A stretch of 40,470 nucleotides of DNA, taken from the NCBI GenBank assembly GCA_025056465.1, contig JANWVU010000005.1:1-40470 (forward strand). Direction: 5' to 3'. The notes below the pieces were generated by a model. It was given only the letters and a program-made list of their open reading frames with translations. It did no database searches and was not told the origin of the DNA. The position numbers and the translations under genes are program-made. Below, piece after piece: positions 1 to 40,470 of the stretch. Origin of the DNA: Verrucomicrobiia bacterium (GTDB lineage: Bacteria; Verrucomicrobiota; Verrucomicrobiia; Palsa-1439). How positions within the stretch are numbered: position 1 is the first letter of the stretch; every line of letters begins with the position of its first letter.

Positions 1-534
1 GATGTTGGCCTTGGTAGCGCAGTGGACGGATTTGCGTCCTTCAGCGCGGGCCACCTCGAAGGCGAGTCGGACAATCTTTTCGCACCCTTTTGCGGAAATT
101 AATTTGAGACATTGCGCGACGCTGGGAGTTTGCATGTGTTCGATGCCGGCATAGAGATCTTCGACGTTTTCGCGCACGACGATGAGGTCCACTCCACGAC
201 CGCTGTACGGGGTGGGCACGCCCGGTAGCTCGCGCACGGGGCGCAGGTTGCCGAAGGTCTCAAACAGTTTGCGAAGGGTAACGTTGGCGCTCTTCTCACC
301 GTAGCCAACCGGGGTTTCGAGCGGTCCTTTTAGTGCAATGCGGGTGCGGCTGATGGCTTCGATGGTGTCTTTGGGCACGCCGGACGCGATGCCTTTTTTG
401 AAGACAGAAGCACCGGCTTCGGCTTCGATCCATTCGATGCCGACACCGGTGGCATCAATCAGTTTGCGTGCCGCGGCCACAACTTCGGGGCCAATGCCAT
501 CGCCGGGAATGATGGTGACTTGTCGCTTGCTCAT
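1..534 (-). CDS. icd: Isocitrate/isopropylmalate dehydrogenase family protein, probably NADP-dependent isocitrate dehydrogenase (C-terminus cut by window edge)
   Basis: Reverse-strand reading from ATG at 534: MSKRQVTIIPGDGIGPEVVAAARKLIDATGVGIEWIEAEAG...LKGPLETPVGYGEKSANVTLRKLFETFGNLRPVRELPGVPTPYSGRGVDLIVVRENVEDLYAGIEHMQTPSVAQ...; frame is open to base 1. The ORF track only lists shadow frames here. Confidence 0.88.
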   Translation of the reverse strand, partial: MSKRQVTIIPGDGIGPEVVAAARKLIDATGVGIEWIEAEAGASVFKKGIASGVPKDTIEAISRTRIALKGPLETPVGYGEKSANVTLRKLFETFGNLRPVRELPGVPTPYSGRGVDLIVVRENVEDLYAGIEHMQTPSVAQCLKLISAKGCEKIVRLAFEVARAEGRKSVHCATKANI

Positions 535-624
535 GAAGCTCTCCTCGATTGGGCGAAGTGATTTAGCTTGGTGGCGCGGTTGTTTGCGAGCAAAATCCTC
601 GATCGGCGCAGGAGCGAGACAGCG

Positions 625-1137
625 ATGAAAACGGACGCAACGCCCCTTGTGGGCGTGATCATGGGAAGTGATTCGGATTTGCCGACGATGCAGCAGGCGG
701 CGGATGTGTTGCGCGAGTTTGGTGTGCCGCACGAAGTGCGGGTGGTCAGCGCGCATCGCACGCCGCTAGACATGGCGCGGTACGGACGCAGCGCGGCGAG
801 ACGCGGTTTGAAGGTGATCATCGCGGGGGCCGGTGGTGCGGCTCACTTGCCCGGTATGGTCGCCAGCCACACGACGCTACCGGTCATCGGGGTGCCGATT
901 GAGAGCCGCGCCTTGAAGGGGTTGGACTCGCTGTTATCTATCGCGCAAATGCCCTCGGGCGTGCCGGTGGCGACGGTCGCGATTGGCAACGGGAAAAATG
1001 CCGGCCTGTTGGCGGTGGCGATTTTGGCGGCGTTCGACCCGGCTTTACAGCGGCGGTTGGCGGCTTATCGGCGGCGGATGGCGCGCGAGTCGCGTGAGAA
1101 GAATAAAAAGGCACCGTTTGCGGAGCCGGCGCGGTAG
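625..1137 (+). CDS. purE: 5-(carboxyamino)imidazole ribonucleotide mutase PurE
   Basis: [39 protein letters not shown] and [25 protein letters not shown] motifs; likely start is the internal ATG at 625 rather than 568. Confidence 0.93.
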
Positions 1138-1167
1138 GGTTGCTGGCGTCATCGGCGGCCGGTGACG

Positions 1168-1626
1168 TTATTCGAACGTGAGTTTCGGCACCTCAACGCG
1201 CCTCAGCCGCCACGCGTTATCCTGTTTTCGGAAGAACAGGCGAAATCGCTCGGTAAACAACTCAACCTCGCCGGCACCCTCGGTGGGAGTGGCCAACACC
1301 TTGGCGACGAATGTGACGGTGGCGTGGGTCGCATCTGGAACAATTTCCGTAACGGTGTCGCTGCGCAGGACGACAAACGTGCGATACTGCATGCGCACGT
1401 TGCGCACCGCCATCAGTAGACCGTGTTTATCCAGCCCCCGCTCATCGGAATAGTCGTTAGCGATGTAGCCCTCGAGGGCGAGCAGATTGGACCGCTCCAC
1501 GGCGCGTTGCATCGCCGAGAGGGTTCTGAGGACTCGTTGTTCTTCGGTGACGGTCAGCCGTTTTGCCAACCACCAGCCGACACCGATTACGACCAGCAGT
1601 GCCACGATGCGTGCGGCCCAACGCAT
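1168..1626 (-). CDS. Hypothetical membrane-anchored protein, possibly NTF2/SnoaL-like fold
   Basis: 152 aa ORF with N-terminal TM segment (AARIVALLVVIGVGWWLA) followed by a soluble domain ending RFRLFFRKQDNAWRLRRVEVPKL; convergent with purE. Confidence 0.6.
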   Translation of the reverse strand: MRWAARIVALLVVIGVGWWLAKRLTVTEEQRVLRTLSAMQRAVERSNLLALEGYIANDYSDERGLDKHGLLMAVRNVRMQYRTFVVLRSDTVTEIVPDATHATVTFVAKVLATPTEGAGEVELFTERFRLFFRKQDNAWRLRRVEVPKLTFE

Positions 1627-1762
1627 AAGCGCATTGTATCAGGCGACCGGCAGCCCACCAGCTTCGGCGTTCGCCAGTATGGTGGACGCTTGCGTGAGAG
1701 TGCGAACCGGGAGAAAGCTTTGCGGTTGTGCTGGAGCGCGGGCGCCGCGTACATTCACATCC

Positions 1763-2530
1763 ATGGATCAAGCGCGGTTGCGACAATTGCTCGAAGGGGT
1801 TCGGGCAGGTCGGTGTTCGGTGGAGCAGGCGATGCGGCAGTTGAAATCGTTGGCGATTCATGATTTGTCGTTCGCGCGGCTGGACGGTCATCGTGCCGTG
1901 CGCAAGGGATTCCCCGAGGTTGTCTATTGCGAAGGAAAAACCCCGGCGCAGGTGGCGGCGATTGTGCGGAAGTTGGTGCGGCATCATGATCACGTCTTGG
2001 CAACGCGGGCGGCGCCGGAGGTTTACCGGGCGGTGAGACGAGTTGCGCCGCGTGCCCGATACCACGCGGAAGCTCGCGCCATAACGGTGGAGCGCAAGCC
2101 GGTGCCGAAACGTCCCGGCGTGGTGGCCGTGTTGTGCGCCGGTACGACGGACATTCCGGTAGCCGAGGAGGCGGCGGTGACTGCTGAGATCATGGGTAAT
2201 CAGGTGCGGCGGTACTACGATGTAGGTGTGGCGGGACTTCACCGGTTACTGGCGGTCAACGAGGAGTTGTTCGATGCGAATGTGTTGGTGGTGGTCGCTG
2301 GGATGGAAGGCGCGTTGCCCAGCGTGGTCGGGGGATTGGTGGACAAGCCGGTGATTGCGGTGCCAACGTCGGTGGGCTACGGCGCGAGTTTTGGCGGGCT
2401 GGCGGCGTTGCTGGCGATGTTGAACACTTGCGCCAGCGGCGTGACGGTCGTCAACATTAACAACGGGTTTGGCGCAGGATACGCAGCCAGTTTGATCAAC
2501 GCGCTAGCTGCGTCGGGCGCGAGCCGGTAG
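1763..2530 (+). CDS. larB: LarB, pyridinium-3,5-biscarboxylic acid mononucleotide synthase (PurE-like)
   Basis: From ATG 1763: MDQARLRQLLEGVRAGRCSVEQAMRQLKSL...; C-terminal AIR-carboxylase-like domain (VAVLCAGTTDIPVAEEAA...VVVAGMEGALPSVVGGLVDKPVIAVPTSVGYGASFGGLAALLAMLNTCASGVTVVNINNGFGAGY). Confidence 0.92.
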   Translation: MDQARLRQLLEGVRAGRCSVEQAMRQLKSLAIHDLSFARLDGHRAVRKGFPEVVYCEGKTPAQVAAIVRKLVRHHDHVLATRAAPEVYRAVRRVAPRARYHAEARAITVERKPVPKRPGVVAVLCAGTTDIPVAEEAAVTAEIMGNQVRRYYDVGVAGLHRLLAVNEELFDANVLVVVAGMEGALPSVVGGLVDKPVIAVPTSVGYGASFGGLAALLAMLNTCASGVTVVNINNGFGAGYAASLINALAASGASR

Positions 2531-2540
2531 GATTGGTGCG

Positions 2541-3737
2541 GTGAAAATTCTCTATCTCGATTGTTTTGCCGGTGTCAGCGGCGACATGTTGCTCGGCGCG
2601 CTGGTGGACGTGGGGGTGGCCGAGGACCGATTGCGGACGGAGTTGGCCAAGTTGGATCTGGATGGTTTCGCGGTGCAGACACGGCGCGTGGTGAAACAAA
2701 ACATCGCGGCGGTGAAGTTCGATGTTTGGACGACGGGTCACGCGACCGAGGTGCAACACGGCGCGCATTCGCATCGAGGGTACCGTGAGATCGTGGCGAT
2801 GATCGACCGCAGCAAGCTTTCGGTGTCAGTGAAACGGCGCGCGGGGAATGTGTTTCGTCGAATCGCGGAGGCTGAGGCGCGGATCCATCAGGTGCCGGTC
2901 GAGCAGGTTCACTTTCATGAGATCGGCGCGGTGGATTCGATTGTGGACATCGTGGGGACATGTGTTGCGCTGGAGCTGTTGGGCGTGGAGCAGGTGCAGG
3001 CGCGACCGCCGCCGTTGGGAACGGGTTTTGTGGAGACGGCGCACGGACGATTTCCGGTGCCGGCGCCGGCGACGCTGGAATTGTTGCGAGGAGTGCCGGT
3101 CGCGTCGTCGGCCTTTGCCGCCGAATTGGTGACTCCGACGGGCGCGGCGTTGCTGGTGGAGTTTTGTGAAAGTTTTGGGCCGATGCCGGCGCTAACGATT
3201 GAGCGGATCGGTTATGGAGCCGGTAGCCGTGATTTGGAGAAAACGCCGAACGTGTTGCGCGTTGTGTTGGGGGAGGCGGCGACGGTGGCGGGTGCAGCGG
3301 AGACCGACTCGGTAGTGTTGCTAGAGACCAATTTGGATGACGCGAATCCGCAGTGGTGCGGAGCGCTGACGGAGGAGTTGTGGGCGGCCGGTGCGTTGGA
3401 TGTGTGGGTGACGCCCGTCCAGATGAAGAAACAACGGCCCGGCGTGGTGGTGTCGGCATTGGCTGCGCCGGGCGCGGTGGACCGGTTGGCGGAGGTGATG
3501 TTTCGGCATTCCACGACGTTTGGCGTGCGCAGCACGGTGATGCAACGACGGAAGTTGGCGCGAGAACAGGTCGAGGTGGAGACACCATTCGGTAAAATTG
3601 AGGTGAAAGTGGGGCGGTTGGCCGGTAAGATTTTGACGTGGGCGCCCGAATACGAATCCTGCCGGGCGGCGGCCCGGCAGGCGGGTGTACCGGTCCGCTT
3701 GGTCTGGGAAGCAGCGATGAGGTGTCGGCATGATTGA
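2541..3737 (+). CDS. larC: LarC, nickel pincer cofactor (NPN) nickel-insertion protein, single full-length ORF
   Basis: MKILYLDCFAGVSGDMLLGALVDVGV..., VHFHEIGAVDSIVDIVG, LLETNLDDANPQ; GTG start; directly downstream of larB. Confidence 0.93.
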   Translation: MKILYLDCFAGVSGDMLLGALVDVGVAEDRLRTELAKLDLDGFAVQTRRVVKQNIAAVKFDVWTTGHATEVQHGAHSHRGYREIVAMIDRSKLSVSVKRRAGNVFRRIAEAEARIHQVPVEQVHFHEIGAVDSIVDIVGTCVALELLGVEQVQARPPPLGTGFVETAHGRFPVPAPATLELLRGVPVASSAFAAELVTPTGAALLVEFCESFGPMPALTIERIGYGAGSRDLEKTPNVLRVVLGEAATVAGAAETDSVVLLETNLDDANPQWCGALTEELWAAGALDVWVTPVQMKKQRPGVVVSALAAPGAVDRLAEVMFRHSTTFGVRSTVMQRRKLAREQVEVETPFGKIEVKVGRLAGKILTWAPEYESCRAAARQAGVPVRLVWEAAMRCRHD

Positions 3738-3909
3738 TAAGGAGCTGTTGGAAATTTTGGCGTGTCCGAAATGCAAAGCGCCTGTGCGGGAGGAAGGCGA
3801 GTGGTTGGTGTGCACGAACCCGCAGTGCGGTTTGCGCTACCCGGTGAGGGACGGCATTCCGGTGATGTTGATTGACGAGGCACAACCGCCCGCCGGGCCG
3901 AAGTCTTAG
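3730..3909 (+). CDS. Trm112/YcaR-like small zinc-ribbon protein
   Basis: Read directly (below ORF-track length): MIDKELLEILACPKCKAPVREEGEWLVCTNPQCGLRYPVRDGIPVMLIDEAQPPAGPKS*; start overlaps the larC stop. Confidence 0.82.
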   Translation: MIDKELLEILACPKCKAPVREEGEWLVCTNPQCGLRYPVRDGIPVMLIDEAQPPAGPKS

Positions 3910-3941
3910 GCCACGGTCAAAGCCCATCGCGTGAGACGTGT

Positions 3942-4679
3942 ATGAGTGAACCGACGCTCTCGGTCATTATTCCTGCGTGGAACGAGGAGAAAAACATCCC
4001 TCGCGTGGTGGCCTCCATCCGTCGCGCGGCGGAGCGGTACCAGCAGGAACGTGGCGGGGAGGTGGAGATTATCGTCGTGGACAACAACAGCTCCGATCGC
4101 ACAGCAGAGGTGGCGCGGTCGCTGGGCGTAACGGTTGTGCATGAACCGGTCAACAACATCGGCAAGGCGCGCAATGCCGGTGCCCGCGCGGCGCGGGGCA
4201 GGTACATCGCGTTTTGCGATGCCGACAACGAGATCACGGAAAACCTTCTGGTGCTAATCCACGATCATCTCGAAGACCCACGCATCGTGGGAGGCGGCAC
4301 GTGGATTGAGCCGGCGCGCCGCAATTTGAAAATCAATTTTTTCTACTTTCTTTGGGGTATCTATGTGCGGTTTAGCGGTGTGGGGGTCGGTATGATGCAC
4401 TGCCGGCGCGATGATTTTTGGTCTTTCGGCGGGTTTGATGAGACGATTTATGCGGCCGAGGATGTGCAATTGGCCTACGACTTGAAAAAGCTCGGTCGGC
4501 CTCGCGGACAAAAGTTTGAGCTGATTCGCAAGGGATGGATTATCACCAGCACACGCAAGATTGATCAAACGCCGTTTTGGACAATGGTCGCCAAGCTGAT
4601 TGGGTTTGGGTTTGGATTGCAGAAGAAGATTCGGGATAAGCAATACTGCGAGCACTGGTACGAAAAAGCCGCTCGTTAG
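3942..4679 (+). CDS. Family 2 glycosyltransferase
   Basis: LSVIIPAWNEEKNIPRVVASIRRAAERY...EIIVVDNNSSDRTAEVARSLG...KARNAGARAARGRYIAFCDADNEI. Confidence 0.9.
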   Translation: MSEPTLSVIIPAWNEEKNIPRVVASIRRAAERYQQERGGEVEIIVVDNNSSDRTAEVARSLGVTVVHEPVNNIGKARNAGARAARGRYIAFCDADNEITENLLVLIHDHLEDPRIVGGGTWIEPARRNLKINFFYFLWGIYVRFSGVGVGMMHCRRDDFWSFGGFDETIYAAEDVQLAYDLKKLGRPRGQKFELIRKGWIITSTRKIDQTPFWTMVAKLIGFGFGLQKKIRDKQYCEHWYEKAAR

Positions 4680-4681
4680 GT

Positions 4682-4987
4682 CTATGCCGCGGGCGGGGTA
4701 GGTGGATTGATGGGTGGCGGTTTTTGACGGTTGCGGCGCCAGCGGCGCGTTGCACGAATGGCTTCGCGACCGAGTCGGCGCTTGAGCCGACGCGCCCAAA
4801 CGAAATCCGCCGCCAAAATCGTCAGCCCGATGAGGATCAACGGAATGCCTGGCCCCGGTAGGACGAGCAAGGCGCTACCCACCAACGAAAGGGCGACACC
4901 GACAGAAATCCGCACGATCCTTTGGCCGTGTTGCAGCACGCAGTTCGTCACGCTCGAAATGATATGCAAAAATGCTGTTGGAACCAA
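4682..4987 (-). CDS. Small PGPGW-like transmembrane protein
   Basis: VGVALSLVGSALLVLPGPGIPLILIGLTILAADFVWARRLKRRLG resembles the PGPGW membrane family. Confidence 0.6.
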   Translation of the reverse strand: MVPTAFLHIISSVTNCVLQHGQRIVRISVGVALSLVGSALLVLPGPGIPLILIGLTILAADFVWARRLKRRLGREAIRATRRWRRNRQKPPPINPPTPPAA

Positions 4988-5269
4988 CTTCAGTCCGCCA
5001 CCGCTGCATGCAGGTGTTCGTCAGCGCGAAGCTGGCATCCTTTGTCGGCCCCCGGTGGGGACTAGGGCGATCAGAATTCACGCGGCCGAACTTGTTGCGG
5101 GTTTGTGAGCCCGACTCGCATCAGTGCGAACGAGCGGGGCGTGCTCGCGCAGAAATGTAAACCGGGATGGCGGAAATCCACACCTTGCTGCGCTGGCACC
5201 GGTGGTGCTTGAGGAAATTGCACCCTATTCCACACCCTACCTCGTCGAAGGCGCTTCTCCACGCCTCCC

Positions 5270-5304
5270 AAAACGGGCCGAGGGGTTGACCAAGCCCCTC
5301 GGCC
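5270..5304 (-). terminator. Putative intrinsic terminator downstream of the uvrD-like gene
   Basis: Perfect 10-bp inverted repeat GGCCGAGGGG (5276-5285) / CCCCTCGGCC (5295-5304) with 9-nt loop; read on the minus strand it is followed by CGTTTT and lies just past the stop of 5338..7464. Confidence 0.6.
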
Positions 5305-5337
5305 TCCCGCCTTTCCAGAGACCAACGATGCCCTTTC

Positions 5338-7464
5338 TCACCACTCGCGAAACTCGTGTCGCAGCGACAATTCTCGATATACATCGCGTGGCAATTGTGC
5401 CACAAACCGAGATGGTCGGAGGAAGCTACCGCCGTCGCCATTTGCGCGAAACATCGGGTAGGTCAGGTACAACTCATCCCGCGCGCGGGTGACCGCCACA
5501 TAGAACAACCGTTGCTCCTCCTCTTCCGCCCCGGGTTTTTCCAACGAGCGCGCCAGTGGAAATAGACCGTCGCCCAGACCAATCACAAACACCACGCGCC
5601 ACTCCTGACCCTTGGCCTGATGCACGGTGCTCAACCGCACACACTCGCGCGACCGGTTTTGCTCCCAATTTGCGTCCTCGGCCTCAACGTTCGTCAAAAG
5701 AGCCAATTGTCCCAAAAACTCCTCCACCGATCCGAACTGTGTCGCGAACAACGCCAGTTGATGGATATCTTCCAGTCGTTGAGCGGCGTTCGCGAACTTG
5801 CGTTTCGCATAGTCGGCATAAAACCCTTCCTCAGCCAATTCGAGCAACTCATCGGGAGTGGTTGTACTCACCGTCGCGGGGAGGGGAGCTTGCTCTTGAG
5901 GCGATTCTTTCGTTGAAGCAGCGTCTGTCGCCATGCGGCCCTCTCGATAGGTCGACACCACCTTTGCCAACGTTGTGGCCAATCTCTGCCATTCCGGAGC
6001 CGCCTTTTTCGGCACCGGCAACCGTTGGAGCCGTTCGCGTAAGATGCGATCGGAATCTCGGCCGCGCTCACCGTGGTGCGCCAGTTTTGCCGGTGGCTCC
6101 TCGCGCAGACTCGTCGCCACGTCGGTCCACAACCGTTGCGCCGAGGCGGGGCCAATGCCGGTAACCAACTGCGCGAGCCGGAGGAACGAAACCTCGTCGT
6201 GCGGATTGACCGCCAACCGCAGAAAACAGGCGATGTCCTTAATGTGCGCTTGCTCAAAGAATCGCAGACCGCTGGTGATGACGTAGGGGATTTGCTGACG
6301 TGTCAGCTCCAATTGCAACTCCATCGCCTGATAATGCGCCCGGTACAACACCGCGATCTCGTTCAACGCGATGCCTTCAGCGCGCAGCTCTTGGATGCGT
6401 TGGGCGACAAATTTCGCCTGCTGATCGGCATCCACACACGCGACCGACCACGGTTTACCACCGCCCTTTCGCGTTGGGGTTAGCGTCTTGGTGAACGTGT
6501 GCGGTTGATCATGCATCACGGCGTTGGCCAGTGTAAGCACGCCGGGCACACTGCGGTAGTTCCACTCGATCTTGAAAATCTTTGTCTGAGGGTACCGGCG
6601 TGGGAACTCGAGAATGTTGCGGTGATCCGCGCCGCGCCACGAATAAATGGCCTGTGCGTCGTCACCCACGACCATCAGGTTGCAGCGCGGTTGGGCAATC
6701 ACATCCACGAAGTCTGCCTGAAGCCGATTGGTGTCTTGATACTCATCCACCAAGATGTGCAGAAATTGCTCCCGGTACCTCTCGGCCAAACTGGGGTGCT
6801 CGCGCAACAATGTCAGCGGACGGGCCAGCAGATCGTCGTAATCCAGAAGGTTTCCCGACCGCTTTCGTTGCTCGTAGGCGCGGCGGATTTTTTCGATGCC
6901 ATCCTGCAGGTGTAAGAAGTAGTCCCACTGGTCCGTCAATACGTCAGCCAGCGATCGCCCGGTGTTTACCGCCAACGAAAACATCTCGGCCAGCACCTCC
7001 GGCTTCGGAAAGCGGTCGTGACGCACATCAAATTTTGCATCGTTGAGGCAGGCGTCGAGCAGCGCTTTTTGATCCTCCCGATCGAGAATCGTGAAATCTC
7101 GGGACAAACCCAGCAGTTCGGCATGCCGGCGCAACAACCGATGTCCCACATGATGAAACGTGCCACCCCAAATTGCCGACACGTCTGTGGGCAAGAGGGA
7201 CGCCACGCGGTTCACCATTTCGCGCGCGGCTTTATTAGTGAAGGTGAGCAAGAGCACGCGCCACGGCGCGACCCCGTGTTCCACCAACCACGCCACCCGG
7301 TAGGTTAGCGTTCGCGTTTTGCCCGAGCCCGCGCCGGCAATCACCAACAACGGGCCGTCCCCGGCGGTGACCACGGCCAACTGTTGCGGGTTTAACTCCC
7401 GCTCGTAATCCACTTTCAGCCGGCGGCCCGCCGACGGTGTTCGCAAAATGTACTCTTCGGTCAC
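5338..7464 (-). CDS. UvrD/PcrA/Rep-family ATP-dependent DNA helicase
   Basis: LNPQQLAVVTAGDGPLLVIAGAGSGKTRTLTYRVAWLV, LVDEYQDTNRLQ, VVGDDAQAIYSWRGAD, LSTVHQAKGQEWRVVFVIGLGDGLFP, RLFYVAVTRARDELYLTYP. Confidence 0.95.
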   Translation of the reverse strand: MTEEYILRTPSAGRRLKVDYERELNPQQLAVVTAGDGPLLVIAGAGSGKTRTLTYRVAWLVEHGVAPWRVLLLTFTNKAAREMVNRVASLLPTDVSAIWGGTFHHVGHRLLRRHAELLGLSRDFTILDREDQKALLDACLNDAKFDVRHDRFPKPEVLAEMFSLAVNTGRSLADVLTDQWDYFLHLQDGIEKIRRAYEQRKRSGNLLDYDDLLARPLTLLREHPSLAERYREQFLHILVDEYQDTNRLQADFVDVIAQPRCNLMVVGDDAQAIYSWRGADHRNILEFPRRYPQTKIFKIEWNYRSVPGVLTLANAVMHDQPHTFTKTLTPTRKGGGKPWSVACVDADQQAKFVAQRIQELRAEGIALNEIAVLYRAHYQAMELQLELTRQQIPYVITSGLRFFEQAHIKDIACFLRLAVNPHDEVSFLRLAQLVTGIGPASAQRLWTDVATSLREEPPAKLAHHGERGRDSDRILRERLQRLPVPKKAAPEWQRLATTLAKVVSTYREGRMATDAASTKESPQEQAPLPATVSTTTPDELLELAEEGFYADYAKRKFANAAQRLEDIHQLALFATQFGSVEEFLGQLALLTNVEAEDANWEQNRSRECVRLSTVHQAKGQEWRVVFVIGLGDGLFPLARSLEKPGAEEEEQRLFYVAVTRARDELYLTYPMFRANGDGGSFLRPSRFVAQLPRDVYRELSLRHEFREW

Positions 7465-7489
7465 GACTCCCCCCGTGCAGCCGGCTGAG

Positions 7490-7813
7490 CTACTGCAATG
7501 AAATCAACCAAATTTGTCCGAGCCAGACGGCCAAAACCAAACCAACCGCCGCCAACACCGCGCCCGGCATGAGCTTGTGAGTTTGGAAATACCGGTAGCC
7601 CATCACCACCGCCAGTGCCAACGCCGCCAGCGCGCCGACCGGCACGGCCCACGCCTGTCGCACCACCATCAACCACCCACTTGCCTCCAACACGCCGCCG
7701 AGCACGATCGCGGAGATGAGCGACGCGCGGCTACCGGCCCGCACAAACGCAAACACGCCACCCGCAATCACCGCCAAGCCAACCACCACCGTTGCCACAC
7801 CTGCTATTTCCAT
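7490..7813 (-). CDS. TMEM14-like small membrane protein
   Basis: 107 aa, four hydrophobic segments; GGVFAFVRAGSRASLISAIVLGGVLEASG resembles the Tmemb_14 family. Confidence 0.6.
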   Translation of the reverse strand: MEIAGVATVVVGLAVIAGGVFAFVRAGSRASLISAIVLGGVLEASGWLMVVRQAWAVPVGALAALALAVVMGYRYFQTHKLMPGAVLAAVGLVLAVWLGQIWLISLQ

Positions 7814-7910
7814 GTCACCGAGCCTAACAACCCCGCCCCAAAACGCAACCTCTCACGCGGAAGCGCCGCATCCTTGACGCTGCTGGCGCGGTGCTTGAAG
7901 ATGGTGCGAA

Positions 7911-8678
7911 ATGCGTGTGACGTTTCTCGGAACCGGTACTAGCCACGGCGTGCCGATGATCGGCTGCGCCTGCGCGGTGTGTCGCTCCTCGGACCCGCGC
8001 AACCACCGGCTGCGGCCGGCGATTTTAGTTGAGGAAGCCGGTACGACCGTGTTGGTGGATGCGCCACCGGATTTTCGCACGCAAGCACTCCGCGCCGGCT
8101 TGCTACGACTCGACGCGGTGTTACTGACCCACGCGCACGCCGACCACATTCTGGGGATGGACGACCTGCGGGCATTCACAGAAAAAACCAATCGCGCCAT
8201 GCCGGTTTGGGCAACGCCGCGGTGCCTGGAGGCGGTGCGGCGGGTTTTTGCATACGCCTGCACGGACCGGCCGACCTGGGTCACCGTGCCGCGATTCGAG
8301 TTGAATCCGCTCACGGATGCCGAAGCGATTCGCATCGGTTCGCTTGAGGTCCTGCCCATGCAACTGCCGCACGGTACTGTGGAGGTGACCGGGTTCCTAT
8401 TTAGCAACCGCGTGGCGTATCTGACGGATTGCAACGATGTGCCGGCGGATGTGGTGGCCCGGTTGCGCGGGGTACCGGTGTTGATACTCGATGGACTTCG
8501 TCATCGGCCCCACCCCACGCACCTAACCATTGCTCGCGCGGTGGAGCTTGCTGGTGAAATCGCCGCGCGCCAAACGTATCTCACTCACATTTGCCACGAG
8601 GTGGAACACGCCGCCGCGGAGGCCAGCCTACCGGCTCACGTGCGGCTGGCCTATGACGGTTTGGAGCTGGAGGTATGA
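7911..8678 (+). CDS. PhnP-like metallo-beta-lactamase fold hydrolase
   Basis: MRVTFLGTGTSHGVPMIGCACAVCRSSDPRNHRLRPAILVE...VLLTHAHADHILGMDDLRAF...YLTDCNDVP...HICHEVEH. Confidence 0.9.
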   Translation: MRVTFLGTGTSHGVPMIGCACAVCRSSDPRNHRLRPAILVEEAGTTVLVDAPPDFRTQALRAGLLRLDAVLLTHAHADHILGMDDLRAFTEKTNRAMPVWATPRCLEAVRRVFAYACTDRPTWVTVPRFELNPLTDAEAIRIGSLEVLPMQLPHGTVEVTGFLFSNRVAYLTDCNDVPADVVARLRGVPVLILDGLRHRPHPTHLTIARAVELAGEIAARQTYLTHICHEVEHAAAEASLPAHVRLAYDGLELEV

Positions 8679-8741
8679 AACGCAGTTTCCTGACGGCTTG
8701 TTTTGCCGCGAGCCAAGTAGCCGACCAAGGGTGACTACCGA

Positions 8742-10274
8742 ATGAAATTTCACCCACCATTTCGATTCATTTGTCACATCATCCGCGCGGTGTGTGGCTG
8801 GATGGTGACCGGGGGGGTGATGGTGCTGTCTGCGCACGGCGCAGCCCACCCGGAAGCCCACCGGGTGCTGCTGGTGCACAATGCCAACGAGCCGGGAGGA
8901 CTCGAGCTGGCGGAGCATTACCGGCAGTTGCGCGGCGTGCCGACCAACAACATGGTCGCCATTCGCACGCGCGTGGCGGAGACGATTACGCGGGAGGAGT
9001 TTCAGCGTGAGATTCTGGAACCGTTACGCGGTGTGATTCGGGAGCGGCCATCCATTTACTACGTGGTAACCTTCTACGGCGTTCCGCTTCGCATTGAGCA
9101 CGACCCCACCGTGGGGGAGTTGCCAATGCCCGAAAACTCACCGGCGGAGTTTCAGCACAATCGCGCGTCGGTGGACAGCGATCTGGCCGTGCTGCTGCGC
9201 GATGGGGTGCCGCTGCGAGGCGCGGTGACGAATCCGTTTTTCGGCTGGCGCGGCGCGTTTGGCGCGACCACGTTGCCGCGCCGGCTGGCGTTGGTGGGAC
9301 GGCTGGATGGGCCGGATCCAGCAACCGTGCGCCGCATGATGGACGATGCGGTGCGCATCGAACGCGTGGGGCTTGCCGGGCGGGTGTATCTGGATGCACG
9401 CGGCATTCAGAATGGCGATGGTTACCAGCAAGGGGACGATTGGTTGCGGGACGCAGCGGTGGCGTTTCGCGAGGCCGGTTTTGAGGTGGAGTTGGACGAA
9501 CGTGGCGAAACCTTACCGGCGGATGCCGCGGTCACCGATGCGGCGGTGTACGCCGGTTGGTACGCGCATCACGCGGACGGACCGTTTGCGCGAGAGGATT
9601 TTCAATTCCTACCGGGCGCGGTGGCTTATCACATTCACTCGTTCAGCGCGGCGAGTGTGCGCACGCGCACGGCGCACTGGTGCGGTCCGTTGTTGGCGCG
9701 GGGCGCGGCGGTGACGGCCGGCAATGTGTACGAGCCCTATCTGTCGCTGACCCCGCACGTCAATATTTGGATCCGTCGCTTGCTCGATGGCAGCACGTGG
9801 ATCGAAGCGCTGTATGCGAGCGTACCGGCGTTGAGCTGGCAGACGACGATGATTGGCGATCCGTTGTATCGGCCATTCGCGGTCTCGATTGGGCCGCAAC
9901 TGGCGATGGCCGAGCGCGACGAACACCCCTATGCAGACTGGGTTTTCGTGCGTCACATCAACTTGCTTCGCGCTCAGGGGCGCAACGATGAAGCGTTGAC
10001 GCTCGCGCGACGACTCGCCGAGCAACGACGCAGCGCCACACTGTGGGAGAAAGTCGGTGATTTGTTGATGGCTGAGGACAAAACGTCCGATGCCATCGAA
10101 GCCTACCGGCGCGCGTGGGAGGGGATGCCACGCGGCTGGGCGTGGGTTCGCGTGGGGCGCAAACTCGCAGACTTGGAGACCGCGCGCGCAAACGAGGCCG
10201 CGGCCGAGATCTACCGGCGTGCCGTTGTGGAATGGGTGAACGGAGTGGGGCCGCGCACGGAACAAAGGGAGTGA
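8742..10274 (+). CDS. TIGR03790-like protein with C-terminal TPR-like region
   Basis: AHRVLLVHNANEPGGLELAEHYRQLRGVPTNNMVAIRT...YVVTFYGVPLRI, SFSAASVRTRTAHWCGPLLARGAAVTAGNVYEPYL; TPR-like tail (LLMAEDKTSDAIEAYRRAWEGMPRGW). Confidence 0.75.
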   Translation: MKFHPPFRFICHIIRAVCGWMVTGGVMVLSAHGAAHPEAHRVLLVHNANEPGGLELAEHYRQLRGVPTNNMVAIRTRVAETITREEFQREILEPLRGVIRERPSIYYVVTFYGVPLRIEHDPTVGELPMPENSPAEFQHNRASVDSDLAVLLRDGVPLRGAVTNPFFGWRGAFGATTLPRRLALVGRLDGPDPATVRRMMDDAVRIERVGLAGRVYLDARGIQNGDGYQQGDDWLRDAAVAFREAGFEVELDERGETLPADAAVTDAAVYAGWYAHHADGPFAREDFQFLPGAVAYHIHSFSAASVRTRTAHWCGPLLARGAAVTAGNVYEPYLSLTPHVNIWIRRLLDGSTWIEALYASVPALSWQTTMIGDPLYRPFAVSIGPQLAMAERDEHPYADWVFVRHINLLRAQGRNDEALTLARRLAEQRRSATLWEKVGDLLMAEDKTSDAIEAYRRAWEGMPRGWAWVRVGRKLADLETARANEAAAEIYRRAVVEWVNGVGPRTEQRE

Positions 10275-10312
10275 CACCGCCGGCGGCGTTTTGTTATAGC
10301 GCAACCTCACCG

Positions 10313-11413
10313 ATGAAACTGGCGGTGCCGAAGGAGACGCGGCCGGGGGAACGACGTGTGGCCATCACACCGGATGTGGTGGGGTTGCTCAAGAGAGCCG
10401 GGCTCGACGTGGTGGTGGAATACTCGGCCGGTAGGGCGGCGCATTTTACCGACGCGGAATATCAACAAGCGGGCGCGGAACTCGCGGCCGATGTATGGCG
10501 CGAGGCCGACGTGCTCGTGAAGGTGCAACCGCCGAGTGCCGAAGAGGTGATGCGGTTGCGAGCCGGTGCGGTGCTGGTGTCGTTGTTGCAGCCGGCAGCC
10601 AACGCGGAACGCATCGCGGAGCTGGCCCACCGGCAGGTGACCGCGCTGGCGTTGGAGTTGTTGCCGCGGATCAGTCGCGCGCAGAAGATGGATGTGCTGA
10701 CCTCGCAGGCCACCGTGGCGGGATATCTGGCGGCGTTGATGGCGGCGCAACGGCTCAGCAAGTTCTTTCCGATGTTGATGACAGCAGCCGGTACGATTCC
10801 GCCGGCGAAAGTGTTGGTGCTCGGCGCGGGTGTGGCCGGGTTGCAAGCAATTGCCACGGCACGTCGGCTGGGTGCGTTGGTGTGGGGTTACGACGTGCGG
10901 CCGGTAGTCAAAGAACAGGTGGAAAGCCTGGGCGCAAAGTTTTTGCAATTTGAGCTGGCGACGAAAGAGACACAAGACGCCGGTGGGTATGCGCGGGAGT
11001 TGTCGGCGGAGGACAAAGCCCGGCAACAGGCGTGGTTGGCGGAGAAGACGCGCGAGTTTGACGTGGTGATTTCGACGGCATTAATCCCCGGTAAACCCGC
11101 GCCACGGTTGATTACGCGGGCCACGGTGGAGGCGATGCGACCGGGTTCGGTGATTGTGGATTTGGCGGCAGAGGCCGGTGGGAATTGCGAGGTGACACGG
11201 CCCGGTGAGGACGTCGAGCATCACGGGGTGTGGGTGTTGGGGCCGATCAATGTGCCGAGCCAGATGCCGACGCACGCCAGCCAAATGTTTGCGCGCAACG
11301 TGACGGAGCTGGTGCGGTTGTTGGTCAAGGACGGCAAGCTCGCGTCGGATTTCAACGACGAAATCATCAAGGCGATGTGTGTGACGCACGAGGGAAAGGT
11401 GATGCGAACATGA
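10313..11413 (+). CDS. pntAA: NAD(P) transhydrogenase alpha subunit part 1
   Basis: From ATG 10313: MKLAVPKETRPGERRVAITPDVVGLLKRAGLDVVVE...; VLVLGAGVAGLQAIATARRLGALVWGYDVRPVVKEQVESLGAKFL. Confidence 0.95.
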   Translation: MKLAVPKETRPGERRVAITPDVVGLLKRAGLDVVVEYSAGRAAHFTDAEYQQAGAELAADVWREADVLVKVQPPSAEEVMRLRAGAVLVSLLQPAANAERIAELAHRQVTALALELLPRISRAQKMDVLTSQATVAGYLAALMAAQRLSKFFPMLMTAAGTIPPAKVLVLGAGVAGLQAIATARRLGALVWGYDVRPVVKEQVESLGAKFLQFELATKETQDAGGYARELSAEDKARQQAWLAEKTREFDVVISTALIPGKPAPRLITRATVEAMRPGSVIVDLAAEAGGNCEVTRPGEDVEHHGVWVLGPINVPSQMPTHASQMFARNVTELVRLLVKDGKLASDFNDEIIKAMCVTHEGKVMRT

Positions 11414-11712
11414 GCGAGAGCGGCATGACGTTGTTTGTGATTTTCGTGCTGGCGACGTTGCTGGGCGTGGAAGTGATCAAAAAAGTGCCCGCGTTGTTGC
11501 ACACGCCGTTGATGTCCGGCTCCAACGCGATTTCCGGCATCACGTTGATCGGCTCGATGGTCGTGGCCGGATGGGGCGCGACGCGGTTGGCGACCGTGCT
11601 GGGCACGGTGGCGGTGGCGTTGGCGATGATCAACGTAGTCGGCGGCTATCTCGTGACCAACCGGATGCTGAAGATGTTCAAAGCGAAGCGCGATCCGAAT
11701 GCACCGTCATGA
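11410..11712 (+). CDS. pntAB: NAD(P) transhydrogenase alpha subunit part 2 (membrane)
   Basis: MSESGMTLFVIFVLATLLGVEVIKKVPALLHTPLMSGSNAISGITLIGSMVVAG...GGYLVTNRMLKMF; ATGA overlap with pntAA. Confidence 0.94.
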   Translation: MSESGMTLFVIFVLATLLGVEVIKKVPALLHTPLMSGSNAISGITLIGSMVVAGWGATRLATVLGTVAVALAMINVVGGYLVTNRMLKMFKAKRDPNAPS

Positions 11713-13100
11713 GCCGCGCGTGGATTATTGAGCTGGCGTATTTGGCGGCGGCGGTGTGTTTCGTGGTGGGGTTCAAATGGATGTCATCGCCGTCCACGGC
11801 GCGGCAGGGCAATTTCATCTCGGCGATCGGGATGTTGGTCGCGGTGGTGGTGACGTTGTTGGACCAACATATCGTCAGCTTCACCTGGATCATCGTGGGC
11901 GGTGGGATTGGCGCGGCGCTCGGTGCGTGGATGGCGCAGGCGGTGAAGATGACCGCCATGCCGCAGATGGTGGCGATTTTCAATGGGTTTGGGGGTGGGG
12001 CGTCGGCGTTGGTGGCAGCGGCGGAATGGCATCGGTTGGCGTTGCCGCAATTTGAGTTTCCGGTGGGCACGGCGGTGAGCATTTATGCGAGCACGCTGGT
12101 GGGCGCGGTGACGTTTTCCGGTAGCATGGTGGCGGCAGCCAAATTGCAAGAGCTGATCAGTGGTCGGCCGATCCTGTTCAAGGGCCAGCATATTGTGAAT
12201 GCGATGGTGCTGCTGGCGATTGTGGGTCTGGCCGTGTACCTCACGCGCGAGCACGCGGCGGGTGGGTGGTTTCTTGTGTTGAACGGGCTGGCGCTGTTGC
12301 TCGGGGTGCTGTTGGTGATTCCGATTGGTGGCGCGGACATGCCGGTGGTGATTTGTTTGCTGAATTCGTACTCGGGCGTGGCGGCGGCGTTGACCGGGTT
12401 TGTAATCCACAATCACGGTTTGATTATCACCGGGGCGTTGGTGGGTGCGTCGGGATTGATCCTGACGCAAATCATGTGCAAGGCGATGAATCGCTCGCTG
12501 GCCAACGTGTTGTTTGGGGGTGTCGGCGCGGTGGCCGGTGGGCCAGCCGGTACCACAACGAAAGCCGGTCACGTTAAGTCCATCCAACCGGAAGACGCGG
12601 CGGCGTTGCTGGCCTACGCCAGCACGGTGGTGTTTGTGCCCGGCTATGGTCTGGCGGTGGCACAAGCGCAACATCAGGTGCGGGAGTTGGCGGATCTGTT
12701 GGAGAAGCGAGGGGTGGATGTGAAATACGGGATTCATCCGGTCGCCGGTCGGATGCCGGGCCATATGAACGTGTTGCTGGCGGAGGCCAATGTGCCCTAC
12801 GACAAGCTCTACGACATGGACGCCATCAACCCGCATTTCGAGCGGACGGATGTGGTGTTGGTGGTTGGGGCCAATGACGTGGTCAATCCCGCCGCGCGCA
12901 CCGCACCGAACAGTCCGTTGTACGGCATGCCGATTCTCGATGTGGATAAAGCGCGGCAGGTCATTTTCATGAAACGCAGCTTGAACCCGGGTTTTGCCGG
13001 GGTGGACAACGAGCTGTTCTATCTCGACAAAACCTCGATGCTGTTCGGCGATGCGAAAGCGTCGCTGACGGCAGTGATCAACGCGGTCAAACAACTCTAA
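11709..13100 (+). CDS. pntB: NAD(P) transhydrogenase beta subunit
   Basis: MSRAWIIELAYLAAAVCFVVGFKWMSSPSTARQGN...; VVICLLNSYSGVAAALTGFV, VPGYGLAVAQAQHQVRELADLLEKRGVDVKYGIHPVAGRMPGHMNVLLAEANVPYDKLYDMDAIN. Confidence 0.96.
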   Translation: MSRAWIIELAYLAAAVCFVVGFKWMSSPSTARQGNFISAIGMLVAVVVTLLDQHIVSFTWIIVGGGIGAALGAWMAQAVKMTAMPQMVAIFNGFGGGASALVAAAEWHRLALPQFEFPVGTAVSIYASTLVGAVTFSGSMVAAAKLQELISGRPILFKGQHIVNAMVLLAIVGLAVYLTREHAAGGWFLVLNGLALLLGVLLVIPIGGADMPVVICLLNSYSGVAAALTGFVIHNHGLIITGALVGASGLILTQIMCKAMNRSLANVLFGGVGAVAGGPAGTTTKAGHVKSIQPEDAAALLAYASTVVFVPGYGLAVAQAQHQVRELADLLEKRGVDVKYGIHPVAGRMPGHMNVLLAEANVPYDKLYDMDAINPHFERTDVVLVVGANDVVNPAARTAPNSPLYGMPILDVDKARQVIFMKRSLNPGFAGVDNELFYLDKTSMLFGDAKASLTAVINAVKQL

Positions 13101-13181
13101 TTTGCCTCAATCGTTTCGGTGTGCCGGCGCAGCCGCCGCTGACTTGCGGTGCCGGTGGTCGGCTGATAGGGTGCGGAGGCC

Positions 13182-15341
13182 GTGATTGCAGCGGTTTTTC
13201 TCGAGCACACCATCCCGCGCGTCATTGTGGTGTTTGGGCTGGCGGCGGCCGTGGGTTTCACCATGTGGTGGCTGGCGCGCGCGTTGCGCAGTGAGGGTGC
13301 GGTGCGGTGGGTCTTAGTCGCGCTGCGTGGGGCATTTTTGCTGGGGCTGGGTTGGTGTTTGTTGCGTCCCGCGTGGAAGGACACGGTGGCGCAATTGATT
13401 CGTCCGCGCGTGGCGATTCTGTTGGATGTCTCGGCGAGCATGAGTTTGGCCGCGCCGGGGCAACCCAGCCGGTGGGACGTGGTACAGCAGGTGTTGCGTC
13501 AACCGTGGCGCGACGAATTGGCCGCGCGGACGGAAGTCGAGGTTTATCCTTTCGACGCTGAGTTGCACGGGCGGGTCCAGGACATCGGTGATTTGGTCCC
13601 GCGAGGAACCACTACGCAGTTGCAGCGATCGTTGGAGTCGTTGCGCGAACGCTATCGGGGTCAACCGTTGGCGGCGGTGGTGGTGCTTAGTGATGGGTTG
13701 GACGCGCGCGAGCCGGGGCCGGTATCGGGCTGGGACTGCCCGATTTTCACCGTCGCGCTCGAGGCACCGGCTGTGTGGGAAGAGACGCCCGATGTGCGGG
13801 TGCTAAATGTCGAGACGCCGCGTCGGGTGGTGGTGGGTTGGGAAAGTGAACTGACCGCCGTCGTCGCCGGTAGCGGCACGGGCGGGCGGGTGTTCACAGT
13901 ACAATTGTTGCGCACCAATGCGCTGCTGGCCGAGCAGCCGGTGCAGTTGCCGGCGGAGGGTGGTGCGCGTCCGGCGAAATTCAAGCTCAGCCACCCGGAA
14001 GTAGGATCGTTTACATACACCGTGTGGGTACCGCCGCTGGCCAACGAGACCGTGACCAACGACAATGCGATGGCCGTGGCCGTGCAGGTCGTGGACACCA
14101 AAAACCGGTTGCTGTATTTGGAAGGGCCGCCCCGATTCGAATCGAAGTTCCTGACGCGCGTGTTGCAGGCCAACCCCGCCGTCACGCCGTTGATTTTTTT
14201 GCAAGGGCCGCAGGGCCGGTATTTCACCGTCGGCCAACGCGGAGCAATGACGACCGAGTTGACGCCGGATCAGTTGACGCAGGTAAAAATTTTGATCTTG
14301 GGCGACATCACGGCGGCTGCGTTGGGCGAAGCCCGCGCACAGGCTGTGGTGCGATTCGTCACCGAGGGCGGCAGCCTCGTGGTGTTGGGGGGCGCGCGTG
14401 CCTGGGATAAAGGCGGTCTCGTGGACACGGCGTTGCGCGAGTTGTTGCCGGTACGACGACCTGCCGGGGGACGTCCGACGGAAGGGCGTTTTGCGCTGCG
14501 ATGGACGAGCGAGGGACGCGCTCACCCGGCGTTTGCTGGTGCGGAGCAGTTGCCGCCGGTGCTCACGGTGTTTGGAGGCAGTGCGCTGGCGCCGGGAGCG
14601 GTGGTGTTGGTGGAGACCGAACAGGGCGACCCGATCATCGCCGCGCAACGGTTTGGTCAGGGCAAGGTCGCGGTGGTGCTAACCGATTCATTATGGCGGT
14701 GGCGTTTGGAGCCGGGCACGGAGCGCGCCTACGACAAGTTTTGGGCGCGCATGCTGGAGTGGCTGACGCCAGCAGCCGAGGAATTGCCCGCCCACCGCAT
14801 CGAATTGTCTGCCGATGCCGAGCAGTACTCTTTCGGCCAGCTGGCTTCGCTGCAGGCGCGGTTGACGACGGAGACGCCGGGGGTGGATGTTCAGTGTGAG
14901 ATTCGCGCGCCGGGCGGACGAAAGATTTTGTTTCCCATGACCGCCCAACCGTTCACGGCAGCCGGTGGGGCGACGTTTCAGGGGTACCGGCTCGAATTCA
15001 CGGCACCGGAGTCGGGGTTGTACACGGCCACAGCGCGGGCTCAGGTGGAAGGCGCAACGGTGGAATCGGAGCCGGTATCTTTTTATGTGCGCGCACATTC
15101 ACCGGAGTTGGCGCCCCGACCGGCAAACGAAGCGTTGCTGCGCGCCATCAGCGAGGCCACCGGTGGCCGGTACGTCACGCCGTCCGAGCTGGCGGAGGCG
15201 TTGCGCGCGTTGGATTTGACGGCGACCGAGGAACAACGCGCGACCTACCGGAGTTTGTGGAACACGTGGCCGGTGTTGCTGGGTCTGCTGGGATTGTTGA
15301 CGGCGGAATGGTTTTTGCGAAAGCTCCGCAACTTGCCCTGA
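13182..15341 (+). CDS. Large membrane protein with VWA-like and glutamine-amidotransferase-like domains
   Basis: N-terminal TM helices, RPRVAILLDVSASMSLA (MIDAS-like DxSxS), FVTEGGSLVVLGGARAWDKGG (GATase-like region), C-terminal TM segment; GTG start. Confidence 0.75.
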   Translation: MIAAVFLEHTIPRVIVVFGLAAAVGFTMWWLARALRSEGAVRWVLVALRGAFLLGLGWCLLRPAWKDTVAQLIRPRVAILLDVSASMSLAAPGQPSRWDVVQQVLRQPWRDELAARTEVEVYPFDAELHGRVQDIGDLVPRGTTTQLQRSLESLRERYRGQPLAAVVVLSDGLDAREPGPVSGWDCPIFTVALEAPAVWEETPDVRVLNVETPRRVVVGWESELTAVVAGSGTGGRVFTVQLLRTNALLAEQPVQLPAEGGARPAKFKLSHPEVGSFTYTVWVPPLANETVTNDNAMAVAVQVVDTKNRLLYLEGPPRFESKFLTRVLQANPAVTPLIFLQGPQGRYFTVGQRGAMTTELTPDQLTQVKILILGDITAAALGEARAQAVVRFVTEGGSLVVLGGARAWDKGGLVDTALRELLPVRRPAGGRPTEGRFALRWTSEGRAHPAFAGAEQLPPVLTVFGGSALAPGAVVLVETEQGDPIIAAQRFGQGKVAVVLTDSLWRWRLEPGTERAYDKFWARMLEWLTPAAEELPAHRIELSADAEQYSFGQLASLQARLTTETPGVDVQCEIRAPGGRKILFPMTAQPFTAAGGATFQGYRLEFTAPESGLYTATARAQVEGATVESEPVSFYVRAHSPELAPRPANEALLRAISEATGGRYVTPSELAEALRALDLTATEEQRATYRSLWNTWPVLLGLLGLLTAEWFLRKLRNLP

Positions 15342-15445
15342 CCGCACGAACGGAAGCGGACCGGTCGCGATCAAACCGCAGGACGTTCCACGAGGCGGCT
15401 GGCCCCACCGGTAGGGTTGAGTTGGGCTAGCGGCGCGCCGTATTT

Positions 15446-15868
15446 TTAGGCCGGTAGGTCTTTGCCGGTGGTGGTGATGGTGAGTTTGCCGTGTTTGACG
15501 CCTTTGGCGGTGAGCAGAGCATCGGCCACCTGACGAATCCGGTCGGCTCGCCCGCGCACGGCGAGGACTTCGAGACAGTTGTGGTGATCGAGGTGGACAT
15601 GCAACGTGGCGATGATCAGGTCGCTGTGGTCATGTTGGATGTCGGTGAGCAGGTCCAACAGATGAGGTTTGTGATGGTCGTAGACCAATGTGATGGTGCC
15701 GGCGATTTCGTTGTGACCAAGTTGTTGTTGGTGCTCGACGAGTTGAGCGCGTACCATGTCGGCCACGGCTTGCGACCGATTTTTGTAGCCTTTGGCGCGC
15801 ACCAGTTGATCGAAATCACGCGCGAGTTTTTGGTCGAGCGAGACGCTAAATCGGGTGACCGTTTCCAT
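15446..15868 (-). CDS. nikR: Nickel-responsive transcriptional regulator NikR
   Basis: From ATG at 15868: METVTRFSVSLDQKLARDFDQLVRAKGYKNRSQAVADMVRAQLVE...HHKPHLLDLLTDIQHDHSDLIIATLHVHLDHHNCLEVLAVRG; RHH plus ACT-like nickel-binding (HVHLDHHNCLE) domain. The longer 454-aa ORF call is an artefactual N-terminal extension. Confidence 0.94.
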   Translation of the reverse strand: METVTRFSVSLDQKLARDFDQLVRAKGYKNRSQAVADMVRAQLVEHQQQLGHNEIAGTITLVYDHHKPHLLDLLTDIQHDHSDLIIATLHVHLDHHNCLEVLAVRGRADRIRQVADALLTAKGVKHGKLTITTTGKDLPA

Positions 15869-15900
15869 CGGCTGAGGCCAGTCTAGGGACGGTGGTAGGC

Positions 15901-15930
15901 TTGTCAAGCGACGCGGGCGAGTGTTAGCAT
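15901..15930 (+). promoter_or_regulatory. Putative sigma70-type promoter for the APC permease
   Basis: TTGTCA (15901-15906), 18-nt spacer, TAGCAT (15925-15930); start codon at 15941. Confidence 0.4.
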
Positions 15931-15940
15931 CCACCGCGCG

Positions 15941-17803
15941 ATGGCAGAATTGGCGGTGACGCGGCGGCCGCGCAACGTGGATTGGAAACGCGCGGCCGCG
16001 CTTTTGTATGGCGACTGGGGCACGAGCAAAGCCTATGTCGTCGGAATTGCCTTCGCACTGGCGGGCTATGCGTCGTTCTGGTTTGTGCTGGCGGTGAGCG
16101 TGCTGACGGCCATCGTTGGCATCAACTACATTTGGGTTTGCAAATACTTTCCCGAAGGCGGTGGCGTGTATTCGGCGGCGCGAGCGCACTCGCGTCACCT
16201 GGCGTTGATTGGTGGATTTTTGTTGGTGGCGAATTACCTCGTGACCGCCGCGCTGAGTTGTTTCGAGGCGTTTGTGTATTTCGGGTTTACGTTCGAGGAT
16301 GCCAAGCGGTGGGCGATTCTGACGATTTTCATCATCGGGGTGATCAATTTTTTTGGGCCGCGCCATTCCGGCAGCCTCGCGATAGGGTTGGCGTTTGCCA
16401 CGGTGACGGTGATTGCATTGCTGACGCTGGCGTCGCTGCCGCATTTGCCGGCAGCGGTGGCGGCGTTGGAAAGTCCGCGCCGACCTCCGTGGGAATGGTG
16501 GGTGGGGTTCACGGGCGTGATCCTTGCGCTTTCGGGGGTCGAATCCATCGCCAACATGACTGGCGTGATGATGTTGGACCCCGATGCGCGACCTGAGAAA
16601 CCTCGTGTGGTGGTCACTGCTCGCAAAGCCATCGTGCCGGTAATGATTGAGGTGTGCGTCATCACCACGGTGCTGGGGCTGGCGATGCACGCGATCCCCA
16701 ACATGGGACTGCGCGACCATGAGGGCGATATGCTGAAGCATCTGGGGCGCACTTTTGTGGACCAGCCGGTGGCCCAGGCCACCGGCTGGGATTGGTGGGC
16801 GCGGGGGCAACCGTTCGCGTGGGTGGTTTCGGTTGTCATTGGTGGATTACTGCTCAGCGCCACCAACACGGCGGTGGTGGCGATGGTCAGCGTGCTGTAT
16901 CTGATGGCGCGGGACAAAGAGCTACCGGAACCGTTCGCGATGTTGAACCGATTCGGTGTGCCGTGGATTCTGGTGTTGATTGCGATATTGGGGCCGATTC
17001 TGGTGCTCGACGTGCAGAGCGGTGAGAAAGCGTTGCACGGGTTGGCGGCGTTGTACGCCATTGGCGTAGTGGGCGCCATCGCGGTCAACCTTGGCTCTTG
17101 CGCGCTGAATTTTCGCCTGCCTATGTTGTGGTACGAACGCGCGATCATGCTGGTCACTTTCGTGGTGGTGGCGGCGATCGAACTGACGATTGCCGTGACG
17201 AAGCCGGGAGCCACGTTGTTCGCGTTGATCGTCTTGGGGCTAGGTTTTCTGGCGCGAGCCGCTCACAAAGGCTTCACGGTACCGGCGGTGTTGCGTGAGG
17301 GGCGGTTGGCGCGGCTGTTGGCGCCGGAGTTGGTTGTACGGCAGCAAGCGCAAGAGGCCATCGGCGCGCGGCAGGTTTACGAACGCCAACTCGGTCCGGA
17401 CCGGCCGGTGCGCGCGATCATGGTTGCGGCACGGGGTGTGACGCCCACGCTGCGATTTGCCGTGGATCAGGCACGCCGGTATGGGGCGCATCTTTTCGTG
17501 CTGTTTGCGCGGGAGCAATTCACCACCATCCCCGTGACATACCGCGAGGAGGACGACCGAGAGGCGCAAGCGGTGTTTGAAGCGGTGCGCTCGGTTGCCG
17601 GTGACGTTGAGGTCACCACCATCTACGCGGTTACGGATGATCTCGCGTGGACGATTCTCGACAACGCCGCAATTGCCGGGGTGGACATGCTCATCTTGGG
17701 CCACTCGCGGCGCGGCGCGTTCACCCGTTTGATTCGCGGCGACCTACTCAACCAGATCGGTCAACACCTGCCCGAGGAGATCCGGCTCGTGGTGGTCGGC
17801 TGA
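15941..17803 (+). CDS. APC-superfamily amino acid permease with C-terminal universal-stress-protein-like domain
   Basis: About 12 TM segments (ALLYGDWGTSKAYVVGIAFALAGYASFWF...), then RPVRAIMVAARGVTPTLRFAVDQARRYGAHLFVLFAREQF...GVDMLILGHSRRGAFTRLIRGDLLNQIGQHLPEEIRLVVVG (UspA-like). Confidence 0.88.
   Translation: MAELAVTRRPRNVDWKRAAALLYGDWGTSKAYVVGIAFALAGYASFWFVLAVSVLTAIVGINYIWVCKYFPEGGGVYSAARAHSRHLALIGGFLLVANYLVTAALSCFEAFVYFGFTFEDAKRWAILTIFIIGVINFFGPRHSGSLAIGLAFATVTVIALLTLASLPHLPAAVAALESPRRPPWEWWVGFTGVILALSGVESIANMTGVMMLDPDARPEKPRVVVTARKAIVPVMIEVCVITTVLGLAMHAIPNMGLRDHEGDMLKHLGRTFVDQPVAQATGWDWWARGQPFAWVVSVVIGGLLLSATNTAVVAMVSVLYLMARDKELPEPFAMLNRFGVPWILVLIAILGPILVLDVQSGEKALHGLAALYAIGVVGAIAVNLGSCALNFRLPMLWYERAIMLVTFVVVAAIELTIAVTKPGATLFALIVLGLGFLARAAHKGFTVPAVLREGRLARLLAPELVVRQQAQEAIGARQVYERQLGPDRPVRAIMVAARGVTPTLRFAVDQARRYGAHLFVLFAREQFTTIPVTYREEDDREAQAVFEAVRSVAGDVEVTTIYAVTDDLAWTILDNAAIAGVDMLILGHSRRGAFTRLIRGDLLNQIGQHLPEEIRLVVVG
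15964..15999. repeat. 10-bp GC-only inverted repeat inside the 5' end of the APC permease ORF
   Basis: GCGGCCGCGC (15964-15973) / GCGCGGCCGC (15990-15999), 16-nt loop, followed by GCTTTTG. Confidence 0.8.
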
Positions 17804-17848
17804 TGCCGCCACAATCGAGGGCGAGGGTTTGCGTTGGTCGGGGCGCGG

Positions 17849-19708
17849 TTACTCAACGGTGACGCTTTTGGCGAGGTTGCGCGGTTTGTCCACGTCGCAA
17901 CCGCGACACAAGGCGATGTGGTAGGCGAGCAGTTGGAGTGGGACCACGGTTAGTAGTGGCTCCAGCACTTCGAGTGTGGAGGGCACGTACAATACGTGGT
18001 CGGCACGTTTGGCCAGCTCGGTGTCGCCTTCGGTGCCGACGGCGATGACGGGGCCTTTACGAGCGCGGACTTCTTCGATGTTGGCGAGGGTTTTTTCGTA
18101 GATGGAGTTTTGCGGGCAGATGAAAACGGATGGGGTGCGCGGTTCGACGAGGGCAATGGGACCGTGTTTCATTTCCGCAGCCGGATAGCCCTCGGCGTGG
18201 ATGTAAGAGATTTCTTTGAGTTTGAGCGCGCCCTCGAGTGCGATGGGATAGTTGTGTTGCCGGGCGAGGAACAAGAAGCTGTTGGCCTCGGCGTATTGTT
18301 TGGCGATGGTGGCGATGGTGTCGTTTTGGGCGAGGATACGTTCGATTTTGCCGGGAATACGTTCCAGTTCGCGCAGGATTTCAGCACCGCGCGGGGCGGA
18401 CAGGTGACGCATGCGCCCCATCAACACGGAGAGCAAAACCATCACGGTGAGCTGGGAAGTGAACGTTTTGGTGGCGGCGACACCGATTTCGGGGCCGGCG
18501 TGCATGTAGACACCACCATCCACTTCGCGGGCGATGGTGGAACCGACGACGTTGACGATGGCGAGGGTTTTGTGACCTTTGCGTCGGGATTCGCGGACAG
18601 CGGCGAGGGTATCAATCGTTTCGCCTGATTGACTGATGGCAAAGACGAGCGTGTTTTTCTCGATGGGCGCGTTGCGGTACCGGAATTCGCTGGCGTATTC
18701 CCACTCGGTGGGGATGCGAGCGAGTTCTTCCATGAGATATTCGCCGACCATACCGGCATGGAGGGCAGTACCGCACGAGACGAAAACGATGCGGTCAACA
18801 GCGCGCAGCTCGCTGGGTGTGAGGTTTAGTCCGCCGAGTTTGGCGGTGCATTCGTCGTGGCTGATGCGGCCGCGATAGGCGTTTTGGACGGCTTGGGGTT
18901 GCTCGAAGATTTCTTTGAGCATGTAGTGGGGGAATCGGCCGCGTTCGGTGTCTTCGGCGGTGAATTCCACCTCGCGGATTTCGGGGGTGACACTCGCGGC
19001 ATCGAGGGTGGTGACCTGAAAATCGTCGCCCGTAACGGTGACGATTTCAAAGTCGTTGAGATAGACGACGCGACGAGTGTGCGCGACGATGGCGCTGACA
19101 TCGCTGGCGAGGAAGTTTTCGTGGCGACCGACGCCGATGAGGAGCGGGCTGCCACGTCGCGCGCCGATGATGAGGCCGGGATGGTCGGCGTGCAGCAGCG
19201 CGATGCCGTAGGTGCCGATGACTTCTTTGAGGGCGCGGCGGACGGCTTCGACGAGGTAGGCGGGTTCGGGTTTGCCGCGTTGCTGGACGATCAGGTCATA
19301 GTGATGGCCGATGAGGTGGGCCAGCACTTCGGTGTCGGTTTGAGATTGGAACTGGTGGCCGGCAGCGGTGAGGTGTTCGCGGATGGAGTGATAGTTTTCG
19401 ATGACGCCGTTGTGGACGAGCGCGAGACGGCCGCTCTGGTCGAGGTGTGGGTGGGCGTTGACGTCGGTGGGTGGCCCGTGGGTGGCCCATCGGGTGTGAC
19501 CGATGCCACAGGTGCCGGTGGCAGGTTGTTGGCGCAGCAAAGCCGCGAGGTCCTGAATGCGACCAGCTTTTTTGCGCAGTTGAAATTGGTGGTCGGTCAG
19601 CGTGCAGAGACCGGCGGAGTCATAACCACGGTATTCGAGACGGCGGAGACCTTCGAGGAGGATGTTTTGAGCGGGCTTGCGACCAATGAAACCAACGATG
19701 CCACACAT
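17849..19708 (-). CDS. glmS: Glutamine--fructose-6-phosphate aminotransferase (isomerizing)
   Basis: From ATG at 19708: MCGIVGFIGRKPAQNILLEGLRRLEYRGYDSAGLC...; two SIS domains; C-terminus DVDKPRNLAKSVTVE. The upstream 53 aa of the ORF track entry are probably not translated (Cys2 must be N-terminal after Met removal). Confidence 0.97.
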   Translation of the reverse strand: MCGIVGFIGRKPAQNILLEGLRRLEYRGYDSAGLCTLTDHQFQLRKKAGRIQDLAALLRQQPATGTCGIGHTRWATHGPPTDVNAHPHLDQSGRLALVHNGVIENYHSIREHLTAAGHQFQSQTDTEVLAHLIGHHYDLIVQQRGKPEPAYLVEAVRRALKEVIGTYGIALLHADHPGLIIGARRGSPLLIGVGRHENFLASDVSAIVAHTRRVVYLNDFEIVTVTGDDFQVTTLDAASVTPEIREVEFTAEDTERGRFPHYMLKEIFEQPQAVQNAYRGRISHDECTAKLGGLNLTPSELRAVDRIVFVSCGTALHAGMVGEYLMEELARIPTEWEYASEFRYRNAPIEKNTLVFAISQSGETIDTLAAVRESRRKGHKTLAIVNVVGSTIAREVDGGVYMHAGPEIGVAATKTFTSQLTVMVLLSVLMGRMRHLSAPRGAEILRELERIPGKIERILAQNDTIATIAKQYAEANSFLFLARQHNYPIALEGALKLKEISYIHAEGYPAAEMKHGPIALVEPRTPSVFICPQNSIYEKTLANIEEVRARKGPVIAVGTEGDTELAKRADHVLYVPSTLEVLEPLLTVVPLQLLAYHIALCRGCDVDKPRNLAKSVTVE

Positions 19709-19840
19709 GGAGCGATTCCTTTCATGCGGTTGCGTCACCGTGTCGCCGATTGCCCGGCAGTTTTTGAGTCGCGACAGGGGCAATGGCGTCGGGTGCGTGA
19801 ACCGCGTTGGTGTTTTTCCTTGCTGCCGCGACGGTGGAAC

Positions 19841-19880
19841 TATAATGGCGCTCGGAGGGTTGGTCAAATTGAGGAGGTGA
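19841..19880 (+). promoter_or_regulatory. Putative glgC promoter -10 element and Shine-Dalgarno
   Basis: Perfect TATAAT at 19841-19846 with a TTGCTG-like -35 about 15 nt upstream, followed by GAGGAGGTGA SD before ATG 19887. Confidence 0.5.
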
Positions 19881-19886
19881 TGCGCG

Positions 19887-21161
19887 ATGATTCATAGCGG
19901 GCGCAATGCGGTGTCGCCGTCGAACGTGTTGGCGGTGATTATGGGGGGGGGTGCGGGGACACGATTGTTTCCGCTGACGAAGGAGCGGGCGAAACCGGCC
20001 GTGCCGATCGGCGGCAAGTATCGGTTGGTGGATGTACCAATTAGCAACTGTATCAATTCGCAGATCCGGCAGATCTATGTGCTGACGCAGTTCAACTCCG
20101 CATCGCTGCACCGGCATATTTACTCGAGCTACACGTTCGACAAATTTTCCAAGGGGTTTGTGGAGATTCTGGCAGCGCAACAGACCACCGCGAGCACGAG
20201 CTGGTATCAGGGGACGGCCGACGCGGTGCGTCAGAACCTGCGGTTTTTCCTGCAGTCGGATTGTGATTATTTCCTGATCTTATCCGGTGACCAGTTATAC
20301 CGGATGGATTTTCGCAAGCTGCTGCAACATCACGTGGAGAATAGCGCGCAGTTGACCGTGGCCACGATTCCGGTAGGACGCGAGCAGGCACCGAGCCTCG
20401 GCATCATGCAAACCGACGCGGATGGACGGATTGTGCGGTTTGTAGAAAAGCCGAAAGATCCGGTAGTGTTGGAGGGACTGAAGCTACCGGGTCAGGAGCG
20501 TTGGTTGGCTTCGATGGGCATTTACCTTTTCAACCGGGATGTCTTGGTCGAGGCGTTGGACAACGACCACACAGATTTCGGGAAACATGTGATCCCGGAG
20601 TCCATCAAAAAATACCGGGTGTTTGCGTATGTGTTCGAGGGGTACTGGGAAGATGTCGGGACCATTCGCTCGTTTTTCGAGGCCAATCTGGCGATGTGCG
20701 GGTTGAAACCTGCGTTTTCGTTTTTCGACCGTGAGTCGCCCATTTACACGCGGTCGCGGTTTTTGCCGCCGTCAAAAATCATCGATAGTCACATTTCGCA
20801 GTCGCTGGTGGCGGACGGTTGCGTGATTGTGCGAGCGCGGATTGAGCATTGCATCGTCGGGTTACGGTCGTTTATCGGCGAGGGGTGTGTGTTGAAAGAC
20901 ACAATCATCATGGGTTGCGATTACTACGCACCCACGCCACCGCCCAACCCCGATGAGGAAATCACGATGCCGCACATGAGCATTGGGCGGAATTGCCAGA
21001 TTACGCGGGCGATCATTGATAAAAACGTGCACATCGAGGACAACGTCGTCATCAGCGATAAAACCGGTGCGCCGGACTATGATGGTGCCGACTACTACAT
21101 CCGTGACGGCATCGTGATTGTGCCCAAAAACACGACGTTGCGCGCCGGCACGCGGATTTAG
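19887..21161 (+). CDS. glgC: Glucose-1-phosphate adenylyltransferase
   Basis: VLAVIMGGGAGTRLFPLTKERAKPAVPIGGKYRLVDVPISNCINSQIRQIYVLTQFNSASLHRHI...ILSGDQLYRMDF; C-terminal left-handed beta-helix. Confidence 0.96.
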   Translation: MIHSGRNAVSPSNVLAVIMGGGAGTRLFPLTKERAKPAVPIGGKYRLVDVPISNCINSQIRQIYVLTQFNSASLHRHIYSSYTFDKFSKGFVEILAAQQTTASTSWYQGTADAVRQNLRFFLQSDCDYFLILSGDQLYRMDFRKLLQHHVENSAQLTVATIPVGREQAPSLGIMQTDADGRIVRFVEKPKDPVVLEGLKLPGQERWLASMGIYLFNRDVLVEALDNDHTDFGKHVIPESIKKYRVFAYVFEGYWEDVGTIRSFFEANLAMCGLKPAFSFFDRESPIYTRSRFLPPSKIIDSHISQSLVADGCVIVRARIEHCIVGLRSFIGEGCVLKDTIIMGCDYYAPTPPPNPDEEITMPHMSIGRNCQITRAIIDKNVHIEDNVVISDKTGAPDYDGADYYIRDGIVIVPKNTTLRAGTRI

Positions 21162-21307
21162 CCGCCCGCGTGCAGCCGGCACGGTTGGCAACAGACGGAG
21201 GGAGCAAGTTTGTCTGGGTGGTTTTGCACTCTGTGGTGTCGGCCTGCCGGTTTGTGTGTGGGGAGTGAACGCGGTTCAACGGACCGGTGGGCGCGGGAAA
21301 AATCGGT

Positions 21308-21336
21308 TTGCCATGCGCGAGGCGTGTCGGTTAGAT
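21308..21336 (+). promoter_or_regulatory. Putative sigma70-type promoter upstream of prs
   Basis: TTGCCA (21308-21313), 17-nt spacer, TTAGAT (21331-21336). Confidence 0.4.
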
Positions 21337-21388
21337 AGCGCCGCCGCTGACGGGCGGTGAGGAGCAAACGCGGCAGGTCACAGAACGA

Positions 21389-22363
21389 TTGGGTGAAGCG
21401 GTGTTGTCATCGGAGCTAAAGATTTTTTCCGGGAACGCAAATCGGCCCTTGGCGCAAAAGATTGCCGATTACGTGGGCGTGCGGTTGGGAGATGCGGTGG
21501 TGACGTCGTTTCCCGATCAGGAAACGTTTGTAAAGATCAACGAGAACATCCGCGGCCGCGATGTGTTTATTGTGCAGCCGACATCGCCGCCGGCCAATCA
21601 GCATTTGATGGAGTTGCTGATCATGATTGATGCGTGTCGGCGTGCGAGCGCGATGCGGATTACGGCGGTGATTCCGTTTTTTGGGTATGCGCGGCAAGAT
21701 CGCAAGGATCAGCCGCGTGTGCCGATTACGGCGAAGTTGGTGGCGAATTTGATCACGGCGGCGGGAGCGAATCGGGTGATCACGATGGATTTGCACGCGC
21801 AGCAGATCATGGGGTTTTTCGACATCCCCGTGGACCATCTGTATGCAGCACCGGTGATCTACCGCTACATTCGGCAGAAAAATCTGGAAGACCTCGTCGT
21901 GGTGTCGCCGGACATTGGCGGGGTGAAAATGGTGCACGCCTACGCCAATATGTTTCATGCGCCGCTGGCGATCGTGGCGAAGAAGCGGCGCGGGGCGGAT
22001 GAGACGGAAGTGTTGAATGTGGTGGGGGATGTGCGCGGGAAAAACGTGTTGATGGTGGACGACCTGACGGAGACGGGCGGGACGTTGGTGCGCGCGGCGG
22101 AGACGTTGAAGAAGCGCGGCGCAAAGAAGGTGTACGCGGCGGTGAGTCACGCGGTGTTGACGCCGTCGGCGGTGGAACGGTTACGGAAGTCGGAGTTGGA
22201 GGAGTTGGTGACGACGGATTCGGTGTTGCATCCGCGGTTCAATAAGTTCAAATTTACCGCCCTATCGGTGGCGCCCTTGTTGGGTGAAGCCATTCAGCGG
22301 ATTCATAACGCGGAATCGGTTTCGTCGTTGTTCGACATCAACGGGGTGCGTCCGGAAAGCTGA
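21389..22363 (+). CDS. prs: Ribose-phosphate pyrophosphokinase
   Basis: FFGYARQDRKDQPRVPITAKLVANLITAAGANRVITMDLHAQQIMGFFDIPVDHLYA, LMVDDLTETGGTLVRAAETLKKRGA; likely TTG start at 21389 (or GTG at 21401). Confidence 0.95.
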   Translation: MGEAVLSSELKIFSGNANRPLAQKIADYVGVRLGDAVVTSFPDQETFVKINENIRGRDVFIVQPTSPPANQHLMELLIMIDACRRASAMRITAVIPFFGYARQDRKDQPRVPITAKLVANLITAAGANRVITMDLHAQQIMGFFDIPVDHLYAAPVIYRYIRQKNLEDLVVVSPDIGGVKMVHAYANMFHAPLAIVAKKRRGADETEVLNVVGDVRGKNVLMVDDLTETGGTLVRAAETLKKRGAKKVYAAVSHAVLTPSAVERLRKSELEELVTTDSVLHPRFNKFKFTALSVAPLLGEAIQRIHNAESVSSLFDINGVRPES

Positions 22364-22379
22364 AGCAACGGAGTGAACC

Positions 22380-23120
22380 ATGGCGAAGCAAATTTTGTTG
22401 AAAGCAGTGGCGCGGTCGGGAGCCGGTAAGTCGCAGGTGAAGAAACTGCGTCGGCAGGGGATGGTGCCAGCGGTGATTTACGGGCCACATACGACGCCGC
22501 GCAATTTGGCGGTGCGGGCGTTTGATCTGGATCGCGTGTTGCAGAGTGCGACGGGCGAGAACGTGCTGGTGAGTCTGCAGGTGGAAGGCGGTGAGGCGGC
22601 CGGCAGTCATCTGGCGCTGATTCAGGAAGTGCAGCATCATCCAGTCAATGATTCGCTGTTGCACGTGGATTTTCGGGAGGTATCGGCGACGGAGAAGATG
22701 CGCACCGCGGTGCCCGTGCGTCCGGTGGGTGAGGCGGCCGGGGTGAAGACCGGTGGGGGTATTTTGGAGATGTTGGTGCGCGAGTTGCGCGTCGAATGCT
22801 TACCGGCTGACCTACCGGATGTGATCGAGGTAAATGTGGAGCGGTTGCAGGTGGGTCAGAGTATTCACGTGGGGGAGATCACGCCGCCGCCCGGTGTTAC
22901 GTTGTTGGACGACAAGGATCAGCCGGTATTTCTCGTGGTGGCGCCCATCACGGAAGAGGAGGAAGCGGCGATTGGACAACCGGCGGAGATGGCGGAACCG
23001 GAAGTCATCGGCGCGAAGAAGGAGGAGCCGGCAGCCGCGGCGGAAGGCGAGAAGAAGCCCGAAGCCAAACCGAAGGAAGCGGCCAAAGCAGAAGCGCCCA
23101 AACCAGAGGCCAAGAAGTAG
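22380..23120 (+). CDS. rplY: 50S ribosomal protein L25 (general stress protein Ctc type)
   Basis: MAKQILLKAVARSGAGKSQVKKLRRQGMVPAVIYG...; HHPVNDSLLHVDFREVS; Ala/Glu/Lys/Pro-rich C-terminal tail; upstream of pth. Confidence 0.93.
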   Translation: MAKQILLKAVARSGAGKSQVKKLRRQGMVPAVIYGPHTTPRNLAVRAFDLDRVLQSATGENVLVSLQVEGGEAAGSHLALIQEVQHHPVNDSLLHVDFREVSATEKMRTAVPVRPVGEAAGVKTGGGILEMLVRELRVECLPADLPDVIEVNVERLQVGQSIHVGEITPPPGVTLLDDKDQPVFLVVAPITEEEEAAIGQPAEMAEPEVIGAKKEEPAAAAEGEKKPEAKPKEAAKAEAPKPEAKK

Positions 23121-23153
23121 CAGGCGGGTTTTCGGGCGATTGCGGCGGGATGA

Positions 23154-23747
23154 ATGCAGACGGTGCGACTGGTGTTGGGGTTGGGCAATCCCGGTGCCGA
23201 GTACGTGGGCACGCGACACAATGTGGGCTTCGAGGTGGTGGATTGTCTGGCAAACCGGTGGGGTTGTGTGTTTCGTCCCAAAGCGCGGTTTGCGGCTGAG
23301 GTGGCGGAACACGGCGCGGTGTGGCTGGCCAAACCACAAACGTATATGAACCTGAGCGGTCGGTCGGTCGCGGCGTTGTTGGGGTGGTGGAAGTTGTCGC
23401 CGTCGGAAATGTTGGTGGTGATGGATGACGCGGATTTGCCGCTGGGTCGGATAAAAGTGCTCGCCAGCGGTGGCAGTGGCGGTCACAATGGGTTGCGTTC
23501 GATCATCGAGGCATTGGGCGGAACGGAGTCGTTCCCGCGCGTTCGATTGGGAATCGGACGGCAATCGGCGCCAGGGGCGGGCGACTTGAGCGAGCATGTG
23601 TTGGGGCGGTTCACTGACGCGGAGCGACCGGTGGCTCGGGCGATGATTGAGCGCGCAGCCGCGGCGGTGGAAACCGTGCTGACGCACGGACTGGCGCGGG
23701 CGATGAATGAGTTTAATCGGAAAGTATCAGAAGGAGTGACGGGTTGA
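23154..23747 (+). CDS. pth: Peptidyl-tRNA hydrolase
   Basis: LVLGLGNPGAEYVGTRHNVGFEVVDCLA...KPQTYMNLSGRSVAALL...VVMDDADLPLGRIKV...GGSGGHNGLRSIIEALG. Confidence 0.96.
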   Translation: MQTVRLVLGLGNPGAEYVGTRHNVGFEVVDCLANRWGCVFRPKARFAAEVAEHGAVWLAKPQTYMNLSGRSVAALLGWWKLSPSEMLVVMDDADLPLGRIKVLASGGSGGHNGLRSIIEALGGTESFPRVRLGIGRQSAPGAGDLSEHVLGRFTDAERPVARAMIERAAAAVETVLTHGLARAMNEFNRKVSEGVTG

Positions 23748-24121
23748 ACGAAGCGAATCGAAAATACGAAGGGATGTTCATTCTCGATGTGAGCACGCGC
23801 GGCGAAGCAGCCGTCAAAGAGGGCATCGAGAAGATTCAGGCGTTGCTCAAGAGCGTGGGGGCGGTGGTGCACAATCTGCAAAAACTGGAGACGCGTCCGT
23901 TTGCGCGGCCGCGTCCGAAATTGCAGAGCGGTTATTATGTAAGCGTGGTGTTCAGCGCACCGCCGAAGGCGATTGGAGAGCTGGATGCCAAGTTGCATTT
24001 GGAAAGCGGCATCTGGCGTTGGCAGTTTGTCCATTACGAGGAATCTCCCAAGGCGCCGGCGCGTCGCGAGAAAACGGAGCCGGCGGAGGCGGGGTCCGGT
24101 GGCCGGGGAGCCAAAGGATAA
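23744..24121 (+). CDS. rpsF: 30S ribosomal protein S6
   Basis: NEANRKYEGMFILDVSTRG...; conserved rpsF-ssb-rpsR-rplI order; TTG start overlapping pth stop. Confidence 0.92.
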   Translation: MNEANRKYEGMFILDVSTRGEAAVKEGIEKIQALLKSVGAVVHNLQKLETRPFARPRPKLQSGYYVSVVFSAPPKAIGELDAKLHLESGIWRWQFVHYEESPKAPARREKTEPAEAGSGGRGAKG

Positions 24122-24124
24122 GAC

Positions 24125-24598
24125 ATGGCCGCGTCGTTGAATCGGGTTTTTTTGATGGGCAACGTTACACGCGACCCCGAAGTGCGGTACACGCCCAAAG
24201 GCACGGCGGTTTGCACGTTGGGTGTGGCGGTCAACGAGTATTACACCACGCAGACCGGCGAGCAGAAGGAAGAGACGGTGTTTGTGGATGTGGATTTGTG
24301 GGGACGACAAGCGGAGACGGCCGGCCAATACCTGGCGAAAGGCCGACCGGTGTTTATCGAAGGCCGACTTCGGTTGGATCAGTGGGATGACAAGGAGACG
24401 GGTCAAAAACGTTCGCGGCTGAAAGTGGTTTGCACGCGGATGCAATTGATTGGAGGTCCCCGGACGCCGGCCGAAGTTAAAGACGCACCGCCGTCGGAGG
24501 AGCAAGCCGGTAGCGCGGGTGCGCGAGTGCGGCGCACGCCACCACCGGTACCCGTGGAGGAACCCCCACCGGTGGAAGACGACAACGTGCCATTTTAG
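24125..24598 (+). CDS. ssb: Single-stranded DNA-binding protein
   Basis: [42 protein letters not shown]...; acidic C-terminal tip EDDNVPF. Confidence 0.96.
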
Positions 24599-24615
24599 GA
24601 ACGGACGGAGTTACC

Positions 24616-24873
24616 ATGCCAAGACGAGATTCACCATCTGCACAGCGTACCAACGGTGCGCGGCGCGAGAAGCGTGAGGTTGTGAGCAAGAAGGAATGTC
24701 GGTTGTGTGCCGAAGGTACGCCGATTGATTACAAGGATGTCGAGCGGCTGAAACGGTACATGACGGAGCGGGGCAAGATTTTGCCGCGACGCATCACCGG
24801 CAACTGTGCTCAATGCCAACGGCGGTTGAGCCGCGCGATCAAACGGGCACGGGTGTTGTTGCTGGTCCGGTAG
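24616..24873 (+). CDS. rpsR: 30S ribosomal protein S18
   Basis: [61 protein letters not shown]. Confidence 0.95.
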
Positions 24874-24887
24874 CAGGGAGGTGGGTG

Positions 24888-25382
24888 ATGAGCACGCAGG
24901 TGATTTTGACCAAGGAAGTGGAAGCATTGGGCGCCGAGGGTGATGTCATCACGGTGGCGGACGGGTACGCACGCAATTATCTCATCCCGCGCGGACTGGC
25001 GATTGCGGCCACACCGGCGAACCTGCGTCGGGTCGAAACGCTCCGCAAAAAGCGGGAAGCGGAACAAGCGGCGCGTCGGCAGCAGGCGGAGGAGATGGCC
25101 AAGAAACTGAGCGGATTGTCGCTGACGATTTCGGCGCCGGCAGGAGCGGACGGCAAATTGTTTGGTGCCATCACCACTTCGGACATTGCGCATGCGTTAC
25201 AGCAGCGGGGAATCGAAGTGGATCGCAAAAAGATCGTGATTGAACCGCCGCTGCGTGAGATTGGAATTCGGGACGTGACCATCAAATTGCATCCCGAGGT
25301 ACAGGCAACGGTCCGCGTCGAGGTTGTGGCAAGCGCCACGGCGGACCAGCCTGCCGGTAAGAGCGAGAAGGCATCGAAGTAG
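24888..25382 (+). CDS. rplI: 50S ribosomal protein L9
   Basis: From ATG 24888: MSTQVILTKEVEALGAEGDVITVADGYARNYLIPRGLAIAAT.... Confidence 0.95.
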   Translation: MSTQVILTKEVEALGAEGDVITVADGYARNYLIPRGLAIAATPANLRRVETLRKKREAEQAARRQQAEEMAKKLSGLSLTISAPAGADGKLFGAITTSDIAHALQQRGIEVDRKKIVIEPPLREIGIRDVTIKLHPEVQATVRVEVVASATADQPAGKSEKASK

Positions 25383-25402
25383 CCACGCGACCAAGGGGTG
25401 GG

Positions 25403-26911
25403 GTGGTGGAGTCGGCGCCGACAGGCACAACGGAGACTGGTAGCAAGCCAGGGGTGGAGCCACGTCCGTTGGGTCGCCCGCGCGGCGAACAGCGCGTGCG
25501 CGGGACGGCACGCGCGATCAATCTTCAAGAGCGCGCGCTGCCGCATAGTCTGGAAGCGGAGATGGCGGTGTTGGGCGCGGTGTTGCTAGAGCCGCGCGGT
25601 GCCGGCAACCAGGTGTTCGAGCATCTGACAGAGGAATCGTTTTACGCCGCTGCGCATCAGGTGATTTTTCGCGAGATGAGAGCGTTGCAGGATGCGATGC
25701 AGACGGTGGACCTGATGGCGTTGACGCAGCGGTTGCGCGACAAGAACCTGCTCGAGGAGGTGGGCGGGCCGGTGTACCTGGCGGAGCTGGTAGAACGCGT
25801 GCCCACGGCGGCGAACGTGGAGCATTACATTCGCATCGTCAGCGAGAAACATCTTTTACGGCGGTTGATTAGCGCTAGCCTGGATACGTTGAATCGCGCG
25901 TACGAGCGACAGGATGAGGTGAGCGAGTGGTTGGACGAGGTTGAGCAGCAAATTTTTTCAATCACAGCAGAAAAAGCGTTGGGCGGTCCGATGCCGGTTC
26001 GTCACTTTATCAAGGATGCGATGGTGACGATCGAACGGCTCTACGATCAGCGTGGGGCCATCAGTGGGATTTCGACCGGATTTCGAGATTTGGATCGCAT
26101 GACGTCGGGTTTGCACGACGGCAACATGGTCGTAATCGCGGCGCGGCCCGGTATGGGCAAGACATCGTTGGCGATGAACATTGTGGAGCACGTGGCGCTG
26201 GACCTGCAGTTGCCGGTGGCAGTGTTCAGCTTGGAAATGTCGGCGCAGGAGCTTGTGATGCGGTTACTTTGTTCTCGCGCGAAAGTGAATTTGCGTAACG
26301 TGCGCGATGGGTACATGAGCGAGCGCGACTTCGGTCCGTTGACCACGGTGGCGAGCCAGTTGATGAAGGCGCCGCTGTACATTGATGACACCCCGGGCCT
26401 AACGATCAGTCAGGTGCGCTCGCGGGCGCGGCGGTTGAAGTCGCAGTTTGGGATTCGGGTCTTGGTAATTGATTATCTGCAACTGATGCGCTCGCCGTCG
26501 AAGCGGGCGGAGTTGAATCGGCAGGTGGAGATTGCGGACATTTCGATGGGGATCAAAGCGCTGGCGAAAGAGTTGAGCGTGCCGATCATTGTGTTGAGCC
26601 AGTTGAACCGCTCGCCCGAACAACGCGCCGATGGGAAACCGAAGCTGGGTGACTTGCGGGAATCGGGAGCGATTGAGCAGGATGCGGACGTGGTGATGAT
26701 GTTGGTGCGGCCCGAGGTTTATGCCGAGACGCCCGAGGACAAAGAGGCAGATCGAGGGAAAGCGACGTTGATCATTGCCAAGCAACGCAACGGACCGACG
26801 GGCGAGATTGAGCTGGTGTTCCAGCATGAGTTTACCCGATTCCTGAACGCGGCGAAGGTGGATAGCGAAGACATGGCCGGTTTTGGTCCCGCGGCGGGAG
26901 GGAATGAATGA
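25403..26911 (+). CDS. dnaB: Replicative DNA helicase DnaB
   Basis: LPHSLEAEMAVLGAVLLEP...; VVIAARPGMGKTSLAMNIVEHVAL, FSLEMSAQELVMRLLCSRAKV, VLVIDYLQLM, LSQLNRSPEQRADGKPKLGDLRESGAIEQDADVVMML. Confidence 0.97.
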   Translation: MVESAPTGTTETGSKPGVEPRPLGRPRGEQRVRGTARAINLQERALPHSLEAEMAVLGAVLLEPRGAGNQVFEHLTEESFYAAAHQVIFREMRALQDAMQTVDLMALTQRLRDKNLLEEVGGPVYLAELVERVPTAANVEHYIRIVSEKHLLRRLISASLDTLNRAYERQDEVSEWLDEVEQQIFSITAEKALGGPMPVRHFIKDAMVTIERLYDQRGAISGISTGFRDLDRMTSGLHDGNMVVIAARPGMGKTSLAMNIVEHVALDLQLPVAVFSLEMSAQELVMRLLCSRAKVNLRNVRDGYMSERDFGPLTTVASQLMKAPLYIDDTPGLTISQVRSRARRLKSQFGIRVLVIDYLQLMRSPSKRAELNRQVEIADISMGIKALAKELSVPIIVLSQLNRSPEQRADGKPKLGDLRESGAIEQDADVVMMLVRPEVYAETPEDKEADRGKATLIIAKQRNGPTGEIELVFQHEFTRFLNAAKVDSEDMAGFGPAAGGNE

Positions 26912-29259
26912 ATTGGCGCCGGCTTTTGATCCCGAGCCTGGTGCTGTGGGTTGCAGGTGGTGTGGCACGCGGCCAGTGGGCCGATGAAGGGCAGATTGTT
27001 CAACAGATAGAAATTCGATTCATTGGTCCGGCGACGGTCAATCGTGCGGTGGTGTTGGCAAACATTCAGACGAAGGAAGGCCAGCCGTTGGCGCGCCGGG
27101 TCATCGAGCAGGATGTGCGGGATTTGATTGCTACCGGTTTTTTCCACGATGTGCGTGTTTTGCGGGAGCCGGTAGCCAACGGGGTAAAGGTCATCTACCA
27201 GCTACAAGGGAAAGCGACGATTCAACAAATTATTGTGGAGGGGGTGAAGGCGTTCAAACCCGACCGGGTGAGGCGTGAGATTACGTTCAAGGATGGCGAC
27301 ATTTACGATGAGCGGCAGGTGCATCTTGACGCGCAGAAGATCACGCAACTTTACCAGAAGTATGGCTATCCCGATGTGAAGGTGACAACGAGCGCCGATC
27401 TCGACCGTGACACAGGACGGGCCATCGTACGCTTTCAAATAACCGAGGGGCCGCGGGTGTTTATCCGGCGGGTGCAGTTTCACGGAGTGAAGGAAATGCC
27501 GGTGAAGCAATTGTACCGATTGATGAAGACCCGGCATCGGTGGTGGCTGTCGTGGATCTCCGGCACTGGTGTTCTGAAGGATGATCAGTTCCGCGAAGAT
27601 CTTGAGACGTTGCGCGAGCATTATCAAAAGCAGGGGTATCTCGATGCCGCGATTACTGAGACGCGCGTGGAGCGTACCAAGCCGAATGAGATGGTCATCC
27701 AAATCCACATATTTGAGGGACAGCGGTATCAGGTGGGGGAGGTGAAATTCGAGGGCAACACCTTGTTCACAGCCGAGGAATTACGAAAGCGGCTTAAGAT
27801 GACCACCGGTCAGTATTTCACGCCGGGGGGCTTGCGGGATGATTTGAAGGCCTTGGAAGATGCGTACGGAGCGAAAGGTTACTTGGACACGCAAGTGCGC
27901 TCCACCCGCACGCCCAACGTGGAAACCGGCCAGCTCGACCTCACGTACACGATTCGGGAGGGAGAGCTGAACTACATCGATAAGATCGAAATTCGCGGCA
28001 ACACCAAAACCAAGGACAAGGTGATCCGGCGGGAGTTGGCGGTCGTGCCGGGTGAGGTGTTTGACATGGTGCGGGTAGAGAAAAGCGCAGAGCGCCTGCG
28101 CAATCTGGGTTACTTCTCGAAGGTCGAGACAATGCCGTCGGTGACCCCGGTGCCCAATCGCAAGGATTTGGTAATTACGGTGGAGGAGCAACGCACGGGC
28201 ACGCTCACGTTTGGTGCGGGGTTCAGCTCGGTGGACAATCTCATCGGATTCATTGAGGTGACCCAGGGGAATTTCGATTTGTTCAATTGGCCGACGTTTA
28301 CTGGTGGCGGACAGAAGTTACGGTTGCGGCTTCAACTTGGGTTTGAACGGCAGGATTATGTGCTGTCGTTTGTGGAGCCGTGGTTTTTGGATCAGAAGCT
28401 GGCGCTTGGGGTGGACCTTTTCCATCGCGAGGCGCAATTTTTGAGCGATGAATTTGATGAGACGCGGACGGGCGGTAATCTGCGCTTGGAAAAGGCACTG
28501 ACCGAGTTCTGGCGCGGGCGGGTGCAATACGGTCTTCAGCGGATTGACTTGAATGTGGATAGCGATGCCTCGGCCGAGCTTCGGTCGCAAGAGGGGGATG
28601 ATTTGCGAAGCGCGGTGGAGTTCGGGCTGACTTATGACAGTCGCGACAGTCTTTTTCTAACCACGCGGGGTAATCGAACCGAATTGAGCGCGGAGCTGGT
28701 GGGGGGACCATTCGGCGGAGACGTGTCGGTGTACAAGCTAAATGCCCGCACGTCGTTTTACTTTCCCTTGTTCGACCAGCATGTGCTGCAAATCGTTGGG
28801 GCGGTTGGGGTTGTTGAGGCGTTTGGGGCCAGCAAGGGTGATGGTCCGTATGTGATTGAACCGTTAACGCTGCAAGTGGTCAAAGTGAATGACGTGCCGA
28901 TTTACGACCGCTATTTTTTGGGTGGGCCGAACACGCTACGGGGTTTCCGCTTCCGCGATGTAAGCCCGAAAGATGTACGAGGAGAGCCGGTAGGTGGCAA
29001 CACCTACGTCCACGCGACGGTGGAATACACGTTTCCAATCGTCGAACGCGTGCGGGGTGCGGTGTTCTTTGATATTGGCAGCGTCTGGCGAGATAGCTAC
29101 GAGTTCGACTGGAATGAGATCCGGTCCGACGTCGGCGTGGGGATTCGGCTAAACTTACCCATTGGGCCATTACGGCTCGATTATGGGTATCCGATTCAAA
29201 CGATTAAAGGAGACAGTCGCAGCGGAAAAATTCAATTTAGTGTCGGCTACCAGTTTTGA
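26908..29259 (+). CDS. bamA: Outer membrane protein assembly factor BamA
   Basis: POTRA repeats (e.g. VGEVKFEGNTLFTAEELRKRL, IDKIEIRGNTKTKDKVIRRELAVVPGEVFD), C-terminal barrel with GPNTLRGFR and terminal aromatic IQFSVGYQF; overlaps the dnaB stop (ATGA). Confidence 0.96.
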   Translation: MNWRRLLIPSLVLWVAGGVARGQWADEGQIVQQIEIRFIGPATVNRAVVLANIQTKEGQPLARRVIEQDVRDLIATGFFHDVRVLREPVANGVKVIYQLQGKATIQQIIVEGVKAFKPDRVRREITFKDGDIYDERQVHLDAQKITQLYQKYGYPDVKVTTSADLDRDTGRAIVRFQITEGPRVFIRRVQFHGVKEMPVKQLYRLMKTRHRWWLSWISGTGVLKDDQFREDLETLREHYQKQGYLDAAITETRVERTKPNEMVIQIHIFEGQRYQVGEVKFEGNTLFTAEELRKRLKMTTGQYFTPGGLRDDLKALEDAYGAKGYLDTQVRSTRTPNVETGQLDLTYTIREGELNYIDKIEIRGNTKTKDKVIRRELAVVPGEVFDMVRVEKSAERLRNLGYFSKVETMPSVTPVPNRKDLVITVEEQRTGTLTFGAGFSSVDNLIGFIEVTQGNFDLFNWPTFTGGGQKLRLRLQLGFERQDYVLSFVEPWFLDQKLALGVDLFHREAQFLSDEFDETRTGGNLRLEKALTEFWRGRVQYGLQRIDLNVDSDASAELRSQEGDDLRSAVEFGLTYDSRDSLFLTTRGNRTELSAELVGGPFGGDVSVYKLNARTSFYFPLFDQHVLQIVGAVGVVEAFGASKGDGPYVIEPLTLQVVKVNDVPIYDRYFLGGPNTLRGFRFRDVSPKDVRGEPVGGNTYVHATVEYTFPIVERVRGAVFFDIGSVWRDSYEFDWNEIRSDVGVGIRLNLPIGPLRLDYGYPIQTIKGDSRSGKIQFSVGYQF

Positions 29260-29302
29260 TATGGTGGCACGGAATTGAATCACAAGAACAAGAAAGGTGA
29301 AT

Positions 29303-29896
29303 ATGACAACAGCACGAATGTTACCTGCACTCATCACCATGGTGGCGTCGCTTGGGGCGACGGCGTTGGCCCAAGGCACGGGTCGGATTGTTACCGTGGA
29401 CATGCAGCGCATCTTCGATCAATACCACAAGACTCCGGTGGCGCGCGCCAAATTGGAGGAAACGCGCGATCAGTTCACGCGGGAATTACAGGCGAAGCAG
29501 GAAGAGTTGCGCAAGCACGTCGAGGAGCTTAACAAACTGCGCGAGGACCAGGAGCGACCCGAGTACACTCCCGAGGTACGGGAGGAAAAACGGAAGGCGC
29601 TCAACGAAAAACTCGGCGAGATGCAGAAAATGCAGCGTGACCTCGAGGAGTACCGGCGTAGCCACCAGAAGATCCTCGAAGATCAAAGCCTGCGCATGCG
29701 CCAGAGCATCTTGAAGGAAATCACGGATGTTATCACCAAAGAAGCCCGCGATGCCGGTTACCTGATGGTGCTCGACAAAAGTGGCAACACGCTAAACGGC
29801 CTACCGGCATTGGTGTTCTCGCAAGACGCGATGGACATCACCCAGGACATTTTGCGGATCCTCAACAGGACGGCCCCAGCCGGTAGCACGCCCTGA
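29303..29896 (+). CDS. OmpH/Skp-family periplasmic chaperone
   Basis: Signal peptide, then GRIVTVDMQRIFDQYHKTPVARAKLEE..., long coiled coil, AGYLMVLDKSGNTLNGLPALVFSQDAMDITQDIL; downstream of bamA. Confidence 0.88.
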   Translation: MTTARMLPALITMVASLGATALAQGTGRIVTVDMQRIFDQYHKTPVARAKLEETRDQFTRELQAKQEELRKHVEELNKLREDQERPEYTPEVREEKRKALNEKLGEMQKMQRDLEEYRRSHQKILEDQSLRMRQSILKEITDVITKEARDAGYLMVLDKSGNTLNGLPALVFSQDAMDITQDILRILNRTAPAGSTP

Positions 29897-29920
29897 TAGC
29901 GCTGCACCACGGAAAATGAT

Positions 29921-30958
29921 GTGTCCCTGACGACGCGCGAGATTGCCGAGTGGGTGGGCGGCGAATTATGCGGCGCGCCGGAAGCGGTCATCACCGGGGT
30001 GGCCGGGGTGCGCGACGCGCGACCGGGTGAGATTACTTTCCTGGCTCATCCTCGATACCTTGCAGCGTTGCGGGGTTCGGCGGCGACGGCGGTGTTAGTG
30101 GCGCGCGACTTCGCAGAATCCTTACCGGGCAAGATACTCATTCGCGTGGACAACCCATCGCGCGCGTTCACGCGCGTGGTGGAGAAGATGGTGCCTCCCC
30201 CGCCACGACCCGTGCCTGGGGTTGACCCCACGGCGCGTGTGGCGACCACGGCGCGTTTGGGCGAGGGGGTATGCATTCAAGCGTACGTGGTCATCGAATC
30301 CGGGGCGGTGATCGGGGCGCGCACCGTAATCGGCGCCGGTAGTTTCATAGGCCAAGACACCGTCATCGGGGAGGATTGCCACATTTATCCGCGGGTGACG
30401 ATCCGCGAGCGGACGCGCATTGGTCACCGGGTGATTTTACATCCCGGCGTGGTGCTGGGCGCAGACGGCTTTGGGTTTGAGACCGTTCAAGGTGAGCTAC
30501 AAAAAATCCCTCAGGTTGGAGCCGTAGAAATCGGCGATGATGTGGAAATCGGCGCCAACTCTTGTGTGGATCGCGGACGATTTGGCACCACTCGGGTGGG
30601 GCGCGGCACGAAAATTGATAATTTGGTGCAGATCGGACATAACTGCGTGATTGGTGAGCATTGTATCATCTGCGCGGGAACCGGGATTGCCGGCAGTGTG
30701 GTTGTTGGTAACCGCGTGACGTTGGCGGGGCAGGTCGGCGTGGCAGGGCATTTGACCATCGGTGATGGTGCCATCATTGGTGCGCAAGCCGGTGTGGCAC
30801 AGGACGTGCCGCCGGGTGCTGTGATGCTTGGCGCGCCCGCCGAGCCGCACATGAAATTCAAACGCAGCGTTGCGGCACTACAGCATCTTCCAGAGCTGAT
30901 GAAGCGCGTGCGAGAGTTGGAGAAACGACTCGCAGCACATGCTACCGGCGACCGGTAG
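29921..30958 (+). CDS. lpxD: UDP-3-O-(3-hydroxymyristoyl)glucosamine N-acyltransferase
   Basis: LxpD N-terminal domain, hexapeptide repeats, VVLGADGFGFE, VEIGANSCVDRGRFGTTRVGRGTKIDNLVQIGHNC. Confidence 0.96.
   Translation: MSLTTREIAEWVGGELCGAPEAVITGVAGVRDARPGEITFLAHPRYLAALRGSAATAVLVARDFAESLPGKILIRVDNPSRAFTRVVEKMVPPPPRPVPGVDPTARVATTARLGEGVCIQAYVVIESGAVIGARTVIGAGSFIGQDTVIGEDCHIYPRVTIRERTRIGHRVILHPGVVLGADGFGFETVQGELQKIPQVGAVEIGDDVEIGANSCVDRGRFGTTRVGRGTKIDNLVQIGHNCVIGEHCIICAGTGIAGSVVVGNRVTLAGQVGVAGHLTIGDGAIIGAQAGVAQDVPPGAVMLGAPAEPHMKFKRSVAALQHLPELMKRVRELEKRLAAHATGDR
30943..30957. repeat. Inverted pair of the CCGGTA motif spanning the lpxD stop codon
   Basis: TACCGG-CGA-CCGGTA; the TAG stop (30956-30958) is made from the second copy. 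Confidence 0.85.
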
Positions 30959-30982
30959 GTTGGAACCAGCCGCCGGTTTCCG

Positions 30983-31010
30983 TTGAACTTTTTTCGGTCG
31001 TTGCTATCTA
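30983..31010 (+). promoter_or_regulatory. Putative sigma70-type promoter for the zinc metallopeptidase gene
   Basis: TTGAAC (30983-30988), 16-nt spacer, TATCTA (31005-31010); AGGAGGG SD before ATG 31039. Confidence 0.5.
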
Positions 31011-31038
31011 AATCGGCAGATAATTAGGAGGGAAGGCA

Positions 31039-31719
31039 ATGCTGACACCACAGGTTACTTTTTTGCTGATTATTTTTACGGTAATTGTGGCGGCGGTGGC
31101 GCAGTTCCGCGTTAGTTCGGCGTTCAATCGGTTCTCGCGGGTGCGGACGCGGCGTGGGATGACGGGAGCGGAGGTTGCGGCCTTGTTGTTGGAGCGGGCC
31201 GGCATTCATGATGTGGAAATTGCGCGGGTCGAGACGTATCTGGGTGATCACTACGACCCGACGCGCAAACGATTGTGTTTGTCGCCCGGTGTGTTTGACA
31301 GCGCATCGGTGGCGGCCGCCGGTATCGCGGCGCACGAGTGCGGGCATGCCATTCAGCATGCGCACGCATACGCGCCGTTGAAAGCGCGAATGGCGGTCGT
31401 GCCGGTGACGATGGTGGCGTCGCAGTTGTTGCCGTTCATCGTGATTGGTGGATTTATTTTTGGCTACGTGCGGCCGTTATTGGACCTTGGCATCGCGGTG
31501 TATGCGGTGCTGACGGTTTTCCAACTGATTACGTTACCGGTGGAGTTCGACGCGAGCCGACGGGCCCGGTTGGTGTTGGTTCAAAACGGCATTGTGACAC
31601 GTGAAGAGGACAGTGGTGTGGCGAAAGTGTTGAACGCGGCGGCGTTGACGTACGTGGCCGCGTTTTTGTCGGCATTGTTCCATCTCTTGCATCTGCTGGC
31701 CTTGCGAGGGCGGGAGTAA
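31039..31719 (+). CDS. YugP-like neutral zinc metallopeptidase (membrane)
   Basis: MTGAEVAALLLERAGIHDVEI...DHYDPTRKRLCLSPGVFDSASVAAAGIAAHECGHAIQHAHAYAPLKAR; LPVEFDASRRA; several TM segments. Confidence 0.9.
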   Translation: MLTPQVTFLLIIFTVIVAAVAQFRVSSAFNRFSRVRTRRGMTGAEVAALLLERAGIHDVEIARVETYLGDHYDPTRKRLCLSPGVFDSASVAAAGIAAHECGHAIQHAHAYAPLKARMAVVPVTMVASQLLPFIVIGGFIFGYVRPLLDLGIAVYAVLTVFQLITLPVEFDASRRARLVLVQNGIVTREEDSGVAKVLNAAALTYVAAFLSALFHLLHLLALRGRE

Positions 31720-31723
31720 AAAT

Positions 31724-31756
31724 CGTCACATAGTTGTAACGTGAGACCGTTATAGG
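31724..31756 (+). promoter_or_regulatory. Candidate Pho-box promoter
   Basis: Direct repeat CGTCAC (31724-31729) / TGTAAC (31735-31740), period 11 nt, followed 10 nt later by TATAGG (31751-31756). Confidence 0.45.
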
Positions 31757-31768
31757 AAAAGCGGTCTC
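31743..31768. repeat. Perfect 7-bp inverted repeat abutting the ABC-ATPase start codon
   Basis: GAGACCG (31743-31749) / CGGTCTC (31762-31768), 12-nt loop TTATAGGAAAAG; ATG begins at 31769. Confidence 0.7.
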
Positions 31769-32842
31769 ATGAAGGTCACGCTCGAGCACGTCACCAAGCG
31801 CTTCGGCGATCAGGCGGTCGTGCGAGATGTGTCGCTGGATATTGGCGACGGCGAGCTATTTTTTTTGCTTGGCCCCAGCGGGTGCGGCAAGACTACGCTG
31901 TTGCGTTGCATTGCCGGATTCTACATCCCGGAGCAGGGCCGTATCCTGATCGGTGACACAGATGCGACGCGCTTGCCGCCCCACCAGCGGGACACCGGCA
32001 TGGTGTTTCAAAGTTATGCGTTGTGGCCGCACATGACCGTGCGCGAGAACGTCGCGTTTGGTCTGGAATTGCGCGGGGTTCCCAAGGACGAGTTGCGGCG
32101 GCGGGTGGATGAGGCACTTGCAATGGTGAGAATGACGGAGCGGGCTGATTACCGGCCAACGCAACTTTCCGGTGGGCAACAGCAACGAGTAGCCTTGGCG
32201 CGCGCGTTGGTGATCCGTCCGAAATGTTTGCTGTTAGATGAACCGCTCTCCAACTTGGACGCCAAACTGCGGTTGGAAATGCGCACGGAGATTCGGCGCA
32301 TTTGCAAGGAAGCGGGTTTGACGGCGATCTATGTGACCCATGATCAGAAGGAAGCGTTGTCGGTGGCCGATCGGCTCGCGATTTTCGATCAAGGCGTCAT
32401 CCAACAATGCGGCACGCCTCGTGAGGTCTATGAGCGGCCGGTGAATCGGTTCGTGGCGAACTTTATCGGCGAGACCAACTTGATCGCGGGCACCGTGGTC
32501 GAAGCGGATGCGCATCGGGCGTTGGTGCGCGCGGATCACGGGGTGTTGGTGAGTCAAGTGTTACCGGCAGGTGAAACGTTGCGGGCAGGGCAGAGTGTGA
32601 CGGTGTCGGTTCGTCCCGAGGTGATTCATTTGGGCGAGCCACCGGCCGCGGAGGTAAACGTGTTGCGCGGTGAATTGCTAGAAAGCATTTACCTCGGTGA
32701 AATGGCGCAACATCAGGTGGCCGTGGGATCGTTGACGGTAAAGGTGTTTGATTTACACCCGAAGCTGCTTACGCGCGATGGACACCGGAAGCCGGTCACG
32801 GTTTGGTGCCGACCGGAGAACGTGGTGGTGTTGACGCGGTAA
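31769..32842 (+). CDS. ABC transporter ATP-binding protein (Fe3+/phosphonate/spermidine-type importer)
   Basis: LLGPSGCGKTTLLRCIAGFYIPEQGRILIGD, LSGGQQQRVALARALVIRPKCLLLDEPLSNLDAKLR, TOBE-like C-terminus. Confidence 0.94.
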   Translation: MKVTLEHVTKRFGDQAVVRDVSLDIGDGELFFLLGPSGCGKTTLLRCIAGFYIPEQGRILIGDTDATRLPPHQRDTGMVFQSYALWPHMTVRENVAFGLELRGVPKDELRRRVDEALAMVRMTERADYRPTQLSGGQQQRVALARALVIRPKCLLLDEPLSNLDAKLRLEMRTEIRRICKEAGLTAIYVTHDQKEALSVADRLAIFDQGVIQQCGTPREVYERPVNRFVANFIGETNLIAGTVVEADAHRALVRADHGVLVSQVLPAGETLRAGQSVTVSVRPEVIHLGEPPAAEVNVLRGELLESIYLGEMAQHQVAVGSLTVKVFDLHPKLLTRDGHRKPVTVWCRPENVVVLTR

Positions 32843-34368
32843 TGACACGGCAACTGGCAGTGCTGATTGTGGCGGGGGTAATCGTGGCACTGCCGTTTGT
32901 AGTGCGCGATGCGCCATCAAATGGTGCATGGCGAGAAGGTGACCCGGTGTTGACGATTATCTCGCCGCATAACGAGGCGATCCGGTATGAGTTTGGGCGG
33001 GCGTTTTCGGAGTGGCACCGGCAACGGTTCGGCAAACCGGTCAAAGTCGAGTGGATCACGGTTGGTGGCACGACGGAAATCAGTCGGTATCTCGTGAGCG
33101 AGTACGTGGCGGCGTTTCGGGCGTGGTGGACGGCCCAAGGTAACGCGTGGCCGGCTGGTGCGGCGGATGAGTTGGTGGCCCGCGAGCCGAAACGGTTTCC
33201 CGAAATGCATCGGCGGTTTCGAGAGGTGGATGATCCACGACAGTTCACGAGCAAGCTGGATTTGTTTTTTGGCGGCGGAGAGTTTGATCACACGCGGGCG
33301 CATCAGCAAGGGTTGACGGTTGCACCGTGGCGACCGGGTGAGGAGCCGGTGGAGTTGCTGGCGCAGATACCGGCCGAGGTGAGCGGTGAGGTCTGGCGCA
33401 CGCCATACATGATTGGGACGTGTCTCAGCACGTTTGGGATCTGTTACAACGTGGATCGGTTGCGGGCACTGGGCGTGGCGGAGCCACCCACGCGTTGGGA
33501 GGACCTCACAGATCCTGTGTATTTCGGTCAACTGGGTGTCGCGGATCCCACCAAGTCCGGTAGCATCGCAAAAGCGTTTGAGATGATCATCCAGCAGCAG
33601 ATGCGCGAGGCAGCGGATCCGGCGAGCGGATGGGAGAAGGGCATTCGACTGATTCAGTTGATTGGGGCCAACGCGCGATACTTCACGGACTCAGCGAGCA
33701 AGGTGCCGATTGATGTGGCGGCGGGGGACGCGGCAGCGGGTTTGGCGATTGATTTTTATGCGCGATTTCAAGCGGAGGTGTCGGGCAAAGGGCGAATGGG
33801 TTATGTGACACCGCGGGGCGGATCGAGCGTAAGCGCCGATCCGATCAGTTTGTTGCGCGGAGCGCCAAATCGGCAGGTCGCGGTGCAGTTTATCGAGTTT
33901 GTGCTGAGTCGCGAGGGACAACGGTTGTGGATGGCAGAACCCGGCACGCTTGGCGGACCGCAAAAATACCTGTTGTGTCGAACACCGATTCGGTTGGATT
34001 TGCATGCGGAGCTGCCGCCGATGTTGGAGCAACCGATGGAGCTAGCGCGCACGTTCACGTATCGGCGGGAGTGGACCAGCGGACATTTCAACCTGCAACG
34101 CGATCTGGTTCGCGCGATGTGTCTGGATTCGGGTGAGGAGTTGCGGCGCGCGTGGCGCGAAATTATTCGTCGCGGAGGGCCACAAGCCCATCCGCAGGCG
34201 ATGGCGTGTTTGCAGCAGTTGCCGGTGACGTGGGGCAACGCGCGAGACGTGGTGAAACAGAGAAATCGGCTCACCTACCTACGCGAGTGGACGGAGTTTT
34301 TCCGCGCGAATTACCGGCAGGCCGAACGGTTGGCGCGCGGCGCACATAGGGTGGCGCAAGCATGGTAG
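32842..34368 (+). CDS. ABC transporter extracellular solute-binding protein, large (508 aa) variant
   Basis: From ATG 32842: N-terminal TM/signal segment, VLTIISPHNEAIRYEFGRAFSEWHRQRFGKPVKVEWITVGGTTE..., LGVADPTKSGSIAKAFEMII; located between ATPase and permease. Confidence 0.88.
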   Translation: MTRQLAVLIVAGVIVALPFVVRDAPSNGAWREGDPVLTIISPHNEAIRYEFGRAFSEWHRQRFGKPVKVEWITVGGTTEISRYLVSEYVAAFRAWWTAQGNAWPAGAADELVAREPKRFPEMHRRFREVDDPRQFTSKLDLFFGGGEFDHTRAHQQGLTVAPWRPGEEPVELLAQIPAEVSGEVWRTPYMIGTCLSTFGICYNVDRLRALGVAEPPTRWEDLTDPVYFGQLGVADPTKSGSIAKAFEMIIQQQMREAADPASGWEKGIRLIQLIGANARYFTDSASKVPIDVAAGDAAAGLAIDFYARFQAEVSGKGRMGYVTPRGGSSVSADPISLLRGAPNRQVAVQFIEFVLSREGQRLWMAEPGTLGGPQKYLLCRTPIRLDLHAELPPMLEQPMELARTFTYRREWTSGHFNLQRDLVRAMCLDSGEELRRAWREIIRRGGPQAHPQAMACLQQLPVTWGNARDVVKQRNRLTYLREWTEFFRANYRQAERLARGAHRVAQAW

Positions 34369-36068
34369 GGCCACGGACAGCGCAGGGTTTGTCGTGGGTA
34401 CTAGGGGTGGTGCTAGCGGTGATGTTTTTGGTGCCGCTTGGAACGGTTATCAGCGGTGGATTTTTCGTCGAGGGACGGTTTACGTTGGAATACGTGTGGG
34501 GGGTGTTTCAGAGTCCGATCTACGCGGAAGGACTGCTCAACAGTCTGAAGATTGCAGTGGGAACAACGGGTTTGGTGACGTTGATCGCGATTCCATTGGC
34601 GTGGCTGGGTAACCGGTATGAGTTCCCAGGCAAGAGGTTGCTGAGCGGGCTGGTGTTAGTGCCGATGGTATTACCGCCGTTTGTGGGGGCGATCGGGTTT
34701 CAGCAGATTTTTGGCGTATACGGTGCGCTGAACAGCTTGATGGGTTGGGATGTGGATTGGTTGGGACGAAGCCGGTATTTCGGGGTTGTGCTGTTGCAAG
34801 CGCTGGCGCTGTATCCGATCATGTATCTGAACGTGGCGGCGGCGTTGGCGAACATTGACCCGGCAATGGAGGAAGCGGCGGAAAATCTGGGTTGTACCGG
34901 GTGGCGGAAATTTTGGCGGATTACGTTGCCGTTAATGATGCCGGGGTTGTTTGCCGGCGGAGCGCTGGTGTTTATCTGGAGCTTCACCGAGTTGGGCACC
35001 CCGTTGATGTTGAACTACACCCGATGTGCACCCGTGCAGGTGTTTGATTCATTGAAGGAGATTGGGACGAATCCGTTTCCGTTTGCGCTGGTGTTGGTGA
35101 TGTTGGTGGCGAGCGTGACGTTGTACGGAGTAAGCAAACTGTTGTTGGGTCGGCACAGCTATGCGATGCAAAGTAAGGCGGCGACAGTGAGCGGGACCAT
35201 TACGGTGCACGGTTGGCGAGGGCTGCGCGTGGCGCTGCCGTTTGTGGCGGTTAGTGCGTTGGCGTTGGTGCCACATGCCGGCGTGCTCTTGGTAAGTTTC
35301 ACGGAGCCGGGATGCTGGTATCAAAGTGTGCTGCCGACGGGATGGACACTGGAGAGTTACCGCGAAGCGTTGGGACACGGCATCACCGTGTCGAGCATCC
35401 GCAACAGTCTATTGTACTCGGCGCTCGCGGTGCTGGTGAATTTGGTTTTGGGCGTGGCGATTGCCGTGGTAGTGGTGCGGACGCAGGTGCGATTTCGGTG
35501 GTTGCTGGATGCGTTGGCAATGTTGCCGCTGGCGGTACCGGGTTTGGTGATGGCGTTCGGGTTTCTGGCAGTGAGCCTTTACCTCGCGAATTTGGAGTGG
35601 GTGAAAAGCAGTCAGGTATGGAGCCAGTTGCTGGACGTGCGTATGAACCCGACATTGTTTCTGGTGATCGCGTATGCGGTTCGGCGGTTGCCTTATGTGG
35701 TGCGGTCCGCTGTGGCTGGGTTGCAACAAACGTCCGTGTCGTTGGAGGAGGCGGCGGCGAATTTGGGTGCGCCGCCAGCGGTGGTGTTGCGACGGATTAC
35801 ATTGCCGTTGATTGTGGCGAATTTGATTGCGGGGTTGTTGCTGGCGTTTGCGTTCAGCATGTTGGAGGTAAGCGATAGCCTGATGTTGGCACAACGCGCC
35901 GATTTCTTTCCGATCACCAAGACGATTTACGAACTGTTCCAACTGATCGGAACCGGTAAGTACGTGGCATCGGCCCTCGGAGTTTGGGCGATGCTGTTTT
36001 TGGCGGTGACGATCTTGGGGGCTAGTTTGGTCTTGGGCAAAAAGATGGGGCAACTGTTCCGCGTGTAG
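34362..36068 (+). CDS. ABC transporter permease, fused two-domain (FbpB/ThiP/PhnUV-like)
   Basis: Two repeats of binding-protein-dependent permease domain with EAA-type loops (EEAAENLGCTGWRKFWRITLPLMMPG and EEAAANLGAPPAVVLRRITLPLIVAN). Confidence 0.93.
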   Translation: MVGPRTAQGLSWVLGVVLAVMFLVPLGTVISGGFFVEGRFTLEYVWGVFQSPIYAEGLLNSLKIAVGTTGLVTLIAIPLAWLGNRYEFPGKRLLSGLVLVPMVLPPFVGAIGFQQIFGVYGALNSLMGWDVDWLGRSRYFGVVLLQALALYPIMYLNVAAALANIDPAMEEAAENLGCTGWRKFWRITLPLMMPGLFAGGALVFIWSFTELGTPLMLNYTRCAPVQVFDSLKEIGTNPFPFALVLVMLVASVTLYGVSKLLLGRHSYAMQSKAATVSGTITVHGWRGLRVALPFVAVSALALVPHAGVLLVSFTEPGCWYQSVLPTGWTLESYREALGHGITVSSIRNSLLYSALAVLVNLVLGVAIAVVVVRTQVRFRWLLDALAMLPLAVPGLVMAFGFLAVSLYLANLEWVKSSQVWSQLLDVRMNPTLFLVIAYAVRRLPYVVRSAVAGLQQTSVSLEEAAANLGAPPAVVLRRITLPLIVANLIAGLLLAFAFSMLEVSDSLMLAQRADFFPITKTIYELFQLIGTGKYVASALGVWAMLFLAVTILGASLVLGKKMGQLFRV

Positions 36069-36172
36069 GCGATACGCGACGGTCGGTCGGGGCGCGTGCG
36101 AGCGCGCGGCGCGTGTTGAGTTACCGCTCGTTTCTTTCGACAGGATGCCTCGCCACCGGTAAGCTTCGGTTG

Positions 36173-37180
36173 ATGCGTGTGGCAACGCGAGGGACACCGT
36201 ACCGGATCGGCGGGCTGATTGTTTTGGTGTCGCTGGTAGTATACGCAGGAGGACAATACATGACAGATTGCGGATCGCACCCGGCACGACAAAACGAGCC
36301 CTTGGCCTTGGGCGCGACGGACCGGCTGCGTGAACACGTGGTGATGTTGGCCGACCGGATTGGGCCACGCCATGTGTTTGCACCACGCGCATTGGAAGCC
36401 GCCGCGAACTATATCGAGTCGCAATGGCAGCAGCAGGGCTACCGGGTGACGCGCCAAACGTACGAGGTGGAGGGTGTGCCGTGTCATAATTTGGAAATCA
36501 ATCTGACAGGCCACACCCGGGCGCTGGATGTGGTGGTGATTGGAGCGCACTACGACTCGATCCCCGAATCACCGGGCGCCAACGACAACGGCAGCGGTGT
36601 AGCAGTGTTGTTGGAGTTGTCGCGGTGGGCAGCAGCAGAGCGGGCACCGTGGAAACGCACCGTTCGATTTGTGGCGTTCGTGAACGAAGAGCCTCCGTGG
36701 TTTCAGACCGAACAAATGGGCAGCCGTGTGTATGCCCGCGCGTGCCGGGAAGCGGGACAAAACATTGTGGCGATGTTGTCGCTGGAGACGATGGGATATT
36801 TCAGCGATGAACCCGGTAGCCAGCAGTTTCCCAATCCATTGTTTTATCTCTTTTACCCGCGTCGCGGGAATTTTATCGGGCTGGTTTCGAATTTTGCCTC
36901 GCGACCTTTGTTGCAGACGGCGAGTCGTGCGTTTCGGTCAGCCACTGAGTTGCCAGTGGAATGTTGCGCGACGTTTGCCGCGATACCGGGAGTGGACTGG
37001 AGCGATCACGGTTCGTTCTGGCGCGAGGGCTACCGGGCAATCATGGTGACGGATACGGCACCGTACCGATATCCGCATTATCACCGTATGAGTGACACGC
37101 CGGACAAGATTGACTACGTCAAACTCGCAGAAGTGATGCGCGGATTGCAGCGGGTCATTCGGACCTTGGCCAATGAGTGA
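36173..37180 (+). CDS. M28-family zinc aminopeptidase-like protein, N-terminally anchored
   Basis: VVIGAHYDSIPESPGANDNGSGVAVLLELSRW...VRFVAFVNEEPPWFQTEQMGSRVYA...SDHGSFWREGYRAIMVTDTAPYRYPHYHRMSDTPDKIDY. Confidence 0.9.
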   Translation: MRVATRGTPYRIGGLIVLVSLVVYAGGQYMTDCGSHPARQNEPLALGATDRLREHVVMLADRIGPRHVFAPRALEAAANYIESQWQQQGYRVTRQTYEVEGVPCHNLEINLTGHTRALDVVVIGAHYDSIPESPGANDNGSGVAVLLELSRWAAAERAPWKRTVRFVAFVNEEPPWFQTEQMGSRVYARACREAGQNIVAMLSLETMGYFSDEPGSQQFPNPLFYLFYPRRGNFIGLVSNFASRPLLQTASRAFRSATELPVECCATFAAIPGVDWSDHGSFWREGYRAIMVTDTAPYRYPHYHRMSDTPDKIDYVKLAEVMRGLQRVIRTLANE

Positions 37181-38405
37181 GCGCGCCGCCGTGGCACCGC
37201 GCTTGCTCGCAGCCGGTGGCATGGCTCATCTAGATGTCCTTTTTGCGGAGGTGGTGCGTCGCAAAGCTTCCGATTTGCATCTCGCGAGCGGTCAGCGCCC
37301 GTTCTTGCGGATTGACGGTGAGATTCGATCCTCAGAGCATGAACCGTTGTCGGCCGAGACATTGCGCGAATGGCTTTTCGAAATTATGCCCGGACGCAAT
37401 CGCGAGGAATGGGAGCGGACGCACGACACGGATTTTGCATACGAGTTGGACAGTGCCTCGCGATTTCGCGCGAACGTGTTTCTGGACCGACACGGCATCG
37501 GGGCGGTGTTTCGGCTAATTCCCTCGCGGATTTTGGGGTTCAAAGAATTGGGCCTACCGGAATGCATTAAAAAATTGTGTTTTCTCAACAAGGGATTGGT
37601 GCTGGTCACGGGGCCGACCGGCAGCGGCAAATCCACCACGCTGGCGGCGATGATTGATTTTATCAACGAAACACGCACCGACCACATCATCACGATCGAA
37701 GACCCGATTGAATTCGTTCATACGAATAAAAAATGCGTCATCAATCAACGCGAGGTGCACACGCACACGGAGAGTTTCAAGCGCGCTTTGCGCGCGGCGT
37801 TGCGCGAGGACCCCGACATCGTGTTGGTCGGCGAAATGCGCGATCTGGAGACGGTGATGATTGCGTTGGAAACGGCTGAAACCGGCCACCTCGTGTTTGC
37901 CACGCTGCACACCACCACCTCGCACGGTACGGTTGAGCGATTGATCAATCAGTTTCCCGCTGACCAACAAGCTCAGGTGCGCATTAGTCTTGCCGAAACG
38001 TTGAAGGGGGTCATTGCTCAAACTCTATGTCGTCGCAAGACGGGCGGGCGGGTGGCGGCGCTGGAGATCTTGATGGGCAGCCACGCGCTGAGCGCCAACA
38101 TACGGGAGGGTAAAATTCATCAGATTCCCTTGCTGATTCAGACGGGCAAGAGTCAGGGAATGTGTTCCCTGAACGATTCGCTGATTCAGTTGCTCGCAGC
38201 CGACATCATTGACCCGGTCGAGGCCTACCAGAAAGCCGTGGTGAAAGATGACTTAATTAAGCGGATGGCCGCGTTGCCGAATTGCCGGTCGCCACGCCTA
38301 CAACCGTGGACAGAAGATGAGCTCATCCGAGCGTCGGAAGACCCGGATTATCAGTCTATTCTGGCACAGACGTCGCCTGTGATGACGCCGTCATTGCGTC
38401 GATGA
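37173..38405 (+). CDS. pilT: Type IV pilus retraction ATPase PilT family protein
   Basis: LFAEVVRRKASDLHLASGQRPFLRIDGEIR..., GLVLVTGPTGSGKSTTLAAMIDFINETRTDHIITIEDPIEFVH, ALREDPDIVLVGEMRDLETVMIALETAETGHLVFATLHTTTSHGTVERLINQFPADQQAQVR. Start may be 37173 or 37221. Confidence 0.93.
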   Translation: MSERAAVAPRLLAAGGMAHLDVLFAEVVRRKASDLHLASGQRPFLRIDGEIRSSEHEPLSAETLREWLFEIMPGRNREEWERTHDTDFAYELDSASRFRANVFLDRHGIGAVFRLIPSRILGFKELGLPECIKKLCFLNKGLVLVTGPTGSGKSTTLAAMIDFINETRTDHIITIEDPIEFVHTNKKCVINQREVHTHTESFKRALRAALREDPDIVLVGEMRDLETVMIALETAETGHLVFATLHTTTSHGTVERLINQFPADQQAQVRISLAETLKGVIAQTLCRRKTGGRVAALEILMGSHALSANIREGKIHQIPLLIQTGKSQGMCSLNDSLIQLLAADIIDPVEAYQKAVVKDDLIKRMAALPNCRSPRLQPWTEDELIRASEDPDYQSILAQTSPVMTPSLRR

Positions 38406-38425
38406 AGCCGGTGGCGCGTGGGCAT

Positions 38426-40470
38426 TCAGCTTCGCTCGCGCCAGCGCGCATACAAAAATCCGATCGCTAACAACATCGCACCCAAAGCGAGATAGGTCAC
38501 GACCCGGTAAACCGTATCCAATCGTGCGAGGTCGTAACTTACGGCCCGAATCAACGCCAACGCCAGCACCGTCAAGCCCGCCCACCGATAGGCAGCCGTG
38601 CGCGTGATCAAGCCCATCAGCAGCCATACAAAACCCAAACACGCCCAGGCAACCGTGAGCCAGGCTCGTGACGCGATCGCACCCAAGCCAAGCACCGTCG
38701 TGGTCGTTGCGAGCGTCACTAACCATGCGCGCACCACTTGGTTGAGCCGCGCCGACGTCCACAATCCGTCGCCCCGCACAGCCAGCCATCGCTCACCAAG
38801 CACGAGCGCGAGCGTTCCCACACCGACGTTGCCCCATTCCGCCGCGTTACCGTTTGGCTCACTGAGGAACATCGCCCACCATCCGTGATACAGCGTGCCC
38901 CACACCGCGGGTACAAATGCGAGGTTCACCCACAATCGTTCGTTGCTGCGTATGCCTGCCCCCGCCAGCACCAACGCCTCAATTCCCCACACCGCCCAGC
39001 GCCACGATTTGGGGCTGTGATCCATGACAGACATCGTCATCAGCAACACCGCCAGCAACGCATACGGCAACAAATGACGTCGGGCCACCGCCTCGGCGGC
39101 AGGGGAAGCAACGACGCGCTGACGCGACCACGCGACGATTCCGAAACCCCACCACGTCGCCACGAGTGCCAGCGTGGGCGCCAACTCCCAAGATTCCTCC
39201 GACCACCGGGCTAATGCCCAAACCCAAACCGCGCCCACCAGCGGCACATGCGCCGACCAGACGATTGCCGGTGTCCGCGCGAGGGCACCCAGCATCGCAA
39301 TGGCCACCGCGGCCGCCATCCATGTCCATGGCAACCATGCCCGCGGCGTTTGCTCGATCGCCGCCGACAGTACCAACACCGTTCCGCCAAACGCGCCGAG
39401 CAACGCTCCGATGTTTGGTGAGCGCGTCGCCCATCGCGTTTCGAGCGCTGCGTTGACCCAGCCCATTACCCCGGCGAAGCCGACGTTCCACAACAACCGA
39501 TTATCGCGGTCGGGCCATTCCCGCCATGTCAACATCAGCACACTTGCGAACACCAAGTGAGCTAGCCAGCGCAAAGCGTTGTTGCCAGTTGCGCGCGCCA
39601 ACAGCAATACCAGCACGCTCTCGACGGCCAACACCGCCACCAGTTGTTCCGCGCGGAAATAGCTGACCAACCCGAGCGTTCCGACCAGCAACCCCTGCCA
39701 CAGCAGACCATCGCCGATTTGTCGTTCCGCGGCGAGCCGCCGGTATGCCATGGCCGCCGTGATGCACAGCGCCCCAGCAAACGGAAAGAAAAACGCCCAC
39801 CCCATCCCCGGATAGGTGCGCCGCATCAGCCCCGCGAACAACAGCAACAACAATGCGTTGTTCAACGTCAGCCAGCCCAACCGCGATCCCGCGTCGAACG
39901 CCGTGCGGCGAATCTCCTCCACGGTGTGCCGCGTACCGGCGAGCAGGCCGATGATCGTGAAAATGAACCAGTACAAACCCAAAAACGCCGCACGCAGTCG
40001 GAATTCCTCGGGCGCCAACCCTCGCTCCCAAAGTCGTTCCCAACCCGGTTGGCCCACCCACCACACGTAGGCGAGGTACGTGGCCACCAACGCGCCGAAC
40101 GACAACGGTGTCCACCGATGTCGCGTCGCCAACACCAACGCCGCCACCGCCAACACCGCGTTGGCGGTCAACGTGAAGACGCCAACGCCGCTGACGAGTG
40201 AAGTGTAGTAACCAAAGAACAGAGCAAGCACCGTGAGCGTGGCCGATGCGGCTCGATCTGCAACCACAACAAACAGCGCAACCAGCAAAGCCAGCATCGC
40301 GATGGCCACCGGCACCGACTCCACCACCCGTAACGCCGGCACGAAATGCATCGCGTAGGTCATGTAGTAGGCGCTTGCAAACGCGCCAGCCAACAACACG
40401 CGGCTGAACGGTGGCGTCCGTCGGTTCAGCCACGCGCCGGCACCGCCCAGCAACGCCGCTAGTAGGTATC
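38426..40470 (-). CDS. Large polytopic membrane protein, DUF2339-like (N-terminus beyond window)
   Basis: Continuous run of TM helices in a >675 aa frame that remains open to the window edge; C-terminus YDLARLDTVYRVVTYLALGAMLLAIGFLYARWRERS is typical of DUF2339-type proteins. Confidence 0.75.
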   Translation of the reverse strand, partial: YLLAALLGGAGAWLNRRTPPFSRVLLAGAFASAYYMTYAMHFVPALRVVESVPVAIAMLALLVALFVVVADRAASATLTVLALFFGYYTSLVSGVGVFTLTANAVLAVAALVLATRHRWTPLSFGALVATYLAYVWWVGQPGWERLWERGLAPEEFRLRAAFLGLYWFIFTIIGLLAGTRHTVEEIRRTAFDAGSRLGWLTLNNALLLLLFAGLMRRTYPGMGWAFFFPFAGALCITAAMAYRRLAAERQIGDGLLWQGLLVGTLGLVSYFRAEQLVAVLAVESVLVLLLARATGNNALRWLAHLVFASVLMLTWREWPDRDNRLLWNVGFAGVMGWVNAALETRWATRSPNIGALLGAFGGTVLVLSAAIEQTPRAWLPWTWMAAAVAIAMLGALARTPAIVWSAHVPLVGAVWVWALARWSEESWELAPTLALVATWWGFGIVAWSRQRVVASPAAEAVARRHLLPYALLAVLLMTMSVMDHSPKSWRWAVWGIEALVLAGAGIRSNERLWVNLAFVPAVWGTLYHGWWAMFLSEPNGNAAEWGNVGVGTLALVLGERWLAVRGDGLWTSARLNQVVRAWLVTLATTTTVLGLGAIASRAWLTVAWACLGFVWLLMGLITRTAAYRWAGLTVLALALIRAVSYDLARLDTVYRVVTYLALGAMLLAIGFLYARWRERS

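Follow-up and report, generated by a model that had tools for sequence, protein, structure and literature searches.

A candidate Pho-box promoter upstream of a putative phosphate-ester ABC importer operon in a Verrucomicrobiia bacterium

Pho boxes are composed of direct-repeat units with 7 conserved and 4 variable nucleotides, arranged with a period of 11 (PMC4415409). Among the importers of phosphorus compounds, the 2-aminoethylphosphonate (2-AEP) transporter AepXVW of Pseudomonas putida is PhoBR dependent (PMC8316502, PMC9311074). In the sugar-phosphate binder AfuA, the phosphate group is contacted by S37 and by S148-G149-T150, and in the pyridoxal-5'-phosphate (PLP) binder P5PA by T37 (PMC4546632, PMC8427247). 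The AfuABC systems, represented by AfuA of Actinobacillus and VcA0625 of Vibrio, were once annotated as ferric transporters. Here, we compare these systems with an ABC importer operon found in a window of 40,470 nucleotides, the whole stretch of contig JANWVU010000005.1 that was analyzed. The source genome (G000), that of an uncultured bacterium, is an assembly of 2.38 Mb in 269 contigs, 81% complete, and belongs to a family set of 11 genomes. The features considered are as follows.

31039..31719, forward strand: upstream neighbor, a neutral zinc metallopeptidase (Zn_peptidase_2; Pfam)
31724..31740, forward strand: Pho box with half-sites CGTCAC and TGTAAC (direct reading, family matrix, orthologue in genome G005, pstS/phoB of relatives)
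31742..31769, forward strand: perfect 8-bp inverted repeat, TGAGACCG-N12-CGGTCTCA, which covers the -10 and the A of the ATG (sequence)
31751..31756, forward strand: -10-like TATAGG (10-nt spacer after the box, spacing comparison with family pstS promoters)
31769..32842, forward strand: ABC importer ATPase of 357 aa, PhnT2/PotA-like, with a TOBE_2 domain (Pfam, NCBIfam)
32842..34368, forward strand: solute-binding protein of 508 aa with an AfuA/P5PA-like core and additional helical segments (SBP_bac_6, PDB relatives, AF2 model)
34362..36068, forward strand: fused two-domain permease of 568 aa (two BPD_transp_1 stretches, orthologues)

Direct reading of the DNA showed a 49-bp gap (31720-31768) between the stop codon of the zinc peptidase gene and the ATG of the ATPase gene at 31769. 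The first half-site spans 31724-31729 and the second 31735-31740; they are separated by N5 and start 11 nt apart, which gives the two-unit, 11-nt-period arrangement of a Pho box (PMC4415409). TATAGG follows 10 nt after the box, which stands in place of a -35 element. The initial annotation had given the sequence and position of this gap correctly and had likened it to the E. coli phoA promoter, whose sequence it quoted. The quoted 37-mer proved exact: it is present in 4,662 of 5,426 E. coli genomes, and in the one genome inspected, phoA comes immediately after it. Both promoters have two half-sites with an 11-nt period and a TATAG-type -10 ten nucleotides downstream, but the phoA repeats read CTGTCAT, whereas the half-sites of the Verrucomicrobiia family are close to CYGTMAC-ACAA-CYGTAAC.

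Boxes of the same kind precede pstS or phoB in eight family genomes, G000 included. In the seven others, the box lies before pstS (G005, G010, G007, G006, G002, and G001) or before phoB (G005, G010, and G003). The pstS gene of G000 has three half-sites at 11/11, TTGACAC-ACGG-GTGTAAC-GCCG-CCGTTAC, between a porin gene and pstS. The corresponding upstream sequences are CCGTAACACAACCGTAAC in G007, CCGTAACACAAACGTAAC in G010, CTGTAACGCAACCGTAAC in G002, CCGTCACACAACCGTAAC in G006, and TTGACGCAAAACCGTAAC in G001. Of the five pstS promoters compared, four (G005, G010, G007, and G006) have the TA of the -10 starting 10 nt past the box, and the fifth (G002) has it at 9 nt. In G005, one site precedes pstS, followed by pstC, pstA, and pstB, and another precedes phoB (L086:5723-6409); close to the latter gene are a DUF47 gene and genes for a PHO4-family transporter and a PnpS/PhoR-type kinase. 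In G000, contig C235 (L084:2979-5194) carries a Pho-box-like site directly followed by genes for a PstS-family protein and a GlpT/PgtP-type MFS protein, a pair that likely constitutes a second organophosphate route. A palindromic dimer operator, suggested by GTCAC-N6-GTGAC in G005, was dropped, as the pst/phoB sites are direct repeats (GTAAC-N6-GTAAC, GTCAC-N6-GTCAC).

We then scored the window with a 20-position matrix built from ten family pst/pho sites, with the ABC-importer sites left out of training. The site at 31724 scored 16.4 bits, nearly 3 bits more than any other site in the window. Under a first-order (dinucleotide) model built on the available G000 sequence, this score corresponds to a p value of 1.75e-6 per position and, with both strands of the gap counted, of about 1e-4, and about 8 sites of equal score are expected by chance per genome. 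The matrix is loose, with leave-one-out scores of its training sites between 0.5 and 28.6. A strict pattern gave 28 matches in all 11 family genomes versus 39 in the reversed control, that is, no raw enrichment; by our reading, 10 of the 28, among them those at phoB of G010 and of G003, lie just before a pstS, phoB, PstS-family, or porin gene. Given the chance expectation and the lack of raw enrichment, our case is built on placement and conservation and not on the string by itself. A pattern requiring TATA at a short spacer matched only the G005 copy; it misses the window site because the spacer there is 10. Sites on contigs C264 and C248 of G000 also fit the strict pattern, but neither is clearly associated with a Pho gene. 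The C264 site (L085:3659-4122) immediately precedes a 147-aa REC-only ORF corresponding to the receiver part of the PhoB model, with no DNA-binding domain after it.

The nearest orthologue of the importer, in G005, which represents another genus, carries the box and a TATAAG in the matching place. The TATAAG lies 8 nt after the box and 11 nt before the ATG, compared with 12 nt between TATAGG and ATG in the window. The G005 site scores 9.4 bits and would not stand out alone; it counts because of its position (43 versus 46 nt from box to ATG in the two genomes) and the accompanying TATAAG. The upstream scan of orthologues advised by the initial annotation thus found the box kept in the nearest one but absent from those farther out, apart from weak matches at L053 (10.8 bits) and L014 (11.2 bits). 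The L053 match, CTGCAACGAAAATGTGACGT, lies upstream of the ATPase gene in a Puniceicoccaceae MAG. This distribution indicates that Pho control is lineage specific and that the wider role of the transporter need not be phosphate scavenging. Across the orthologues, no gene neighbor besides the three ABC genes is conserved, so the neighborhood gives no clue to the substrate. At loci with related binding-protein and ATPase genes across the class (L007, L009, L010, L011, L013, L014, L016, L020, L021, and L023), Zn_peptidase_2 genes lie nearby, often in the order Zn-SBP-ATPase, which suggests that the association of this peptidase with the ABC genes is long-standing. In the window, the zinc metallopeptidase gene is outside the proposed Pho transcript.

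The initial annotation held that a genome without PhoR/PhoB would speak against Pho control. This absence is formally true of the 81%-complete G000 assembly, in which neither a Trans_reg_C gene nor a close PhoR was found, whereas all 10 relatives searched contain Trans_reg_C genes. However, ORF reading of G002 gives the order porin-pstS-pstC-pstA-pstB-phoU-phoB, and contig C247 of G000 follows the same order but ends inside pstB, just where phoU-phoB should come. The absence is thus best explained by the assembly break. The genes presumed to be pstC and pstA on C247 (L098, reverse strand; also L147), after the porin-like gene and pstS, are unusually long, encoding 832 and 533 aa, respectively.

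The sequence over the start codon has a second property, which the initial annotation had missed: the arms of the inverted repeat (31742-31749 and 31762-31769) enclose a 12-nt loop. An RNA switch or attenuator that governs translation from this position would have in its favor a stable hairpin (fold z of -3.35) with AGGAAA in the loop. Yet the G005 orthologue lacks the repeat (z of +0.88), and a transcript from TATAGG would begin within it, which would restrict the hairpin to read-through mRNA. We rejected the hairpin as a regulator, an idea that we hold to be extremely improbable, and the repeat is probably incidental.

To place the binding protein, we built a sequence profile from 36 of its relatives and ran it against PDB proteins. 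The profile matched AfuA (4r72-75) at 5.7e-25, 8x1a, titled G6P-binding VcA0625 in the fold library, at 7.9e-21, and P5PA at 5.8e-20; the next matches, ferric binders among them, were at 3.5e-9 or worse. An AF2 model of the protein (pLDDT 93.9, pTM 0.89) gave a concordant picture, with AfuA, VcA0625, or P5PA at all of Foldseek ranks 1 to 7, a ferric binder at rank 8, and STM0429 (4r6y), which we take to be a PhnS-type protein, at rank 9. Among solved binding proteins, AfuA is thus the nearest in both sequence and fold, and P5PA belongs to the same clade. Both phosphate-contact motifs of AfuA, SG[ST] and GG[ST], are kept and strongly conserved: S239-G240-S241 falls opposite S148-G149-T150 in the alignment, and G75-G76-T77 matches the helix start at AfuA S37 and P5PA T37 by motif and position, not by residue-level superposition. 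In contrast, the alignment places A307/R308 (or F305/Y306 without a gap) and approximately S331 where AfuA has its essential sugar-specificity residues H205/D206/E229, and AfuA T60 is not conserved, being a glycine here. The protein further differs from AfuA in length (508 versus ∼320 aa), in its extra helical segments, and in the Pho box upstream of its operon, and it is larger than P5PA, in which Y103 and H203 contact the ring. FbpA-type Fe3+ binders have an adjacent tyrosine pair; this protein has only F305-Y306, and Y306 is not invariant. As the phosphate motifs are kept and the sugar residues and tyrosine pair are missing, our best call from the sequence is that the operon probably imports a phosphate ester, one that does not follow from AfuA's rule.

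We weighed this reading against others. The operon might be a Pho-controlled 2-AEP importer of the AepXVW/PhnSTUV type, systems with which it shares a pfam13343 binding protein and related permeases. The PhoBR dependence of AepXVW (PMC8316502, PMC9311074) counts for this reading, as do the best NCBIfam matches, PhnS2 for the binding protein and PhnT2 for the ATPase, and the place of STM0429 in the fold search. None of the three operon proteins passes the equivalog cutoffs, however (PhnS2, 48 versus 393 bits; PhnT2, 367 versus 458; PhnU2 for the permease, 122 versus 593), and both sequence and fold are nearer to the ester binders. Moreover, the genes of phosphonate catabolism were not found in G000 and G005, both incomplete: PhnJ was detected in neither, and matches to the PhnW and PhnX models stayed below the cutoffs, as in all control genomes. 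We therefore regard a 2-AEP importer as unlikely. An Fbp/Fut-type iron(III) importer whose Pho box is fortuitous or cross-regulated seems very unlikely: the SBP_bac_6 fold is common to both and ferric binders form the next Foldseek group, but they match at 1e-8 or worse versus 1e-20 to 1e-25 for AfuA/P5PA, the FbpA tyrosine signature is absent, and there is no obvious reason for Pho control of iron uptake. The earlier proposal of a phosphorus compound rather than iron is thus supported by both the Pho box and the substrate family to which the binding protein belongs. Of the two substrates it had offered, an organophosphate ester is favored by the G6P- and PLP-binding relatives, while a phosphonate is less supported.

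The box itself could be a chance match, with the operon outside PhoB control and dependent for its expression on the upstream gene or some unrelated promoter. The number of equally good sites expected per genome, a raw count not above the reversed control, and the lack of a box at distant orthologues all fit such an origin. Against it, a site with a probability near 1e-4 for the gap has the -10 spacing of the family and recurs at the orthologous place in another genus, and we consider chance quite unlikely. The Pho-box promoter claimed in the initial annotation is supported by both the PhoB motif of the lineage and the G005 orthologue.

Altogether, we favor, as the probable reading, a PhoB-activated sigma-70 promoter driving an importer that takes up an organic phosphate ester as a phosphorus source. 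Under phosphate scarcity, phosphorylated PhoB is predicted to bind the two 11-nt half-sites that replace the -35 and to bring RNA polymerase to TATAGG, inducing the operon. Judging from the spacing, transcription would start about 5 to 7 nt before the ATG, yielding a near-leaderless mRNA that would include the inverted repeat only in part and encode all three components of the importer (ATPase, solute-binding protein, and fused permease). The solute-binding protein would hold the ester through its phosphate moiety for uptake into the cell by the importer.

A full-text literature search with partial coverage returned no paper clearly describing such a substrate class or a verrucomicrobial PhoB consensus. 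The present analysis offers a possible PhoB consensus for one verrucomicrobial family and a concrete substrate class for an importer whose relatives often carry iron or polyamine transporter labels. More tentatively, the ∼500-aa AfuA-like binding proteins of Verrucomicrobiota, Lentisphaerae/Kiritimatiellae, and Planctomycetes MAGs may form an uncharacterized clade whose ligand would be neither a hexose phosphate, PLP, nor 2-AEP, one member of which would have been put under the lineage's own form of the Pho box for phosphorus scavenging. The same transporter has a Pho box in one lineage and none in its orthologues elsewhere.
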